Part shown: piece by piece, positions 1 through 64,000 of the stretch | Layout: each line of letters starts with the position of its first letter | Numbering within the stretch: position 1 is the stretch's first letter | Virus record (IMG/VR): IMGVR_UViG_3300008266_000033 | Span: 62,001 to 126,000 of that record | DNA from: a virus | Direction: 5' to 3' (one strand) | Length of the DNA stretch: 64,000 bases | Made by a program: the position numbers and the translations under genes | Notes under the pieces: model-generated | What the model was told of the DNA's origin: nothing | The model's input: only the letters and a program-made list of their open reading frames with translations | Database searches by the model: none

Positions 1-1155
1 AGATGCTTTAAGTGCTTCAGTATGGATAAATTCTGAGATGATTCTAGTTTGGGCACTTGCTTGAATACCTACAAATGGTAAGCCTTTTGATTGTAGGTAA
101 GTATGCCATCCTAAAACACCAATTCCAATTGCTCTTCCTTTAATAGCAGAACGAACTGTGTTTTCCATGAATTTAATATTTTTAGCTCTGTCAATAAATT
201 CTTGTAATACACCTTCCAAAAACCAACATGTTAGTTCAGGTAATGTCATTCCATTTTCAAACTTATAATCTTTCCATTCATCCCAACGAGCCAAATTTAA
301 TGAAGATAAACAGCAAATAAATGAGTGTAATTCATCTGTGTAAAGTGAAATTTCACTACAAATATTAGTCATTGAAACTTTTAAATTGTTTTTCTTATAT
401 GCTTCAGGATTGTTATTATTTACATTATCCTCAAACATAATATAAGGTTCACCTGTTTCAAGACGAGTTTTAAGTATTTCACCCCAAAGTCGTAAAGCTT
501 TAGGATCTTTATCTTCTAATTTTTGCATAAATTCATCATCAATTACTACACACTGATGTAGATTTAAACATTGACGATTTACATCTCCTTTAGGACGACG
601 AATCATTAAAAATTCTTCAATGTCTTGGTGATTGATATTTAAATTTACGGATGCTGCTCCTCTACGTACTGAACCTTGGTTAGTAGCAATAATTGTAGAA
701 TCATAAATTTTAGCCCATGGAACTACCCCTTCACTTATACCATTATCTTTAATAGATTTACCTCTACCTCTAATACGAGATAATCCAATACCAACACCAC
801 CACCTTGAGATGATAAACGCATTAATTCTGAATTAGCATCAGCAATACCTTCAATACTATCTCCAACATCAATCCCGAAGCATGAGATAGGCATTCCACG
901 TTCAGTACCTAGATTTGATAGTACTGGAGATGCTAGACATAGCCAGTTTTTAACCATTGCTTCAAAGAAAAATGGTTGTAAATCTTTACGTCTTAAACGA
1001 CGTGCTGCTGCTTTACTTACTCGATTGAAAGCTCTAAACATATCTTCATCAGGGAGTAAATACCCTTTTGAAACCATAGAGATTCCTATTTCATCTAGCC
1101 ATTCAGGGTAATTCTTACCCTTGACCCATTTACTTGTGTCTATTTGTATACTCAT
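1..1155 (-). CDS. nrdA: Ribonucleoside-diphosphate reductase large subunit (class I), partial
   Basis: The N-terminal 385 codons of the alpha subunit of class I ribonucleotide reductase, which reduces NDPs to dNDPs for phage DNA synthesis; the rest runs off the left edge. The start is the ATG at 1155, 14 nt after the nrdB stop. There is no N-terminal ATP-cone, so dATP activity control is probably absent. A first redox cysteine lies in the motif PISCF (Cys92). The active-site triad N-x-C-x-E is visible as NICSEI (Asn264, Cys266, Glu268), followed by the family motif CCLSSLNLARWDEW. It sits in the replication block directly after nrdB. The family call is very secure; the C-terminus cannot be judged. 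Confidence 0.95.
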   Translation of the reverse strand, partial: MSIQIDTSKWVKGKNYPEWLDEIGISMVSKGYLLPDEDMFRAFNRVSKAAARRLRRKDLQPFFFEAMVKNWLCLASPVLSNLGTERGMPISCFGIDVGDSIEGIADANSELMRLSSQGGGVGIGLSRIRGRGKSIKDNGISEGVVPWAKIYDSTIIATNQGSVRRGAASVNLNINHQDIEEFLMIRRPKGDVNRQCLNLHQCVVIDDEFMQKLEDKDPKALRLWGEILKTRLETGEPYIMFEDNVNNNNPEAYKKNNLKVSMTNICSEISLYTDELHSFICCLSSLNLARWDEWKDYKFENGMTLPELTCWFLEGVLQEFIDRAKNIKFMENTVRSAIKGRAIGIGVLGWHTYLQSKGLPFVGIQASAQTRIISEFIHTEALKAS

Positions 1156-1169
1156 AATGTTTAAATGTT

Positions 1170-2120
1170 TTATAAATCTGTCCAATCTGCTGTTGATTTA
1201 GAGTAACTTGTTACTCTCCCAGCAAAGAAATCTTGATGTGTTTTACCACTTGTTAAATGACCAAACCATTCCATTTGTTTTAATAAATTGGGATCAATAT
1301 CATTATACAAAGGATTTAGTCCTAACTCAACCATTTTTTCATTAGCTCTTGCTTTAATGAAATTTTTTAACTGTTCTTTAGTTAAACCCTCAATATTACC
1401 CATTTCAAAAGCTTTATCAATAAAATCAAATTCTAGTTTTACTGATAGCTCACAGGCTTCATTGACTGATTTAATTAATTTCCAAGCATTTAATTCTGGT
1501 TTTTCTTCTAATAACTTTTTAAATAACCAGCAACCTGCTTTTGAATGTAAACTTTCATCTCTTACAGACCATTCAACTATTTGACCCATACCTTTCATTA
1601 AATTTCTAAGCTGAAATGACATTAAAATAGCAAATGAGGAAAATAGGTTTACTCCTTCTGTAAATGCTGAAAATACTGCTAATGAAATTGCTTTTTCTTC
1701 TAGTGTGTTTCCTGGGGTACTGATTAGTCGTTCTATTTTATTTTTAGAAACTTCATCTTCCATAAAGGCTTCAAAATTATCTAATCCTAAAGCCTCATTT
1801 AATAAGGAATATGCTTCTGCATGGATAGATTCAAATGAACCAAAAGTAACAGCCATGTGTTGAATTTCTGGTTTAGGAAACCAATGACTAACTTTAGAGC
1901 TCCAATAATCTTCTACATAGGTTTCAGTTTGAGCAAATGCTCTTAAAATATTACCTATTAGATTCTTTTCAGACTCATTTAATTTAAGTTTCCAATCATT
2001 TATATCTGATGCTAGTGGGACTTCTTCAGGTAACCAATGTACTCTTTGTTGATCTTTTAAAAAATTATATACTTCAGTATATTCAAATGGTTTGTAAAAG
2101 TATCTAGGTTCAGTTATCAT
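1170..2120 (-). CDS. nrdB: Ribonucleoside-diphosphate reductase small subunit (class I)
   Basis: Beta subunit of class I ribonucleotide reductase, which houses the diiron-tyrosyl radical. At 316 residues it has normal length for phage NrdB. Metal ligands and radical site are readable: Glu66 in AQTETYVEDYW, then ESIHAEAY with Glu97, His100 and the radical Tyr104, and later FTEGVNLF and RDESLH supplying the second half of the diiron site. All canonical residues appear present, so it should be active with the NrdA encoded immediately downstream. A variant of the late-type motif (AATATTTATTAAC) lies just upstream of the start. Confidence 0.96.
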   Translation of the reverse strand: MITEPRYFYKPFEYTEVYNFLKDQQRVHWLPEEVPLASDINDWKLKLNESEKNLIGNILRAFAQTETYVEDYWSSKVSHWFPKPEIQHMAVTFGSFESIHAEAYSLLNEALGLDNFEAFMEDEVSKNKIERLISTPGNTLEEKAISLAVFSAFTEGVNLFSSFAILMSFQLRNLMKGMGQIVEWSVRDESLHSKAGCWLFKKLLEEKPELNAWKLIKSVNEACELSVKLEFDFIDKAFEMGNIEGLTKEQLKNFIKARANEKMVELGLNPLYNDIDPNLLKQMEWFGHLTSGKTHQDFFAGRVTSYSKSTADWTDL

Positions 2121-2136
2121 GTTAATAAATATTATT

Positions 2137-3525
2137 TTATCCGTTTTTACCTTCTAATTCAAAAAATTTCTTTCTCAAAGCATATTTTTCGTCTTCATCA
2201 ACATTACCATATCCACTACTGTTGTTAGCCTTTTGACTTTCCATCATCTCCATTTCCTCACTAATATTATCCATGATTTCTATTTTACCAATAGAAGTAT
2301 CAATTTTAGAACTAAACGTCATACCATCAGGACCAAACCTGTTTTTCATAAAATGCCATCGACCTGTACCATTTAATTTGTCTTTACGTTTTCTTGAAAG
2401 TGATAATGAAATATCTCCAATCATAATTTTATCATAAGAACCAGCAATTTTATCTGCTTCTAATACATCATCTTTAGCTCCTGCTCGGTTAATTTGAGAA
2501 GGTGAAATAATTGGAATTTTTAATTCTTTAGCTAAACCTTTAGCATCAGTAAATACATCATCAATTTCATCCTTACGTTCTTTTCGAGGTTTTCGAGTTT
2601 TTAGCAAATCAAGATAATCAATGAAAATAGCATCTGGGGTGAAATCATATAGAGATTTAAGTTTTTTCAAGTGTTGCTCAATAGTATCTAATGAGGCTCT
2701 TCTTGGTGAATATTCCTTAATAATAATAGTTCCAGGAAGTGAATTAATTACTTCTTCTACTTTATCCCTATGATTAGATAATCTATCTACTGGAATTTTA
2801 GTTAAATTAGCGTCAAAACGTTTACCTACATAAGATTCACCTAATTCTAAGGCATAGTAAACTATATTATAACCTAATGAGGCAGCATGAGCAGCCATAT
2901 CCACGATAGCCCAAGATTTACCTCCTCCAGGATTACCAAAAATTAATACTAAGTCTCCTTTTCCATAACCGCCTTGAGTAACCTCATTAAATTTAGGCCA
3001 TGGAAATGGTATAGGAGCCCTATCTTCGTCTCGATATCTAGTTTCAATATCTTTTGTGTATTCGTGTCCGATTGTTTTGTCTTGTCCTGAACGTAATGCA
3101 TTATCAATTAAGGTTCTAATAGAGTCATAATCTCCAAGTTTTAATAAGTCTACTGAGGATAATAAGGCTCCTTTTAAATTTTGATTTTTACAGAATTTAG
3201 AGAATTCTTTTTGTACATATTCTAAATCTTTAGCTTCAGTTGATGCTTCATATGCTTCTTTTAATTGTTCTTTAATAGAAACTTTCAATACATCATTATC
3301 TAATTTTTTTAGCTCAATCTTTAATACCTCTATTGTAGGGGTAGTATGATATTTGTGGTAATATGATAGTATTTCTTTTAGAACCCACTTATGTGCTTGG
3401 TTACTAAAATGTTCTTCATCTAAAACATCATGTACATTATTTAAAAATTCTTTATTTGTTAATAAAGAAGCAATTACTTTAACCTGGAAATTAATTCCAT
3501 AGCTTTCTAGAGATGATAGGGTCAT
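2137..3525 (-). CDS. Replicative DNA helicase, DnaB/gp41-like
   Basis: Hexameric 5'-3' replicative helicase of the DnaB/T4 gp41 family (462 residues). It has an N-terminal alpha-helical domain (about 1-150), a linker, then a RecA-fold motor with Walker A GNPGGGKS (197-204), Walker B FIDYLD (Asp303) and the sensor-like segment IISPSQINRAG near 340. The C-terminus is a charged tail. It lies in a replication operon with the 5' nuclease (4 nt upstream) and UvsX-like recombinase. In T4 the equivalent is gp41, which works with primase gp61; no primase domain is visible here. Confidence 0.94.
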   Translation of the reverse strand: MTLSSLESYGINFQVKVIASLLTNKEFLNNVHDVLDEEHFSNQAHKWVLKEILSYYHKYHTTPTIEVLKIELKKLDNDVLKVSIKEQLKEAYEASTEAKDLEYVQKEFSKFCKNQNLKGALLSSVDLLKLGDYDSIRTLIDNALRSGQDKTIGHEYTKDIETRYRDEDRAPIPFPWPKFNEVTQGGYGKGDLVLIFGNPGGGKSWAIVDMAAHAASLGYNIVYYALELGESYVGKRFDANLTKIPVDRLSNHRDKVEEVINSLPGTIIIKEYSPRRASLDTIEQHLKKLKSLYDFTPDAIFIDYLDLLKTRKPRKERKDEIDDVFTDAKGLAKELKIPIISPSQINRAGAKDDVLEADKIAGSYDKIMIGDISLSLSRKRKDKLNGTGRWHFMKNRFGPDGMTFSSKIDTSIGKIEIMDNISEEMEMMESQKANNSSGYGNVDEDEKYALRKKFFELEGKNG

Positions 3526-3529
3526 GTTT

Positions 3530-4573
3530 TTATTTTTTAATTGAATTTAAAATTCTAAATGTGTCTTTTAACCAAAGTTCAACTCCTTTTATAATAATAG
3601 CTAAATCATCTTGATTAGCTAAATGTAGAAATTCTTTAGTTTTCAATTCAGGGATGGGACTATCAACTGTTTCAATAATAAACTCTTTTTCATTATCATC
3701 TATCAACGGGTTTTTAAGATCCATTAATCTATAAAAATTCTTTACATTCTCAAAGTCATGTAATACCCTTGAGTAAATTTTATTATCTTTTAGTTTAGTT
3801 TCACAGATATTAAATATATCGTCTAATGAAAGAATAGTTTGTCCTACCTCAGGAAATTTTTCTATCAGTGTTTTTGGTCCTAAATCTTTTACTCCAGGAA
3901 TTTTATCTGAGGTATCTCCTACTAATGTTTTATAAATAATAAAGTTTTCAGCTAATACTCCAAATTTTTCCCTAATTAATGCTTTATTATAAAATACTTT
4001 TTCACCAGTTTTATAAACTGTAATATTATCATCTATTAACTGGAAAAAATCTTTATCATTAGAAGCAATAAAAACCTGAGAATTATATTGGGTTGAAAGG
4101 TGAGTGGCTAAAAATGCTATAATATCATCAGCCTCTACTTTACTTATTGATAAAGTTTTAACAGGTAAACATTGAAGATAATTTATTAGCCTAGATATTT
4201 GGTCTACTTGAGCATCTACTTCAGTTGACTTATCTTCAAAAATATCCCAATTGGTGATTTTATTTACATTTCGTCCAGATTTGTATTCGGGGAGTAAGTT
4301 CTTCCTGTTTGTGGAAGAACCTACCCCATCAAATACTACATAAACTGAAGTGGGTTTGGTGTGGTTAATTAGGCTTCCTAATGATCTTAAAAAGCCTCCT
4401 AACCCACCAATATGGGCGTTATTTTGATTAACGTAATTTAAAACTGCAAAGTTTCTTAAAAATAAATTTAAACCATCAACTAATAATACTCTATCATTTT
4501 TACTGAAGGATGTTTCTTTTTCGTGTTCTAAACTTACCTCTTCTAGCAGTTTTAAATATTCTTTCTTTCCCAT
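3530..4573 (-). CDS. 5'-3' exonuclease / RNase H of the FEN family (T4 Rnh-like)
   Basis: FEN-1/T4 RNase H type 5' nuclease (347 residues), expected to remove RNA primers and flaps during lagging-strand synthesis. Acidic metal-binding motifs are spaced as in the family: VLLVDGLNLF (Asp33), VEADDIIAFLA, ASNDKDFFQLID, and the helix-hairpin-helix region VGDTSDKIPGVKDLGPKT that binds DNA. The first ~25 residues are a charged extension. It lies between the recombinase (stop 2 nt upstream of this start) and the helicase, consistent with a replisome operon. Family membership is clear; T4 Rnh is the best functional analogue. Confidence 0.93.
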   Translation of the reverse strand: MGKKEYLKLLEEVSLEHEKETSFSKNDRVLLVDGLNLFLRNFAVLNYVNQNNAHIGGLGGFLRSLGSLINHTKPTSVYVVFDGVGSSTNRKNLLPEYKSGRNVNKITNWDIFEDKSTEVDAQVDQISRLINYLQCLPVKTLSISKVEADDIIAFLATHLSTQYNSQVFIASNDKDFFQLIDDNITVYKTGEKVFYNKALIREKFGVLAENFIIYKTLVGDTSDKIPGVKDLGPKTLIEKFPEVGQTILSLDDIFNICETKLKDNKIYSRVLHDFENVKNFYRLMDLKNPLIDDNEKEFIIETVDSPIPELKTKEFLHLANQDDLAIIIKGVELWLKDTFRILNSIKK

Positions 4574-4574
4574 A

Positions 4575-5651
4575 TTAATCTTCAGATGTATCTACTTCTC
4601 CATTAGCTTCATCTTCAGTAACAATCTTGAAATTGGTACCTCCTAAAATCTTAGCCCATTCATCAGCATGTTCTTTTTTATACTTATCTACTGATAGAGG
4701 TGTATCTTTAATAAAACCATGTGCTGTCATAATAATAGAACCTCTAGTAGAAATCCCATTGATGTGATTTTTATCTACTGAAACTTTAGTTCGTTTAGCA
4801 AACTCAACATCTTTTTTATCTTTAACAGCCTTGATTTTATTTGTACCTGCATTAGCAATATTACCAAAAGTAACAATTAGTGAGGCATCAAAAAACATCG
4901 TATTTCCTCCTTTATTTTTCATTTTAGGTTGTTCCATAGGAAGCGAAGGTTTTTCAACCCATACTTTATTTACACAAACAAATGTATTTGTATAAGGAGA
5001 ATTTTCTTTACGTGAAAGTACAATCTTTTGATTTACAAAATTACCAAACTGTTGAGACATAGCACCAGCATTCCACTCATTACTATTTGATGATTTTTCA
5101 ATACTCATTTTGCAAGGAATAGAACCTACTGAATCCCATAAAAATAATAGATCATAAGGTAAATTGCCTTTAGCTTGTTCATCCAAAAGATCTAAAATAA
5201 ATGCAGCAACATCTTCTACAGATTGTAAAGAACTTCTATCAGCATAGATAAAAAATCCTTCATAATTTTGTATTTCACCTGTAGCTGGATCAATAACTTC
5301 GTTCACATCAAAACCCATAGTTTTAAGATGTCCAAAATCAAATTTCATCTCAGTTACTATTAGTACTGGAAGGATTCCTGCTTTTTGAGCATTAACTGCT
5401 GCTTCAATAAGTGCAGTAGTTTTACCTGTATCAGAGTGTCCTCGGAGTAATGTAATATGACCCATAGGAATACCTGGAAGCGAGATAATATCTGATAAAG
5501 CTTCCGAAACTGGTATCCATTTCTGTTCTTTGAACTTAACATTTGAATTTAGAAGTTTCTTATCTTTAAACTTATTTAGGTCAAACCCTTTTTTAAGTTC
5601 AGAGGAAACAGCCTCATTCAAAGAAGTTGACTTCTTTGTTATTGTTGTCAT
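4575..5651 (-). CDS. uvsX: RecA/UvsX-like recombinase
   Basis: Strand-exchange ATPase of the RecA/UvsX family (358 residues), used in recombination-dependent replication and repair. Walker A is GHSDTGKT (71-78), and the Walker B-like strand is DLLFLWDSVGS. The region around FGNFVNQKIVLSRKEN and the KNKGGN stretch correspond to the DNA-binding loops of UvsX. The C-terminus is acidic, as in RecA proteins. It is placed between the single-strand binding protein and the 5' nuclease, the same functional grouping as in T4-like phages. The assignment to UvsX rather than a host-type RecA rests on neighbourhood and length. Confidence 0.93.
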   Translation of the reverse strand: MTTITKKSTSLNEAVSSELKKGFDLNKFKDKKLLNSNVKFKEQKWIPVSEALSDIISLPGIPMGHITLLRGHSDTGKTTALIEAAVNAQKAGILPVLIVTEMKFDFGHLKTMGFDVNEVIDPATGEIQNYEGFFIYADRSSLQSVEDVAAFILDLLDEQAKGNLPYDLLFLWDSVGSIPCKMSIEKSSNSNEWNAGAMSQQFGNFVNQKIVLSRKENSPYTNTFVCVNKVWVEKPSLPMEQPKMKNKGGNTMFFDASLIVTFGNIANAGTNKIKAVKDKKDVEFAKRTKVSVDKNHINGISTRGSIIMTAHGFIKDTPLSVDKYKKEHADEWAKILGGTNFKIVTEDEANGEVDTSED

Positions 5652-5667
5652 AAAATTTAGTTTTTAA

Positions 5668-6504
5668 TTATTCCTCGGAAAATAAAGCATCAAACTTTTC
5701 TGAAGTCTTTGCTTTTTTACCACCCATTTTCTTTTCAGTTACTTTAGCGGTAATACTTTCTGATTCTTCTTTCCAAGGTGCTTCACTTGGGGTTTCAGCT
5801 TCTTCTGTATCCTCAATAACTTCTCCATTTTCATCTTCTGGGTTTAGCCAGTTTTGAAGAGTAGTTTTGATTTCTTCATAAGAATGTTTCTTGTTGATTT
5901 CCAAAATATTAGGTTGTTCTGTTAACCAAAGTTCAGCTTGTTTAGCATCATCACTAAGAGGAGTAGTTTTTGGTTTTACTCGGATAGTACATTTGATGCC
6001 TTTACGTCCAGCAATATCAGCTTCAACAGCCTCTACATTAAAATCACGACCCTCAGTAACATCAGTATAATCACCATAATCTTCATCTTCAGCAATACCT
6101 AATAGTTGCATGTAAATTTCTTTACCAAACTCCCAAAGACGAACACCCATATCTTCTTCACCACGTACAATTACTGGTGCAAAAATACGCATTTTTGGAT
6201 CAAGCTTTTTAGCTAGGGACCAATTTTCTTTATCTGATGTTGAGCGAAGTTTTTTAGTAAACTCTACAATAGGGTCTGATTCATCCCAATTAGTAAGAGC
6301 AAAAATAGGATACTTAGCGAACCCATAGTGAACATAAACTTCTTTAAAAGGATTAGCTTTATCGGATTTAGAAGGTACGATACGAACCTGGTGTTTACCT
6401 ACTTTTGGTTTCCAAAAGATTTTTGAATAATCAACTTTTTCTTTTTTTGCCCCTGGTTTTTGCTGTAGAGACTCCAGCCTGTTTTTGATTTTACTTAAAT
6501 CCAT
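5668..6504 (-). CDS. Single-stranded DNA-binding protein, gp32-like
   Basis: A gp32-type SSB of 278 residues that coats ssDNA during replication and recombination. The N-terminal region has WKPKVGKHQVRIVPS followed by NPFKEVYVHYGF, the OB-fold entry typical of T4-like gp32. The C-terminus is acidic and ends FDALFSEE, the tail that contacts partner proteins. The Cys/His zinc site of T4 gp32 is not evident. It lies upstream of uvsX (16 nt gap). The 97-nt region upstream of its start carries no match to the TTTG-N20-TAnnTTTA promoter. Confidence 0.9.
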   Translation of the reverse strand: MDLSKIKNRLESLQQKPGAKKEKVDYSKIFWKPKVGKHQVRIVPSKSDKANPFKEVYVHYGFAKYPIFALTNWDESDPIVEFTKKLRSTSDKENWSLAKKLDPKMRIFAPVIVRGEEDMGVRLWEFGKEIYMQLLGIAEDEDYGDYTDVTEGRDFNVEAVEADIAGRKGIKCTIRVKPKTTPLSDDAKQAELWLTEQPNILEINKKHSYEEIKTTLQNWLNPEDENGEVIEDTEEAETPSEAPWKEESESITAKVTEKKMGGKKAKTSEKFDALFSEE

Positions 6505-6601
6505 AAAATTTGTTTTTAAAACGGTTAATAAATGTGGTTAATTCTAAATCGTGGCGATAATATAATGAAAAGGCCTTAAAATTCCAACCTGAATGATTAA
6601 C

Positions 6602-6988
6602 TTATAATTCAATTATTTTGTATAATTTGGTGTTAAGTGATTTAAATTCGTTTTGTTGAGTTAATAATATGCAATTTTTATAATGATTCCAATTAACTCT
6701 AAAGGAAGGATCTACTATACCCCCATTGAGTCTTTTTATCAGTTCATTTAATGCATTTATGGTATATAATGTATTAGTGTCTTTTTTTCTATGTACTGAA
6801 ATAGTATTAGGAGGTAAACTACCAATGTTACCACTGTCTGTATTATAGGTAATTACATATTCATCAGTAGATTTTACATAAAGTATAAATAATTTATCGT
6901 AGTTTATAACATAATCAGTAGATATAGTTTCTATCAGATCTTCTAAATTATCTATTTGAGTAAATGAAGCAAATAATTTGTTATTCAT
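6602..6988 (-). CDS. Hypothetical protein, 128 residues
   Basis: I do not recognise this protein. It is 128 residues with mixed alpha/beta character, no cysteine-rich motif, no signal peptide and no membrane segment. It sits between the DNA polymerase and the single-strand binding protein in the replication block. A copy of the late-type motif (7008-7017) lies 20 nt upstream of its start, inside the loop of an 11-bp inverted repeat. A replication- or transcription-related role is possible from context only. Confidence 0.6.
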   Translation of the reverse strand: MNNKLFASFTQIDNLEDLIETISTDYVINYDKLFILYVKSTDEYVITYNTDSGNIGSLPPNTISVHRKKDTNTLYTINALNELIKRLNGGIVDPSFRVNWNHYKNCILLTQQNEFKSLNTKLYKIIEL

Positions 6989-6992
6989 TTTT

Positions 6993-7026
6993 AAAGAGTC
7001 GATTTTGTTATAAATATCAACTCTTT
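6993..7026. repeat. 11-bp inverted repeat enclosing a promoter-like motif
   Basis: Arms 6993-7003 and 7016-7026 are complementary with one G.T mismatch. The 12-nt loop holds the TTATAAATAT element. On the plus strand the second arm runs into six T residues, so it could terminate plus-strand RNA; on the minus strand only three T residues follow. It lies between the polymerase stop and the 128-residue gene. Confidence 0.5.
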
Positions 7027-7027
7027 T

Positions 7028-8314
7028 TTATGAAAAAGTGTAGTCGGATCCTTTATTTATTTTTATAGTGAGTTTTTTTCTTTCAAATATTTTTTGAATC
7101 TCTAATAATAAATCTTTTTCTTTTCTATCTACATCAAATAAAAAACTATCATAAACATATAAAATAAGTTTAGTTTTTTTACCTACCAATAACTTATGTA
7201 TTTCTAATAGAATTTCAATATTGTTGGCTGTTTCATAGTGTTGTAGTAAATAGTTAAATAATTTTTGAGGATTCATATCATTTAACTTATCCCTATAAAA
7301 TCTATAATTAGAAACAGGACATTCAATAAATCCACCATAATTAAAATCATCCCACAACTTATCTATAAATGTGCTTATTTTCTTAAAAAACTCGATATGA
7401 CTGTATTCTTGTTTTATACCGCCATATAAATTTTTAAAAATGATTTCCTTAGCATCATCATACGAAACATCATAAGTTTTAGAAAATTCATTATAAACGT
7501 TATCTTCAAAATTAAAATCTATTAATTGAGCAGCCAATGTAGGATGATAGGCTGAAATATCAAACTCAACCAATAAATCATTTGAAGGAACAAAACTTTC
7601 TCTAACTTTATTGTCTTTAGGTAATGCAGCAAAATTTATACCATTAAATGAATTTGAAGGTCGTTTGGTTGTAGTGTATAAATTATATTCTGTAAAAATC
7701 TTATTTTCTAATATAGAGTATTCTGGGTGGGGTAGATCAAAATGATCATAAAATGAAGATGGGCTTAAAGTTAATCCATTTCTTTCTATACCTAAAAAGG
7801 CTAATGGGGCTTTAGTATTTAAAAATTCTAATTCTTTAGGATAATTTAAAGGCAAATACTTTTGAATTAACTTAAATAAATCCTCACAATATTCATAATG
7901 TTTAGTTATAGGAATTATTCTATTTAAATCAGATATATCAGAATGTTTTGAATAAAAATAATTATAAACTAAATTATCAGGATACTTAAACCCATCAGGC
8001 ATTAAATAAGTTAAATCATATAAGTTTTTATAGGGCAGATGATATAGTTTTTGTTTTTTATTAATCACATATATTTCATCTATATCCTTTAATAGCGCGT
8101 CTATTAGCATTTTATTAAGCGAGAATCCCTCGTTGTGGCACACGCACAACATATAACCCTTCTCATCTATAAACGGTTTAATAAAGATAAGACTTATTTC
8201 GCTTAAAGAAGGATGATAATAATGATGGTAAGGAACAATCTCTAAAAATACCTTTTTAAATTTTTTTTCCTTTAATTCTTCAAACTGTTCATCAGTTTCT
8301 ATTAACCAGTACAT
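7028..8314 (-). CDS. Divergent family A DNA polymerase with degenerate exonuclease domain
   Basis: A 428-residue protein with the palm and fingers motifs of family A DNA polymerases. A TTKRPS segment (215-220) stands where TGRLSS occurs. Motif A is VEFDISAYHP (Asp252), motif B is AKEIIFKNLYGG (Lys289, Phe293, Tyr297) and motif C is YVYDSFLFDV (Asp389). An N-x-x-x-Q pair (Asn354, Gln358) also fits. The motif B Arg (Pol I Arg754) is replaced by Tyr, and the motif A Glu (Pol I Glu710) by His. The N-terminal ~165 residues resemble a shrunken 3'-5' exonuclease in which DxE is reduced to LEI, so proofreading is probably lost. A host-type promoter precedes the gene. It may be the replicative polymerase, since T4-like phages normally carry a family B enzyme. 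Confidence 0.75.
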   Translation of the reverse strand: MYWLIETDEQFEELKEKKFKKVFLEIVPYHHYYHPSLSEISLIFIKPFIDEKGYMLCVCHNEGFSLNKMLIDALLKDIDEIYVINKKQKLYHLPYKNLYDLTYLMPDGFKYPDNLVYNYFYSKHSDISDLNRIIPITKHYEYCEDLFKLIQKYLPLNYPKELEFLNTKAPLAFLGIERNGLTLSPSSFYDHFDLPHPEYSILENKIFTEYNLYTTTKRPSNSFNGINFAALPKDNKVRESFVPSNDLLVEFDISAYHPTLAAQLIDFNFEDNVYNEFSKTYDVSYDDAKEIIFKNLYGGIKQEYSHIEFFKKISTFIDKLWDDFNYGGFIECPVSNYRFYRDKLNDMNPQKLFNYLLQHYETANNIEILLEIHKLLVGKKTKLILYVYDSFLFDVDRKEKDLLLEIQKIFERKKLTIKINKGSDYTFS

Positions 8315-8318
8315 GAGG

Positions 8319-8350
8319 TAAAGATAATAAAAATATTATATTTAACCAAA
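8319..8350 (-). promoter_or_regulatory. Bacteroidetes-type promoter of the DNA polymerase gene
   Basis: Read on the minus strand: TTTG (8350-8347), 20 nt, then TATCTTTA (8326-8319), five bases before the polymerase ATG at 8314. This matches the Bacteroidetes -33/-7 pattern (TTTG and TAnnTTTG) and has the same 20-nt spacing as three other sites in the window. Confidence 0.6.
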
Positions 8351-8363
8351 TTTAATTATTTTT

Positions 8364-9722
8364 TTAAATAAATCTGTTTATATATTCTAAATAAGTATTT
8401 TCAGAATCGTATGCAAATGAACCACTTTTAACATTAGCAAGACTACTAACAACACCAAATTTTTCAGCTGGTTGACCAGGTGCACTAAACCAACCTCTAA
8501 TAGGAGTACGTGATTGTGCTGTTATAGGATATAATGTGGGGTCTTTAGCAGTTTTATAAGGTATACCACCATCAACCCCTCCATCTGAGTTATCTAGGTT
8601 AGTAGTAGCTAAAATCAAAGGAGATTCTGGAATGCTAGATAAAAAACTATTATTTATAACTAAATTATTTATTTGATTTAAATAAGTAAAAGTAGGAGTA
8701 TATCTTTGTATAAATCTATCAGGGGGTCCTGGGTTTGCGGTAAGATTTGGAGTTCCTGTAACAGTTCCAGGATATGTAGTAGTTAAATCATTATTTGGAC
8801 CTCCTAAAAATTCACCATTTTCTAAATCTAAATTAGTTACATTAAAAGAAAATGGTAATATAGAAGTACCGTTATATATTGTAGGATTAGGTAAATCTAA
8901 TTCGGTATCATTTAAAGTAGTTTCTAATACTGATTCACCATTATATGTTGTAGGATTAGGTAAGTCTAATTCAGTAGAATTTAATGAAAAATATAATAAA
9001 GGCTCACCTAATGAAGTCTGACCTAATATATCATTATAAGTTACAGGATTAGAAAAATCCAATTCTGTAAAATCTAAAATATTGTTATTATTTAATAAAA
9101 ATTCTTCAGAATTAAGATAAGCTGTAGGATTTGATGAATCATAAATAGTATAATCTAAAATATTATTACTATTTAAATAAAATGTTGGAGAATCAACATA
9201 AGATATAGGATTAGGTGAATCTAATTCTGTAAAATCTAAAACACCATCAATACTTAAAAACCCAGCCCCACTATAAACTGAGATATTTAGTGGATCTAAA
9301 TAAGTAAAATCTAAAACATTGACAGTACTTAAAAGTCCAGCTCCAATATAAACTGAGGGGTTGGGTAAATCATAATTGGTTGCTTCTAGGGAATTATATA
9401 ATATAGAAATACCATCATATGTTGAAGGATTTGGTAAATCTAATTCGGTTTGTTCTAAAGTATATTCTAATGGGGCCCCACCATATGTTGCTATACCTCC
9501 TAAATCTAAAACAGTTTGATCTAAAGAATTAGCTAATACAGAATTATTACTAAAAATTGAACTTTCTAAATCTAAAACAGTTTGGCCTAAAGAATTAGCT
9601 AATGTCAGATTATTATTTGTTGGGGGTGTTCCTAAACCTAAATCAGTTTGACTAAGTAAATTAACTAATTGTGATTCTCCATTAAGATAATTTTCTTGAG
9701 AAGGATTAAAAATATAAGCCAT
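8364..9722 (-). CDS. Repeat-containing structural protein, probably baseplate or tail
   Basis: A 452-residue protein whose first ~300 residues are about a dozen degenerate repeats of roughly 22-28 residues, each with a core like TELDLPNPxxYNG. The regular hydrophobic and Asp/Asn/Pro spacing suggests a beta-solenoid or stacked beta structure. The C-terminal ~140 residues are non-repetitive and include PIRGWFSAPGQPAEKFG. It has no signal peptide and no catalytic motif that I recognise. It is the last gene of the tail/baseplate module, 6 nt after the preceding stop, so a baseplate or tail-surface role is inferred. Confidence 0.6.
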   Translation of the reverse strand: MAYIFNPSQENYLNGESQLVNLLSQTDLGLGTPPTNNNLTLANSLGQTVLDLESSIFSNNSVLANSLDQTVLDLGGIATYGGAPLEYTLEQTELDLPNPSTYDGISILYNSLEATNYDLPNPSVYIGAGLLSTVNVLDFTYLDPLNISVYSGAGFLSIDGVLDFTELDSPNPISYVDSPTFYLNSNNILDYTIYDSSNPTAYLNSEEFLLNNNNILDFTELDFSNPVTYNDILGQTSLGEPLLYFSLNSTELDLPNPTTYNGESVLETTLNDTELDLPNPTIYNGTSILPFSFNVTNLDLENGEFLGGPNNDLTTTYPGTVTGTPNLTANPGPPDRFIQRYTPTFTYLNQINNLVINNSFLSSIPESPLILATTNLDNSDGGVDGGIPYKTAKDPTLYPITAQSRTPIRGWFSAPGQPAEKFGVVSSLANVKSGSFAYDSENTYLEYINRFI

Positions 9723-9728
9723 ATTTTA

Positions 9729-9738
9729 TTATAAATAT
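9729..9738 (-). promoter_or_regulatory. Late-type motif before the repeat protein
   Basis: Minus-strand ATATTTATAATAAAAT ends just before the ATG at 9722. The first bases overlap the stop codon of the upstream 226-residue gene. Confidence 0.45.
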
Positions 9739-10409
9739 TGGGCAAATTTAAGATAATCTTTTTTTAAATAATTATCAAATTGGGGTAGTTTATTTTTTTT
9801 CATAGTTAATTCAACTATGTTTTTATTAGTATTATAAACAGATTGTTCACTACCAGTTAATTTCCAATTAATTTGAAAAGGAACATAAAGATACCAATCA
9901 ATATCAGGATCTTTATTTGAGAGTTTATCAAAAATTTCTTTTGATATTTCTATATAAATAAATTCATTTGCCTTTTTACAAAAATATCTTACAAAAGTTC
10001 CATTTTTATAATCTTCTTCGGTAGGTTTGTTAAAAGCAAAATAAGGAATAGCAATTTGTTTTTCTAATTCTTCTTCAGGATAATCTTTTGCATTTAAATA
10101 TTCACGAAGAATAGAAAAATTATTATATTTAAATATTTCTTCATCTGAATAGGCATTAATTGGACCTTCAGGATCAATATAAGGATATATTGTTGAATAA
10201 GATTTGGATAAAGTAGCCTGGTTAATTGATGTTGGAGGATTTAATATTAATTTTTGTACAATTGAATCTTGTGGTGTTTTTCCTGTAAAATATTCACCTT
10301 TAGAGGTTTCCCAATAATACCCTATATAATCATCTCCAGTAGATTCAATAATAAATTTTCCTCCATCAGTATATAAATTTGTTTTTATTTGAGATTTAGG
10401 ATAATACAT
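9729..10409 (-). CDS. Hypothetical tail/baseplate-region protein, 226 residues
   Basis: Not recognised at family level. At 226 residues it is rich in Tyr, Asn and Lys, with an N-terminal stretch resembling a small beta domain (IIESTGDDYIGYYWE then GEYFTGKTPQDS). That pattern (ligand-sized Gly-Tyr turns, xGKTPxD) recurs in phage baseplate or appendage proteins of unknown function. It lies between the hub-amidase protein and the repeat protein, all on the minus strand, so a virion baseplate component is the most likely role. It has no membrane or signal segment. Confidence 0.5.
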   Translation of the reverse strand: MYYPKSQIKTNLYTDGGKFIIESTGDDYIGYYWETSKGEYFTGKTPQDSIVQKLILNPPTSINQATLSKSYSTIYPYIDPEGPINAYSDEEIFKYNNFSILREYLNAKDYPEEELEKQIAIPYFAFNKPTEEDYKNGTFVRYFCKKANEFIYIEISKEIFDKLSNKDPDIDWYLYVPFQINWKLTGSEQSVYNTNKNIVELTMKKNKLPQFDNYLKKDYLKFAQYL

Positions 10410-10451
10410 TGTTATAGTGAATTTATTTTTTAATTAAATTAACTTGTTCTT

Positions 10452-13400
10452 CTAATTTGCATTAAGTCTAAAATTACTAATTTTACCACCTTTACTTATA
10501 ATAGCTGAATCAAATGCTGAGGCTTGAGCCCATGTTGCAGGATATAAATTTCCATTTCGAGGACCATTATTACCTACTGATATTAACATACTAACTACTT
10601 CTAATGTAGGTACTAAATCTACTTTACCCCCAAAAACAGACCCATGGCTGTATATCCCAGGTTTAGTTCTCCAAAGTCCATTTCCAATTTCATCTACTTC
10701 ATACCATATACTTCTCCAAGTTTTTTCACCTTCCCATATAAAAGGAATTTTATAACTGTACATTAGTTTTAAAAGAAGACCTCTTAAACTTGCCATTTGT
10801 AAACCAGTATAAGTAAATCCATATTTATAAGTTCTATAAGTTGTTGGGTTAAGATTCCAATCTACTATATTTGATATACCATTACCAATACCAATACCAC
10901 TTACACCATCAAATCCTAATTGATATTTTTGTCCTCGTTGTCCTTTAGATATATTTTTTCCTGATGCATCAAACCAATCACCACCTCGTTCAAAAGCTTG
11001 ACCTGGGTTTATTACTTCAATACCAATACCATGTACGTTTGGGTCAGGACTGAACTTTGAACCTTGGGTTATATATTTAAAACGTTCATCAGCTAATCTT
11101 TCAACATGTCCATCACCATCTAAAACAAAGGGAGCACTAGGAACCCATCCTTTTGTGCTACGAAGACTTGTACCATTTGATAAACAATGTGGGTTCCAAC
11201 AAGCTTCTACAACATGTAAACCTTTATCTCCAGCCCAATTAGTACCTTGAATATAAGTAGCAGTATGATGTAAATATATACGAGATTTTGGAAAAATTTT
11301 AGGTTTTGCTATAGTTAAATTACTACCCCAACTACCTTGATCAGTTGCACTAGAAAGTTGGTATTTATCTACACACCAACCTGAAGGTTCTGATTTTACA
11401 TATACATGATCTGTTCTAGTTCTTTGATTTGAAGGACATCCTGTTGCTGGATCTGCAGAACCAACCCCAGTAAAAGCTGCATCTTTATATGAACCCCCTG
11501 ATGATGATGCTTTCTTTTGCTTTTTCTTTTTCTTTGCTGCAGGTGCTGCTGCTGTATTATCAGCACTTTTTCCTACAATTACTGAATCAATTTTTGTTTC
11601 CCAAAGATTATTTTTAACAGTATGGGTAATTCCTTTAATTAAAATCTCTACAGCATCAGGATAATTAGAAGGAAGAAACTCAGTGTTAAGATTAAATTTT
11701 TGAAAAATTTTCATTCCTGATAATCCATCCATAGTTAAAGATACATTAATAGGAATAAATCCTGAACCTGCTGAAACAGTTGAATTTGATTTATATTCAT
11801 TAGCTTTTCCTTTATTAATGAAATAAACCAAATTAGATAAAATACTTTTATTAGCTTCCCATACTTCAGGTTGCCAAACTATATTAGAAGAATCTCCTCC
11901 TCCTACAACATATTGGAAAAATGTACCTGAAGCCCCTATTAGTGAATCAGGAGTATCATCTGGATTAGTACTTGACTCATTTCCATCGGTTACAATTTCT
12001 GCAAATCTAGTAAATAATCCTCTATTTAATCTTGAAAAAGCTGTTGTGTCTTCTCCAACAGATTTTTTATTAGCTGCAGCTCCAATAGAAATAATTGTAG
12101 CAAAATCTGGAGGAATGGTTGTTTGGAAGTCTAATTGTTTAACCATAGAACCTTCCCCTATAAAAGTAATAGGATTTCCTTGTGAATCTTGTCCTGAAAG
12201 TGCTTTAAACCCAGAAACATTGAATGTAGTTGTTGGTCTTACTGTTGCTCCTACTGTTTGTAATACAGTATCTCTATAAGGATAAGGATTTTTATCAATA
12301 ATTTTTAATTCATTGTTTTCTTGATCTACAAAAACTTCTAATGTATTTGAACTGCCTAAAGCTCTTGATATTTCATTTAATACTTCATTTAAAAACTGTT
12401 TTAATGATACCCTGTTTGTTTTTTCATCTACAAGATCATTTATTTTTTCTAATAAAAAGTCAAAATTTACATAAACATTCATTAAATCTCCATAATATGA
12501 TGTTGTTCCTGAGGAGAATAAGAAAGGATCAAGATCTTTAAAAAACTCATAAGTAAAACTACTATCAACATTAGTTGCTCCAGGAAATAATGCTTGAGGG
12601 TTAATAGTATCAGTTCTAGAAACTATGCATACTCTAGGATCTGCACTAATTGTTAATTCATTTACTGGAATTAGATTTTTTCCTCGCTCATAATTTATTT
12701 TTAATGATGGATCTCCATTAAATCTTAATACATAACTTGATTGAATTTCAGCTAATAATCTGTTGAATTTTACATAATATTGAGATGTAGCAGAACCTTG
12801 AAATTTTAATCTAGCAAAGGTTTTTTCACCAACACTTATTCCTGTTATTGGAGTACCTACTTCTGACCAAACATATCCTGTTGCACCAATTATTTTTTTA
12901 GCAACTGTATAATACAATGCTCCTATAGCATTTTGATCTCTATAAAGATCTATAGGGTCTGGGGTTGTTTTGTTAGCATCTATAGGGGCAGGTTCATTTA
13001 AGAGTTTTTGAGAGTTCATTTTTAACCCTTCAATAATATCTCCTACACTTCTTAAATTAAGAGTAATATCAAAAGTACCATCAGGAGAATAACTCCAATT
13101 AAAATTTATAACTTTTCCAAATAAAGCATCATAATTTCCATTACTTTCTTTTTTTACTGTTTTTATAGCACTTAACATATCACTTATATATTTTGCCGCA
13201 GGATCAAAAAAGAATTCTTGCAAGGTATTATCACCTCCATCTGTAAATATATTAAATTTATTATCTACATAAACAACATTCCCCCATTCTAAAAGCATAT
13301 AATACCCTAAACGCAAATAAAGAGCCTCTATTATTTCTAATTGTTCTGAATTATATGCTTTAATTTTTACAACAGCTGATGTTGTATATCCATCACCATC

Positions 13401-13826
13401 GGTTTTTACTTCTATGGAACTTATACCCATCATAGGTCTAAAACCTAGTGTTTTTCCTCCGGTTCCATAAGCTCCTTCTGAACTAATTCCATATCTTAAT
13501 TCATTATAAGTTGATGAATCTCGAGGTGCTACTGTACCTGCTTCAACTCCTGGATCAGTAAATACTACGGGTGAAGTACCAGCAAATAATACATATTTTT
13601 TAGCTAATTCAAGTCCTTTTAAACCTAGTGAATTTACAAATTTATAATTACTATTACCTTTAAATTCAACTGAAGACATTAACCTAACATAAGCTACTTT
13701 AGAATTTTTATAAATAGTTCCAGCTAAATTAGAGTCACTAGAATTAAAATTTCTTCCTAAAAAATCTTGTCTAACTTTAACTTGTTCATCTACATAAGTT
13801 TCAAAACTTTCACCTAATATATTCAT
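10452..13826 (-). CDS. Baseplate hub protein fused to N-acetylmuramoyl-L-alanine amidase
   Basis: A 1124-residue two-part protein. Residues ~1-750 look like a phage baseplate hub/tail-tip protein, with segments such as GISSIEVKTDGDG and LYLRLGYYMLLEWGN. A Lys-rich linker (around 770) leads to a C-terminal amidase_2 domain (about 850-1090). Visible amidase features are IYLHHTAT (His pair near 852-853) and NVHGIGIEVINPG, the zinc ligand/substrate region of peptidoglycan amidases. It is likely to cut peptidoglycan peptides during tail penetration, the job done in T4 by the lysozyme domain of gp5. It overlaps the LysM-like gene upstream by 4 nt. Confidence 0.8.
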   Translation of the reverse strand: MNILGESFETYVDEQVKVRQDFLGRNFNSSDSNLAGTIYKNSKVAYVRLMSSVEFKGNSNYKFVNSLGLKGLELAKKYVLFAGTSPVVFTDPGVEAGTVAPRDSSTYNELRYGISSEGAYGTGGKTLGFRPMMGISSIEVKTDGDGYTTSAVVKIKAYNSEQLEIIEALYLRLGYYMLLEWGNVVYVDNKFNIFTDGGDNTLQEFFFDPAAKYISDMLSAIKTVKKESNGNYDALFGKVINFNWSYSPDGTFDITLNLRSVGDIIEGLKMNSQKLLNEPAPIDANKTTPDPIDLYRDQNAIGALYYTVAKKIIGATGYVWSEVGTPITGISVGEKTFARLKFQGSATSQYYVKFNRLLAEIQSSYVLRFNGDPSLKINYERGKNLIPVNELTISADPRVCIVSRTDTINPQALFPGATNVDSSFTYEFFKDLDPFLFSSGTTSYYGDLMNVYVNFDFLLEKINDLVDEKTNRVSLKQFLNEVLNEISRALGSSNTLEVFVDQENNELKIIDKNPYPYRDTVLQTVGATVRPTTTFNVSGFKALSGQDSQGNPITFIGEGSMVKQLDFQTTIPPDFATIISIGAAANKKSVGEDTTAFSRLNRGLFTRFAEIVTDGNESSTNPDDTPDSLIGASGTFFQYVVGGGDSSNIVWQPEVWEANKSILSNLVYFINKGKANEYKSNSTVSAGSGFIPINVSLTMDGLSGMKIFQKFNLNTEFLPSNYPDAVEILIKGITHTVKNNLWETKIDSVIVGKSADNTAAAPAAKKKKKQKKASSSGGSYKDAAFTGVGSADPATGCPSNQRTRTDHVYVKSEPSGWCVDKYQLSSATDQGSWGSNLTIAKPKIFPKSRIYLHHTATYIQGTNWAGDKGLHVVEACWNPHCLSNGTSLRSTKGWVPSAPFVLDGDGHVERLADERFKYITQGSKFSPDPNVHGIGIEVINPGQAFERGGDWFDASGKNISKGQRGQKYQLGFDGVSGIGIGNGISNIVDWNLNPTTYRTYKYGFTYTGLQMASLRGLLLKLMYSYKIPFIWEGEKTWRSIWYEVDEIGNGLWRTKPGIYSHGSVFGGKVDLVPTLEVVSMLISVGNNGPRNGNLYPATWAQASAFDSAIISKGGKISNFRLNAN

Positions 13827-14128
13827 ATAACATTATTTAAACTATTAAAACTTGATAAAATTCTTGATGGATTAACAGGAATTCTTATTTGGATTCCTTC
13901 TGGGATTATTAATGAATTTTGGGGTATTGAAGGATTAGCAGAAGATATTATCCACCAATATGATTGATTTCCATAATATCGTTGAGCTAAAAGATCAAAT
14001 CTATCTCCCTGGGTTGTATAGACATATGTGTCGTTTTCATTCAAAGGAATTTCAGGGTATATAACAGTTTGGTATAACTGTTTTCCATTTATCTTTTTCT
14101 TAGGTACATTTATATATCTATTAGACAT
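13823..14128 (-). CDS. LysM-like baseplate wedge protein (gp53-like)
   Basis: A 101-residue protein with a LysM-like core: YVYTTQGDRFDLLAQRYYGN then YWWIISSANP and an IPEGIQIRIP strand. In T4-like phages this arrangement is typical of baseplate wedge protein gp53. It overlaps the hub-amidase gene by 4 nt, which suggests translational coupling and joint assembly. No signal peptide is seen, so the LysM fold is structural rather than a cell-wall anchor exported by Sec. Confidence 0.7.
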   Translation of the reverse strand: MSNRYINVPKKKINGKQLYQTVIYPEIPLNENDTYVYTTQGDRFDLLAQRYYGNQSYWWIISSANPSIPQNSLIIPEGIQIRIPVNPSRILSSFNSLNNVI

Positions 14129-14147
14129 GTTAAAAAAATATTAACCA

Positions 14148-16364
14148 TTAGGGAGTATCTCCCAATATATCATTTATTATTTGTTGTTGATTTTGAGGAG
14201 GAGCACTATTATCTGGAGGATCAGGAACAGTACCTGGGTCTGGAGGGAGCCCTCCTCCATTATTTTGATTGTTTAAATCAAGAGTTGGGATATCATCGCC
14301 TTGTTCGACATTAACAGTTATATTAAATGTTTTATTTTGATCAATATATTGTTCATATAAATTATATTCATTTTTATCTTCTATATTATCAAGATTATAA
14401 TCAGTATTTAAATCATCCTCTAAAATATTATTAACTTTAATAGATTGTAATTTTGGCACAAAATTATGAATAGGAATAAAATTAAACCCAGATACTTTAA
14501 TCATATGAGGTAATTCATATTCGGTATCCCAAGTTGCATTAGAATCATTCATTTCATAACTAAATCCTGTTATAATACCTAGTTGTTGAATAAAATAACC
14601 TCCTATACTTAACACAACAAAATTTCCTCTCATATATCCTGTTTCACTATAATTTGGGGCGCATGCTGAGGCTAAATAGTTTAATTTATTATATAATGAT
14701 TTTAATTCAATTTGTGATTGTGCATATACTGTCCAAGATAATGAGACTTTTCTATCAAAACCAGTGTAATTATAAAATTTTTCACCTCTTCCTAAATATC
14801 TATAATCTTGCCATTCTGTACTATAAGTATCAGAAATTTGATCTAGATATGCTCTAAATTGGATATAATTTATAGCCACATTATTTAATGAAACATCTTC
14901 TGAACCAAGAGAAAAAACATCTGTTAATAATTGATAATCTATTATACCTATTCTAAAAGGTATTAAATCAGGAAGAGTTGAAGTATTATTACTGATAGAT
15001 ATACCAGGATTTGTTTTATATATAGGATAAAGATTTAATTTATCATAAGAATTTATACCTGCAGTATTTCCTAAATTATTACCAACAAAAGTCCCATAAA
15101 CCTTCTTATCTAAAGGATTTCCAGGATCTCCTAAAAGATATCTTGATTCTATAGTAGATTTAAGTTGTGAATTATATGGGTTATATTCTCCATCTTGAAT
15201 AACAGACTCATTATTATTTAAAGGTTTTATTATTTCATTTATCTTTTGTCTAAAATCACGTTGTCTAAGATTAGGAATATAACCTTTATATGATCTTTCA
15301 TTAAAGTAATTATCATTACCCCTAACAGTAACAATATTACTATCTGTTGATCCAGCTTCCATTAATTGATTATATCCTAAAGTATAATAATTTATTTCAG
15401 GATTTGTAATATCGTTAACTAAATTAGTTTTTACAGAAGGATTATCTAAACGAATTCTAGTTCTTCCTATTCCTAAAATAGAATTAGGTCCTCCAGGATA
15501 ATTAAACAAAATATCAGGATCAGTGCCTATATAATCCAATGATATATTACTTGGATTATCATTTAGAAATTTTTTACCATATAGTCTAATTAAACGATTA
15601 TCTGTTTGAATTTCTGTATTTTTTACTACATCAGAATATTTTCTTAAATCTCCAGGACCACCACCAATTAATCCTTGTTTATTAAGATGTAAACCTAAAG
15701 GACCTCCTATAACTTGAGCTAATGTATTTATTGGATTATAAATACCTTCATTATAAATAAGAGGATTTAAATTAGCAGGATTTAAGAATCCACCTATTAC
15801 AGTGTTTGATGAAATTGTTCTAGTTGATTGAGAAGGAAGAGCAGATTTAGAAAGTATATTTTGTTTTAAAATAAAAAGATTTCCTTCAGTAGATTTAAAA
15901 AATTTAGTTATTCTTTCAAAATCATTTGTTACAGCTTTTGGTAATAAACCTCCTCCTCTAATAAGCCAATCAGGTCCTCCTGTTCCAGCAGCAGCTGGTT
16001 TTAAAGAAACACTAGTTCCAGAAAAATCAAATAAACTTTTATTTAATGTTCCATCTTCTATACCTCCAACAATAATTCTTGCTGTATTTAATATACCAGA
16101 ATATAATAAAATTGGTCCAACAATTGGTGCAAGACCATCAGCAATTGCACCAATTGCCGAGAGACCTGCTTTACCTAAAACTTCAAAATTTGATGGATCA
16201 GGATTGTATGAAATATTAAAATTAAGATCATTTGTAGTATTTAACTGTTCATTAGTTGCAGGGATAGCTGTTTGAATATAAGGTTGATCAGAAGATCCAC
16301 CCCCTGACTCATCATGTCCAAATTTTAAAGATTTAAGATTGGTTGTAAGATTTATTAAAGCCAT
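14148..16364 (-). CDS. Baseplate / tail-tube-initiator-like structural protein
   Basis: A 738-residue protein of mostly unknown fold. The region ~500-640 has the layout of tube-like baseplate proteins of the gp48/gp54 type: VSLSWTVYAQSQIELKSLY, LNYLASACAPNYSETGYM, and ELPHMIKVSGFNFIPIH. The N-terminal part contains Gly/Pro-rich loops and a hydrophobic stretch (GLSAIGAIADGLAPIVGPIL). The C-terminal ~50 residues are Pro/Asn/Gln-rich and disordered. It lies between the tape measure and baseplate genes, consistent with a junction between tube and baseplate. The gp48/gp54 assignment is tentative. Confidence 0.55.
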   Translation of the reverse strand: MALINLTTNLKSLKFGHDESGGGSSDQPYIQTAIPATNEQLNTTNDLNFNISYNPDPSNFEVLGKAGLSAIGAIADGLAPIVGPILLYSGILNTARIIVGGIEDGTLNKSLFDFSGTSVSLKPAAAGTGGPDWLIRGGGLLPKAVTNDFERITKFFKSTEGNLFILKQNILSKSALPSQSTRTISSNTVIGGFLNPANLNPLIYNEGIYNPINTLAQVIGGPLGLHLNKQGLIGGGPGDLRKYSDVVKNTEIQTDNRLIRLYGKKFLNDNPSNISLDYIGTDPDILFNYPGGPNSILGIGRTRIRLDNPSVKTNLVNDITNPEINYYTLGYNQLMEAGSTDSNIVTVRGNDNYFNERSYKGYIPNLRQRDFRQKINEIIKPLNNNESVIQDGEYNPYNSQLKSTIESRYLLGDPGNPLDKKVYGTFVGNNLGNTAGINSYDKLNLYPIYKTNPGISISNNTSTLPDLIPFRIGIIDYQLLTDVFSLGSEDVSLNNVAINYIQFRAYLDQISDTYSTEWQDYRYLGRGEKFYNYTGFDRKVSLSWTVYAQSQIELKSLYNKLNYLASACAPNYSETGYMRGNFVVLSIGGYFIQQLGIITGFSYEMNDSNATWDTEYELPHMIKVSGFNFIPIHNFVPKLQSIKVNNILEDDLNTDYNLDNIEDKNEYNLYEQYIDQNKTFNITVNVEQGDDIPTLDLNNQNNGGGLPPDPGTVPDPPDNSAPPQNQQQIINDILGDTP

Positions 16365-16437
16365 TTATTTTTAAGGAATTTTATTTTCCTTTTTTGCCTT
16401 TTTATTTTATATTTTTTTATTTAATCTAGTGGGGTAT

Positions 16438-16641
16438 TTATTGAACAATTGGGCTCCTGATATGTCCCCCCTTTTTCTTACCGCCTGCTTTTACAGCTAA
16501 TGGAGAAGGAATATTTCCATTATCAGTATCAACTGTTCGTTGAACAATTGGGCTCCTGATATGTCCCCCCTTTTTCTTACCGCCTGCTTTTTCAGTTAAT
16601 GGAGTATCTTTATTTAAAAATTTGTCTTCTAAACTAGCCAT
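16438..16641 (-). CDS. Small basic protein with a duplicated AGGKKKGGHIRSPIVQ segment
   Basis: A 67-residue protein containing two nearly identical copies of a Lys/Gly-rich peptide (KAGGKKKGGHIRSPIVQ), the second ending exactly at the stop codon. The duplication is also visible in DNA (16441-16506 and 16540-16605). No known domain is apparent. It lies between the tape measure gene and the tube-initiator-like gene, with the late-type motif 18 nt upstream. It could be a small virion or assembly protein; no function is assigned. Confidence 0.6.
   Translation of the reverse strand: MASLEDKFLNKDTPLTEKAGGKKKGGHIRSPIVQRTVDTDNGNIPSPLAVKAGGKKKGGHIRSPIVQ
16441..16506 (-). repeat. Direct repeat, copy 1
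   Basis: About 66 bp, matching 16540-16605 at a 99-bp offset with only a few mismatches near one end. It encodes the C-terminal copy of the basic peptide of the 67-residue protein. Confidence 0.85.
16540..16605 (-). repeat. Direct repeat, copy 2
   Basis: Partner of 16441-16506. The first ~50 bases are identical. It encodes the N-terminal copy of the basic peptide. Confidence 0.85.
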
Positions 16642-16658
16642 GATTTATATGTTTTTTA

Positions 16659-16668
16659 TTATAAATAT
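16659..16668 (-). promoter_or_regulatory. Late-type motif before the 67-residue gene
   Basis: Minus-strand ATATTTATAATAAAA, 18 nt upstream of the ATG at 16641 and immediately after the tape measure stop. Confidence 0.5.
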
Positions 16669-16676
16669 TAATTTTT

Positions 16677-19271
16677 TTATTTTAGTATTTCAGTACTTAA
16701 ACCTTCATTTAATTTTACCCCACTTATTGATATTACTGGGTTATAATTTTTATTAGCTATAGTATTGTTTAACATGTCTAATTTATTTAACATATTTTCT
16801 AATATTTTTAATGAATTAGTTCCTAAGTATGCTTCACCAGTATCTACTTTTGCAAGCCCTCCTTTTAATACTACACCTCCATTAGCTAATTCTTCTATAT
16901 TTACTCCTTGAGCTTGTTGTACTATTCCTTCAGGATAAGCACCTGGATTACCTAATATATCTTGGATTAATTGTTTATTATCTGTTGACATAGGGGTTCT
17001 ACTGTTGTCAGGATCTCTACCTGAGGCATGAAATATCGCTCTAGCATTAGCTATATCATCAATATCCATTCCTGGGATGAATACTCCTGATCCCCCAAAT
17101 GCATTAGCTGTTCCACTAATTGCTCCCATAGATACAGTATCTAATATTTGCATTCCTGAACCACCTAAAGATTCAAGATATCCTCCAATTCCTGTATTTG
17201 TAGTTCTTTTATCTGAAAGAAAATCATATTGATCTTTTAAAGTTTGAGCTACAGCAACACCAGCTGCTAAACGTCCTGCTGCTCTACCAAAACCACCCAT
17301 TTTACCTCCACCACCAGGTCCACCAGGTCCCGGACCACCCCCCGGTCCGCCAGGCATTTGATTAACAACAAATACTTTTTGAATTCCAGTAACCATTCTT
17401 GTAACACCATGAAATAAAGTCATGATAGCAGCCCCCATTCCTATAGTCCCTGCTACTGGAAGAATATATTTTATTCCTGGGATTTTAGTTATATTAGAAA
17501 GCATATCAAGAACTGTTTGAGACATTTTTCCTAAAGGTCCTTCAACTAAAGATACAAACTGGCCTTTAATTTTTTTTATAGTATTTTCAAATTTTTCCTG
17601 GTTATCCAGTTCCATTTTAGCTACATCAAAATTCTTATTTCTTAAAGTTAGCTTTTCTAATTCTGCTGCTTTTTCATATTCTCCATTTTCTCTATAAGCC
17701 TTCATTTGTTTTTCTAATTCAATTCTTGAAGCCTTATCTAAATTATTCAATTGTTCTTTTTTAATTAAAGTATCTACTAATTCATCTGATGTCATTCCTA
17801 TAGCTTTAGCTAAGGCATTTTGTTGAATAACATTTAAGTTTTGGAAATCATTTAAACTTCCAACATTTCTCATTAATTCTTCCGCAGCTCCTGCTGAATC
17901 CCCCATTAAAGCTAAATATCTAGCTTTTTCTAAATTTAAATCCCGGCCTGTTAATAATTCTGCTTCTAATTCTGCAGTTATAGATTCCTCAAAATTTAAT
18001 AAACTATTTGAAGCTTTTTTAGCATCTTGTAAAGTTAATCCTAATTTTTGTGTTTGGATTACTGCTTTTGCTATTAGATCAGGACTACCTTTGTATTGGG
18101 CAAATAATTGACCATTTACTTTAGCTACTTCTTGAATAATTTTTTTATTATTTAATAATCTTGGGGTTTGTTTTCCTATAGCATTAACTATACCAACTGC
18201 ATCTTGTCCTGTTAATTGAGCTAATTGTTCAAATCGAGCTGCTTCTTCATTATTTAAACCTAATCTAGTTGTTAAATCTATATTATTTTTTAATACCTGA
18301 TCTGAAAACATAACAGATGTTCCAAAAGCATCATTAAGACTTAAAAAAGCAGTTTTTAAATTTTCTTGATTAAGAAGAATATCTGAGGTGTTTCCTGCAA
18401 TTTTAGAAAAGTTTTCATTTAAAATATGAGATTCTTCAGTTATTAAACCTAAAGATTTAGATATTTCTCTGGTTCTTTTATTAAATTCGTTTGCGATATC
18501 TATAACGAATTTAAAAGCTGCAATTATTAAACTTAATTGTACTAAAGGATCTTTTAAAGCTGTTGCCACACCACTAAATATTCCTTTAATACCAGTTCCT
18601 AATACTAAAAATGAATTTCCAGATTTTGCAGCTTCACGAAGATCAGCATTCATCTGTTTAAAATATTTACTGTCAATTCCTATTTTAGCAAGTGTTTTTT
18701 GGATTCCATTAAAAAATGCCCCAGTTACTCCTAATGTTTTTTCAATATTTTTTTCTGTTTCATATAATTCCTCAGCTAATTCATTTAATCTAGTTAAATA
18801 ACCTGTTCTTTGATCTAAAGCTTTAGTCAACTCTTGTTGCATCTGGAGATTTAATCCAGTTACTCTAGCTTGGGATAATTCATATTTTAAAATTTCTATT
18901 TCGGCTTTAACCTTTTTTGAAATAGATTTTAATTCAACAGAATCTAAAGTTCCTCCTTCTTTTTTATGGTAATTTAATTTTCTAGCTAATGAATCTAATT
19001 CATCATAACTATCTACTATCTTATCAGCAGCTGATTGGGTAGCCCCTAAACCATCAACTAATTTTTCAACAGATCTAGCAATATTACCAAAAATTCCTTC
19101 TAAAATTCTAACTTCATAAGTTAAATCATTAACAAGTTTAGCGGCTTTACTTATATTACCCCCTAAATTATTAATTTCTGCATTTACATCAGCAAAGCCT
19201 GTACCTCCTAGATCTTTAATTCTTTGATCTAAATCTCTAATTTGTCTTTCTAAATCTGCAAAAGTAGCCAT
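16677..19271 (-). CDS. Tail tape measure protein
   Basis: An 864-residue protein dominated by long alpha-helical, heptad-like segments (about 1-230 and 280-590). It has hydrophobic stretches near 240-260 (LSLIIAAFKFVIDIA) and 600-620 (YILPVAGTIGMGAAIMTLF), then a Gly/Pro-rich hinge (about 645-665, GGPGPGGPGGGGKMGG) and a C-terminal domain. This composition and its place directly after the tube and gp26/gp51-like genes mark it as the tape measure (T4 gp29 equivalent) that fixes tail length. A late-type motif and a terminator separate it from the gp51-like gene, so it probably has its own promoter. Confidence 0.82.
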   Translation of the reverse strand: MATFADLERQIRDLDQRIKDLGGTGFADVNAEINNLGGNISKAAKLVNDLTYEVRILEGIFGNIARSVEKLVDGLGATQSAADKIVDSYDELDSLARKLNYHKKEGGTLDSVELKSISKKVKAEIEILKYELSQARVTGLNLQMQQELTKALDQRTGYLTRLNELAEELYETEKNIEKTLGVTGAFFNGIQKTLAKIGIDSKYFKQMNADLREAAKSGNSFLVLGTGIKGIFSGVATALKDPLVQLSLIIAAFKFVIDIANEFNKRTREISKSLGLITEESHILNENFSKIAGNTSDILLNQENLKTAFLSLNDAFGTSVMFSDQVLKNNIDLTTRLGLNNEEAARFEQLAQLTGQDAVGIVNAIGKQTPRLLNNKKIIQEVAKVNGQLFAQYKGSPDLIAKAVIQTQKLGLTLQDAKKASNSLLNFEESITAELEAELLTGRDLNLEKARYLALMGDSAGAAEELMRNVGSLNDFQNLNVIQQNALAKAIGMTSDELVDTLIKKEQLNNLDKASRIELEKQMKAYRENGEYEKAAELEKLTLRNKNFDVAKMELDNQEKFENTIKKIKGQFVSLVEGPLGKMSQTVLDMLSNITKIPGIKYILPVAGTIGMGAAIMTLFHGVTRMVTGIQKVFVVNQMPGGPGGGPGPGGPGGGGKMGGFGRAAGRLAAGVAVAQTLKDQYDFLSDKRTTNTGIGGYLESLGGSGMQILDTVSMGAISGTANAFGGSGVFIPGMDIDDIANARAIFHASGRDPDNSRTPMSTDNKQLIQDILGNPGAYPEGIVQQAQGVNIEELANGGVVLKGGLAKVDTGEAYLGTNSLKILENMLNKLDMLNNTIANKNYNPVISISGVKLNEGLSTEILK

Positions 19272-19286
19272 TAACTATATGTTTTA

Positions 19287-19296
19287 TTATAAATAC
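19287..19296 (-). promoter_or_regulatory. Late-type motif before the tape measure gene
   Basis: Minus-strand GTATTTATAATAAAA directly follows the T-tract of the terminator at 19300-19323 and ends 15 nt before the tape measure ATG at 19271. Confidence 0.5.
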
Positions 19297-19323
19297 AAAA
19301 AGGTATCACTTTTTTGATACCTT
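19297..19323 (-). terminator. Intrinsic terminator overlapping the end of the gp51-like gene
   Basis: A 9-bp perfect stem (19300-19308 with 19315-19323), a 6-nt loop, then TTTTTG on the minus strand. The hairpin contains the TGA stop of the 60-residue reading frame. Confidence 0.75.
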
Positions 19324-19488
19324 TGTTGTATATGTTGGTTTTTCTTTAGGGATGATGTTATCTGCTTTAGCCTGTTTTAAAACAGATATTGATTTATTTA
19401 CTACATCTTCGGTGTCGTCCTTAGAATACTTCGTTTTATAATGTTGATATATTTTATTATAAGTGAATTTTCTTAACCAAATGGGCAT
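19306..19488 (-). CDS. gp51-like tail assembly protein, C-terminal part; probably reached by frameshift
   Basis: From its only ATG this frame gives 60 residues (MPIWLRKFTYNKIYQHY...). The same frame stays open upstream to 19623, overlapping the 3' end of the gp26-like gene, and encodes a convincing protein segment: GLTPEYRDFLF, then EIHEIVFWGQGGYNFETVYN running straight into MPIWLRKF. That layout (Ile/His, aromatic, Gly-Gly-F, short loop, MPxxLR) looks like the gp51-type baseplate/tail assembly family. No ATG, GTG or TTG lies in the extra part. A shift at the T7 run 19585-19591 would yield a 341-residue gp26-gp51 fusion. Free translation from 19488 is the less attractive alternative. Confidence 0.7.
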   Translation of the reverse strand: MPIWLRKFTYNKIYQHYKTKYSKDDTEDVVNKSISVLKQAKADNIIPKEKPTYTTKVSKK

Positions 19489-19570
19489 GTTATAAACTGT
19501 TTCAAAATTATAACCTCCCTGTCCCCAAAAAACTATTTCATGTATTTCGGAAAATAAAAAATCTCTATAC

Positions 19571-20332
19571 TCAGGCGTCAGGCCAAAAAAAGTTAAGAGT
19601 AATTGGTACGTTGATGTCCTCCTCTACACCGCTTTCGAATTGATAAGTATATTTTAAGTCTATTCCTGGGGATATTGTAGCTACATATTCTCTAAATGCT
19701 TTGGCATCTCGAGCTAATAAACCATTGTTAATAAAATTATTTATAGTTTCTGGTGAACTATCTCCATTAACTGAGATTATCATGTGTCTAAGTCTAGTAA
19801 CTAGTTCAAAATTATCTTTAGGATTAATTTTCTTTAATCCTTTGATTTCTTTATCTATATTTTGTTCATCTTTATTAGTTAATAACTTAAATGTTATTTT
19901 ATTATTTGTATTAGGAAGTTTAAAACTAAATTCATTTCTTCCTGGTGAAACTAAATTATCAACAACAAGAGATTTTTCTTTTAGTTGAGTTAAATCTACA
20001 GTAACTTTCTCTGTAGAACTATTAGCATAAGAATAATAACTAAAAGTATAGTCTTTTCCATATCCTAAAATTCTAGCAGATAACATTAAAAGATCTTTAT
20101 CACCTATCAAAAGATCATCATAATTGAATTTAGTCACCACCATTGATTGGAGTAATTTATCAATTACTATCCCCTGTTCAATATAGTTTCTGTTAGTTAA
20201 AATATCTTCTTCCCTAGCAGTCATGTATTTCATTTCTACTTTTCCGGATGCTAAAGGAGAATCTGGTGGGTAAAGTAAACCCTTAGAGGGTAATTCAATT
20301 ATTTCCGTTGGGAAATTAAAATTTGATTCCAT
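19571..20332 (-). CDS. gp26-like baseplate hub / tail assembly protein
   Basis: A 253-residue protein of the T4 baseplate family typified by gp26. Diagnostic segments are IIELPSKGLLYPPDSPL and VEMKYMTAREEDILTN near the N-terminus. In T4-like phages it is followed by gp51, as here. The last codons run over a T7 stretch (AAC TTT TTT TGG) before the TGA stop at 19571, which offers a frameshift site into the downstream frame. Gene order tube, this gene, gp51-like, tape measure equals the tube-G-GT-tape measure order of tail assembly chaperones in lambda-like phages. It has its own late-type motif after the tube gene's terminator. Confidence 0.85.
   Translation of the reverse strand: MESNFNFPTEIIELPSKGLLYPPDSPLASGKVEMKYMTAREEDILTNRNYIEQGIVIDKLLQSMVVTKFNYDDLLIGDKDLLMLSARILGYGKDYTFSYYSYANSSTEKVTVDLTQLKEKSLVVDNLVSPGRNEFSFKLPNTNNKITFKLLTNKDEQNIDKEIKGLKKINPKDNFELVTRLRHMIISVNGDSSPETINNFINNGLLARDAKAFREYVATISPGIDLKYTYQFESGVEEDINVPITLNFFWPDA
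19582..19594 (-). other. Candidate +1/-2 programmed ribosomal frameshift site
   Basis: Coding strand AACTTTTTTTGGCC. The zero frame (gp26-like) reads AAC TTT TTT TGG and meets TGA three codons later. The +1 frame reads ACT TTT TTT GGC and continues for 92 codons to 19306. Phe-tRNA can re-pair perfectly on the T7 run in either a +1 or a -2 slip. No in-frame start codon exists between 19623 and 19488. Confidence 0.6.
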
Positions 20333-20369
20333 TTAATATAACTTTTTTAAATTAAAGATTGTTATTTTA

Positions 20370-20379
20370 TTATAAATAT
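20370..20379 (-). promoter_or_regulatory. Late-type motif before the gp26-like gene
   Basis: Minus-strand ATATTTATAATAAAA, 37 nt upstream of the ATG at 20332 and just downstream of the terminator at 20396-20420. Confidence 0.5.
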
Positions 20380-20381
20380 CA

Positions 20382-20420
20382 TAAAAAAAATAAAAAAAGG
20401 CTCGGGACATCCAAGCCTTT
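20382..20420 (-). terminator. Intrinsic terminator after the tail tube gene
   Basis: A GC-rich stem (arms 20396-20405 and 20411-20420, one G.T pair) followed on the minus strand by TTTTTTTATTTTTTTT. It lies 19 nt after the tube stop codon. Confidence 0.85.
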
Positions 20421-20438
20421 TAAAATTTTTTAAATTTA

Positions 20439-20927
20439 TTAGAAGTTTAGTACACAGTAATCAGGTTGAACTGTCATAGTAATACTCTGAGCAGCAGATT
20501 CATTATCATAGCTATATTCACCAAAGTTAGCTTCAGTGATTAAAGCTCCTTTAATAATCCATTCAGAAACAATATCTCCTACAGGACCTAATACGTTAAA
20601 AGTAAGATCTCTTTTATAGAAGTCCGAATACCCATCTCTACCTGTTACAGATTCATGATGTAAACGTACCCATTCCATTACTGCTTGAGCACCAGATGGT
20701 GTAATAGGATCAAATAGTGTAAAAGTAATTGTACCCCATTTAGATTTACCCTTAACAAATCTTTGAATGTTTATATGGTTAAGAGCAATTGATTCTTGAG
20801 TTAATGTAATAGCACTTACTCCTTTAATTATATATGAAGGAATACCTCCAATATACATAACAAATCTGTTTTGCTGTTTGGGTTCAAATGGAGTAAAAAA
20901 TATTTCGTTTGGATTTAAAATTGCCAT
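20439..20927 (-). CDS. Tail tube protein (gp19-like)
   Basis: A 162-residue protein with the tail tube layout of T4 gp19: N-terminal FFTPFEPKQQNRFVMYI, central ITLTQESIALNHINIQRFVKG and WGTITFTLFDPI, then WVRLHHESVTGRDGYSDFYK, and the C-terminal SITMTVQPDYCVL. It polymerises into the inner tube of the contractile tail. It is flanked on both sides by terminators and preceded by a late-type motif, so it is likely transcribed as its own unit at high level. Confidence 0.93.
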   Translation of the reverse strand: MAILNPNEIFFTPFEPKQQNRFVMYIGGIPSYIIKGVSAITLTQESIALNHINIQRFVKGKSKWGTITFTLFDPITPSGAQAVMEWVRLHHESVTGRDGYSDFYKRDLTFNVLGPVGDIVSEWIIKGALITEANFGEYSYDNESAAQSITMTVQPDYCVLNF

Positions 20928-20946
20928 GTCTTTTTATTATTTTTTA

Positions 20947-20956
20947 TTATAAATAT
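20947..20956 (-). promoter_or_regulatory. Late-type motif before the tail tube gene
   Basis: Minus-strand ATATTTATAATAAAA, 20 nt upstream of the ATG at 20927 and immediately after the sheath terminator. Confidence 0.55.
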
Positions 20957-20960
20957 CAAT

Positions 20961-20997
20961 TTTTTAAAAAAGGGGTGGGTTATTAATCCACCCCTTT
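20961..20997 (-). terminator. Intrinsic terminator after the tail sheath gene
   Basis: A 10-bp stem (20969-20978 with 20988-20997, AAAGGGGTGG type), a 9-nt loop, then a T-rich tract on the minus strand. It begins 8 nt after the sheath stop. Confidence 0.85.
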
Positions 20998-21004
20998 AAA
21001 AATT

Positions 21005-23074
21005 TTAATCAAAAGTTACTCCAGTTGGTGTGATGTTGAATGTTAAGTAAATAAATTCAGCTGTTTTAGTTGGTTGTAAATAAATTTGACCAACTAACTG
21101 ATTTCTATCTATCACATCTGGTGTATTGTTTGAATCATCCATTACTATTCTAAAAGCATATAATCCTTGACGTTGTTGAACACTTGCTAAATATGGATCA
21201 ACTTGAGATAAGAAACTATTTCTTGTAGCTATAGTATTTTGTTCAAACACTAATGTATTAGCTACTTGAGAAATATATGATTTAAGAGCAATTAATAAAC
21301 GACGAACATTTACTCTATCAAGTGCTGAGGCTTTTAATTGTAAGGTTTTCTGACCATATACCACAATACCTTGTCCTGGGAATGTTGCAATTGGATTTAC
21401 TTTATTTTGGTATAAGTTATCACGAGTTGATTGAGATAATTTTTGTTCAACTCTAATTACAGTTGATAAACCACCTCTATTAATGCCTGCAGGAGCAAAC
21501 CAAGGTTCAGCAATGTAGTCATTATTTGAATACACACCAGCAATCATAGTTGAAGCAGGTACCCAAACATTTTTACCTGTTGCTGGGTCAACTATTTGAC
21601 ACCATGGCCAATAAGCAGCAGCATATGATGTATCTCTAGATGATGCTTGTGAAATAACTTCTTGAGCAGTTGAAGCATATCCAACTAAATCTACTACATA
21701 TATATTATCTCCTCTTTCTTGAGTATTATTTATAATTGTAGATATTTTGGAAGTATGAGTTGTGAATTCATCTATTAATCCTGGGGTGAATAATATGTTG
21801 AATCTATAATCATCTTGATTTGATAATAGATTAATCATATTAGTATAATTAGCTGCTACTAATCCTTGAGAATTATTTTCTTCAATTTCATTCCAAAATT
21901 TAGTCCCTGCTTTTACATCACCCGTAGCTCCAGTAAATGAACCACTTTGAGCAATAGGAAGTGAAGCTGTATATTGAGATTTAAATTGTCCATTATTGTC
22001 AAAATAATTTGGAGTTAATTGATTAACTGATTTAACTCTTATATATCTACTTCCATTTGGATAGGAACCACTTAATTCAATTTGATTAGTTGAAGGATTG
22101 TAATTATAAATATAATCACCTATTACTTTAGAAATATAATTAGAAGTAAAAGGATCTAATGATACAGTAAAAGTTTCTAATACTGTTGGGGAATTAGTAA
22201 CATCATCTCCTTGTCTAATTAATATTGTAAATTGACCTGAAGAAGATACTGGGTTAATGATTTGCCATCTTATGTTATTAACTGAGCCGCTTACTAAAGC
22301 ACCAGCACTATCTTCACTTCCTGAGCTATTCATAATAACTCCTTCAGAGATAGTTTCTAATACAAATGATGGTTGATTTGTTCCTCCTGTAAACGATACT
22401 GTAGTACTTCCTGAAATAAATGAATATGTATTTCCTGTTAATCCGTTTACTCCAGTAGTTGAGTTAAATAAAATTCCTGTAGAAGCAGAAACACTTGAGG
22501 TAATGTATTGTAAAGAAGTATTATAAGGAGATACAGAAGCACTAGCATTAAATGCGGCAACTACAGCTGTTGTTGTGTTTGCAGCAGATGAACCAGATGA
22601 TACATAAATTGCAGTACTAGTATTAGTTGGTAATGAACTTCCTGTTACAGTAAATGTAATTCCTCTAACACTAAATGATGCTGAACCAACTGAAGCAGCA
22701 CCGGTATGAAGATAAGTAAATTCTGCATTAGCTGATGCTGTAGTAGCTAAAATATTACTATTAATAGTAGTAGAAATTGCAGGAGAATATGAACCAGAAA
22801 CTACTCTTGCTACTAATAATGATAAGCCATTATTATTAAAATAATTATAAGCGGCAATAGAAGTAAAATAAGAATACGTATCACTTCCGCTTAATAATAC
22901 ATCCCCAAATTTACTAACATAGTCACTATAAGAAGTTACTATAGTAGGTAATTCAACAGGTCCTTTAACTGTAGGTCCGATAATAGCGGCTCCTACAGTT
23001 ACTGGTTGTTGTCTGATAAAAGACTGGTCGTTTTCTATTGCTAAAACACCAGGTGATAATAAAACGTTAGCCAT
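21005..23074 (-). CDS. Tail sheath protein (gp18-like)
   Basis: A 689-residue contractile sheath protein. The N-terminus has LSPGVLAIENDQSFIRQQPVTVGAAIIGPT, trimmed here to the recognisable SPGV...GxxxGP pattern. The C-terminal domain holds the conserved sheath segments FPGQGIVVYGQKTL, RVNVRRLLIALKSYI and LAFRIVMDDSNNT-like strands. The middle (about 100-300) is Ser/Thr/Gly-rich and probably forms surface-exposed insert domains. It lies immediately upstream of the tube gene, as in T4, with its own terminator and late-type motif. Confidence 0.94.
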   Translation of the reverse strand: MANVLLSPGVLAIENDQSFIRQQPVTVGAAIIGPTVKGPVELPTIVTSYSDYVSKFGDVLLSGSDTYSYFTSIAAYNYFNNNGLSLLVARVVSGSYSPAISTTINSNILATTASANAEFTYLHTGAASVGSASFSVRGITFTVTGSSLPTNTSTAIYVSSGSSAANTTTAVVAAFNASASVSPYNTSLQYITSSVSASTGILFNSTTGVNGLTGNTYSFISGSTTVSFTGGTNQPSFVLETISEGVIMNSSGSEDSAGALVSGSVNNIRWQIINPVSSSGQFTILIRQGDDVTNSPTVLETFTVSLDPFTSNYISKVIGDYIYNYNPSTNQIELSGSYPNGSRYIRVKSVNQLTPNYFDNNGQFKSQYTASLPIAQSGSFTGATGDVKAGTKFWNEIEENNSQGLVAANYTNMINLLSNQDDYRFNILFTPGLIDEFTTHTSKISTIINNTQERGDNIYVVDLVGYASTAQEVISQASSRDTSYAAAYWPWCQIVDPATGKNVWVPASTMIAGVYSNNDYIAEPWFAPAGINRGGLSTVIRVEQKLSQSTRDNLYQNKVNPIATFPGQGIVVYGQKTLQLKASALDRVNVRRLLIALKSYISQVANTLVFEQNTIATRNSFLSQVDPYLASVQQRQGLYAFRIVMDDSNNTPDVIDRNQLVGQIYLQPTKTAEFIYLTFNITPTGVTFD

Positions 23075-23100
23075 ATTTTATTTAATTTTTTTAAGTTTTG

Positions 23101-23110
23101 TTATAAATAT
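23101..23110 (-). promoter_or_regulatory. Late-type motif before the tail sheath gene
   Basis: Minus-strand ATATTTATAACAAAA, 27 nt upstream of the ATG at 23074. Confidence 0.55.
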
Positions 23111-23131
23111 GGCAACCCTTTGCGAAAAACT

Positions 23132-23383
23132 TTATTGAGAAGATATAAACTCGCCTTTAGCTAAATCTATAGAACCTTCACCATATTTTTCTTGTAATGT
23201 TTTTGCTAAATTTATCTCAGTTTGTTTTAAATTAAGTATTTGTTTTTTTAAACTTTCTTTTTCTAATTCAATTTGATGAAATTGAAATTCACATTGTCCG
23301 AATTTAATAATTAATTCAGAACGTTTTTGTTCTAAATTTTTTAATTGAGAGATCTCTTCTTGTGTTAAAACTTTTGTTGTCAT
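23132..23383 (-). CDS. Small coiled-coil protein, 83 residues
   Basis: An 83-residue, strongly helical protein with heptad-like Leu/Ile spacing (QLKNLEQKRSELIIKFGQ through KESLKKQILNLKQ) and high Glu/Lys/Gln content. I do not recognise a family. It lies between a SHAEG-repeat fibre gene and the sheath gene, with 13 nt to the fibre stop. A small fibre-associated or chaperone coiled coil is plausible. It has no membrane segment or signal. Confidence 0.6.
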   Translation of the reverse strand: MTTKVLTQEEISQLKNLEQKRSELIIKFGQCEFQFHQIELEKESLKKQILNLKQTEINLAKTLQEKYGEGSIDLAKGEFISSQ

Positions 23384-23396
23384 AAATTTTTATTTG

Positions 23397-25031
23397 TTAA
23401 TTAAATGATGATGAACGCCAAGCGGTTCCATTATAAATATATAAAAGATTTGTAGAAGGGTTAAAATACATAGAACCTGTTTTAGGAGAGGATGGGTTGT
23501 TTGTATTGGTTGGTATCATAATAGAGCCTGATAAATTAGTATCTACATCTACTGTAAAACCATCTTTTCTAGTAGTATTATTACCTATACCAACTATGAA
23601 TGAAGAACTAACATTACCTTGAACATTATAAGAACCAAATACTGTTTGGCTTGAGCCCGAGGCTATTGTGTTAAATCCCCCAGCATGTGAATAATCTCCT
23701 AATGCTATTGTTCCAGTTCCTTCGGCGTGTGAATAATCTCCTATTGCTTGAGTACCAAATCCTTCAGCATGTGAACCATCTCCTGTTGTTGCAGAGCCTT
23801 TTCCTTCAGCATGTGAGTAAGCTCCATTTGTTGTAGTAGCTTCTCCTTCGGCATGTGAACGAAGACCTATTGCTAAAGTACTGTATCCTTCAGCATGTGA
23901 ATAATCTCCTCTTGCTTCTGTACCAGTTCCTTCAGCATGTGAATAATCTCCTCTTGCTTCTGTACCAGTTCCTTCAGCATGTGAATTAATACCCGTTGCT
24001 AAAGTATTATATCCTTCGGCATGTGAATAATTACCAAATGATATTGTATTTTCTCCTTCAGCGTGTGAAAATGCTCCTATTGCTATTGTAGCAGATCCTT
24101 CAGCATGAGACCAATCTGCTAATGTTACTGTATTACCTCCTTCAGCATGTGAATAGGATCCTAATGTAAGACTAGTATTTCCTTCAGCATGTGAATAAGC
24201 TGCAGATGATATTGTTTGATCACCTGTCCAATTTTTTACTCCATATATTAAATCACCTACATAAGCTGTAGTTGTATTAATTAAAGAAGTATATAATTCA
24301 ATTATTGTTTCTGTAGTATAATATGATTGACTTATTTTAAATGATGTTATTCCATAATTATTATCAAATAGGGCATCATATACTAACAATTGATTATTTG
24401 TAATAAACTCACCACTAACATCTCCATAAGCCGCAGATAATGTTACTATGCCACTTGATATTGATGCTGAGTATGCGGTGTTTGTGCCTGTGAGAGAGGA
24501 TCTTCCTTCGGCATGTGAATAATCTCCTAAAGTTAATGTTAATCCTCCTTCTGCATGTGAGTAAGAGCCTGAAGCTATTGTACTATTTCCTTCAGTATGA
24601 GAATAATTTCCAAAAGCTACTGTTGATGATCCTTCAGCATGTGACCAATGTCCTTTAGCTTGAGCATCATTTCCTTCAGCATGTGATGCATCTCCTATTG
24701 CATCTGTATCTGCTCCTTGAGCAAAAGAATATTGACCTGATGCTACAACATTTGTATCTCCAAATTGTAAAGATTGACTAGCTGCTATAAATGTAAAACT
24801 AACATCTCCACCAAATGCTCCTCCATTATTGAATTGAACTTGTGTATTTGAACCACCTGGTGTTCCACTACCACCTCCACCTACTGCGGTTGAAGTAGTA
24901 TAACTAATGACACCTGAAGCAGAATTATAAACTAATATATTAGTTAATGATGATGCTGTGGGTAAATTATTTAATAATAAAGAAGCTGTTGAACTTCCAC
25001 TAATTATAATATCTGATGTTATTAATCCCAT
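23397..25031 (-). CDS. Tail fibre/adhesin with YadA-head-like SHAEG repeats
   Basis: A fibre protein of about 544 residues. Its body consists of 18 copies of a 14-residue unit with core YSHAEG (one SHTEG, one SHAGG), as in the left-handed beta-roll heads of trimeric autotransporter adhesins. The array is split after five units by a ~95-residue insert. The C-terminus ends YIYNGTAWRSSSFN, a small capping domain also seen in the 108-residue protein at 33044. I start at the ATG at 25031 (MGLITSDIII), because the longer frame from 25091 lies inside the preceding gene. It is likely to bind host surface receptors. Confidence 0.75.
   Translation of the reverse strand: MGLITSDIIISGSSTASLLLNNLPTASSLTNILVYNSASGVISYTTSTAVGGGGSGTPGGSNTQVQFNNGGAFGGDVSFTFIAASQSLQFGDTNVVASGQYSFAQGADTDAIGDASHAEGNDAQAKGHWSHAEGSSTVAFGNYSHTEGNSTIASGSYSHAEGGLTLTLGDYSHAEGRSSLTGTNTAYSASISSGIVTLSAAYGDVSGEFITNNQLLVYDALFDNNYGITSFKISQSYYTTETIIELYTSLINTTTAYVGDLIYGVKNWTGDQTISSAAYSHAEGNTSLTLGSYSHAEGGNTVTLADWSHAEGSATIAIGAFSHAEGENTISFGNYSHAEGYNTLATGINSHAEGTGTEARGDYSHAEGTGTEARGDYSHAEGYSTLAIGLRSHAEGEATTTNGAYSHAEGKGSATTGDGSHAEGFGTQAIGDYSHAEGTGTIALGDYSHAGGFNTIASGSSQTVFGSYNVQGNVSSSFIVGIGNNTTRKDGFTVDVDTNLSGSIMIPTNTNNPSSPKTGSMYFNPSTNLLYIYNGTAWRSSSFN
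23901..23984 (-). repeat. Perfect 42-bp tandem duplication
   Basis: Bases 23901-23942 and 23943-23984 are identical. They encode two identical TGTEARGDYSHAEG units, whereas all other units in this gene have diverged. Confidence 0.85.
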
Positions 25032-25050
25032 TTTTTCATTTATTTTTTTA

Positions 25051-26715
25051 TTATGGTGTAACAGTTGTTCCTCCTGAATATGAGGTTCCATTCCATTTTT
25101 GGATAACTAAATTTGCACCTGATGGAGCTATTCTCCAACTACCTACTGATCCACTAGCTCCTAAATATATAGCACAGTCATTTGATGTATTAGTAGATCC
25201 ACTAGTTATTGTTAAACTTCCTGAAGTTACAATACTTCCTGAATTTGATAATATACCAGAAGGTACATCTAATGTCATTTTTTTAGTAGTTGAACCTAAA
25301 GTAAAACCACTATCATAATGCCATTCAAATGAACTAGCTGCAGAAGTATTAAGAATTGAATTAATATATTTTATTGGTCTGTTTACATCTCCTGTAGAAA
25401 TAGGATATACTGAAAAATTAGTACCTCCTGCAAAATAAGTATTAATAGTACTACTTTTTGGTAATGTTACTATTGCTGCTCTTGAACCAGTAATTCCATT
25501 TCCTGCATCAACTTGAAAAGTAGTATATGCTGAGGATCCATTGTTTGTATTAACAATATCTGCTGATTGAAGACTATTTTGATTAGCAGTAATATTTAAT
25601 GAACCAGTTATTATAGCTGAACCTGTTACTATTAATGAACCTGTTAATCTTGCAGTATTGTTTGTATAATTAAATGTAAAATTACCTGAACCGCTAAAAG
25701 CTGATCCACTATTAAATTGGATTTGAGTATCTGAACCACCAGGTGTAGTTGATGGTCCACCACCAGATCCAGTTGCAACTGTTAAGCTAAATTGATTACC
25801 ATTGCCTTTTGTGAATGTAATTGTATTCGAGCTTACAGAAGCTGTTAAAAGAGCTGTAAGAGCATAAGAAGATGTCGTTGCAAAAGATGCTGTTCCTAAT
25901 AATGAACCAGTAGCAATTAAATTTTCTAATGTTAATTGTCCGTTTATATTATTATAAGAACTACTAACTACCCCACCAAAAAGACCACCTCCTGCATTGT
26001 ATTGAAGACTATTTATGGGGGCAGATGATGCCCCAGATCCTGTTTTAGCTAATAAAGCTATAACTCCTGGTGTTGCATAACTTACCTCTAGGGTAGCTAT
26101 ATTTGAAGAAGATATATTGATATATGAAGCACTGATTGCTTGAGAGGCTGATTGAGCCCATGAAGAAGTTCCTAATAATGAACCTGTAAATGATCCAGTA
26201 AATGAACCTGTTGCTCTTAATCCAAATGAAGAACTATAAACTAAATCAGGTACCCCTCCAAAAGCACTTCCACTATTATATTGAATTTCTGTTGGATTAC
26301 CACCAGGTGTTGTTGGGCTTCCGCCACCTCCACCAGAACCTGTAGTATGGACTACACCAGTTGTAGTATCAACTACTAAAAATTTAGTTCCTGATGATTT
26401 ATCAATTAATGAACCTGTTATAATAACATTACTACCTGAAACTACTAAAGCGTAATTTGAAGGATTTCCCATTTTAATTTGATTATCGGAAAATACTTCT
26501 AATATAGATAAACCAGATATATTATTTACAGAAAATAATGAACCTGATAAGTTGTCCATTATTTTTAGAATTGAACCTGTAGTACCTACAAAATTTACTG
26601 AACCTGAAGGTTCAACTAATAAAACTATAGGGTTAGCTGCACTACCACTAAATTGCATTAATGATTGGCTAGGGATTATAAATATATCGTTGTTAGTATT
26701 CGATTGTAATGACAT
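25051..26715 (-). CDS. Tail fibre protein, Ser/Gly/Thr-rich
   Basis: A 554-residue low-complexity fibre protein built from repeated short beta-strand units rich in Gly, Ser and Thr (for example TGSFTGSFTGSLLGTSSWA and GTASFATTSSYAL). It has several GGSxTQIQFNSGSAF-type segments spaced along the chain, each probably a repeat domain boundary. Its C-terminal strand (CAIYLGASGSVGSWRIAPSG) looks like a knob. It lies between the SHAEG fibre and the LamG-domain protein. No enzymatic motif is visible. Confidence 0.7.
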   Translation of the reverse strand: MSLQSNTNNDIFIIPSQSLMQFSGSAANPIVLLVEPSGSVNFVGTTGSILKIMDNLSGSLFSVNNISGLSILEVFSDNQIKMGNPSNYALVVSGSNVIITGSLIDKSSGTKFLVVDTTTGVVHTTGSGGGGGSPTTPGGNPTEIQYNSGSAFGGVPDLVYSSSFGLRATGSFTGSFTGSLLGTSSWAQSASQAISASYINISSSNIATLEVSYATPGVIALLAKTGSGASSAPINSLQYNAGGGLFGGVVSSSYNNINGQLTLENLIATGSLLGTASFATTSSYALTALLTASVSSNTITFTKGNGNQFSLTVATGSGGGPSTTPGGSDTQIQFNSGSAFSGSGNFTFNYTNNTARLTGSLIVTGSAIITGSLNITANQNSLQSADIVNTNNGSSAYTTFQVDAGNGITGSRAAIVTLPKSSTINTYFAGGTNFSVYPISTGDVNRPIKYINSILNTSAASSFEWHYDSGFTLGSTTKKMTLDVPSGILSNSGSIVTSGSLTITSGSTNTSNDCAIYLGASGSVGSWRIAPSGANLVIQKWNGTSYSGGTTVTP

Positions 26716-26727
26716 ATTATTATTTTG

Positions 26728-26737
26728 TTATAAATAT
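26728..26737 (-). promoter_or_regulatory. Late-type motif before the 554-residue fibre gene
   Basis: Minus-strand ATATTTATAACAAAATAATAATATG; the motif runs almost directly into the start codon at 26715. Confidence 0.5.
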
Positions 26738-27894
26738 TATAAGGTTTGCCAAGGTCTAAATCTGTATCGATGAGCAAAATAATTTTGTTCTACTTCTTGT
26801 GGGGTTAATGCTCTGTTATAGACTTGAAATAAATAAAAATAGGCATCTGATTGGTATGCAGTTCCTAAAGCAGATGCTGGAGTAGGTCCATTTATTGATC
26901 CTTCTAATTGTCTATCAGTAGCACCAACCCAAGCACCTAAAGATAGTGCTGAATTACTTCCTAGATAATTTCCAGTAGTGCTAGCTCCTGAAACTGTATC
27001 CCCAACTGTTTTATATCCATTTACATAAAGTTTAACTCTTCCATTATTTGCAGGTTGAGTATAATCAAATGTTATACATACATTTATGGGTTCTTTATCA
27101 GGAATAGTATATTGAGTATTAGTAATAATAATAGGTCTTCTTGTTGTTCCTCCTATAGATTGAGGATTTTCACTAAATTCAGCTCTTATATAATATGGAT
27201 TAGTAGTAACATTGGGTAAAGGAGTATCAGTAGTTTTATCCCATGCTGAAGGGAAAAATAAACCTATATAAAAATGTCTGTTTTCTCCTAAATTACTACC
27301 TATCCATCCTGGTCCTGATTCTACTATAATATTATCAGCATATTTAGCTACTAACATTGGAAAATTTCTACGAGGAAACCAATCTCTACTAGTAAGACCA
27401 CTAGATATACTTTGGGCTATTTGTTTAGAATAATCTATTTCAAACCACAAGTTTATAGTAAAAGTAGGAGAAGTTCCTGTAGCTATATTTCCTCCTCCTC
27501 CTTGTGTGGTTCCTTTAATTGAACCTGTTCCTACAAATACATTATCTAATATTTTTCCAAAATTAACGAATGAACTACTCATAGGAGTATTTAAATCAGT
27601 TCCAGGGATTACATAACTTGAACTAGCTTTTATATGAATTCTTCCTTGATCTATAGAATCCCATGAAGGAACTACTGCTACTGAACCAGATAAACTACCA
27701 CTATAATTATTTTTAGTTAAATCATACCATATATCTCCTGAGCCTGGATAGCTTAAAGGATTAGCAGCATCTACATATAATACTAAACCATCGGAAACTT
27801 GTTTAGGTCCATATGCTACTGATCCTGAGTGATTACTAAATAGACCACCAGAGGTAATTAAAACACTACCTGAGGCTGATGAAACTATAGACAT
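26737..27894 (-). CDS. LamG/concanavalin-like domain tail protein
   Basis: A 385-residue protein with a laminin-G-like jelly-roll. It opens with GLVLYVDAANPLSYPGSGDIWYDLT, shortened here to the LYVDAANxxSYxGxGxxWxDL signature of such phage and bacterial surface proteins. It continues with FTINLWFEIDY, KLYVNGYKTVG and a closing VYNRALTPQEVEQNY. This domain usually binds carbohydrate, which fits a receptor-recognition role for a tail fibre tip. It overlaps no neighbour and sits 0-1 nt from the flanking fibre genes. Confidence 0.75.
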   Translation of the reverse strand: MSIVSSASGSVLITSGGLFSNHSGSVAYGPKQVSDGLVLYVDAANPLSYPGSGDIWYDLTKNNYSGSLSGSVAVVPSWDSIDQGRIHIKASSSYVIPGTDLNTPMSSSFVNFGKILDNVFVGTGSIKGTTQGGGGNIATGTSPTFTINLWFEIDYSKQIAQSISSGLTSRDWFPRRNFPMLVAKYADNIIVESGPGWIGSNLGENRHFYIGLFFPSAWDKTTDTPLPNVTTNPYYIRAEFSENPQSIGGTTRRPIIITNTQYTIPDKEPINVCITFDYTQPANNGRVKLYVNGYKTVGDTVSGASTTGNYLGSNSALSLGAWVGATDRQLEGSINGPTPASALGTAYQSDAYFYLFQVYNRALTPQEVEQNYFAHRYRFRPWQTL

Positions 27895-30411
27895 TTATAA
27901 TATTGTTTTTAATTTTGGAACATCTTTTCTTTCAGCAAATATTTGATAATGGAAATTAGGAGTTAATGTATTTGATCCTATAATAACTTTATTATCTATG
28001 ATATCTAATATATGAAGATTTTGATATTCTCCAACACTAGTTAAATTAACTGTTATTGTATCTTGATCTATTAACCAACTCCATTCCTCAGGTAATTCAA
28101 TTATGTGAGAATTTGATTTACCTCTTACAAACACACTATGTTCTGGTCCTTCGGTTACACCATATTGTAGATATTTACCTTCTTGTGTTTTATGGGGTAC
28201 AATAAATGATTTTGTTGTAGCACCGAATGAACCTGATACTTCTAATGTATATTCAGGAGTAATTTTATTTATACCTAATCTATTAGTACTAATATCCCAA
28301 AATACTCCTATCTGATTACTTGCTGAAACAGGATATAATGATTGAGAGGTACTTCCTGAATAAAAAGATAAATATCCTGTAGGTCCTGGATTGATATAAC
28401 TTGGTATATTAATAGAGGCTGTTACTGGATCTGCTGAGTAGGTAACTGATACTCCAGATCCTGTAAATTCTATCATTCTGGAACTGGTTATATTAGAACC
28501 GGATTTAACTTTTACTCGTTGATATTCATCACTAGATGTATAATATAATTGTCCTGTAGTTGGATTATATGTTATTATATTTGAGATTGATGATGTTGTG
28601 GCCAATCCTGTGAAAAACACAGAACTGGTTGTATATAACGATGAAGAAAATACTGCCCCAGAAGACGATAATATATAAGTTCCTCCTGAGTTGCTAACTA
28701 TTAAACTTCCTGTTAATTGTACTTGATTTGAGGAAGATATAAAATTAAATGTTGTTGCACCAGCAGGTGATGAACCACTATTATATTGAATATTTCCATT
28801 AACTCCTGCAGTGCCTGGTATATGGATAGATGCTGTGTTTGTATTTACTTGAGTTGGAACAACTCCACTTCCTGAAAATAAAAACGATGAAGCGGTTGGA
28901 ACTAATGAATTATTAGAGGTACTTTGAACTGAAGGTAAACCTGAAGGAGAAGATATAGTAATAGTTGCTGTTCCTGAAGAGGTAGCAACTGTTGCTCCTA
29001 CAAAATTAATAGTTGTATTTGAACCTTTATTAGCTCCATTATCTTGAATTATTACACCACTGGTTGCTGGGATAAAAATACTTGCTGTATTTCCAACTAC
29101 TGAAACTGTAGATACTCCTGAACCTGAGAAATTTAATAGTTTAACTATATTTGAGGAGTCAACAGCACCATCTTTAGCTACTTTCATTGTTCCATCAATA
29201 GTAGCAACATTTCCTGCCACACTAACATCTAAATTATCAGCAAAATTTAATGTAAATGCTGAACCTTCACCACTTCCTCCATCTTGGATTTGAACCCCTC
29301 CTAAAATACTACTAGAAACTGATATAGTTGCAACTCCTCCTACTACACTAGCAGTAATAAAATCAGTAAAATTTAAAGTAACTGCTTGATTGGTAACACC
29401 CCCATCATCTTGAACTCCAACAGTACCATTTATTCTAATATTAGGAGTATAATTTATATAATCAATTTCAATATTAGAATTTCCAGTTAAAGGAACATAT
29501 GAAGCGGTAAGTGCTCTAGAAGCAGTACTTGCAAAAGAAGCTGTTCCAAATAATGATCCACTGAATGAGCCAGTAAATGAACCTGTTGCTATTGTATTAA
29601 ATAAAGTTGTTTGTCCACCTGATACTATTAAACTTCCAGTAATTGTTTGATTTCCATTAAATTGATTAGAGGATGTAGTGGCAAATGCCCCAGTTTGTGC
29701 AACTAACAAATATGGAGACAACATTGAAGATGTTTGAGCTATAAGTAGATATCCACTTAAATCTGGGGGTGTTAATGCACTAGTACTTTGGGTGTAAAAT
29801 AATTGTCCTGTAGTGTTGTCATAGGTTAAAATATAACCACCACCTACTCCTTGTGTTAAACCTGGAAGATTTGTTGAACCCGTAACAGTTAAATTACCTG
29901 AGATGATCTGGTTTCCTCTAAAAATATTAGAAGCAGTTGTAGCAAATGCCCCAGTTTGAGCTATCAATAGATAAGGAGCTAACATCGAAGATGTTTGAGC
30001 TATCAATAGATAAGGCCCCAACATTGATGCTGTTTGATTTACTAATAAGTAATTTCCTAATAATCCTGCGCTTGAAGTAGTATAAATTTTGCCAGTTGAT
30101 GAATCGTATGTTACAAAATTAGTTGCTGTAGCAGAAGTACCTAAACTATCTATTATTAATTCAGCTGAGCTTCCTGAAAGTAAAAATGTATTATTATTAA
30201 ATTGTTTTCCATTTACAACTAATTTATATACAGGAGATGGATTGATAGTATTAATACCAACATTTCTAGAGGCACTAACATATAAAATTCCTAACCCTGC
30301 ATTAATATCATAACCAGTAGTCCCGCTTAAACCATCAATAATTCTATAAACGTGTTCATCATAAATTATCTGACCATCGACAATACCACCAGAAGGAATA
30401 TAATTTGGCAT
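27895..30411 (-). CDS. Large tail fibre protein with conserved C-terminal domain
   Basis: An 838-residue fibre protein. The N-terminus (IVDGQIIYDEHVYRIIDG) probably attaches to the tail. The centre has repeated modules such as YLLIAQTSSMLAPYLL with GAFATTSSN, and multiple TGSFTGSL strands shared with the 554-residue fibre. The C-terminal ~120 residues (SFIVPHKTQEGKYLQYG, TEGPEHSVFVRGK, ELPEEWSWLID, FHYQIFAERKDVPKL) form a compact domain found at the ends of many T4-like fibres. It is the longest of the fibre genes. Confidence 0.75.
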   Translation of the reverse strand: MPNYIPSGGIVDGQIIYDEHVYRIIDGLSGTTGYDINAGLGILYVSASRNVGINTINPSPVYKLVVNGKQFNNNTFLLSGSSAELIIDSLGTSATATNFVTYDSSTGKIYTTSSAGLLGNYLLVNQTASMLGPYLLIAQTSSMLAPYLLIAQTGAFATTASNIFRGNQIISGNLTVTGSTNLPGLTQGVGGGYILTYDNTTGQLFYTQSTSALTPPDLSGYLLIAQTSSMLSPYLLVAQTGAFATTSSNQFNGNQTITGSLIVSGGQTTLFNTIATGSFTGSFSGSLFGTASFASTASRALTASYVPLTGNSNIEIDYINYTPNIRINGTVGVQDDGGVTNQAVTLNFTDFITASVVGGVATISVSSSILGGVQIQDGGSGEGSAFTLNFADNLDVSVAGNVATIDGTMKVAKDGAVDSSNIVKLLNFSGSGVSTVSVVGNTASIFIPATSGVIIQDNGANKGSNTTINFVGATVATSSGTATITISSPSGLPSVQSTSNNSLVPTASSFLFSGSGVVPTQVNTNTASIHIPGTAGVNGNIQYNSGSSPAGATTFNFISSSNQVQLTGSLIVSNSGGTYILSSSGAVFSSSLYTTSSVFFTGLATTSSISNIITYNPTTGQLYYTSSDEYQRVKVKSGSNITSSRMIEFTGSGVSVTYSADPVTASINIPSYINPGPTGYLSFYSGSTSQSLYPVSASNQIGVFWDISTNRLGINKITPEYTLEVSGSFGATTKSFIVPHKTQEGKYLQYGVTEGPEHSVFVRGKSNSHIIELPEEWSWLIDQDTITVNLTSVGEYQNLHILDIIDNKVIIGSNTLTPNFHYQIFAERKDVPKLKTIL

Positions 30412-30426
30412 ATTTTTATTTTTTTA

Positions 30427-30436
30427 TTATAAATAT
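30427..30436 (-). promoter_or_regulatory. Late-type motif before the 838-residue fibre gene
   Basis: Minus-strand TAATATTTATAATAAAAA, where the leading TAA is the stop codon of the gp15-like gene. Confidence 0.5.
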
Positions 30437-31302
30437 TAAGATTTAATGTTTTTAATATCAGAAACCACTTCTGTTGTAAAAGTTAATTTAGATCTATTAG
30501 AGAATTTTTTAATAGAATTCAAATCTTTTTGTATTACATCAGGAATTAAATACCCAGCTAATTTAAAAGTAAAAGTACATTTAACTATCCTATCTTCAGT
30601 TTCTGAAACTTCTATAGTATCAGTAAATGAATCTATTGTAACCTTAAATTTAAAACGTTCAGGCTCACCCCAATAAGAATCTGATGCGTATTGCATCATT
30701 TCTATTAATTTATTCATCTGTTCTACATAATATGTAAACATTACACATTCATATGTTGCTGTAACAAAATCAGGAACAACAACAGCATAATATGTTTCTT
30801 CAGGAATAGTATTATTTAAAATAGAAAAATTATCATAATAATTTTTAGGAGAATATTTTTTTACTGAAACACCATAATTAATGGGATTATTAGCATCTAA
30901 TTTATTTGTAACTGTTCTATTTTTATCTAAAGATGTTCTTTTAAATACTATTAAAGGACTCATTCCTTTACCTTTTAAATCTCTATAATACCCATCTTTT
31001 TGATATGATTTCCATTTTTCAGGGGAGCCATAAATTATAGGTACAGGAATTCTTTGTTCATTTTGTAAAACAGAAGGTTTTATAATATTTTCAAAATAAT
31101 AAAATACAGCTTCATCTAAATCTTGTATATTGATACTAAAAGGTTTTGTTGTATCTCCTTTAAATGAAGTTTGTAAAGCTCTATTATTTTTGTCAGGTAC
31201 AGAATCATTAGGATTCCCTGATTCTTTATCATAAGCAGTATGTTGACCTATTGATATTTCTTTTTGAGTTTTAGGAATAGGTTTACGTCCTTGTTGTGCC
31301 AT
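30436..31302 (-). CDS. Tail terminator / sheath stabiliser (gp15-like)
   Basis: A 288-residue protein that follows gp13- and gp14-like genes, the position of T4 gp15. Internal features agree: an early RIPVPIIYGSPEKW strand (T4: RVPITYAS), a middle helix with MFTYYVEQMNKLIEMMQY, and a C-terminal CTFTFKLAGYLIPD strand (T4: LTFEVNGWMYPP). It is expected to cap the tail tube and sheath at the head-proximal end. The N-terminal ~50 residues are charged and probably flexible. Confidence comes from order plus pattern rather than strong identity. Confidence 0.68.
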   Translation of the reverse strand: MAQQGRKPIPKTQKEISIGQHTAYDKESGNPNDSVPDKNNRALQTSFKGDTTKPFSINIQDLDEAVFYYFENIIKPSVLQNEQRIPVPIIYGSPEKWKSYQKDGYYRDLKGKGMSPLIVFKRTSLDKNRTVTNKLDANNPINYGVSVKKYSPKNYYDNFSILNNTIPEETYYAVVVPDFVTATYECVMFTYYVEQMNKLIEMMQYASDSYWGEPERFKFKVTIDSFTDTIEVSETEDRIVKCTFTFKLAGYLIPDVIQKDLNSIKKFSNRSKLTFTTEVVSDIKNIKS

Positions 31303-31811
31303 TATAATCTAGTTTTATCAATATTATATTTATCAGCAGGAACATAATGAGTTTTACATATAATAGATACATCCCAACCAAAATTAGATAATCCTGGGTT
31401 TAATGGGTTTGTTTCATTTGGGAAATCGGGATCTTTACCTACAAATAATTGATTATTAATTATAGTATCTACTTCAAAATAACCTTCTTGATACATAATA
31501 ACATCACCAATTTCAGGGAGTACATTTGCTATTTTTAGATCATCTAATAGGAAAGCAAAATTAGCCCCCCAAATTAAATCAACACCAAACCCATTAGTTG
31601 GATAAGATTGATCATTTCTTTCAACTAAACAATTAAGTAATACTGGAGGGTTAAAATATTTATTTTGAGCAGCTTCCCCATAAATATTAGTTTTAGTTTT
31701 TTCTAAAATATATTTATAATATGCTGCTTGTTGAGTAATGATATCTCCCATTAACTCTCGGTTAATATATCTAAATACAGAAATATCTCTAGATGAGCCA
31801 AATAATGCCAT
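31302..31811 (-). CDS. Neck protein (gp14-like)
   Basis: A 169-residue head-tail connector protein. It shows the gp14 pattern: an N-terminal helix ending in ELMGDIITQQAAYYKY, then TKTNIYGEAAQNKYF, a beta-rich LPEIGDVIMYQEGYFEVD segment and a C-terminal SIICKTHYVPADK. It shares one base with the gp15-like gene and lies 1 nt from the gp13-like gene, so the three neck genes form a coupled unit. It joins the portal-neck assembly to the tail. Confidence 0.8.
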   Translation of the reverse strand: MALFGSSRDISVFRYINRELMGDIITQQAAYYKYILEKTKTNIYGEAAQNKYFNPPVLLNCLVERNDQSYPTNGFGVDLIWGANFAFLLDDLKIANVLPEIGDVIMYQEGYFEVDTIINNQLFVGKDPDFPNETNPLNPGLSNFGWDVSIICKTHYVPADKYNIDKTRL

Positions 31812-31812
31812 A

Positions 31813-32970
31813 TTATCCTATATATATTGTTAATGGTACTTTATTTAATTCTTGAATTCTAAAGTCACTTTCATCTTTTCTTCTTTCCAATAATGCTTTA
31901 TTAGAAGTCTCATCAAGATAAGTTCTTAATCTTTCAATTAAAGCTGTTCTTTCATTAGCTGCGGCTGAAATTAAATCAGCAGCATTTAACCTAACTTCAC
32001 TATTAGGAATGGGTACATTATCGTATTTACCTCTAACATATCCTAACATTTCTTTACATAATGCTAAAGTATATTCAAAAATCCACGATCTACCAACTGA
32101 ATTTATTTGGGTATAAGTAGGATTAGTATAAGGTACATTAGATACATTAGTTATACCACTTCCACTTCCAGGATATGTAATTGAATTTAATAATCTATCT
32201 TCAGTTTTAATATATCTAAACCAAAGATTATGATGATTTCGTGGAATAGGAAATATTTTTAATCGATTATTTATAATTTCAAATGTATAATTAGATAATC
32301 GGATTTGCTCACTCATTTCTAATTGTTGTAAAACCTGCATATCATAATTTACAGGTGACATTAGAAAATTCAATGCTGGGCTAAAACTACCAAATCCAAA
32401 TGAATTAATAGCATTAGCAGCTCCAAATCCTGAACCTAATCCAGCATAAGGATCATAAAATCTAGTTAATGCAGGAGGTGCTTGATAAAATACTTGTTTT
32501 ATTTCTATAGGACTAGTAATACTTTGCGAAACAGCCCATTCATTTAAATCATATTCTTGAACTCCTGGTTGTAAATGTAATGAACCTGAATACCATGTTA
32601 CATTTCCACCAACACCAGCCTCTGCTCCATATTGTTCAGATATTTTAATTACATTGGCTAAATTAGGAGTAATTAATGCATTATTTAATGAAACTATATC
32701 TTCTGTGGGGGTACCATCTAAGGTCAAAATATTATCCCTAACTTTATAGGCATATAATTCATTACCATAAGTAGTAACAGCCATTTCAAAAGCTGTATAA
32801 AAATTTATATTCTGTAGTTCAACTTCCATTATAGGATATCCTAAACGTTGAGCACAGAATTTAGCTACTTTATCTGCATCTAATTGAAATTGGAGATCAG
32901 TATCATAAAATCCAAAAGGAGTATCTCCTATAGAAAATGAACTAGATCCAGGCCAAATAGGTTTGTTCAT
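31813..32970 (-). CDS. Neck protein (gp13-like)
   Basis: A 385-residue neck protein. The opening PFGFYDTDLQFQLDADKVAK and AQRLGYPIMEVELQNINFYT followed by AFEMAVTTYGNEL match the gp13 family of T4-like phages. The C-terminus is helical with many Arg/Glu (AANERTALIERLRTYLD). It starts the neck operon gp13-gp14-gp15, preceded by a late-type motif and a strong terminator. It mediates head completion and tail joining. Confidence 0.82.
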   Translation of the reverse strand: MNKPIWPGSSSFSIGDTPFGFYDTDLQFQLDADKVAKFCAQRLGYPIMEVELQNINFYTAFEMAVTTYGNELYAYKVRDNILTLDGTPTEDIVSLNNALITPNLANVIKISEQYGAEAGVGGNVTWYSGSLHLQPGVQEYDLNEWAVSQSITSPIEIKQVFYQAPPALTRFYDPYAGLGSGFGAANAINSFGFGSFSPALNFLMSPVNYDMQVLQQLEMSEQIRLSNYTFEIINNRLKIFPIPRNHHNLWFRYIKTEDRLLNSITYPGSGSGITNVSNVPYTNPTYTQINSVGRSWIFEYTLALCKEMLGYVRGKYDNVPIPNSEVRLNAADLISAAANERTALIERLRTYLDETSNKALLERRKDESDFRIQELNKVPLTIYIG

Positions 32971-32981
32971 GGCGGTTTTTG

Positions 32982-32991
32982 TTATAAATAT
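32982..32991 (-). promoter_or_regulatory. Late-type motif before the gp13-like gene
   Basis: Minus-strand ATATTTATAACAAAAACCGCCATG: 11 nt from the ATG at 32970, right after a terminator T-tract. Confidence 0.55.
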
Positions 32992-32992
32992 G

Positions 32993-33023
32993 AAAAAAAG
33001 AAGGCTCGTCTAATTGACGAGCC
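32993..33023 (-). terminator. Intrinsic terminator after the 108-residue structural gene
   Basis: An 8-bp perfect GC-rich stem (33003-33010 with 33016-33023), a 5-nt loop, then CTTCTTTTTTT on the minus strand. Confidence 0.88.
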
Positions 33024-33043
33024 CTTATATAAATATATATTTT

Positions 33044-33370
33044 TTAAACTAATGAACCTGATCTCCAAGCTCCTCCTAACCAAACAAACATTTTATAACC
33101 GCCAGAACCACTTCCAAACAAAAATTGACCTTCTGAGCCATTAAATGTAGGAGCAATCCCTGATAATGAAGCTGTTGGAGTTAATAAAGCCCCAAAAACA
33201 TTATTTATAGTTAATAATCCTGAAATATCAGTAGATCCTGTAATTATTAAAGATCCTGAGGTGGTGAAAGAACCAGTTACAGCATGTGAACCAGTAAAAT
33301 ATTCAAAATTAGCATCTAATTCTTGAATTGTTAATGCTGAACCTTTGGTTTGTCTGTATGTTAGTGCCAT
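33044..33370 (-). CDS. Short tail-fibre-like structural protein
   Basis: A 108-residue protein with the same Gly/Ser/Thr beta-strand style as the large fibres (SHAVTGSFTTSGSLIITGS) and a C-terminal cap MFVWLGGAWRSGSLV resembling the end of the SHAEG fibre (YNGTAWRSSSFN). An N-terminal TYRQTKGSALTIQELDANFE helix resembles the fibre attachment segment of phage tail proteins. It may be a minimal fibre or a fibre tip module. Late-type motif 8 nt upstream, terminator downstream. Confidence 0.65.
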   Translation of the reverse strand: MALTYRQTKGSALTIQELDANFEYFTGSHAVTGSFTTSGSLIITGSTDISGLLTINNVFGALLTPTASLSGIAPTFNGSEGQFLFGSGSGGYKMFVWLGGAWRSGSLV

Positions 33371-33377
33371 TTTTTTG

Positions 33378-33387
33378 TTATAAATAT
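33378..33387 (-). promoter_or_regulatory. Late-type motif before the 108-residue gene
   Basis: Minus-strand AATATTTATAACAAAAAAATG, 7 nt from the start at 33370. Confidence 0.5.
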
Positions 33388-33395
33388 TAAAGGGT

Positions 33396-33881
33396 TTATG
33401 AAGATGCTACTACATATTCAAGTTGAATGTTAGAACCAGATGCTTTTGCTTTTACAGTATCATAATAATAAAAATTAGAATAATATGTTTCATCAACATA
33501 ATTTTCAACTACATAATCATTAGTTGATGAAGCATTAAATTCAGCATTACTTAACATTAATGATTTTTTAGAATCTAATTGAAAAATTGAACTTTCATTA
33601 CCTGTAGAAATCAAGTATATTTCAGCTGATCCAGTAGAAGATAAATTAGTAATTCTTATATATTTTACTTGATCCTTTACAAAAGATCCTGCAGTTTGTT
33701 GTTCTTCACTATCTACAAATTTTAAAATTTCAATCCCTGAACCACTAAAAGTTGTTGATATAGTATCAACTCTTTTTACCATTTGATTAACGCCCGATAT
33801 TGTAACAGTATTTAAAGATGTTTCAATATTTTTATTAGGTAAAGTAATTTGTTCTGAGATGATAATTTTTAAATCAGACAT
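33396..33881 (-). CDS. Putative virion structural protein, 161 residues
   Basis: A 161-residue, beta-rich protein (strands TVTISGVNQMVKRVDTIS, YIRITNLSSTGSAEIYLIS, FQLDSKKSLMLSNAEF), Ser/Thr-rich and lacking Cys and membrane segments. The pattern of a strand-rich jelly-roll-like domain that sits on the capsid or tail surface is common in T4-like phages, but I cannot name a family. It lies between phoH and the short fibre gene, with a variant of the late-type motif (33892-33901) upstream. Confidence 0.55.
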   Translation of the reverse strand: MSDLKIIISEQITLPNKNIETSLNTVTISGVNQMVKRVDTISTTFSGSGIEILKFVDSEEQQTAGSFVKDQVKYIRITNLSSTGSAEIYLISTGNESSIFQLDSKKSLMLSNAEFNASSTNDYVVENYVDETYYSNFYYYDTVKAKASGSNIQLEYVVASS

Positions 33882-33891
33882 GGTGTTTTTA

Positions 33892-33901
33892 TAATAAATA
33901 T
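33892..33901 (-). promoter_or_regulatory. Late-type motif variant before the 161-residue gene
   Basis: Minus-strand ATATTTATTATAAAAAC; one base inserted relative to the common form. 10 nt from the ATG at 33881. Confidence 0.4.
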
Positions 33902-33909
33902 GATAAGAA

Positions 33910-34596
33910 TTAGTCTCTATATTCCATATAGACTTTTAAAATTTCTTCTACTATTTCATGGCGATGATTAGTTTTAAGAGTCATTACTTTAACTCCTTTA
34001 ACCCGCTCTTCTAATCGTAAAAAGAAATCAATACCTGAATCTTTTCTAACTTTTAAGTCAATTTGGGCTATATCTCCACAGAATACCATTTTACCACCTC
34101 TACCTAAACGACCTAACATCATTTCAGTTTGCTGGTGAGTAATATTTTGACATTCATCTACAATTACAAATGAATTAGGAAATGTTCTACCTCTCATAAA
34201 TGCAAAAGGTACTATCTCAATTTCACCTTCAGCTACCATTTTATCTATTCTATCTTTATCATAAAGTAAATAAAGATTAGCATAAATAGGAGCTAACCAA
34301 GGATCCATTTTTTCCTTTAAATCACCTGGTAAAAAACCAATTTCTTCTTTTGCTACTGTAGGACGAGTAATAATAATTTTCTCTATATCCTTTTTAAAAA
34401 ACATATCTAGTGCAGATTGACAGGCAACTAATGTTTTACCTGAACCTGCCATACCTTTTAATAAAACTATCGGGTTTGAATATATTAACTGTTTGGCTTC
34501 TTTTTGTTCATCGTTTAAAGTAAGCTTAAACTTAATTTCACCTTTAGGTTTTCTTTTTTCTTTGAAGATCTCGTCTTCATGGTGATTACTAGCCAT
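33910..34596 (-). CDS. phoH: PhoH-like ATPase
   Basis: A 228-residue PhoH-family ATPase. Walker A is GMAGSGKT (48-55), followed by the family motifs TRPTVAKEEIGFLPG and Walker B FVIVDECQNIT. It ends in the GDIAQIDL and TNHRHEIVEEIL segments. PhoH proteins are P-loop RNA/ssDNA-related ATPases common in marine and T4-like phages; the exact phage role is unknown. A late-type motif lies just upstream. Confidence 0.93.
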   Translation of the reverse strand: MASNHHEDEIFKEKRKPKGEIKFKLTLNDEQKEAKQLIYSNPIVLLKGMAGSGKTLVACQSALDMFFKKDIEKIIITRPTVAKEEIGFLPGDLKEKMDPWLAPIYANLYLLYDKDRIDKMVAEGEIEIVPFAFMRGRTFPNSFVIVDECQNITHQQTEMMLGRLGRGGKMVFCGDIAQIDLKVRKDSGIDFFLRLEERVKGVKVMTLKTNHRHEIVEEILKVYMEYRD

Positions 34597-34605
34597 AATG
34601 TTTTA

Positions 34606-34615
34606 TTATAAATAT
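34606..34615 (-). promoter_or_regulatory. Late-type motif before phoH
   Basis: Minus-strand TAATATTTATAATAAAACATTATG, where TAA is the stop of the decarboxylase-like gene and ATG is the phoH start region at 34596. Confidence 0.5.
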
Positions 34616-35340
34616 TAATCTCTTGTTGAAATTTTTACCAATTTATCAATTCCTGCTTCAACATGCATATGTTCAGGTAAACATAATTCAAAATCAAAAC
34701 GTGAATCTAAAGGCAATACTAAATCTGTTTGAGAACCCCATCTGATAAGAGAAAATCTACTATTTTGAGTAAATAATTCATTTTGATCTGTAGTAAAAGG
34801 AACTATAACATCTACATCCTCGTCTGCAATTTGTATCATATAATAAGAATAATCTAAAGATGGAGAATATACTTTATTCCACATTCTTTCATTATTTTTT
34901 ACATAAGGAATAACATGCTTTGGATTTATAACTCCATTTAATAGATTTTTTTCAACAGCCAACATAGGTTTATTACTTGATTCAATTGAATCTAATTGTT
35001 TATATTGTAATACACCTGTATATGGGATTCTATTAATATGAACATCATAAAATGACATGAATATACCAATTACAAGAGATGGTTTATTATAACTTTTATC
35101 ACCCATTAATTCTTGTAATGAATAGTTCATACCCTTTACCTCAACCATAGCTTTTGAAGGATCCTCTACTATTTTTTGATATAAAACCACACCATCTGCT
35201 GGAGCGTAGAAATGTTGATTATCTATATAAGTGGGGCGCATAGGATCCCTAAAGAAAAATGTATTTCCTAATTCTACTAGGGATAATTTTTCTAATTCGG
35301 CTACATCAGTATCCAACCATTCTTCTATTGTTTTTGCCAT
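34615..35340 (-). CDS. Phosphatidylserine decarboxylase-like protein
   Basis: A 241-residue protein with the core of phosphatidylserine decarboxylase (Psd), the pyruvoyl enzyme converting phosphatidylserine to phosphatidylethanolamine. Triad candidates are Asp49 in YAPADGVV, His101 in SFYDVHINR, and Ser203 in the processing site IRWGSQTDLVLP, where Gly-Ser is cleaved in Psd to give the pyruvoyl group. The usual LGST reads WGSQ, but the scissile Gly-Ser is kept. VEVKGMNYSLQELMG also fits. Unlike many bacterial Psd proteins it has no N-terminal membrane segment. It lies 1 nt after the amidinohydrolase-like gene. Lipid substrate is inferred; action on another amino acid derivative is possible. 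Confidence 0.75.
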   Translation of the reverse strand: MAKTIEEWLDTDVAELEKLSLVELGNTFFFRDPMRPTYIDNQHFYAPADGVVLYQKIVEDPSKAMVEVKGMNYSLQELMGDKSYNKPSLVIGIFMSFYDVHINRIPYTGVLQYKQLDSIESSNKPMLAVEKNLLNGVINPKHVIPYVKNNERMWNKVYSPSLDYSYYMIQIADEDVDVIVPFTTDQNELFTQNSRFSLIRWGSQTDLVLPLDSRFDFELCLPEHMHVEAGIDKLVKISTRD

Positions 35341-35341
35341 C

Positions 35342-36268
35342 TTATACTAACTGTTTGTAATAATCAACATAATTTAAATGCATAACCATACAGCTCAATA
35401 AAGCTCCTGATTTCATATATTCTGATAGGTTAAAGAATACTGGTTCCATTCCTTCTTTAGCACATATTGCTTCTAATGAATTAATCTTATGTTTTTCATA
35501 AGCATAATCCTCATGAGTTTTACTTAATTCAGAAATATTAGAAGCACATAAAATTAAATTACCAAAACGAACTGAATTAGTAATACCACCCAAGGCATCA
35601 TCTTCATCTATGTCTATAACTTGAGTATATTTTTCTATATCGCGGATCTCTTCAGGATCAAACATCGACGTGCAAATCATAGTTTTTTCTTTACTGAGTG
35701 GAAAAATTGAACAGTCCAAATGATATAAATAATCATCAACCATTTCAACATCAATAATATTCATACCAAATTGTTCCCGCATCCACTCATATGTTTTATG
35801 ATCGGTACGGATACCTGAACCACCAATATAATTATTACCTCCAATAAATTTAAGATCAGCCTCTCCTTCCCATTTATAAGGACATAAATGAGTATCATAA
35901 TTCATTAATTTGAAAAATGCCTCTCCAATTTTTTCTTCTCCTATTCTAGGTTCTGAGGTGTAATTAGATAAAACTATATTATTTGAATCTTTAATATGAG
36001 GTAAATAAATACCTAAATTAGCCACATATACTTGATCTTGAAAATCACCAAGAGATGGAAGTAAATATACTAACCCATCTCCTGATAGGAAATTATAAAG
36101 ATCCATAAATTGTTTATAAGCTTTTTTTCTATTTACTTGTAGATCATCTGGTGATAATTCTTTCATCCAAATGTTATTAGGATTCTTAGTATCCAAAGTA
36201 AATGGGAAATTCATTACATAACTTGGGATGTTTAATTGTGATGGGGTTTCTTTCATATTTGTTAACAT
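35342..36268 (-). CDS. Amidinotransferase / dimethylarginine dimethylaminohydrolase-like enzyme
   Basis: A 308-residue protein of the guanidino-group-modifying superfamily (DdaH/COG1834, arginine deiminase fold). It has MNFPFTLDTKNPNNIWM (family PxxFxVxxxxNxxM), VYVANLGIYL, EGEADLKFIGGNNYIG with Glu136 or Asp138, YHLDCSIFPL with His183, and a C-terminal GALLSCMVMHLN with nucleophile candidate Cys293. Such enzymes hydrolyse or transfer amidino groups on Cys. I choose the ATG at 36268, because the longer frame to 36307 would translate a late-type motif. Substrate is unknown; dimethylarginine, arginine or another guanidine is possible. It is followed directly by the decarboxylase-like gene. Confidence 0.68.
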   Translation of the reverse strand: MLTNMKETPSQLNIPSYVMNFPFTLDTKNPNNIWMKELSPDDLQVNRKKAYKQFMDLYNFLSGDGLVYLLPSLGDFQDQVYVANLGIYLPHIKDSNNIVLSNYTSEPRIGEEKIGEAFFKLMNYDTHLCPYKWEGEADLKFIGGNNYIGGSGIRTDHKTYEWMREQFGMNIIDVEMVDDYLYHLDCSIFPLSKEKTMICTSMFDPEEIRDIEKYTQVIDIDEDDALGGITNSVRFGNLILCASNISELSKTHEDYAYEKHKINSLEAICAKEGMEPVFFNLSEYMKSGALLSCMVMHLNYVDYYKQLV

Positions 36269-36275
36269 TGATTTA

Positions 36276-36285
36276 ACATAAATAT
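36276..36285 (-). promoter_or_regulatory. Late-type motif variant before the amidinohydrolase-like gene
   Basis: Minus-strand ATATTTATGTTAAATC, 7 nt from the ATG at 36268. It supports the internal start and comes 48 nt after a strong terminator. Confidence 0.4.
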
Positions 36286-36309
36286 AATAAAACCTACTAA
36301 AAACCACAA

Positions 36310-36353
36310 GTTAAATAAAAAGAAAAACAAAAAGGGCCGCAAATTGCGGCCCT
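36310..36353 (-). terminator. Strong intrinsic terminator after the major capsid gene
   Basis: An 8-bp perfect stem (36333-36340 with 36346-36353, AGGGCCGC type), a 5-nt loop, and a long T-rich tract on the minus strand. The stem is the most GC-rich seen in the window. Confidence 0.92.
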
Positions 36354-36375
36354 CTGTTTTTATATGTTATGTAGA

Positions 36376-37992
36376 TTAAAGAGTATTTAATCCAGATACA
36401 TAAATTTTCCCATAAAACTCGGGACGTAACATCTTCTTAGCGTAACGAGTCAAGAGACCTTTTCTTGGTGTAAAGGTATCAGGATCGTACACTAATGGAG
36501 TCATTACGAGTGGTACATAAGGAGCAAATACAGCACCTGCTTCTAAGAACTGGCTACCTCTGAAACCTAATAAAATAGTGTTTTCAGTCATGTATGGGTT
36601 CTTGTAAACATTGTATCTACCATTCAATGAACCAGCTTTCTGAACACCAAACGCATATTGCATTTGAGCAGCATCACCATTGTTATTAGCAGCGAATCCT
36701 GGAATTGATTCAAGGATAGTTGCTACTGTAGGAGAGCATACTAAGAAGTTTGCACCACCACGAAGTGTTAATTGGTGAATTTTGTTGCTAAGTTTCTGAA
36801 TCTTAGTACCAAGAGTTTGGAACCAACCACCTTGAGTATTATAGAATCCTAAAGTAGCTGCAGGAGTTGCTGATGCACCAGTAATAACAGTGTTATTAAT
36901 TGCTGACCAATATTCAGTACCAGCTGCTGCATCTTGAATCAACATATCAAGAATTTCGAGGTCAATTTCCATAGAAATATACTCGCTCATGATGTTAGTT
37001 AATTCAGCTTCAGCATCGATATTTTGGTAAGCACTTAAATCTTGTGCATATTCAGGTGTCCAAACTGCCTTTAATTTACGTGTTTTAGCCACAATTGCTT
37101 GTGATTGCATTTTTACGTTAATTTCTGGGATTGCAATTGGGTTATTTTGACCATTCAACTGAGTGTTACCATCTTCAAAGTCGCCTCTCTTATTATCGGC
37201 TGTGGCTAATGAATGAGAAACAACAAATGTTAATGTTCCACCACCTACTTGTGAACCAGTTACTACAAATGTTACTGAAGTTCCGCTTGTAGTTGTGAAA
37301 GCTGGTAAATAAGTTAAAGCAACACTTGATGAATATGGAACAAAACTTCTAGCTGCTTCAAAATCTGTAGTAGTTGGTAAAGAAACTGTAATAGTTTTCC
37401 ATTGACCTGCTACAGCTGAAGCTGAGTAATCAGAATCAAAATTAAAAGTTGTACCCCAGTTAGCTGAACTAGTAGTTGAAGTAGCTGTAGATGCTGTGTT
37501 ATTTACTGAGTAACCAAATCTACCAGCACCATAAAGACCACCATCAGTAGTGTTAGTAGCGAATGGATAGGTAGAGTTAACTGTTGAAGTACCACCGTAC
37601 ATTGAACCATTTTGAGTAAATGGAGCTTTGTTAGTACCGTATTGAAAATCTAGGAAGAATACTAGTCCAGAAGGTAAGTTCATTGGTTGAACTGAAACGA
37701 ATTCTTTCGCTACAATTTGACCAAATACCTTACGTACTAATGGAAGAGCAATACCAGCCCAGTTCTCACCTTGTCCTACTGTAAAAGTGTTATTTGTAGT
37801 AGAAGTAGTTGAGTTTTCAGTTACTAATTGTTTTGCTTGATTTTCAAGCAACATTGCCATGTTGTTTCTGTCGGCTTCTGTTAAACCTTCCAATAAACCG
37901 GTTTTAGACCATTTAGAGGCCAATCTACCGGCATCACTTTGAAGTGATTTCCAAGGGTTAGCAGATTCCAATAATGATTGAATTGAGTTCAT
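36376..37992 (-). CDS. Major capsid protein (gp23-like)
   Basis: A 538-residue major head protein. The N-terminus (MNSIQSLLESANPWKS) is a helical delta region with several (L/I)xE sites (LLE at 48-50 and 33-35, VTE at 57-59) where prohead protease could cut. The mature core begins near GENWAGIALPLVRKVFGQ, then VQPMNLPSGLVFFLDF, and later KMQSQAIVAKTRKLKAVW and TPEYAQDLSAYQNIDAEAE, all characteristic of T4-like gp23. A Ser/Thr-rich insert (about 120-260) is likely a surface domain. It follows the scaffold gene by 31 nt and ends at a strong terminator. Confidence 0.95.
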   Translation of the reverse strand: MNSIQSLLESANPWKSLQSDAGRLASKWSKTGLLEGLTEADRNNMAMLLENQAKQLVTENSTTSTTNNTFTVGQGENWAGIALPLVRKVFGQIVAKEFVSVQPMNLPSGLVFFLDFQYGTNKAPFTQNGSMYGGTSTVNSTYPFATNTTDGGLYGAGRFGYSVNNTASTATSTTSSANWGTTFNFDSDYSASAVAGQWKTITVSLPTTTDFEAARSFVPYSSSVALTYLPAFTTTSGTSVTFVVTGSQVGGGTLTFVVSHSLATADNKRGDFEDGNTQLNGQNNPIAIPEINVKMQSQAIVAKTRKLKAVWTPEYAQDLSAYQNIDAEAELTNIMSEYISMEIDLEILDMLIQDAAAGTEYWSAINNTVITGASATPAATLGFYNTQGGWFQTLGTKIQKLSNKIHQLTLRGGANFLVCSPTVATILESIPGFAANNNGDAAQMQYAFGVQKAGSLNGRYNVYKNPYMTENTILLGFRGSQFLEAGAVFAPYVPLVMTPLVYDPDTFTPRKGLLTRYAKKMLRPEFYGKIYVSGLNTL

Positions 37993-38023
37993 ATTATTTT
38001 AAATCTTTTTTTAGGGTTAATAA

Positions 38024-39004
38024 TTATTTTAATCCAGCTAATTTTTGCATTCTTGAGAATACATCATTAACTTCGATTATTGGTTGTTTTGTCTCTGGTT
38101 TTGAAATAACTTTAGAAGCTGAACCTAATGATTCTTTAATAGATGATTTGGTTTTGTTAGTATTTACCATTAAAGATTCATAAACTAGTTTTACTTCTTT
38201 TACATTTAATGCTTTATCAAAAGCACTTAAAACTTTAACTTTTTCAGACTCAGTCAATGATTTAGCTTTGAAAATCTTGTTGGTATAAAGAAGTTTTGCA
38301 TTCAAAAGATTAATTTCGTTAAGTTCGCTTTTTAATGTTTTAATAACATCATATGCTTCTTTTAACTTTTCATCTTCTTCATCTTTTTTAGGAGCTGATT
38401 TTTTCTTATCTCTCATTGCTTGCATTTTCATCTTCATTGATTTTTCTTTTGCTGCTTCAGCTAAAAGTTCATCAATGCTGATTTCTTCTGCACCTCCCAT
38501 TTCTTCTTCACCACCCATTTCTGGTTGGCCACCTTCTAATTCTCCAGAAGCTACCATATCTTGAATTACATCTTCAATAAATTTGGTAAGATCTCCTTCT
38601 GACATGTCTTCGATGTTAAACTCTTCTTCAGTTTCCATTTCTTCGCCTTCTTCATCACCTTCGGCTTCGTAAAGTTCTTCTAAATCTTCACCTTCTTCCA
38701 TTGGTTCTGAATCTTTGTCTAATTCGGCTAGAAGTTCTTCTAAATCGAGTTCTCCTTCTTCCATTGATTCTTCGCCTTCTTCCATTTTCATATCGTCACC
38801 TTCATACATTTTTTCTTCATCCATGTACATGTTTTCTTCCATTTCATCCGCTTCATCTAATGCAGCGATTCTAGTGGCTAAGGTTTCTTTTAAAAATGGA
38901 GTAAAAGCTTCTTCTAAAGCAACTTTAGCTTGAGCTAATGCGGTTTCTTTTACTGCTTTGGCATCAGCGATAGCTTCTTTAAGCAGGTCTCTGTTTGATT
39001 CCAT
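38024..39004 (-). CDS. Prohead core scaffolding protein (gp22-like)
   Basis: A 326-residue, extremely acidic helical protein placed between prohead protease and major capsid gene, the position of T4 gp22. Residues ~50-150 are almost entirely Glu/Asp/Met (EEGEDLEELYEAEGDEEG-like runs), followed by a Lys-rich helical half. Its C-terminus is VFSRMQKLAGLK, a peptide also found at the ends of two other proteins in the window (50288 and 63519). It should organise the prohead and be degraded on maturation. Confidence 0.82.
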   Translation of the reverse strand: MESNRDLLKEAIADAKAVKETALAQAKVALEEAFTPFLKETLATRIAALDEADEMEENMYMDEEKMYEGDDMKMEEGEESMEEGELDLEELLAELDKDSEPMEEGEDLEELYEAEGDEEGEEMETEEEFNIEDMSEGDLTKFIEDVIQDMVASGELEGGQPEMGGEEEMGGAEEISIDELLAEAAKEKSMKMKMQAMRDKKKSAPKKDEEDEKLKEAYDVIKTLKSELNEINLLNAKLLYTNKIFKAKSLTESEKVKVLSAFDKALNVKEVKLVYESLMVNTNKTKSSIKESLGSASKVISKPETKQPIIEVNDVFSRMQKLAGLK

Positions 39005-39078
39005 AAAATTTAATCCTCAAAATTTTTTGTTGGGAAATATACTTATTAGTCAAGTATAATAAAAATAGATAGTTATCG

Positions 39079-39101
39079 ATGCTATATCAGTAAAATAGCA
39101 T
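39079..39101. repeat. 7-bp inverted repeat in the 197-nt gap before the scaffold gene
   Basis: Arms ATGCTAT (39079-39085) and ATAGCAT (39095-39101) separated by 9 nt. No T-tract follows in either direction, so an operator or RNA structure is more likely than a terminator. The rest of the gap (39005-39201) holds a terminator and no gene that I can see. Confidence 0.35.
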
Positions 39102-39142
39102 ATTCGGGCATACATACCGCAAAAATTTTCAAAAAATCGATA

Positions 39143-39171
39143 TAAAAAAAGAAAGGCGCATTTCTGCGCCT
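39143..39171 (-). terminator. Intrinsic terminator after the prohead protease gene
   Basis: Stem GGCGCA/TGCGCC (39155-39160 with 39165-39170) extended by one A/T pair, a tight TTTC loop, then CTTTCTTTTTTT on the minus strand. Confidence 0.8.
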
Positions 39172-39201
39172 CGATCCTAAAAGACTATTTTAGGAGGGGT
39201 T

Positions 39202-39846
39202 CTAATATAATGGGCATGTGCCATTAGCACATAAAATTTCGGTAATTAATTTATTTACTTTATTATATGGGTTTATATCGGTAGATTTACCTTCGGCTAA
39301 TTGAACTGTTTTCATCCAAGATCCTGGATTTGATGGGTTTGATACTGCGTCCCATGTTAATAAATCAAAATCATCTTGAACTTCCATTACTTCTCCTACT
39401 TGTTCCAATGAACCCATACCACGAGAAGAAATTCCAAATAATAGTTTATTTTTTATATAGGCTCCTAAAATTCTTCCTGATACTGTACCATATTCACCTG
39501 GATCAGAAAATACTTCTAATATTCCTTTTACATGATCACCATCCCACCATATTTTTCTGATTGCATGAGAGCCATTTTTTAAATTGATGATTTGGCTATC
39601 AGGATGGTCTAATTCTCCCACTGTTTCAGTGGTACCCATATTAATTTTTTGCTGGAATTTATTTAATTCTCTTTCCCAAAGTTCTTTTTTATAATAACGA
39701 CCATTACCATTTTTTACCTCTACAGTGGCTAATACCCCTTCAACAAATATGTTTTTATTTGAAGATATATTACCTAATCCTTCTATTAATTTAATAGGAG
39801 GAGTAGTATAAGTGAATGGTTTGGTTTCTATTAATAATTCTTTCAT
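39202..39846 (-). CDS. Prohead core protease (gp21-like)
   Basis: A 214-residue serine protease of the T4 gp21 type, herpesvirus-protease-like fold. Catalytic signals are GELDHPDSQIINLKNGSHAI with the histidine and FGISSRGMGS with the nucleophilic serine. The C-terminus carries DAVSNPSNPGSWM, a conserved element of this family. It cleaves scaffold, capsid and internal proteins at (L/I)xE sites during head maturation. It is placed next to the scaffold gene as in T4. A final NGTCPLY tail is probably a self-cleavage tail. Confidence 0.9.
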   Translation of the reverse strand: MKELLIETKPFTYTTPPIKLIEGLGNISSNKNIFVEGVLATVEVKNGNGRYYKKELWERELNKFQQKINMGTTETVGELDHPDSQIINLKNGSHAIRKIWWDGDHVKGILEVFSDPGEYGTVSGRILGAYIKNKLLFGISSRGMGSLEQVGEVMEVQDDFDLLTWDAVSNPSNPGSWMKTVQLAEGKSTDINPYNKVNKLITEILCANGTCPLY

Positions 39847-39852
39847 GAATAT

Positions 39853-40671
39853 CTATTTATTACTAAATTGTTTTTGATAAGCATTATCACCAATTGCGTT
39901 TCTATGGAGTTGATTAATCTCATCCCAACCATCATCATTTACATATATTTTATCTTTAGTACCATCATCATAAGTTATATTATATGATGTATCACCATTT
40001 TGGGTATATGTTCTAACTGTTTTTCCATTAATCTCAATAGAACCTTCATTTAATTCTTCTTTAATAATTTTAGAAATATGTTCACGAAGTTTAGATTCTT
40101 TTACAATTTTGGGAGCTACTTCAACACCTGCGGCTTTATATTTACCTTTTACTTCTTTAGTAGGAGTTGATTCTTTATAACCTATACCTTTAATACCAAA
40201 TTGGCTGTTTTTAGTATAATACATGATATCTTTAGCTAAATTTTTAGCTACGATAGCCTTTAATTCTTCAACTGTTTTTTCAGAATTTTTAGGATCTTTC
40301 ATCTCAACATAGTAACCTGTAAGAAATTGAGGTCCAAAAACATTATCAATATTTTTAGGATCTTTATAATCAAAACCTCTAGTTTCCATATCAACTATTT
40401 CTTTAGTTGGTTTAGATTCTATAGCTTTAGCTTCATTAATATTTTCATCAAAAATTTTAAACCAATCTGGTTTTTGATCTGATTGAGTTACTAAACCACC
40501 AATAAATCTTTCAGTTAAAATAGATTTATTTTTTAAAATTTTAGTAGCATCATTAAATGAAGTGTATTGATTTACATATTGAGGAAATATACGTCTTGCA
40601 GATTTCATAAAGAAATCTTTATCACCTTTTCCTTCTAAAATTAAATTATATTGTTCTTGTAGTGTTTTCAT
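39853..40671 (-). CDS. Head-region protein with capsid-targeting-like N-terminus
   Basis: A 272-residue protein of unrecognised family located between the portal/terminase and protease genes. It begins MKTLQEQYNLILEG, resembling the T4 internal-protein targeting sequence MKTYQEFIxE with an ILE cleavage-type site. Internally it has SILTE and the amphipathic LREHISKIIKEELNEG, a peptide type shared with several other proteins of the window. The body has FFMKSARRIFPQYVNQYTSF. It is probably a head-assembly or packaged internal protein, processed by the gp21-like protease. Confidence 0.6.
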   Translation of the reverse strand: MKTLQEQYNLILEGKGDKDFFMKSARRIFPQYVNQYTSFNDATKILKNKSILTERFIGGLVTQSDQKPDWFKIFDENINEAKAIESKPTKEIVDMETRGFDYKDPKNIDNVFGPQFLTGYYVEMKDPKNSEKTVEELKAIVAKNLAKDIMYYTKNSQFGIKGIGYKESTPTKEVKGKYKAAGVEVAPKIVKESKLREHISKIIKEELNEGSIEINGKTVRTYTQNGDTSYNITYDDGTKDKIYVNDDGWDEINQLHRNAIGDNAYQKQFSNK

Positions 40672-40674
40672 TTG

Positions 40675-41184
40675 TTAGTCTTTAAATAAGGTTATTAAAT
40701 CATCTAAGTAAGATTCAGCTATATCTGTACCAAACAATACTTGAAATTCTTTATTTCTTTCATAGAAATTTATAGTTTGTTGTTTAGCACTTTTAATTAA
40801 AGGAACTAATTCATTAATTTTATTTTCAATATTATCAAATCCTAAAATTCTATTAGAAATAAATTTCTTTAATTTTTTGTCTTCAATGCCTAATGAATTA
40901 ATGTAAGTTTCTAAATCAAATTTATCTTCATTTAGTTTACTTTTCCATAAATCCTTATGGTCTATTCCTTTAGCTTTTTTATGTAGTGCCTTAGCATTTA
41001 CAGGTTTGAATCCTAACTTATAATAGTAAATATTTTGAGCACCTTTAGCTTTTTTATTTGGATTAAAAGCATTAGGAGTAGCATAATTAGCTCCTACACC
41101 AGGAGTAAAAGAAGCGCCACCACCAGTGGTGTTCATTTCTTTAATTTTTTTTCTAATTATTTCTCTAAGGTTAAGATTTTCCAT
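40675..41184 (-). CDS. Head-region protein, 169 residues
   Basis: A 169-residue basic protein, not recognised. It opens with MENLNLREIIRKKIKEMN, an amphipathic helix of the LRxIIKE type seen in other head-region proteins. A Gly/Asn-rich loop follows (GGGASFTPGVGANYAT), and the C-terminal half is helical and charged. It overlaps the upstream 284-residue gene by 14 nt and lies 3 nt before the 272-residue gene, so the three are coupled. A prohead core or internal protein role is inferred from position. Confidence 0.55.
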   Translation of the reverse strand: MENLNLREIIRKKIKEMNTTGGGASFTPGVGANYATPNAFNPNKKAKGAQNIYYYKLGFKPVNAKALHKKAKGIDHKDLWKSKLNEDKFDLETYINSLGIEDKKLKKFISNRILGFDNIENKINELVPLIKSAKQQTINFYERNKEFQVLFGTDIAESYLDDLITLFKD

Positions 41185-42025
41185 GGATTTTCTGTAATTC
41201 TTCTACTAATGAGCAATACTGAAGTAGATTTACTAAATCTTCATCTTTGATTTTATCTGATTCTTTTAATAAACTAGTAATTTCGTTTAATTTTATCTTT
41301 ACTGATTCATCAGTAACTTTTTTAGTTAATGATAGTAAAGTTTTTTTAAACTCAAAAATCTTGGTATTATAAACTTCTTTTAATTTAACTATATTATCCG
41401 ATGAATTAATAAATTCTTTTAGAATCAATTTCTGACCAGATGATAAATCCTTATATTTTTCGTTAAATTTTTCAAGTAAAATCTTATATGTTAAAACCCG
41501 AACATCTTTATCGTAGCTTTTAAACTCAGAAATAACATCGTTTTCTACTTTTTGTTTATTGATAGTAGAAGCTGTTAAGTATTCTAATAAAGTGAGTTTA
41601 TTATCTATAATTTGTTTTGGATTTTTGGTCTTATTTTCTGAGGTGTAAAGCTCAATTAAGTTATATAATGAGGCTTGAGCTTTGTAATTAGGAAGTTTAG
41701 TTTGAAATAATTCTTCTAAATTAAGAGTTTCTTTTATTTCTTTAACAAGATTATATTTTTGTCGTCTTAAAAGAGACTTATTTAAACCTTTAGAAGTTTC
41801 TATAACCGTATTTAAAATAGACTCAGCTTTTGCTTCACTTATATTTCGATAGGAAAATAAAGTTTCATAAAGTTTATATTCTTTACCTAATTCTGTTTTT
41901 ACAAAATATTTTTTCAAAATAGGTAAAGCTTTAGAATCTTTTCCTGATAAAGAATCGGCTGTGATTTTCCTTACTAAAATCTCAAATATAATTCCTGTGT
42001 TTCTAAGCTTATTGTGCTTTATCAT
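41171..42025 (-). CDS. Head-assembly protein following the portal gene, 284 residues
   Basis: A 284-residue, almost entirely alpha-helical, Lys/Glu/Leu-rich protein. The N-terminal HNKLRNTGIIFEILVRKITAD followed by LPILKKYFVKTELGKEYKLY is a pattern that I associate with a conserved T4-like protein encoded next to the portal gene; its function is not established. It is soluble, with no membrane segment. Late-type motif 22 nt upstream. A prohead core component is plausible. Confidence 0.6.
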   Translation of the reverse strand: MIKHNKLRNTGIIFEILVRKITADSLSGKDSKALPILKKYFVKTELGKEYKLYETLFSYRNISEAKAESILNTVIETSKGLNKSLLRRQKYNLVKEIKETLNLEELFQTKLPNYKAQASLYNLIELYTSENKTKNPKQIIDNKLTLLEYLTASTINKQKVENDVISEFKSYDKDVRVLTYKILLEKFNEKYKDLSSGQKLILKEFINSSDNIVKLKEVYNTKIFEFKKTLLSLTKKVTDESVKIKLNEITSLLKESDKIKDEDLVNLLQYCSLVEELQKIHGKS

Positions 42026-42046
42026 TAGGATAAAAAGTTATTTTTG

Positions 42047-42056
42047 TTATAAATAT
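42047..42056 (-). promoter_or_regulatory. Late-type motif after the portal gene
   Basis: Minus-strand ATATTTATAACAAAAAT, 22 nt from the ATG at 42025 and 10 nt after the portal stop. Confidence 0.5.
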
Positions 42057-42066
42057 GTAAAAAAGA

Positions 42067-43956
42067 TTAATCTTCCCGTATATTGTCTTCATCTAGTAAA
42101 GAGCTGGCTTCTTGTTCTTCTCTAAAAAGATTTAACTTTTTATCCAACCCTTCAAGTAATGATTTACTTTGTTTATAGTGTGTTTTACTTTCTAAATTTA
42201 ATCCACTTTTGCCCTTTCCGATATCAGGTTGATCATCTACTTTCATAGCTTTTACTCCTAATCTATCTTTACCTAAAGCATTATCTTGAGTATTAATATC
42301 AGATGCTTTTTCTACAGGTCGTCCTAAAGGAATATTTTCATTATACCCATCAGGTAAGTTATCAGGATTTGAACCCATTCTACCTTTACCATATAGGAAT
42401 GCTAAATCATGTGGTGTACCGTAAGATTTACCAGATTCTAATGGATCATTTCCTTCGTTTAATATTTGATTAAATCTAAATGCACGTTTTTGATCTTGTA
42501 CAATTAAGTCTCTATATTCAGAATATTCATCTTCACTTAAATGGAATATATTATCATAAACCCAATCTGAAGGGAGTAACTTTTTATCTAAAACATCACC
42601 TGCTAATGCTACTTTTTCTTTTAATAAAGCAATCCTTTCCTGATCATAAATAATAGATGGAGTTGTTAATGATAATTCAAAATTAGTTAAACTTTCATCT
42701 TTATATCCCTGAGTGTATAAATGGATTAATGCTATTTTATATAATTCAGATAAAGCAATTCTTTGAATTCTATCAATAGTACGAGCAAATCTAATATCTT
42801 CTGCTGCTAAAGTAGCTTTACCTGTTAAATCTTTATCATAACCCAAAAATGCTTTTGGTACTTTTAATGCAGCAAATAATTTATCTCTTAAATAAGCAAC
42901 GTCTTGAATACCATCATAATCTAATCCTTTTGTAGTATCAATTCTAGTAGCACTATCATTACCTCTAACAGGAATGTAAAAATCTTCTAACATGTTTTGC
43001 ATGTTATATTTTAAATTATACTCACCTGTTTGAGGATCCATAAGAGGAGTACGTTTCATAGTGGTAATAGTTTTTTGCATAAAACCTTCTACCTCGTTTG
43101 GTGGAATACCTCCTACGTTAATATAAAATATACGTTTCTCAGGAGCTCTAGCTATTCTATGAATAAGCATAGCATCTTCCATTAAAGTATATTGTTTAAA
43201 TATTTTTCTAGCTGGTTCCAAATATGATCTACCATAAGGTAAAAAATTCATATCTGTTAATAATCTAAAGTGAACTATTTCGTAATTATCAAAAGTTACT
43301 CTATTAGATTCTTTATTTAAAGCTTGATTAGGTAAAGTATAATATCCTGAGGTTCCACTATAAAAACCTTCAGGTGAATAAATAAATCTTACTGCAGCTG
43401 GATGTTCTCTATCATAATGCTCTTCTCGTGAAATGTGATAAGCAGCATATGGAATTACATTATAAACACCAAATTTTTCAGCAATTTCTAATTTTAGGAA
43501 AAAGTCACCGTATTTACACATTTGGCGAATCCAACTCCATAAATTAAACTCAACATTTAATACATCATAAAATAAATTATAAAGAATCTTTTGAATATCA
43601 TCATTAGAACTTCTAATTTGTAATACTTCTCCTAAATCATTCTTTAATGTACATTCATCTGCTATAATATCTAAACTCGAAGCAACGATAGCATCAGCAT
43701 CCATCACATCATAGTCAGAATATATTTGAGGTCTTAAATATTGGTAATTTAAATTAAGTTGATTACCATATAAAGATGTAGCTGCGGGGGAGTAAATTCG
43801 ATTGAATCTATCTATAAGAGAGTTAGTGACTACATCACCGGAGGTTTGAATGGAATCAGTATCCATTACTGTTAATTGATTACCCCCAGTGTTTCTTATA
43901 ACAACATCGGTTGAAAATAATCTTTGTAATCTTGAAAATATACTTTTATCAGCCAT
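42067..43956 (-). CDS. Portal protein (gp20-like)
   Basis: A 629-residue portal vertex protein. The gp20 hallmarks are clear: DYDVMDADAIVASSLDIIADEC near the N-terminus, then FLPYGRSYLEPARKIFKQYT, MLIHRIARAPEKRIFYINVG and GIPPNEVEGFMQKTITTMKR, followed by GSTRIDTTKG-like and FLGYDKDLTGKATLAAEDIRF segments. It forms the dodecameric DNA entry channel that docks terminase and neck. The C-terminal ~110 residues are polar and less conserved. It lies directly after the large terminase (22 nt gap). Confidence 0.95.
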   Translation of the reverse strand: MADKSIFSRLQRLFSTDVVIRNTGGNQLTVMDTDSIQTSGDVVTNSLIDRFNRIYSPAATSLYGNQLNLNYQYLRPQIYSDYDVMDADAIVASSLDIIADECTLKNDLGEVLQIRSSNDDIQKILYNLFYDVLNVEFNLWSWIRQMCKYGDFFLKLEIAEKFGVYNVIPYAAYHISREEHYDREHPAAVRFIYSPEGFYSGTSGYYTLPNQALNKESNRVTFDNYEIVHFRLLTDMNFLPYGRSYLEPARKIFKQYTLMEDAMLIHRIARAPEKRIFYINVGGIPPNEVEGFMQKTITTMKRTPLMDPQTGEYNLKYNMQNMLEDFYIPVRGNDSATRIDTTKGLDYDGIQDVAYLRDKLFAALKVPKAFLGYDKDLTGKATLAAEDIRFARTIDRIQRIALSELYKIALIHLYTQGYKDESLTNFELSLTTPSIIYDQERIALLKEKVALAGDVLDKKLLPSDWVYDNIFHLSEDEYSEYRDLIVQDQKRAFRFNQILNEGNDPLESGKSYGTPHDLAFLYGKGRMGSNPDNLPDGYNENIPLGRPVEKASDINTQDNALGKDRLGVKAMKVDDQPDIGKGKSGLNLESKTHYKQSKSLLEGLDKKLNLFREEQEASSLLDEDNIRED

Positions 43957-43978
43957 GACTATACGATAATGAATTTTT

Positions 43979-45562
43979 TTAAATTAACCAACTTAAGTTT
44001 TCCTTATTTCCATTTATATCCATTTGATAAGGATTAGGAACATTACCATTAGGAGTATAAAGACCTTTATTAGATACTCTACTAACTCCTAAATTATTTA
44101 ATGCTGCTCTAGCTAAGTCTTGATTTTGTGTTTTAAATTTTAAAGAAGTATCTCTTAAATACATTCCAATAGCAAAAGACATCACTAAATCATCATTATA
44201 TCCTGATTGTGCTTCTGCTCTACCATTTTTCCAAACGAATACCTTCATTTCTTCTACTAATCGTTTAGATTGAATAATAACGGCTCTATCACCAACATAT
44301 TCTCTGAATTTATTAATTACTAATGGTCTTGATCTTAAAGACATAGTAAACCCAGGCACTTGACTTGTTGGATCTTGATAATAACCTTGAGAATAAGATT
44401 CAGCATTAAAACTTTCATTTTTAGGAGAATAATAAAAATTTCTATATCCTTTTTCTAAAATAGTTTCAACTGTTGACCATCCTATGTTTGAATTTTCAAC
44501 AGCTAGTAATGCCTCATTATATTCAGTTGCTATTGATATTAATAATAAGGCAAATTCTTTAGGAGCCAATTGACCTTTATATTCAGCTACTTGTGTGTTT
44601 GTTTCTATATCAAAAACATGAAATGCTGAAAAGTCTTTACTATCTCCTCTAGCAACGTCAGCCGTTACCATATAATTTCTAGAATAATCAACAGGTTCCC
44701 AAATCCATAAGTTTTGTTCAGTACCCCTTTTTTCTAATGGTTCTTTCAAATATGTGTTTTCATAAAACTCAATTAATTCAGGATAAAATACTACATCTCC
44801 TGATGTTGAGAAATTACAGTCACATTCTTGAGCTGCTAATCTAGGATCTCCTAAATCTTCATCTTGTTTTCGTCTCCAAGCATCATCTCGTTCTGGGTGT
44901 ACAAACCAAGGTAATTTAATTGGTAAGAAGTTATTTTCTTTATTTTCAGCTTTTACCCATGTTTGGTGAAACCAATTACCTGTACCATATGGAGTAGATA
45001 ATACTATAGCACCACCACCAGTGGCTAATGTTTGTTGAGCTGAGGCCCAAATCTCACCAATTCCTTCAATAAATGCTGCCTCGTCTATAATTAATAGTGA
45101 TACTGCTTCTGATCGACCTGAATCTGCTGCTGCTGAAACTGCTTTAATTTGGGAACCATTAGATAATCTTAAACTTAATTTATTATCTTCTTCTGCTTTT
45201 ATTTTTAACCAGGAAGGTAAATTACTATACATAAATTTTACCTTGGTTACCATGTTTTTAGCAGTTTCAGTTTTGGTTGCTATACATAATACATTTCGGT
45301 CTTTGTTAAATAACATTAACCAAAGTGAATAACCTGCTGTTAATGTTGATATACCTAATTGTCTTGACTTTAAAACTATTGAATTAGGATTATCTTTCCA
45401 TAACTTTAATACTTTATCCTGAAATGGATAGAGGCCAAACATTATTCGGCCTCGGGTAGGATGCTGTATATAACAGTATTTACGCATAAAATGTCCAGGG
45501 TCATTGGCACATTGTAAATACTCTTGTTTAATTATTTCTTTATAATTGGGTTCAGAACTCAT
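43979..45562 (-). CDS. Terminase large subunit (gp17-like)
   Basis: A 527-residue DNA packaging motor. The ATPase half has the phage-type Walker A SRQLGIST (66-73), Walker B LLIIDEAAF (Asp160, Glu161) and coupling motif VLSTPYG. The RNase H-like nuclease half shows VTADVARGD (Asp302), LLAVENSNIGW, and YNDDLVMSFAIG with the last acidic pair. It cuts concatemeric DNA and pumps it through the portal. A gp16-like small subunit is not obvious nearby. It overlaps the signal-peptide-bearing spanin-like gene by 4 nt. Confidence 0.95.
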   Translation of the reverse strand: MSSEPNYKEIIKQEYLQCANDPGHFMRKYCYIQHPTRGRIMFGLYPFQDKVLKLWKDNPNSIVLKSRQLGISTLTAGYSLWLMLFNKDRNVLCIATKTETAKNMVTKVKFMYSNLPSWLKIKAEEDNKLSLRLSNGSQIKAVSAAADSGRSEAVSLLIIDEAAFIEGIGEIWASAQQTLATGGGAIVLSTPYGTGNWFHQTWVKAENKENNFLPIKLPWFVHPERDDAWRRKQDEDLGDPRLAAQECDCNFSTSGDVVFYPELIEFYENTYLKEPLEKRGTEQNLWIWEPVDYSRNYMVTADVARGDSKDFSAFHVFDIETNTQVAEYKGQLAPKEFALLLISIATEYNEALLAVENSNIGWSTVETILEKGYRNFYYSPKNESFNAESYSQGYYQDPTSQVPGFTMSLRSRPLVINKFREYVGDRAVIIQSKRLVEEMKVFVWKNGRAEAQSGYNDDLVMSFAIGMYLRDTSLKFKTQNQDLARAALNNLGVSRVSNKGLYTPNGNVPNPYQMDINGNKENLSWLI

Positions 45563-45975
45563 AAAATTAATAATATAGAAATAATAAGTAACCCAATACT
45601 AGTACCAATTAAAACATTCTTTACATTTTTGGTAGTAGTTAATTTAGAATCTAAGGTTTTTATTTTTTCTGTTTTTAAAGAATCTACTTGTTGATAAGTA
45701 TTTATCTGTTTAATATATGATTCTTCTTTTTTTCCCATTAATGAAATAGCATCATTTAAATAATAGATTTTTTTATTTAAACTAGCTGTATCTTCTTTAA
45801 TTAATTCTAATTCATCAGCACATAAATCACCACTTTCTAGATCAAATATTATCTGTTTAGATACTGATAAAGGAAGACATATTACTGTATCATTATTTAT
45901 TGTTGTAACGGTTTGTGAAATAAGCGGAGACACCATTAGAGCTAAACTTATTAATAAGAGATATGTTTTTTTCAT
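45559..45975 (-). CDS. Secreted/membrane-anchored coiled-coil protein, spanin-like
   Basis: A 138-residue protein with an N-terminal signal peptide (KKTYLLLISLALMVSPLIS, cleavage likely after Ser or Gln), a VICLPLSVSKQIIFDLESGD segment, a coiled coil (about 55-105) and a C-terminal membrane helix (VLIGTSIGLLIISILLIL). In Bacteroidetes phages similar proteins often occur near lysis genes. Its 83-nt overlap in another frame with the upstream membrane-coiled-coil gene resembles the nested or overlapping Rz/Rz1 spanin arrangement. No lipobox Cys is seen, so a spanin role is tentative. Confidence 0.55.
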   Translation of the reverse strand: MKKTYLLLISLALMVSPLISQTVTTINNDTVICLPLSVSKQIIFDLESGDLCADELELIKEDTASLNKKIYYLNDAISLMGKKEESYIKQINTYQQVDSLKTEKIKTLDSKLTTTKNVKNVLIGTSIGLLIISILLIL

Positions 45976-46231
45976 ATTGTTTACGTAAATTAATTAATTT
46001 TTTCTGATTATCTTGTAATACTGAATCTATTGTGGTTAATGAATCTTGGATTTGTATTAATTTAAAATTTAATGAATCTATTTTTTTAGATTCTAATTTA
46101 ATTTCAATAGCTAAACTATCAATTTTTTTATCAGTAGTATTCTCTACTTTTGGTATAAAAGGGTTCCAAGTAATAAAAATTCCTAATAAAACTACCAATA
46201 TAACTAAAAATATTTTATCCTGCGTTTTCAT
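45893..46231 (-). CDS. Membrane-anchored coiled-coil protein, i-spanin-like
   Basis: A 112-residue protein with a short cytoplasmic start, one N-terminal membrane helix (KIFLVILVVLLGIFITWN) and a long periplasmic coiled coil, ending near YFTNRYNNK. Topology and length match an inner-membrane (Rz-like) spanin subunit. The C-terminal 83 nt overlap the start of the 138-residue gene in another reading frame, and its N-terminal 17 nt overlap the upstream 177-residue gene. Together the pair could span the envelope at lysis. No holin or endolysin is seen next to it. Confidence 0.5.
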   Translation of the reverse strand: MKTQDKIFLVILVVLLGIFITWNPFIPKVENTTDKKIDSLAIEIKLESKKIDSLNFKLIQIQDSLTTIDSVLQDNQKKLINLRKQYEKNISLINKFSSNGVSAYFTNRYNNK

Positions 46232-46748
46232 CTGAACCTTGTGATTTTAATTGTTTTTCTAATGATCTAACTTTTTTTGCTAAAAAAGCTAATTCTTTAT
46301 TAGCTAATTTTAATTTTTGGTTTTTATTTGGTTCTAATTCTGTAAGATTTAGTTCATTAGTAGTAGCTCTTATTCTTTGACCAGGGGCAGCAGTTTTTAG
46401 TGCTTTTACAACAGCTGATTTTTGTTGAATTTTAGGATCTTGTTGAACTGAAGTTTCTTCTTCATTACTAGATGTAGCTATAATATCTATTGTTCCTTCA
46501 GATAAAGTTTCAATAATAACTTCTTTAATATATTCTTTAAACTTAGATTTAGTCATTTTATTAGATTCATCTAAATTAAAACCTACATTAGCACCAGGAG
46601 AAGTTTTAACAAATGATTTATAATGATTATATAATCTAATAACCTTTACAAGATCATCTTTTATTGATTCTAGTTCTTTCATTTGATCAGAATCCTCACC
46701 AAATTTTTTAACCAAATAAGATTTTAAATTTCCGTAATAATCTTTCAT
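46215..46748 (-). CDS. Hypothetical helical protein before the terminase unit, 177 residues
   Basis: A 177-residue helical, charged protein. Its N-terminal half has KLFGEDSDQMKEL-like heptads, the middle has MTKSKFKEYIKEVIIETLSEG (a peptide of the amphipathic IKE..LxE type shared with other head-region proteins), and the C-terminus is a coiled coil (ELAFLAKKVRSLEKQL). It stands where a gp16 small terminase could be encoded, upstream of gp17, but I see no HTH motif and the match is not convincing. Late-type motif 13 nt upstream. Confidence 0.5.
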   Translation of the reverse strand: MKDYYGNLKSYLVKKFGEDSDQMKELESIKDDLVKVIRLYNHYKSFVKTSPGANVGFNLDESNKMTKSKFKEYIKEVIIETLSEGTIDIIATSSNEEETSVQQDPKIQQKSAVVKALKTAAPGQRIRATTNELNLTELEPNKNQKLKLANKELAFLAKKVRSLEKQLKSQGSDENAG

Positions 46749-46761
46749 ATAAAGTATTTTG

Positions 46762-46771
46762 TTATAAATAT
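46762..46771 (-). promoter_or_regulatory. Late-type motif at the start of the head gene unit
   Basis: Minus-strand ATATTTATAACAAAATAC, 13 nt from the ATG at 46748 and after a terminator. Confidence 0.55.
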
Positions 46772-46780
46772 ATTAAAAGG

Positions 46781-46807
46781 ATAAAAAAAGCCCACTTATG
46801 TGGGCTT
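46781..46807 (-). terminator. Intrinsic terminator after the nucleotide-kinase-like gene
   Basis: An 8-bp perfect stem (46788-46795 with 46800-46807), TTAT loop, then TTTTTTTATCC on the minus strand. It separates the kinase-like gene from the head gene unit. Confidence 0.88.
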
Positions 46808-46826
46808 AACTAATAAATATATAAAC

Positions 46827-47357
46827 TTAAATAAAATTTACTGGTAATTTTAATTTAATAGAATTAATACGTTCTTCAGTTGTACCTGAAATGGTATAAT
46901 ATGTATTTTGATTAATATCCAGTATTTCTCTTATTATATAATCAATATAATTTCTATATTCAACGTCTATGGTACGAACACCATTATCCTCGATTTCAAG
47001 ACCATCAGGCGCTATATAAAATATATAATCGTATTTTTCAATAAAATTACGAGCATAATTGGTAAAATTAATTTTATCAATAAAACTTATAGATTTAGCC
47101 GCTTGAGTAAAAGCCATAACATCAATAACAGTTCTATCTGTTATAATATTAGGTTTCATAAGCTCAGAACAACGTTCAGCCAAAAATATAGTTTGACCTT
47201 CAATAGTACTATCTGTATTTAATGGAATACCTAAATCACGTAAATATTTACTGCGTTCAGTAGCAAACTCATAGTCTTTAAATTCAGGTAACTGTTTGAG
47301 AGCATTTACCAATGTAGTTTTACCTACAGACATTGTACCACAAAATCCTATCTTCAT
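46827..47357 (-). CDS. P-loop nucleotide kinase-like ATPase (NadR/AAA_28-like)
   Basis: A 176-residue P-loop protein. Walker A is GTMSVGKT (7-14); a later NIITDRTVIDVMAF matches the acidic motif of NadR-kinase/deoxynucleoside-kinase-like proteins. EGQTIFLAERCSEL and DYIFYIAPDGLEIEDNGVR continue the family pattern. It probably phosphorylates a small nucleotide or nicotinamide riboside, perhaps to support dNTP or NAD supply. The substrate cannot be told from the sequence. Terminated by a strong hairpin. Confidence 0.72.
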   Translation of the reverse strand: MKIGFCGTMSVGKTTLVNALKQLPEFKDYEFATERSKYLRDLGIPLNTDSTIEGQTIFLAERCSELMKPNIITDRTVIDVMAFTQAAKSISFIDKINFTNYARNFIEKYDYIFYIAPDGLEIEDNGVRTIDVEYRNYIDYIIREILDINQNTYYTISGTTEERINSIKLKLPVNFI

Positions 47358-47372
47358 AATTTTTTATTTAAT

Positions 47373-47612
47373 TTAAAAACGAGCCTTTGCAGAACCACCC
47401 TTATACCAAGGAAGTCCTTCTCTTGATTTTAAACGATCTTTAAACTGTTTTTCAGTGTACCTAATTCCATAAAGATACCATTCTTTAGTACCATCAGGAT
47501 TAATCAATGCGGGTCCATCCCAATTATGGATTTTTCCATCCCAAATATACATTTGAGTACCATCGGGTTTAGTGGTTTTTTTAGATTGGGGAAAGGGGGT
47601 TTTTTGTTCCAT
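47373..47612 (-). CDS. Small conserved phage protein with nWDGPAxxxPDGxxEWYxxG motif
   Basis: A 79-residue protein. Its central KIHNWDGPALINPDGTKEWY followed by LYGIRYTEKQF forms a MORN-like or beta-hairpin pattern seen in small phage and bacterial proteins of unknown function. The C-terminus is basic (LPWYKGGSAKARF). It lies between the kinase-like gene and the 59-residue gene, with no promoter motif of its own, so it is likely co-transcribed from the promoter at 47822-47853. Confidence 0.6.
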   Translation of the reverse strand: MEQKTPFPQSKKTTKPDGTQMYIWDGKIHNWDGPALINPDGTKEWYLYGIRYTEKQFKDRLKSREGLPWYKGGSAKARF

Positions 47613-47617
47613 AGTTT

Positions 47618-47797
47618 TTAGTATAGTTCAGGGTGAAAAGTATAAATTTTTCCAGTTTGTACTTCTTCAAGATATATTACTTGTTCGTCTGTCCACTCAA
47701 TAGTATCAATATCTCTCATATCTTGGAGAATAAAGTTTTTGTTGTTAGTGGTTACAATCTCTGATGAACCATCTAAAAATGTTACGTAGAATTGCAT
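47618..47797 (-). CDS. Small protein, 59 residues
   Basis: A 59-residue open frame from the ATG at 47797 to the TAA at 47618, starting MQFYVTFLDGSSEIVTTN and ending IYTFHPELY. It is acidic and strand-rich in its first third. The family is not recognised, but the frame starts 24 nt after a full TTTG-N20-TATCTTTA promoter and its stop lies 5 nt before the next gene, which supports it being real. The role is unknown; the position next to the HTH gene suggests an early-expressed protein. Confidence 0.6.
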   Translation of the reverse strand: MQFYVTFLDGSSEIVTTNNKNFILQDMRDIDTIEWTDEQVIYLEEVQTGKIYTFHPELY

Positions 47798-47821
47798 GTT
47801 TTTGTGGTTTTAATTATGACG

Positions 47822-47853
47822 TAAAGATACGAATGGCCTCTTGCGAGGCCAAA
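47822..47853 (-). promoter_or_regulatory. Bacteroidetes-type promoter with a palindrome in the spacer
   Basis: Minus-strand TTTG (47853-47850), 20-nt spacer, TATCTTTA (47829-47822). The spacer is filled by a 7-bp-arm palindrome TGGCCTC/GAGGCCA (47834-47851) that also touches the TTTG element. No T-tract follows, so it looks like an operator. Confidence 0.65.
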
Positions 47854-47884
47854 CGTTTATATTACTTTAATATGACTTTTTTTC

Positions 47885-48124
47885 TTAAGCAACTGTTTCA
47901 GATACTTTTTTACGGCGAAAAGACATATAATACATAACATCTGCAACTTCATCAGTAATCCTACGACGACCTGCAATCATGTTTGAAATATGAGACGTTG
48001 AATACCCAGTACGTTCTGAAATGGTATTAATGTCTCCTTGACGAGTACGAGCTTTGTAAAATTGCAAAATTGCTGTACGGTTCATTCTGCGCTTGAGCGA
48101 CTTTCTACGATTTGTGTTTCTCAT
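47885..48124 (-). CDS. Cro/C1-type helix-turn-helix regulator
   Basis: A 79-residue DNA-binding protein. A basic N-terminus (MRNTNRRKSLKRRMNR) precedes a helix-turn-helix: GDINTISERTGYSTSHISN then MIAGRRRITDEVADVMYY, close to the Cro/C1 xre layout in which the recognition helix is YSTSHISNMI. It probably represses or activates phage promoters; the palindrome inside the promoter just downstream (47834-47851) is a candidate operator. It has its own host-type promoter at 48147-48178. Confidence 0.8.
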   Translation of the reverse strand: MRNTNRRKSLKRRMNRTAILQFYKARTRQGDINTISERTGYSTSHISNMIAGRRRITDEVADVMYYMSFRRKKVSETVA

Positions 48125-48146
48125 AACATTTATTTTTTAATTTATA

Positions 48147-48178
48147 TAAAGATACGAATGATTTTTTTATAAACCAAC
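48147..48178 (-). promoter_or_regulatory. Bacteroidetes-type promoter of the HTH gene
   Basis: Minus-strand GTTG (48178-48175), 20 nt, TATCTTTA (48154-48147), 22 nt before the ATG at 48124. Confidence 0.6.
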
Positions 48179-48179
48179 C

Positions 48180-49508
48180 TTAATTTAAAAGACTTTCTGC
48201 TACATAGATTCCTTGCGCACCTGATACTGTAATACCACGAGCACTTAAAGCATCACCTACAAAATGTACATTTGGATATTCAGTTAGTGCTAGATTTGTA
48301 TAATCAACTAATGGTTCAGGAGATAAATATTTTACCTCAGGTATATACATTCCCCAATCATCACCAAATTGAAATACCTCGTTCATTTGGTCAATAAAGT
48401 TAAGAATATAATCTGCGTATTCACTAAATGCGTCTGTAAACCATGATAATTCAGCAATTTGATAACTATCAACAATATTACTTTCAGATGTTAATGATGG
48501 TTTACGTGTTAAATTAGGTGAATAGTATAAACCGCTTTTTTTAGTTACTGGTAGATCCATTTGACATTTTTTAACTACATCTCTACACCATTCAAATGGA
48601 TTTTCAATACCTTTGATTTCCATCAGAATACCAAAATTGGTCATATCGTTTCTAAATTCTTCACCTTTTTTAGCATGACCGTTGTAACTAATATCTCCAT
48701 ATGTTTCCTCTACTGCCACATAAGCTGCATTATTGTTAGTGCAGAATGAGCGTAATGATATATTATCAAACTTTTGATATAGTTTAAAATCATAACTAAC
48801 ATCAATTAATTTTTGAAAATATTTTTGTGGTGCTTCAAAACGTACACCTATTTGTACCGATTTTGGTTCAGTTGGTAGTTTATAATCGTCTGCTAGTTGT
48901 TTACCAAAGTCAATACCTGATTTACCTACCGCAAAGATTAGTTCATCATAAGTAAGACTTTTTACTTTACCCAATTTTATAGGAATATTTGAGTATCCTA
49001 AAGTATTTTTATTAAAATTAATACTAATAACTTCTGTTTCCCAACTAAATTTAACACCTTTATCAACTAAATAGTCATACCAACGTTTTCCTATTTCGTG
49101 TAGATAATCTGTACCTATATGATATACGGGAAATAAACGGAGACCGAAGTGAGGTTTGATGAAGTCGGGTTCTGCTTGGGGGTTAGAATACATAATTTTA
49201 GAGGGATCAGGATGAAAACGCTTCCACATTTCAATAGCCTGATCCATTAATTCATATGCTTTGTCTTCACCACAATATTTACTTAATTGGCCACCAATTG
49301 CAGTATGATATGTTAATTTGCCATCAGAGAATCCTCCAGCTCCTGCGAAACCTGTCATAACTTCCTCAGGTTTACGAGTATAAGGATCTTTACCTTTATC
49401 AATTATTGTAATAAGTTCACCTGGGTAGTTATTATCTACTAATTTTAGGGCAGCACTAATTCCAGCTACTCCACTTCCTACAATTATAATTTTATTTGTA
49501 TTTTTCAT
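48180..49508 (-). CDS. FAD-dependent dehydrogenase-like protein
   Basis: A 442-residue flavoprotein resembling the uncharacterised FAD-dependent dehydrogenases of COG2509. The dinucleotide motif is KIIIVGSGVAGISAA (GxGxxG at 11-16), with GGFSDGKLTY, EVISINFN, GVRFE and a closing VHFVGDALSARGITVSGAQGIYVAE. The ATG at 49508 (MKNTNK) is preferred over the longer frame to 49535, which would lie in the GIY-YIG gene. Its reaction is unknown; related proteins oxidise reduced substrates using FAD. A metabolic gene in a phage, directly after a homing-type endonuclease. Confidence 0.78.
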   Translation of the reverse strand: MKNTNKIIIVGSGVAGISAALKLVDNNYPGELITIIDKGKDPYTRKPEEVMTGFAGAGGFSDGKLTYHTAIGGQLSKYCGEDKAYELMDQAIEMWKRFHPDPSKIMYSNPQAEPDFIKPHFGLRLFPVYHIGTDYLHEIGKRWYDYLVDKGVKFSWETEVISINFNKNTLGYSNIPIKLGKVKSLTYDELIFAVGKSGIDFGKQLADDYKLPTEPKSVQIGVRFEAPQKYFQKLIDVSYDFKLYQKFDNISLRSFCTNNNAAYVAVEETYGDISYNGHAKKGEEFRNDMTNFGILMEIKGIENPFEWCRDVVKKCQMDLPVTKKSGLYYSPNLTRKPSLTSESNIVDSYQIAELSWFTDAFSEYADYILNFIDQMNEVFQFGDDWGMYIPEVKYLSPEPLVDYTNLALTEYPNVHFVGDALSARGITVSGAQGIYVAESLLN

Positions 49509-49509
49509 A

Positions 49510-50127
49510 TTATTTATATTTCCATTTAAATCCAAAGGCAGTTTTTTGTCTTCCTAATATACAATCCTTTATTTGAGACATCAAGTTACTTGTTTTGCCT
49601 GTTTGTTCTTTTATCCATAAAGCTGCTTGACCTTTACTTTCCCATTCTTTAATAATATTACCATTTAAATCACATTGTAAAACAGGTTTAGCTTGTTTAC
49701 GTTTAGCTATACCCATATTTTTTGTATGTTCTTCTGTAAAGGGTTTTGGTTTTCCTTTATTACTTTTACTTATTTTAGTTTTAACTTCATCTGTATAATA
49801 CTGAGAGTGGTTTCTTTCTTTTAATGTTTTACTTATTTTTTCCCCAGAACCTGGTCTTGGTTTTCTCATTTTTTGTTTTTGTTCTTCAGTATAGCTTGAA
49901 GGACCACCCCCACCATTATTTTTATTTTCTAATTTGAATCCCCAACATTTAAACTGCTCTATCCAATAACTTTCCCAAAATTTCCAATCTTCAACTTCAT
50001 CAATTATTTCTAATTTAATATTAGTTCCATATGTATTATAATGTTTGTGTTTACGTCTGATTGGATTTTTAGCCTTTCCAACATAAAATGGAACACCATC
50101 TCTTTCTAATATATAAATTTTAGTCAT
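49510..50127 (-). CDS. GIY-YIG endonuclease (homing-type)
   Basis: A 205-residue endonuclease with a GIY-YIG domain: KIYILERDGVPFYVGKAKNPIRR (trimmed here to IYILE and FYVGKA) followed by HKHYN and the catalytic Glu in a WESYWIEQ segment. Central TEEQKQKMRKPRPG-type and KSNKGKPKPFTEEH repeats are NUMOD3-like DNA-binding modules, and the C-terminus has a NUMOD1-like QCDLNGNIIKEWES segment. These are typical free-standing homing endonucleases that move into intergenic sites. A TATACATAT variant of the late-type motif (50137-50146) lies upstream. Confidence 0.85.
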   Translation of the reverse strand: MTKIYILERDGVPFYVGKAKNPIRRKHKHYNTYGTNIKLEIIDEVEDWKFWESYWIEQFKCWGFKLENKNNGGGGPSSYTEEQKQKMRKPRPGSGEKISKTLKERNHSQYYTDEVKTKISKSNKGKPKPFTEEHTKNMGIAKRKQAKPVLQCDLNGNIIKEWESKGQAALWIKEQTGKTSNLMSQIKDCILGRQKTAFGFKWKYK

Positions 50128-50136
50128 ATTATTTTA

Positions 50137-50146
50137 TTATACATAT
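50137..50146 (-). promoter_or_regulatory. Late-type motif variant before the GIY-YIG gene
   Basis: Minus-strand ATATGTATAATAAAATAATATG; the ATG is at 50127. One base (G for T) differs from the common form. Confidence 0.4.
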
Positions 50147-50203
50147 TCTAAAATTCCGTCAGACCATCCCCCTAATATACGATTTTTTATTTAATATTCC
50201 AAA

Positions 50204-50233
50204 TTAAAAGTGGCACCCTTTTAGGGGTGCCAC
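50204..50233 (-). terminator. Intrinsic terminator after the 914-residue gene
   Basis: A 9-bp perfect stem (50210-50218 with 50225-50233, GTGGCACCC type) and TTTTAATTT on the minus strand. The 54 nt between it and the upstream stop contain no gene that I can see. Confidence 0.8.
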
Positions 50234-50287
50234 AGCTACCATAATTTATCTCTTGTTAGAGCGACCAGCTATGAATTGGTCTGTATG

Positions 50288-53032
50288 TTATTTTTTAAGT
50301 CCTGCAATTTTTTGCATACGCAAAAATTCTTCAGATTTATTTTCTTTTAAATTATATTTGAAATTTGTTGTACCTGTAGAAGATGTGGTTCCTGAGGGTT
50401 TATTTTGAGGTGTTGTGGATGGGTTTTCTAAATTTTTATCTTTATTATATTCAGTAAATGCATCTCTTATAGCATTTTTTAATTTATTTGAATCTTTTTT
50501 TAAATTAGGTCCTAAAAAAGGAATTATTTCTCTTAATATTATTTGAATAGCACCTTCAGGTGTTTTTATATAACCAAATAAGGTTTTTAAATATCCATCT
50601 TTTACAATACTATTAACAACATTTTGAGTATCTTTATTATCAATTTCTTGGATTCTATTTCTTAAACCTGTAAAAACAGATTGAATTTTTATATTATCTT
50701 GTTTTAAATCTTTATCAAGAGTATTAAAAATAGCTAATACTAATTCTTTAAATTCATCTTGAGTATCAATTTTAGACATATAATTTTTTAAACTTGTCCT
50801 TTGGGATATAGTGTCACCTATTTTATTAACAGCTGGTAAAGTTTTATTTTTATCTTGAAGTTTATCAAAATAACTTTTTTTAGTTTCACCTTTTCCTAAA
50901 AATACATAATTTCCTCCAGGTTGAGGATTAAATCCTATATCTTTAAGATCATTTTTTTCTTCATCAGATAATTCATCAGTATTTAATATACTTAAAGTAT
51001 TATCTGCTTCAGAAGCATACATACTACCTAATAAAGCTAATAGTTGAACTTTTTTATTTTTTACATCATCATCTGATACCCCAAATTCATTAAATATATC
51101 ATCAATCAGTGCTTCATTTAAGTAAAGTAATGTTTGATTTTTTATTTCTTGAAGTTTTTGAATTTGAGCTTGTGTGTCTTTACCTGGACGAGTTGATATT
51201 GCTTTGGCTCTAGGTTTTAATGTTACTCCTAAAATTCCTGAATATTTTTTGGTTAAACTATCAGGTGATTTTCTTAGGGTTATAATTAATTTAGCTAATT
51301 TTTTAGCTTTATCTGATGTTTGATTACCTTTATAATCACCTTTAATAATATTATTTAAAGTAGTATCACTAAGATTAATAATATTTTTTTCACCTAATTC
51401 AGAATAAATATTAAGTTCAGGACTAGTACGAGATAATACAAATCCTATTTGACCATTTCTATTAAATTTAGAAATATTTTCTACATCCTGTTTTATTTTA
51501 CTAGGTTCAGGTGGAGGTATGTCAAGAATAATAGGTTTAGTTTCTTCTTCATCAGATTTAGGTTCATCAGATTTAGGTTTTTCTGGTTTTGGTTTTTCTC
51601 TAGGAGTTAAATCAGGAGCTAAAAATTGATAATAAAGTAATTTTATTGGATCTCCTTGTTCAGAAGTTTCAATATCACTTTTTATTTTTTGAAATGAAGA
51701 TTGGGTTTCTAAATTATCTTGAGCTTTTTGTATTTTTTGATCATCAATACCATCAGTAGTATTAACTTTCTTATATTTTATATTTACATCAAAATCTTCA
51801 CCATATGTTTTTTTAATGAGTTTTTCTATTTTTTCACCAGCCGCTTTAGCTACTTTTTCAGATGAATCTAAACGTTTAGCATTTAAATCTCCTCCATCAC
51901 CAGCTACATTACTATCATCTCCTTGATTATGAGATACAGAAGAACCATAATCTATTTCTAAATCAATTTTAGATAATTTTTGACCTTTATTATCTTTAAA
52001 TTTATTATTTAAGTCTTCTATTGTTTTTTTAACTAATTCATCTGATGCTTTATTTACATCATCTTCAGATAAATCTCCTTCACCAGTATCATATGTTTGA
52101 GCAGTAGTCGCATTACTATCATCATCTGAAAAATCGATACCTTGAGTATCAACATTATTATTTTCAAGATTTTTTACTACTTGATCAGAATCTACAGTAA
52201 TATCAACATCACCCCCAGAAATTGGTTTAATAACTTCATCAGCATTTTGATCAAAATCTGAATCTTGGGATAAATCTAATACTCCTTGAATATCTTTATC
52301 AGCTAAAGCTCCACTAGGACCATATTCTCCTTCTACTGCTATATCGGCTGCTAAAGCTATAGTAGGAGCTGCTACTCCTTGTAATACAGAGGCCGCAGCT
52401 AAAATAGGCATAAAAGTTTTAAAACCTTTAAGTAATCCTGGGAATTTTTTTCTTAGAAATTTTAAAACTCCTCCTTCTTGCGAATTGTCTGTGTATTTTT
52501 TATTTCTTAATGAAACTATAGTAGGAGGAATTGATGCATCTTCAAGAGAATACCCTGACAATACTGTGTATGCTACTCCTGGTTGGAGACCTTGTTTCTT
52601 TTTTGATTTTTCATCAGCATTGATAAGTATTCCTTCATATTCAGCATCTGGAAGAGAATCTCCATCCCATTTAAATATATCTCCTGGTTCTAATTGATTT
52701 AATTGAGATAATTCAGTAAATGAACCTTTATCTGCTTCTGATAAAGGTTTATTAGGTGTAATAATACTTTGAAAAGCTCTTAAAAAATCTTTAGAACTTT
52801 TAAAAACTTTTAATTTATTTAATTCTTTAAAAACTTCTTTAGGAGAATAACCAGCTTGTTTTATATCATCAAGAACATTTTTTATAAATTCTTTAGATTC
52901 AGGTTGAAGTTTTTGATAATTTTGTTGAATTTTATTATCTCCAGCAAATTCTAATAATATATCATTAGATTTAAATTCAATTCCTGCTAATTGTTGCATA
53001 CGCAGAAATTCACCATTTAAAGACTTCTCCAT
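50288..53032 (-). CDS. Large virion-region protein with RMQKLAG peptide at both ends
   Basis: A 914-residue protein of unrecognised family. Its N-terminus has EFLRMQQLAGIEFKS and NDILLEFAG, and its C-terminus ends EEFLRMQKIAGLKK, so the peptide shared with the scaffold and the 140-residue protein stands at both ends. A hydrophobic segment near 205-230 (FMPILAAASVLQGVAAPTIALAADIA) could cross or enter a membrane. The middle is low-complexity, acidic and charged (about 240-500). Position among head-related genes suggests a large internal or ejected head protein, cut by prohead protease. Confidence 0.55.
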   Translation of the reverse strand: MEKSLNGEFLRMQQLAGIEFKSNDILLEFAGDNKIQQNYQKLQPESKEFIKNVLDDIKQAGYSPKEVFKELNKLKVFKSSKDFLRAFQSIITPNKPLSEADKGSFTELSQLNQLEPGDIFKWDGDSLPDAEYEGILINADEKSKKKQGLQPGVAYTVLSGYSLEDASIPPTIVSLRNKKYTDNSQEGGVLKFLRKKFPGLLKGFKTFMPILAAASVLQGVAAPTIALAADIAVEGEYGPSGALADKDIQGVLDLSQDSDFDQNADEVIKPISGGDVDITVDSDQVVKNLENNNVDTQGIDFSDDDSNATTAQTYDTGEGDLSEDDVNKASDELVKKTIEDLNNKFKDNKGQKLSKIDLEIDYGSSVSHNQGDDSNVAGDGGDLNAKRLDSSEKVAKAAGEKIEKLIKKTYGEDFDVNIKYKKVNTTDGIDDQKIQKAQDNLETQSSFQKIKSDIETSEQGDPIKLLYYQFLAPDLTPREKPKPEKPKSDEPKSDEEETKPIILDIPPPEPSKIKQDVENISKFNRNGQIGFVLSRTSPELNIYSELGEKNIINLSDTTLNNIIKGDYKGNQTSDKAKKLAKLIITLRKSPDSLTKKYSGILGVTLKPRAKAISTRPGKDTQAQIQKLQEIKNQTLLYLNEALIDDIFNEFGVSDDDVKNKKVQLLALLGSMYASEADNTLSILNTDELSDEEKNDLKDIGFNPQPGGNYVFLGKGETKKSYFDKLQDKNKTLPAVNKIGDTISQRTSLKNYMSKIDTQDEFKELVLAIFNTLDKDLKQDNIKIQSVFTGLRNRIQEIDNKDTQNVVNSIVKDGYLKTLFGYIKTPEGAIQIILREIIPFLGPNLKKDSNKLKNAIRDAFTEYNKDKNLENPSTTPQNKPSGTTSSTGTTNFKYNLKENKSEEFLRMQKIAGLKK

Positions 53033-53045
53033 TATACTATTTTAT

Positions 53046-53055
53046 TTATACATAT
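53046..53055 (-). promoter_or_regulatory. Late-type motif variant before the 914-residue gene
   Basis: Minus-strand TAATATGTATAAATAAAAT, with TAA the stop of the upstream gene, 13 nt from the ATG at 53032. Confidence 0.4.
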
Positions 53056-53528
53056 TAACAAATCCATAAAGGTTTTTTGTCGGGTATTTTTTTCCACCCT
53101 AAACCCTTAACAGCTATTTTATCGTTAATATAAAAGTTTCTATATCCTTCAATTACATCTGATTTTCTAAACTCCTCAGGCATACATTGAGGTGGTGGGG
53201 TAAAACCATTATCAGGTAAATTAGGTTTATTATATTGTAACCAAACTAATATTTTTTTAGTGGCATGTTCTTTACCATATCGTAACTCAAATTCATTACA
53301 TATTTCTAAGCCATGCTGTACCAACCAATCATAATGTTGTATTGATTCACGTACCCATTTTGTTGAAGGGTGATTAACATGAGCACGTTTATATGGGGCA
53401 GATGAACCAATTTCCCAATGTGCTGTACAACACATTTGTGCTGATTCAATTTGCATTTTACGAATATGATCGTCTGCTAGTTGTTGTGCGGCCTTAATAG
53501 GGTCAGCATCAATATAAAATATGTTCAT
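53055..53528 (-). CDS. Small conserved protein, possible pyrimidine-dimer-glycosylase-like family
   Basis: A 157-residue protein. The N-terminus NIFYIDADPIKAAQQLADDH followed by IRKMQIESAQMCCTAH resembles a phage/bacterial family sometimes labelled as pyrimidine dimer DNA glycosylase-like (pattern YxD.dP..aA..L.D.H..KM..EsaQ). The glycosylase activity is not proven for such proteins. I start at the ATG at 53528, which follows a complete host-type promoter; the longer frame to 53555 would translate part of that promoter. The C-terminal portion (WLVQHGLEICNEFELRYGK) is helical. It is the only gene of this block with a host-type promoter. Confidence 0.55.
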   Translation of the reverse strand: MNIFYIDADPIKAAQQLADDHIRKMQIESAQMCCTAHWEIGSSAPYKRAHVNHPSTKWVRESIQHYDWLVQHGLEICNEFELRYGKEHATKKILVWLQYNKPNLPDNGFTPPPQCMPEEFRKSDVIEGYRNFYINDKIAVKGLGWKKIPDKKPLWIC

Positions 53529-53540
53529 ATGTTTTTTTGG

Positions 53541-53572
53541 TAAATATACGAACAAATTTTTTGAATCCCAAA
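53541..53572 (-). promoter_or_regulatory. Bacteroidetes-type promoter before the 157-residue gene
   Basis: Minus-strand TTTG (53572-53569), 20 nt, TATATTTA (53548-53541), 12 nt before the ATG at 53528. Confidence 0.6.
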
Positions 53573-53574
53573 TT

Positions 53575-53763
53575 TTAACCCATAGAATCTTGAATCATTT
53601 CAATCTTTGAAACTATAGATTCAAGTTCAGATCTCATTTCTGGGTGTTGTTTCTGTATTGCTCTTATATCTAAAATTAGATCTGATAGTTGGTCTAATGG
53701 ACTTTCTGTTAGTCTTTTTTTAAGAGCCTCTTTAATTAGTTTGGTGATAAGTTGATTTTTCAT
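53575..53763 (-). CDS. Small helical protein with IKE..LTE N-terminus, 62 residues
   Basis: A 62-residue, fully helical charged protein (MKNQLITKLIKEALKKRLTE then SPLDQLSDLILDIRAIQKQH). The N-terminal IKE/LTE segment looks like the capsid-targeting or protease-site peptides of its neighbours. It overlaps the 46-residue gene by one base (TAATG). No known family. A small internal head protein is suggested by context only. Confidence 0.5.
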   Translation of the reverse strand: MKNQLITKLIKEALKKRLTESPLDQLSDLILDIRAIQKQHPEMRSELESIVSKIEMIQDSMG

Positions 53764-53903
53764 TAGCCTTGTCCTACTGATAATTTTATATAATTTTTGG
53801 AGCTTTTCAAACCAGAACTTCTTTTTTTGGAATGAACTCCTTTTCTTCTAACTTTTGGTTTTTCTATTCTTTTAGGTGTGGATTGTGTTTTTGCTTTTGC
53901 CAT
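53763..53903 (-). CDS. Very basic 46-residue protein
   Basis: A 46-residue frame from the ATG at 53903 to the TAA at 53765-53763, running MAKAKTQSTPKRIEKPKVRR through HSKKRSSGLKSSKNYIKLSV and ending GQG. About a third of residues are Lys or Arg. The RKGxHSKKxxSxxKxSKNYxK...GQG layout recurs in small proteins of marine T4-like phages as I recall. It fits a DNA-condensing internal head protein. It is coupled to the next gene (TAATG) and lies 1 nt after the cupin-like gene. Confidence 0.6.
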   Translation of the reverse strand: MAKAKTQSTPKRIEKPKVRRKGVHSKKRSSGLKSSKNYIKLSVGQG

Positions 53904-53904
53904 T

Positions 53905-54171
53905 TTAGTATTCTTCTATTTTTAATTTTAAATTAGTAGTTCCTTTTATAACTCGATGCCATTCTAATGCAGGTATAACTATTTGATCTCCAGGATTTAA
54001 TTGTTTTGGTAAAGAATCTTCTTGTTGATAAGACCAACCTATACCTTCTAAAATTGTTATTTGCCTTGTTTTAAGATCTCTATGCCACATAAGTTCAATA
54101 GGATCTATATTTTCGTCAAATATACGAATTTTAGTATCTTCAGATATTATATTATCTTGGTATGGTTTCAT
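53905..54171 (-). CDS. Small cupin-fold protein
   Basis: An 88-residue single-domain cupin-like protein: LMWHRDLKTRQITILEG, GWSYQQED, LNPGDQIVIPALEWHRVIKG and a final LKLKIEEY strand. The paired His in MWHRD and EWHRV stand where cupins bind a metal. Phages of the T4-like group carry similar small cupins of unknown activity. I start at ATG 54171, which overlaps the previous gene's TGA stop (ATGA); a longer frame to 54195 has no support. Its start region reads MKPYQDNIISED, again with a targeting-like ISE. Confidence 0.65.
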   Translation of the reverse strand: MKPYQDNIISEDTKIRIFDENIDPIELMWHRDLKTRQITILEGIGWSYQQEDSLPKQLNPGDQIVIPALEWHRVIKGTTNLKLKIEEY

Positions 54172-54578
54172 TTTATAGGACCTCCAACAACCCAAGCATC
54201 ACAAGTTCGAGCTGAGGCGCATTTGAATTTAAGCATTCTACAGTATCCTAATTTTCCAGCTTCAATAACATCAAATGGATCTTCTGTACCTTCATCATCT
54301 CCTATCCCTTTAGCAATACAATCTAATGTTTTAGTTGTAACATCAAATGCGGCACAATTACCACATAAAGATTTTTTTGCTTCTTCTACATTATCCAATT
54401 GCCACATTTCTGCTTTTTTAGCCCAAAACTTTTGATTTGGTTCATTTGGATTTAAAGGTCCATAACCATATTCATCAATAGCTTTTTGTCTATTTTGCAG
54501 ATTCAATTCTATGTTTTGAGTTGGAGCAGGACATTTATCCAATTCAGCTTCACTTAGTATGTTAATTAGTTTTATCAT
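54168..54578 (-). CDS. Cys-rich protein with LNILSE N-terminus, 136 residues
   Basis: A 136-residue protein. It starts MIKLINILSEAELDKC, a targeting-like peptide with the ILSE site. Eight cysteines follow the pattern SLCGNCAAFD, TLDCIAKGIGD, LGYCRMLKFKCASARTCDAW, ending in WVVGGPI. That Cys layout recalls small high-potential iron-sulfur or zinc proteins of marine T4-like phages. The cofactor is not proven. ATGA overlap with both neighbours, so it is co-translated. Confidence 0.6.
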   Translation of the reverse strand: MIKLINILSEAELDKCPAPTQNIELNLQNRQKAIDEYGYGPLNPNEPNQKFWAKKAEMWQLDNVEEAKKSLCGNCAAFDVTTKTLDCIAKGIGDDEGTEDPFDVIEAGKLGYCRMLKFKCASARTCDAWVVGGPIK

Positions 54579-55345
54579 TTTGTTTTACCCCATTTTTTAC
54601 CTTTACCAGGTGTTTTACATTGAGCGGGTGTAGGACGACATGAAGGATATTTAGCACGTTTTTCACCTTTTTGTCTACCACAAGGTTTACATTTACCATT
54701 GCGGCATGTATTACAATCTACCCATCCACCTGTTTTACCAGGAGCACCTTTGCGTTTAAACCAGGTGCGCAGAGTTTCTTTTTGTGCTTCGGTTAATTCT
54801 TCTGTAACTATTTTTTTATAACTATTTTTAATATTATTTATTCTTTTTAGCCATTCTTCTTTATAATTAATACCATTTGGAGCGGGTTTATCTGTTACAA
54901 ATTGCTCAATTCTTGGTTCAATATAAATTAAAAAACCTCTTATTATACCTAATATAGATGAGAGCAGTTTTGGGTTGCTGGGAATATTATTGATATTATC
55001 TTTAAGAAAATCAAAATAATTTTTACCATTTATTATTGGTTTTCTTAATTGTTGCATCATAAGAGTAAGTTCTTTAGTTGCATTTTCATCTTTTCCCATT
55101 TTAGTAATTTGACTAAAATTAAGAGATATAAGTGTGCTAAAATCTACTAAAAAATCTTTAACCTCAGCAGGAGTAGATGCTTCTTTTAAATCTTTCCAGA
55201 TTTTACCTTTACGACACCTAACGATAGCACCTGATTTATAAGCAGAAGGTTTATCAAATTTGCGATCTGCAATACGTTTACAACGATCAGCTTTCTTTTT
55301 TTCTTCTAAAAGAATTTCATTTAATATATCAATAAGTTTTACCAT
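54575..55345 (-). CDS. Protein with KGAPGKxGGWVDCNTCR C-terminal module, 256 residues
   Basis: A 256-residue protein. It starts MVKLIDILNEILLEEKKK (ILNE and LLE sites), then ADRCKRIADRKFDKPSAYKS and GAIVRCRKGKIWK. The C-terminus reads TWFKRKGAPGKTGGWVDC, NTCRNGKCKPCGRQKGE and SCRPTPAQCKTPGKGKKWGK, a Cys/Lys-rich module (DUF5872-type, from memory) found in marine phages and large viruses. The middle is helical. It could bind metal or nucleic acid in the virion. ATGA overlap with the 136-residue gene and 7-nt overlap with the 1238-residue gene. Confidence 0.6.
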   Translation of the reverse strand: MVKLIDILNEILLEEKKKADRCKRIADRKFDKPSAYKSGAIVRCRKGKIWKDLKEASTPAEVKDFLVDFSTLISLNFSQITKMGKDENATKELTLMMQQLRKPIINGKNYFDFLKDNINNIPSNPKLLSSILGIIRGFLIYIEPRIEQFVTDKPAPNGINYKEEWLKRINNIKNSYKKIVTEELTEAQKETLRTWFKRKGAPGKTGGWVDCNTCRNGKCKPCGRQKGEKRAKYPSCRPTPAQCKTPGKGKKWGKTK

Positions 55346-58300
55346 GATTTCTTTTGAGTAAAGAATTGAGTTAAATCTTTAGAAATTGTTTCTTTTAAAT
55401 CACTTTCAACCATTTTTAAATCATTCATACCATATACTCTTTGGTAAGATCTTTCTACATCAGCATATCCACCTTCAATACTATTATTATTTAATGTACT
55501 TTTTCCGGATAAGGTTTTAACTATTTTACCTTTATCATCAGATAATACCCATTTAGGATATAAAGTAGATCTTTCTTTATCAACAGGTAATAATGCATAT
55601 GTGTTTGAACCATCTTTTATAATAAAAGGTAATCCCCATATTAATGTAGCATATTCTGTATTTTGATCGTATTTTTCAGCTAATGTCATAATAGCTTTTC
55701 TTTCAGAATCGGATAAAGCAGTCCATTGAGAATATAACATTGGTCTAGGATCAATTTGCTGTTCAGGCATATCTGATAAATTTTCTAACTGTTCATCATC
55801 AATGTTAGTATTGGCTTCATATTCCCAAGAATCAAATAATTTAGAATAAATTTCAAATAATTGCTTTAATTTAGGATCTTTAATATACTTGGATGCTTCT
55901 TTTGGTAAAAAGTCAAGATTTTTAATTTGTTTATTTACATAATCTGAGGTTACTTTTTCACCAAAGTATTTATCTAAATATTCATATGTTAAATATCCAT
56001 CAAATGTATCAGCATACTTTTGTTTAGCGGCATCATCCAAATATTTTACATAAGGTAATGGAATTGGGTCTGCAGAATAATTAGTATGTCTAAATCTGAA
56101 AACTGCATATCGTTTTGCTAATGCTTCATTATCCTTTAAGGCAGAATATGAGAATTTTTGTCCACTATCGATAGCAACATTAGCTAATGTGGTTGATCTA
56201 CCTTCTAAATTAATTTTATATTTAGGTAAGATAGCTAAAATATCAGGAGTAATTGCATTTTTAGAGGCTTTACCTTGAATATAGAGAATTTTTTCATCTT
56301 GAGTTAATTCTTTAAATTCATCTAAAGTTAAGTTTTTACCCGAAGCAAATTTTCTACCTCTTTCAACTGGTGATAAAGCAATTGGTTTAAAGTAATCTTT
56401 TAAATCTTTAATTTTAGCCCATGTATCAGGAGGTACTATTTTTTCTATACCTTCCCAACCATTAGCACGTATATCACCTCTATTATTAGCTCCTGTAACA
56501 ATATATGTTTTACCATCTGCTGTTACTTGAATTACAAAAGCATGCCATTGATCATCAAAGCTTCCTTTAGGACCAGATGATGGTTTATTTCTATCAAATA
56601 CAAAATAGAATGTAGGTGATTGATCACCAAATCTATAATAATCATAATTTGTGTTTCCTATTTGAGTAACACACCACCCGTATTTTTTCGTACCTTTTTC
56701 TACTGGATTGTAAGAAATACATTTATGTACATCATCTCCTTTATAGATTTCTATTCCGTTTTTATCATAGATTTTATCAGCATCTGTAGATACTGTATTT
56801 TCTTCTCCTTCTACTGATTTTCCTGCTGCAGGAAATAATGCATCCATCATTTGTTCAAATGGTTCCCATGTCCAATTTCTAGGGTCTAGGTATGCATTGT
56901 TAATCATTAAACGTTTAGGAACAAATTGATCTATATCTTCTTTTGATATGGTACTTCCTTCTTGTCCAGCAAATTTTAAATCATCTTTTTTGGTCATGAA
57001 GCGAGCTACATAAGATTGAGCTGTATTTCTATCAATTCCTTCTTTTTCAACAAACTTTTTTATTGCTTCTTTTTTAGCTTTTTCTGGGTTTTCAGGGATT
57101 GAGGCAATTAATTTAATCATATCCTCAAATGAGTATTGGTTAATATCTAAGTATTTGTTACTCTTTTTTAATTCATCTGGTAGAACAACTATATCTAATT
57201 TTTGTGCTAATGAACCTTTAATTTGATCAAAACGTTGAATCAATTGTTTTGCAGCATTTTGATCATATCCTTTTTCATCTTTCCAACGATCAAGAGTAGC
57301 ATTAATTACTTTATCACTATATTCATTTAATTGATCAGGTTCAGCATTATCATTAATTTTTAATGCTTGTAAAATTTGTTCTTTGGTAGCATTTCCATCA
57401 GCAAATATCTTACTGTCATCTATATTTTTTTCATCAGGATCAGGTAATCTTAAAGCTTTTCCTGATTTAAAATACTTACTATAAATATATAGTTGACCAG
57501 CTTGTGGATTTTCTGTTTGAGTTTGAGCTATTAATATAGGTTCTCCTTTGTAATAAGATAATACAAAAGTAGATCTCATACTTCTAACATAATCACCATC
57601 ACCTTTTATCCATCCTACCCAAGTTTCTTTAGGTTCAATTCCTAATTTATTAAAAACACTTAAAACTCTTTGTCTAGTTCTATTATCAACATTTTTACCA
57701 TAGAAAGAAACTGAGGCTCCTACTCTTCCTTTAGAAACATCATATTTTCCTATTTTTAAATCTAAAACGGGGAATGAGCTAGGATCTTTAATTTTACTAC
57801 TAGGTGCTTTTACTCTAATTTCATCTAAACCTGTTGCGCTAAAGTCATCTGATTTTAAATCAACAGTAATATCTCTTAAAGTATCTTTAACCCATTTTTG
57901 TTGTGATGGAGTTAATTCTTCGTTTATTGCGTTTTCTATAAATAAAATAAATTCATCATCATCTAATTGATATACTTCTTGGAAAAAGAATTCTCTAGCT
58001 CTTAAATCATCAGAAAGTCCACTATCAATAAAAGCATTATTTAAAGCATCAAAAATGAATTTACCATAACGAATATCTGATGGTTCGTTTTTAAGTAAAT
58101 CTACTTTATCAACTACTGCTTGATTAGCTTCTTTATCTCCTTTAAATCCTTGTAATGAAATTAATTCATATAAACCTTTAATTAATTCGTGAACTAACAT
58201 TGGAAAACAAATTGCACGAGCTTTAATTGTAATACCTGAATCTGCTTCGATTATTTGGCTTTCAGTTAAAATATTTTTTATTTTATCTTCAATCTCATTT

Positions 58301-59055
58301 TTAAAATCTTCAAAACCTTCTTCATCATCACTAAAAAAGAATTTTTCCCAAACTAAATTATTTATTGCGTCTTCAGATTTAAGTTTAACAATAGTATTAA
58401 TGATTTCATCATAATATTCATTATTTTCATCATCATCCTCATCTTGCAATGATTTAAAATAATCTATAACTGCTTGTCTATAATATTTAAATCTATTAGG
58501 AACTAGAACTTCAATTTCTTTCATAATTACTTTAGAAGAACCACCAGCCATTTTTTGTCCTTGTGCTAACATAGACAAAAACATAGCTATTGCGTTTTCA
58601 TCATCATAAACACCAAATACTTTTTTCATTATTTGGTTGTAATTTTCTACTAATGATGGATCTAAATCATCTAAATGTTCTTTAAATAAATAGAATGCAA
58701 ATGCCCCACGCAATGCAGCACCTTGTGTAATTGCGTTAGTAATACGACGACGAGATTCTGGTGAAAGGGCTTCATCTAATTCTCTTCCTACCTCAGCCAT
58801 ATCCACTATTTTAGCATCTAAAACAATACCTTCTTGATCAATGATAGGGTAAAGTTCTTTAACCATATCTACAGCTAATTGTTCTAACTGTGCTTTATAT
58901 GGTGCTTCTGCTCTAATGATTTGAGATAACAATCGTTGAGAAGACATCATAGCCTGCATGAGATTTTCATTACCTAACATATCTTTTAGGTTCTCTGAAG
59001 ACTTTTTATTTAATTTTTGTAATGTTTTAGAGCTAAAAAAATCTTTGTATTCCAT
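55339..59055 (-). CDS. Giant 1238-residue virion-region protein
   Basis: A 1238-residue protein of unrecognised family, the largest gene of the block. The N-terminal ~270 residues have a helical region with EALSPESRRRITNAITQGAA and FAFYLFKEHLDDLDPSLVEN. Internal (L/I)xE sites such as ILTESQIIE and EELTPSQQKW occur. Residues ~770-860 have HKCISYNPVEKGTKKYGWCV, FYFVFDRNKPSSGPKGS, WHAFVIQVTADGKTYIVTG and ANGWEGIEKIVP. The WCVT.../YIVTGANN part looks enzymatic or domain-like but I cannot name it. No membrane segment. Probably a packaged, possibly ejected internal protein. Confidence 0.55.
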   Translation of the reverse strand: MEYKDFFSSKTLQKLNKKSSENLKDMLGNENLMQAMMSSQRLLSQIIRAEAPYKAQLEQLAVDMVKELYPIIDQEGIVLDAKIVDMAEVGRELDEALSPESRRRITNAITQGAALRGAFAFYLFKEHLDDLDPSLVENYNQIMKKVFGVYDDENAIAMFLSMLAQGQKMAGGSSKVIMKEIEVLVPNRFKYYRQAVIDYFKSLQDEDDDENNEYYDEIINTIVKLKSEDAINNLVWEKFFFSDDEEGFEDFKNEIEDKIKNILTESQIIEADSGITIKARAICFPMLVHELIKGLYELISLQGFKGDKEANQAVVDKVDLLKNEPSDIRYGKFIFDALNNAFIDSGLSDDLRAREFFFQEVYQLDDDEFILFIENAINEELTPSQQKWVKDTLRDITVDLKSDDFSATGLDEIRVKAPSSKIKDPSSFPVLDLKIGKYDVSKGRVGASVSFYGKNVDNRTRQRVLSVFNKLGIEPKETWVGWIKGDGDYVRSMRSTFVLSYYKGEPILIAQTQTENPQAGQLYIYSKYFKSGKALRLPDPDEKNIDDSKIFADGNATKEQILQALKINDNAEPDQLNEYSDKVINATLDRWKDEKGYDQNAAKQLIQRFDQIKGSLAQKLDIVVLPDELKKSNKYLDINQYSFEDMIKLIASIPENPEKAKKEAIKKFVEKEGIDRNTAQSYVARFMTKKDDLKFAGQEGSTISKEDIDQFVPKRLMINNAYLDPRNWTWEPFEQMMDALFPAAGKSVEGEENTVSTDADKIYDKNGIEIYKGDDVHKCISYNPVEKGTKKYGWCVTQIGNTNYDYYRFGDQSPTFYFVFDRNKPSSGPKGSFDDQWHAFVIQVTADGKTYIVTGANNRGDIRANGWEGIEKIVPPDTWAKIKDLKDYFKPIALSPVERGRKFASGKNLTLDEFKELTQDEKILYIQGKASKNAITPDILAILPKYKINLEGRSTTLANVAIDSGQKFSYSALKDNEALAKRYAVFRFRHTNYSADPIPLPYVKYLDDAAKQKYADTFDGYLTYEYLDKYFGEKVTSDYVNKQIKNLDFLPKEASKYIKDPKLKQLFEIYSKLFDSWEYEANTNIDDEQLENLSDMPEQQIDPRPMLYSQWTALSDSERKAIMTLAEKYDQNTEYATLIWGLPFIIKDGSNTYALLPVDKERSTLYPKWVLSDDKGKIVKTLSGKSTLNNNSIEGGYADVERSYQRVYGMNDLKMVESDLKETISKDLTQFFTQKKSW

Positions 59056-59056
59056 A

Positions 59057-59341
59057 TTATCGTATAAATATTCTATTTAATGTAAATAAGAATTCTTCTT
59101 CACCATATCCCATATCTTCATATATTTTAGATATTTCTACTAAACTATTAACATCATCTGGGACTTCGCTTAGTGCTTGTTTAAAATCAGCTATATATTC
59201 TTCAGGATCTTCAAATTCAAGCTCTTCTGCTGTATCTGCCATATCTTGTACTAGAGCTGCTTTTAATGTATCTAACGAAACAGGAATAATCCCACCTGGG
59301 GATTTTACCTTAATTTCATTTAAAAGATCAACTAGTTTCAT
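59057..59341 (-). CDS. Small acidic protein with LLNE N-terminus, 94 residues
   Basis: A 94-residue, acidic helical protein. It begins MKLVDLLNEIKVKSPGG with the LLNE site that recurs in several neighbours; the remainder (TAEELEFEDPEEYIADFKQA, VNSLVEISKIYEDMGYGEEE) is mostly helices with Glu/Asp. No known family. It overlaps the next upstream gene by 4 nt (ATGA) and is followed after 1 nt by the 1238-residue gene. Internal head protein suggested by N-terminus and place. Confidence 0.5.
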   Translation of the reverse strand: MKLVDLLNEIKVKSPGGIIPVSLDTLKAALVQDMADTAEELEFEDPEEYIADFKQALSEVPDDVNSLVEISKIYEDMGYGEEEFLFTLNRIFIR

Positions 59342-59574
59342 TTTGATAATTTTTTAAAGCGAGCAGCAATTTTTTTAGCCATTTCTTCTTCCTTCATCAT
59401 AGCCTTTGGTCTAGGATTAGGAGCTTTATCTTTATCAGGAACTAAGGATCTACGTTTAGGTTTAGTTCCAGTTTCTTCTTTTTCTTTGGTTCCTGGTTTA
59501 GTTATAGTTTCGTTTTCTTTTAAAGAATTTAAAAGTTCTTCTTTAATAATTCTACGGAGTTCTGAAAGATTCAT
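59338..59574 (-). CDS. Small basic protein with LRRIIKEEL N-terminus, 78 residues
   Basis: A 78-residue, Lys/Glu-rich and low-complexity protein starting MNLSELRRIIKEELLNSLKE. The amphipathic LRxIIKEEL helix is the shared head-region peptide, followed by a Thr/Lys/Glu-rich tail ending AARFKKLSK. It is probably unstructured except the N-terminal helix. ATGA overlap with the 94-residue gene. Function unknown; likely virion internal or scaffold-interacting. Confidence 0.5.
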   Translation of the reverse strand: MNLSELRRIIKEELLNSLKENETITKPGTKEKEETGTKPKRRSLVPDKDKAPNPRPKAMMKEEEMAKKIAARFKKLSK

Positions 59575-59589
59575 AGTTTATTTGTTTTT

Positions 59590-60138
59590 TTATCCGAAAT
59601 ATTGATTTTCAAAATACAATACTTCAAAGTTATTAGATACGTTAATTAATTGGGCTGCGTTTAATAAATCAGCATATTCTGCTACTGATGTTTTTTGGAT
59701 AATTCTTAATTCTTGTAAGAAATCAAAAGTAGCTAAATCTGCTGGAAATACTTCTGCTGAATTTGAGTTATATTTGGCAAATAGATCATATTCTAATTGA
59801 TATGCTTTATTTACTACATCGATAAGATTAGAAAATACAGGAATCATTTTAACCGAAGGAATAACAGGCATTACATTCCAACTAGTTAAATAATTTTGTA
59901 TTTTTTCAGCATGAGTTAACTCATTATCTGCTTCTGCTTTAAAATAAGCTGCTGCTTTTTTATATGCTTTATCTTCACACCAGTTAGATGCGTTTCTATA
60001 GAAATAGTGAGCAGTATATTCGTCACCTATTCTTTCAATAAGCATTTTAGCTACTTCAGGTGATAAAGTTTTAGGAATTAAAACTTCTGATTGTGAAGCA
60101 GGTTGTATTTCGTTAAGTAAATTTAACTTATTATTCAT
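59590..60138 (-). CDS. Ferritin-like diiron protein
   Basis: A 182-residue ferritin-like four-helix protein. Candidate iron ligands are Glu40 in GDEYTAHYFYRNA, Glu73 and His76 in NELTHAEKI, Glu116 in AYQLEYDLF and Gln142/Gln148/Glu154 in the last helix (QELRIIQKTSVAEY). The pattern E...ExxH...E...QxxE is that of ferritin or bacterioferritin ferroxidase sites. The N-terminus reads MNNKLNLLNEIQPASQ, with the LLNE targeting-like site. It could store or oxidise iron, or protect DNA, and might be packed in the capsid. Its neighbours are head-region proteins, not iron genes. Self-assembly into cages cannot be judged. Confidence 0.72.
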   Translation of the reverse strand: MNNKLNLLNEIQPASQSEVLIPKTLSPEVAKMLIERIGDEYTAHYFYRNASNWCEDKAYKKAAAYFKAEADNELTHAEKIQNYLTSWNVMPVIPSVKMIPVFSNLIDVVNKAYQLEYDLFAKYNSNSAEVFPADLATFDFLQELRIIQKTSVAEYADLLNAAQLINVSNNFEVLYFENQYFG

Positions 60139-60150
60139 ATCAATTTATTT

Positions 60151-61053
60151 TTACCAGTAACCACTAAAGTTTTTAGAACCACCCAAAGATTTCCAATATC
60201 TACCTATTCGGCAAGACCAATATGAGGCTTTAGTTCTATCTGTCTTTTGTGCACATTTGTGTCGTTTAGCAAAAGCATTTCTAGCTTTAGGATCATTTAT
60301 TTTTGTTGATAAACCACCTGAATCTCCAAAAGATACTTTTCTAACTTTACCTTTATCCATTACATAAACATAGAATTTCTTACCTGAAGATCCTCCACGT
60401 TTTGGTTTACCAATTTGTACTTTTTTGCCTTGATATTCTGCTTCATTTAAATCTAATAAATGTTTATAATCATCATAAACATCATAATCTATTAAAATAG
60501 ACATAATATTATTTAAATCAAATTTAGGAGCAGAATATGCATCTAATAAATCTTGATATAAATCTGAATCAGGGCCCCAATCATTACTAACATAAGTTAG
60601 AATTTTTTCATAAGGTACAGCAGATACCATATCAGCCATTTCTATATCTTCCATTCCTCCTAATGTATCTCCAAAAATGTCAAGAGTTTCTTCAATCATA
60701 GGCATATCTAAGGGTACTAATTTACCCTCATATAAACCATATTGACCTAAATCAGTTTCTAATATAATTTCTTTATCTAATCCTGATAAACTAACGGCAT
60801 TGCGAGAATATAAATAACGAGCTTCAGCCCATAAATCTAAAAATGATTTAGAGCCATATCGGAATGTGTTTTCAGTAAGCGGTTTTTTATTGTCTATATG
60901 ATATTTCATATTTTCGGTCATAACCACTTGCGCTTTTAAACCTTCATTTAATATAGGCGCTTTAGAACAACCACCACCACATCCACAACCACAGTCATGT
61001 TTTACATTTTGTTTTAATAAAACTTCTCTAATGATTTTTTTGATGTTTTCCAT
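60151..61053 (-). CDS. Cys-rich-start protein with RHKCAQKTDRTKASYWSCR module, 300 residues
   Basis: A 300-residue protein. It starts MENIKKIIREVLLKQNVKHD, followed by a CGCGCGGGCS cluster, then ILNEG, LTEN and LNEA sites typical of prohead protease targets. The centre is acidic (GGMEDIEMADMVSA). The C-terminus KRHKCAQKTDRTKASYWSCR followed by IGRYWKSLGG is a small Cys/Arg/Trp module found in marine phages and large viruses (DUF5754-type, from memory). Family function unknown. A metal-binding role for the Cys cluster is plausible. Late-type motif just upstream. Confidence 0.55.
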   Translation of the reverse strand: MENIKKIIREVLLKQNVKHDCGCGCGGGCSKAPILNEGLKAQVVMTENMKYHIDNKKPLTENTFRYGSKSFLDLWAEARYLYSRNAVSLSGLDKEIILETDLGQYGLYEGKLVPLDMPMIEETLDIFGDTLGGMEDIEMADMVSAVPYEKILTYVSNDWGPDSDLYQDLLDAYSAPKFDLNNIMSILIDYDVYDDYKHLLDLNEAEYQGKKVQIGKPKRGGSSGKKFYVYVMDKGKVRKVSFGDSGGLSTKINDPKARNAFAKRHKCAQKTDRTKASYWSCRIGRYWKSLGGSKNFSGYW

Positions 61054-61055
61054 AA

Positions 61056-61065
61056 TTATAAATAT
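61056..61065 (-). promoter_or_regulatory. Late-type motif before the 300-residue gene
   Basis: Minus-strand TAATATTTATAATTATG, with TAA the stop of the upstream gene and ATG the start at 61053. Confidence 0.4.
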
Positions 61066-62198
61066 TACTGTATTTTGACAAATTCTCCATCTATCAATTC
61101 ATAAATATGGGTAGCTGAAGTTGCTATTTTTTTAGTTTGAACAATTGATTCATTGTGTTTTATTCCAAACATATTTCTATCATAACGATATGAAGCCACA
61201 AAATATGGATAGTAATCACCTTGAGGGATTTGTGGGGGTAATAAATAGTAAGGAGCAGATAAACTATATAAATTTTCTCCTTGAGGTATAAGTTGGATTT
61301 CTCCTTGTGTTATAATGTTTACATTTTCTGATCCATAAGAATTACTTCCATATTCAGGACCATAAATTAATTTTCTGATTAAATTTTCATTCTTTACAGG
61401 AGCTATAAATTTTGTAGTATTAGGCATTCCTACTAAACCTTTATCAATAAGAAACTTTTTTAATTTTAAAATGAATTCTTCAACTTCAGGTTCATTTTCA
61501 TATCTAGTAAAACCACTCCATCTTATAAAATCACCTGCAGATGGTTCTGATCCTCCTGATTTTTTATGAGAGATAAAAATTTGAGGATTACTATCTTGAT
61601 CAAATAAGAAAAAATCTGCTTTTGGTGTTTTAGGTTGAGTTGCAGCTCCTATAATATTATTATAAATTTGTCCTCCAACTATTATATTGATAGGTTCTCC
61701 ATTATTTTGTTCAATACGAGTTTGAATTTTTTCTGAGAGTAATCTTAGATTATAATCTTCAACTTTTGTACCTGAGCCTTTGCCTTTACCTCCAAAATAT
61801 GGATCTTTTAATAAATCAGAAATACTATATTCTGTTCCTGAATCGTCTTTAAAAAACTTAAATAAATTTATATCTTTAGGGGAAAATAATTTTATTCTAG
61901 CATCTTCTGCTTTTTCAAAAGCCTCTTGATATTCAGGTTTTGAAAATTCTAAAGCAGTAGAACTTCCGTTAACTAATTCAAATGGAACTTTATTTTTAAT
62001 TCTAGTGGCTAGATCTTTAAATCTATAACCTCCTCGTTTTTTTAAATCTCCAAATGATAGTTGCTTAAAAATTTCGTGTAAACCCATTTGTTCAAAAACT
62101 GATTCCAAAATTAAGATATCCTGTTCATTATTCATGTCAGGATATCCTTTTGGAAATTTATATGCTATTTTATTTAAGAATGTATCTAAAATGTCCAT
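61065..62198 (-). CDS. Hypothetical protein, 377 residues
   Basis: A 377-residue, mixed alpha/beta protein, not recognised. It opens MDILDTFLNKIAYKFPKG. The segment KADFFLFDQDSNPQIFISHK then KSGGSEPSAGDFIRWSGFTR has a strand-turn-strand shape with a DxD and a HKK that could be nuclease-like, but the pattern is weak. It overlaps the 170-residue gene by one base (TAATG). No membrane segment or signal. Confidence 0.5.
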   Translation of the reverse strand: MDILDTFLNKIAYKFPKGYPDMNNEQDILILESVFEQMGLHEIFKQLSFGDLKKRGGYRFKDLATRIKNKVPFELVNGSSTALEFSKPEYQEAFEKAEDARIKLFSPKDINLFKFFKDDSGTEYSISDLLKDPYFGGKGKGSGTKVEDYNLRLLSEKIQTRIEQNNGEPINIIVGGQIYNNIIGAATQPKTPKADFFLFDQDSNPQIFISHKKSGGSEPSAGDFIRWSGFTRYENEPEVEEFILKLKKFLIDKGLVGMPNTTKFIAPVKNENLIRKLIYGPEYGSNSYGSENVNIITQGEIQLIPQGENLYSLSAPYYLLPPQIPQGDYYPYFVASYRYDRNMFGIKHNESIVQTKKIATSATHIYELIDGEFVKIQ

Positions 62199-62710
62199 TA
62201 TGCTGGTACTTCAGGTGTTTCTTCTTCTGGTGCTTCTTCTGGTGTTTCTGGTGGTGCTTCACCTGTTTCTTCTGGTGGTGTTTCACCTTCTCCTGGTTCT
62301 TTTTCAGGTTGTTCTGGGGCTGTAAAGTAAAGTAGTCTTGCTATTGCTTCGGCTGCTCTTTCTTCTTCATCTAAATTAAGTAAATAATATTTTTTACCTT
62401 CTACTTGAGCTATCCAACTTCTATCAGTATGAATTATATAAAATAATTGGTTATTTTTTAATTCAATTTGAAAAGTGGTTGGTCTAGGAGCAATCCATGC
62501 TACATCTTCAACAAATAAATTATAATTTGTGGTTAAAAGATCTATTAAAACTTGCTTTAATTCAGGAAACTTAGATAATATAGGTATAACATTATCATCT
62601 AGTGATATGTCTCCAGAATTTGGCATATCTAAATCTACGGACTTTTGTTTAGAAGACCAAACTTGCTTAACTAAAGTTTTAATTTTATCTTTTAATTCAG
62701 ACTTAGTCAT
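62198..62710 (-). CDS. Hypothetical protein with Pro/Glu-rich tail, 170 residues
   Basis: A 170-residue protein. The first ~125 residues are a compact domain (SELKDKIKTLVKQVWS, LSKFPELKQVLIDLLTTN, YIIHTDRSWIAQVEGKKYYL). The last ~45 residues are almost only Pro, Glu, Gly and Thr (EAPPETPEEAPEEETPEVPA), clearly disordered. Unknown function. TAATG overlap with both neighbours. Its acidic tail is like the acidic stretches of the scaffold and the 140-residue protein. Confidence 0.5.
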   Translation of the reverse strand: MTKSELKDKIKTLVKQVWSSKQKSVDLDMPNSGDISLDDNVIPILSKFPELKQVLIDLLTTNYNLFVEDVAWIAPRPTTFQIELKNNQLFYIIHTDRSWIAQVEGKKYYLLNLDEEERAAEAIARLLYFTAPEQPEKEPGEGETPPEETGEAPPETPEEAPEEETPEVPA

Positions 62711-63519
62711 TACTTACCTTTTAATTTAGAAATTACTTTTTCAGCTAGTTTCTTTTTATATTCATTAAGTACTGGTTCTTCATCAGAGTAATCTACATAT
62801 TCCATAATGTAATGCATAGGTTCACCTTGAGGTTCATCTTCACTTTGTAGATAATCAGAAACAGATTGTAAATAATCTTGAGCTTTAGTTAATTTGGATT
62901 GAACCCATGCATCTAATTGTTCCCCATCATCTATAAGATTAGCTAATTTATCAACATTTTGCTTAATAGATGTTAATTGAGAATCAGCCATGCTTGATTC
63001 ATCATTTTGTTGCATCCAATCATCTTCTTTAAGCATAGCTTTTTTAATAGCTAAATCTCTTGCAGCTAAATAATCTTTAGAATCAATTTTTCCATCAGGT
63101 TTTCCTTCAGGTCCTGTTAAATCTTTACCTTTTTTTTCAGGAATTGGTTTCATTAAAGCAGATTTAACTGCTTCTTTAATTTTTGATTGAGTTTCTTTTT
63201 TCATTGTACTTTTAGCTCTTTTTATTGAAGAACCTTTAGCCATTTTTTCAGCATCTTTACCATATTTACTAACTAATGATCTTTTATTAGTGGCGATCAT
63301 AGCATTAAAATATTCTTGGGCTAATTCTTCTTCTTTATCAGATAAACCTTCAGAAACTTTAAGTGCTTTTTTAAGAGGTTTAATTGCTTTTTCTCTTTTT
63401 TTCTCTAAAGATTTAGTTAATTTAGCTTTTTTGGCACCAGGTTGAGTTTGAGGTTTTCCTGTTTTAGCTAAATTAGTAGCTAAAGCATATGCTAACCCTG
63501 TTTTCTCTTTTTTTGTCAT
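62710..63519 (-). CDS. Basic-start head-region protein, 269 residues
   Basis: A 269-residue, mostly helical protein with a strongly basic N-terminal ~60 residues (GAKKAKLTKSLEKKREKAIK) and a C-terminal LANLIDDGEQLDAWVQSKLT followed by KAQDYLQSVSDYLQ, a helix pair that I recall from other marine T4-like phages. QSKIKEAVKSALMKP is a further amphipathic peptide of the IKE type. A DNA-binding or scaffold-interacting internal protein is plausible. One-base TAATG overlaps join it to both neighbours. Confidence 0.55.
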   Translation of the reverse strand: MTKKEKTGLAYALATNLAKTGKPQTQPGAKKAKLTKSLEKKREKAIKPLKKALKVSEGLSDKEEELAQEYFNAMIATNKRSLVSKYGKDAEKMAKGSSIKRAKSTMKKETQSKIKEAVKSALMKPIPEKKGKDLTGPEGKPDGKIDSKDYLAARDLAIKKAMLKEDDWMQQNDESSMADSQLTSIKQNVDKLANLIDDGEQLDAWVQSKLTKAQDYLQSVSDYLQSEDEPQGEPMHYIMEYVDYSDEEPVLNEYKKKLAEKVISKLKGK

Positions 63520-63941
63520 TACATTTCTTCGTCTGAGGAAATCTGAGTTCTGGTGAAATAAGTTAAAACATTACCTATTTGTCTAGTAAGTTTTTTATCT
63601 CCTAATTTTTTAGATGCTTTTAGAGCTTGCATTAACTCTTTTTGAACTTGTTCAGGAGTAGTTAATTCAGTATCTCCTTCATCATCCATAGGCATTTCAT
63701 CAGCAGGCATTTCTTCTGGTGCTTCTTCAGCAGGCATTTCTTCTTCTGCTGGTACTTCTTCTTCTGCTTTTTTGGCCTCTTCTAATTCATCTTCAGGAGT
63801 TTCCATTTCCTTAAGAATCATTTCTTTAATTTTAGCTTTTAAAGAAGATTTAGTATATGTTTCTTGCATTTCTTCCTCAGGCATAAAACCTTCTGTTAAT
63901 ATACCTGCAAGTTTTTGCATTCTTTTAATATCTAAGCTCAT
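63519..63941 (-). CDS. Acidic head-region protein starting with IKRMQKLAGILTEG, 140 residues
   Basis: A 140-residue acidic protein. It opens MSLDIKRMQKLAGILTEGFM: the RMQKLAG peptide shared with the scaffold C-terminus, followed at once by ILTE, an (L/I)xE cleavage-type site. The middle is nearly only Glu, Ala, Pro and Met (about 55-95), and the C-terminus is helical (LKASKKLGDKKLTRQIGNVL). It starts the long co-directional block; a late-type motif lies 17 nt upstream. Likely an internal scaffold-like or packaged protein. Confidence 0.6.
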   Translation of the reverse strand: MSLDIKRMQKLAGILTEGFMPEEEMQETYTKSSLKAKIKEMILKEMETPEDELEEAKKAEEEVPAEEEMPAEEAPEEMPADEMPMDDEGDTELTTPEQVQKELMQALKASKKLGDKKLTRQIGNVLTYFTRTQISSDEEM

Positions 63942-63957
63942 AATATTTTTATTTTAT

Positions 63958-63967
63958 TTATAAATAT
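63958..63967 (-). promoter_or_regulatory. Late-type motif at the head of the right-hand operon
   Basis: Minus-strand ATATTTATAAATAAAAT, 17 nt from the ATG at 63941. It is the only promoter-like element seen before the tightly coupled genes down to 61.1 kb. Confidence 0.45.
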
Positions 63968-64000
63968 GTTATTTTTTTAAAAAAGTATCTAGTATAGTTC

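What the first reader, a model, noticed from the sequence alone, without database searches (positions are those of the whole stretch)
19306..20332. Probable programmed +1 (or -2) ribosomal frameshift between gp26-like and gp51-like genes
Seen: the gp26-like frame ends AAC TTT TTT TGG CCT GAC GCC TGA. The overlapping +1 frame is open from 19623 to 19306, with no ATG, GTG or TTG before 19488, yet the region 19584-19489 encodes a coherent segment (LTPEYRDFLF, FWGQGGYNFETVY) continuous with MPIWLRKF. A slip on the T7 run 19585-19591 gives a 341-residue fusion. Known: lambda-like and Mu-like phages make the tail assembly chaperone fusion by a slip just upstream of the tape measure gene. This gene pair sits between the tube and tape measure genes in the same way. 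Inference: gp26/gp51 of this T4-like phage is a frameshifted chaperone pair, an arrangement that I do not know to be described for T4-type tails.
Basis: partly seen in the sequence, partly recalled or inferred. Interest (0 to 1): 0.87.

Follow-up and report, generated by a model that had tools for sequence, protein, structure and literature searches.

The report
Frameshifted tail assembly chaperone, +1 type
This phage very probably makes a helper protein for tail building in a short and a long form by having ribosomes skip one letter at a fixed spot; the trick is known in phages, including T4-like ones, but here the slip is forward by one at a strongly conserved site that databases do not annotate.

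Summary
Observation confirmed. The PF12322 (T4 gp26-like) gene at 19571-20332(-) ends AAC TTT TTT TGG CCT GAC GCC TGA. The +1 frame is open 19623-19308 without a start codon before 19488, and encodes a conserved domain that begins at the slip. Of 83 sequences compared, 79 keep the junction (64 distinct proteins). The 15 bases around it differ by 0.025 per site between pairs, against 0.47-0.50 in the flanks, and codon phase switches from frame 0 to +1 there. Variants TTT CTT TGG and TTC TTT TGG speak for +1 re-pairing on YUU_U, not -2 and not polymerase slippage on a T run. Distant PF12322 relatives also change frame at this place: -1 on U_UUU_UUC in cyanophages and several T4-like phages, +1 at UUU_C in Bacillus phage SP-15 and a Streptococcus phage. 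T4 itself has split the pair into gene 26 (short) and gene 51 (long). The +1 YUU_UGG_CCU signal, the changes of direction within one orthologous gene and the losses of the shift (L111, L116) were not found described. No experiment shows the fusion protein here.

The parts
19571..20332 (-). TAC-N (short form), gp26-like, 253 aa, frame 0
   Evidence: ORF; PF12322 E 1e-7 over cut-off, phrog_150 E 2e-14; AlphaFold model pLDDT 91.9 whose BFVD hits include the gp26-type proteins of SP-15, ACP17, VH7D and Aeromonas phage 25
19580..19591 (-). Frameshift core TTT TTT TGG CCT; P-site TTT 19588-19586, A-site TGG 19585-19583, T19585 skipped in the +1 reading
   Evidence: Near-invariant in relatives
19571..19573 (-). 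Frame-0 stop TGA; its position and identity vary between relatives
19306..19584 (-). TAC-C segment in the +1 frame: GLTPEYRDFLFSEIHEIVFWGQGGYNFETVYNMPIWLRKF...KVSKK, 92 aa plus stop
   Evidence: translation; conserved in 59 distinct relatives; model: helix 5-21, loop, helices 28-32 and 36-75
19306..20332 (-). Predicted 341-aa fusion TAC-NC made by a +1 slip
   Evidence: aligned over its full length with 30 relatives, mean column identity 58%
20439..20927 (-). Upstream gene: tail tube protein (phrog_4542)
   Evidence: 58% identical to the gene at the same place in Flavobacterium phage immuto
16677..19271 (-). Downstream gene: tape measure protein, 864 aa
   Evidence: BLASTP E 8e-36 to the annotated tape measure protein of immuto
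21005..23074 (-). Tail sheath protein
   Evidence: PF04984/PF17482, phrog_23

Best explanation
The locus is a tail assembly chaperone gene of the gp26 (PF12322) family, read in two ways. Most ribosomes finish the 253-aa short form (TAC-N). A fraction, with tRNA-Phe on UUU in the P site and UGG waiting in the A site, let that tRNA re-pair one base forward (UUU to UUU), continue at GGC, and make the 341-aa long form (TAC-NC) with a helical C-terminal domain. By analogy with lambda gpG/gpGT, the N domain coats the tape measure protein and the rare C domain recruits tail tube subunits. Shown here: frame structure, its conservation, the phase switch, the codon constraints, the family and the gene order. 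Inferred: that the shift happens, its efficiency, and the chaperone roles.
For: 79 of 83 first-scan sequences keep the site; the other four run off the contig or have a broken frame upstream. Core conservation and phase switch. TAC-C starts exactly at the slip, and no start codon in its frame is conserved. Variants TTT CTT TGG, TTC TTT TGG and CTT TTT TGG keep a YUU_U tetramer that allows +1 re-pairing. Wider PF12322 relatives change frame at the same place: U_UUU_UUC in 81 of 81 cyanophage-type loci and in most of the isolates examined; UUU_C in SP-15 and GXN1. One PF12322 gene and one TAC-C in the window's 128-kb record. Gene order tube - TAC - tape measure. Literature on TACs.
Against: No protein or ribosome-profiling evidence. 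No conserved RNA structure and no fixed adjacent stop codon, so the stimulator is unknown. In L111 and L116, close relatives of immuto, the C domain lies in its own ORF and the shift is lost. About half of the relatives have some start codon upstream of the slip in the +1 ORF, though not at a conserved place.
Confidence: 0.9

Rival explanations
1. -2 frameshift on the T7 run, as in Mu-like phages, giving the same +1 frame with one more Phe.
For: T7 run in most members.
Against: TTT CTT TGG (5 distinct) and TTC TTT TGG (9 distinct) keep the domain and the frame but would force mismatched -2 re-pairing; GXN1 TTC TTT CGT likewise.
Confidence: 0.04
2. Transcriptional slippage: RNA polymerase adds or drops U on the T run.
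For: T7 homopolymer in most members.
Against: Variants with T3-C-T3 or only T4 still need and keep the frame change; the conserved unit runs into TGGCCT, which polymerase slippage does not need.
Confidence: 0.03
3. The C domain is made as a separate protein (internal start at ATG 19488, or reinitiation after the frame-0 stop).
For: Annotated as a separate small ORF in immuto, SP-15 and cyanophages; L111/L116 really have a separate ORF; Vibrio phage K474 has a TAATG stop-start overlap.
Against: The conserved +1 sequence starts 32 codons before ATG 19488, at the slip; no conserved start codon; stop position varies by several codons.
Confidence: 0.05
4. Sequencing or assembly error at a homopolymer.
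For: T7 runs are error-prone (general knowledge).
Against: Same junction in dozens of distinct contigs and in isolate genomes, also where the run is interrupted.
Confidence: 0.005

Closest known systems
TAC genes of T4-like phages (gp26/gp51; Vladimirov, Gautam & Davidson 2022, Virology 566:9-15; PF12322, phrog_150, phrog_634)
   Different: +1 at YUU_UGG instead of -1 at U_UUU_UUC; the C domain is too diverged for a direct match to T4 gp51. The paper itself was not readable here.
Lambda G/GT and the related tail chaperone frameshifts of other long-tailed phages (Xu, Hendrix & Duda 2004; reviewed in PMC5009743)
   Different: No sequence similarity tested or found; lambda shifts -1. PMC5009743 lists archaeal myovirus HSTV-2 as a likely +1 case.
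prfB (RF2) CUU_UGA_C and influenza PA-X UUU_CGU +1 sites
   Same: +1 re-pairing of a P-site YUU tRNA; GXN1 TTC TTT CGT carries the PA-X tetramer (PMC3498833 title; prfB from own knowledge).
   Different: Sense UGG instead of stop UGA; no fixed in-frame stop is part of the signal; no RNA structure seen.
Phage 0305phi8-36 two-gene chaperone gp143/gp144 (PMC2147016)
   Same: Short and long forms as separate paralogous genes, like T4 26/51.
   Different: The window phage has one gene and a frameshift.

Membership tests
PF12322 / gp26-type TAC-N | Sequence match over curated cut-off | tested here: met
   32.3 bits vs 24.5; phrog_150 2e-14; fold matches to gp26-type proteins in BFVD
Frameshifted tail assembly chaperone (G/GT type) | Located between tail tube and tape measure genes | tested here: met
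Frameshifted tail assembly chaperone (G/GT type) | Second ORF in another frame overlapping the 3' end of the first, with a conserved slip site | tested here: met
Frameshifted tail assembly chaperone (G/GT type) | Long form made at low ratio; both forms absent from virions; binding to tape measure and tube proteins | not testable with these tools
   needs experiment
T4-like TAC with -1 heptamer X_XXY_YYZ | -1 slippery heptamer and open -1 frame | tested here: not met
   In the window the -1 frame is open only from 4 nt upstream to 38 nt downstream of the frame-0 stop
T4 gp51 C-terminal domain (TAC-C) | Homology of the +1 segment | tested here: inconclusive
   Direct: none (E 0.14-0.39). Via intermediates: Microcystis-type C domain vs cyanophage C domain prob 93.6%; cyanophage vs T4 gp51 C-term 90.6%; reversed controls 0.1-0.2%

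The most novel reading that the evidence does not exclude
A large, unannotated clade of aquatic, probably mostly Bacteroidota-infecting myophages uses a bacterial +1 frameshift signal, YUU_UGG_CCU (A-site UGG, rarely UAU, UAC or UUC), that needs no stop codon or RNA structure; within one orthologous gene the direction of the programmed shift has switched between -1 and +1 more than once while the place of the shift was kept, and some lineages have dropped it for two separate ORFs.
Probability: 0.55. Interest if true: 0.62.

Novelty: new variant of a known kind. Interest (0 to 1): 0.5.

Why it matters
Tail assembly chaperones set up the tube on the tape measure and are often missed in annotation because their long form exists only through a frameshift. 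A review of 2016 still listed T4 as the exception (PMC5009743); the paper of 2022 placed the genes in T4-like phages. This locus extends the case to a large +1 group and shows one gene in which direction, slip codon and even the need for a shift have changed, so that the requirements for +1 slippage in bacteria can be compared on natural variants. The lack of a fixed stop codon and of RNA structure makes the stimulator a concrete open question.

Tried and rejected
RNA structure downstream: none (z 0.26; no consensus pairs on 34 sequences). Solved structures: no match by sequence or fold. Pfam/PHROG hit for the C segment: none. Direct homology of the C segment with T4 gp51: not significant. T4 genes 26/51 as a frameshift pair: rejected, divergent genes, gene 26 ends directly at gene 25. 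Vladimirov 2022 could not be read; its content is taken from its title and from citing papers, and from memory where so marked. tRNAs in the window: none. Profile comparison of the window-type N domain directly with T4 gp26 or gp51 gave nothing; the family link rests on the Pfam/PHROG profiles and the predicted fold.

Full report
OBSERVATION. The minus-strand ORF 20332-19571 ends AAC TTT TTT TGG CCT GAC GCC TGA. The +1 frame is open from 19623 to the stop at 19308-19306, its first ATG/GTG/TTG is at 19488, and it encodes GLTPEYRDFLFSEIHEIVFWGQGGYNFETVYNMPIWLRKF... from the slip on. A +1 slip gives 341 residues.

RELATIVES. A first scan of IMG/VR and two hits from the phage collection gave 83 sequences with the window; 79 keep the junction, with 64 distinct proteins. 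Two of the remaining four run off the contig; L008 and L077 have a frame broken upstream, and L008 still contains the motif. Named relatives are Flavobacterium phage immuto (TTT CTT TGG CCT) and Microcystis phage Mel-JY01 (TTT TTT TGG CCT); their records annotate no fusion. A second scan from Mel-JY01 gave, with Mel-JY01 itself, 81 loci, 78 with TTT TTT TGG CCT and single CTT TTT TGG, TTT TTT TAC and TTT TTT TAT forms; a third, from a 484-kb phage, gave 14 loci with TTC TTT TGG CCT. Six contigs of bacterial genome bins hold the C domain, three of them Flavobacteriales by title; four keep TTT TTT TGG CCT and two have TTT TTT TTC CCT. Loci of different scans may overlap and are not independent.

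CONSTRAINT. Over 61 distinct junctions the core TTT YTT TGG CCT GA is nearly invariant while upstream frame-0 third positions mostly carry 0.1-0.3 bits. Mean pairwise difference is 0.025 per site in the 15-nt core, 0.50 upstream and 0.47 downstream; the fastest-changing codon position is frame-0 position 3 upstream and +1 position 3 downstream. At the site Pro is CCT 63/64 (46% elsewhere) and the +1 Gly codon is GGC 63/64 (8% of Gly elsewhere). The frame-0 stop moves by several codons and varies in identity, so it is not the signal. Part of the core constraint may be dual coding; the near-fixed CCT, with only a few frame-0 codons left to translate, points to a role at the mRNA level (inference).

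DIRECTION. TTT CTT TGG and TTC TTT TGG keep the same frame change and the C domain. For both, P-site re-pairing one base forward (YUU to UUU) is good, re-pairing two bases back is mismatched, and the T run is too short or interrupted for polymerase slippage. +1 ribosomal slippage on YUU_U is therefore the best reading.

DISTANT FAMILY. The short form is PF12322 (T4_baseplate, gp26) and phrog_150; its model (pLDDT 91.9) has BFVD matches to the gp26-type proteins of SP-15, ACP17, VH7D and Aeromonas phage 25, and none in the PDB. Cyanophages and several T4-like isolates end the same gene with NNT TTT TTC, a U_UUU_UUC heptamer (pf16: U_UUU_UUU), and continue in the -1 frame into a conserved ~57-aa segment, annotated in cyanophages as 'gp51'; 81 of 81 cyanophage-type loci keep the heptamer. 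Bacillus phage SP-15 and Streptococcus phage GXN1 have UUU_C and a +1 continuation; Listeria phage LIS04 has TTT TTT AGT with a +1 continuation; a 595-kb phage and its relatives have a -1 continuation. On a tree of the short form the direction of shift needs about three changes, with weak support at the deepest forks and long branches for the T4 genes.

T4. Genes 26 and 51 are divergent. PF12322 covers gp51 1-201 (E 3.9e-52) and its remainder matches the cyanophage C segment. So gp26 is a short form and gp51 a long form, made from two genes. This is the published conclusion of Vladimirov et al. 2022 as given by its title and citing papers. Sullivan et al. 2010 had already seen that cyanophage gp51 lacks the first ~200 residues. 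From memory, the abstract of the 2022 paper also says that frameshifting appears conserved in several T4-like groups.

LOSSES. In L111 and L116, nested beside immuto on the tree, the C domain follows the stop in its own ORF with a new N-terminal stretch; in Vibrio phage K474 the heptamer is absent and a TAATG overlap is present.

MECHANISM. Shown: frames, conservation, family, order tube - TAC - tape measure, a single PF12322 gene and a single C domain in the 128-kb record, which may be incomplete. Inferred: slippage during slow decoding of UGG, low yield of the long form, and the lambda-like division of labour. The C domain is predicted helical. No RNA structure was found.

VERDICT. Real, well supported, and of a known kind. 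New here, as far as I could find in the papers held, are the +1 YUU_UGG_CCU signal in a large clade, the changes of direction at one orthologous place, and the lineages that lost the shift.

Noticed in passing
L111:2205-2330, L116: Immuto-like relatives in which the frameshift is lost and the C domain sits in its own ORF directly after the stop, with a new N-terminal stretch.
   Followed up: partly
L095 (Vibrio phage K474) around 2700-2905: Slippery heptamer replaced by CTT TTT GCG TAATG: stop-start overlap, probably translational coupling.
   Followed up: no
L085, L086, L088 (SP-15, LIS04, GXN1): Isolated Gram-positive myophages with an unannotated +1 fusion at UUU_C or UUU_A; GXN1 carries UUU_CGU, the tetramer of influenza PA-X.
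   Followed up: partly
L087, L122-L124: Very large phage group with a -1 continuation and a frame-0 tail of about 20 codons after the slip, longer than in all others seen.
   Followed up: no
window 16438-16641 (-): Small ORF downstream of the tape measure gene with a repeated stretch AGGKKKGGHIRSPIVQ.
   Followed up: no
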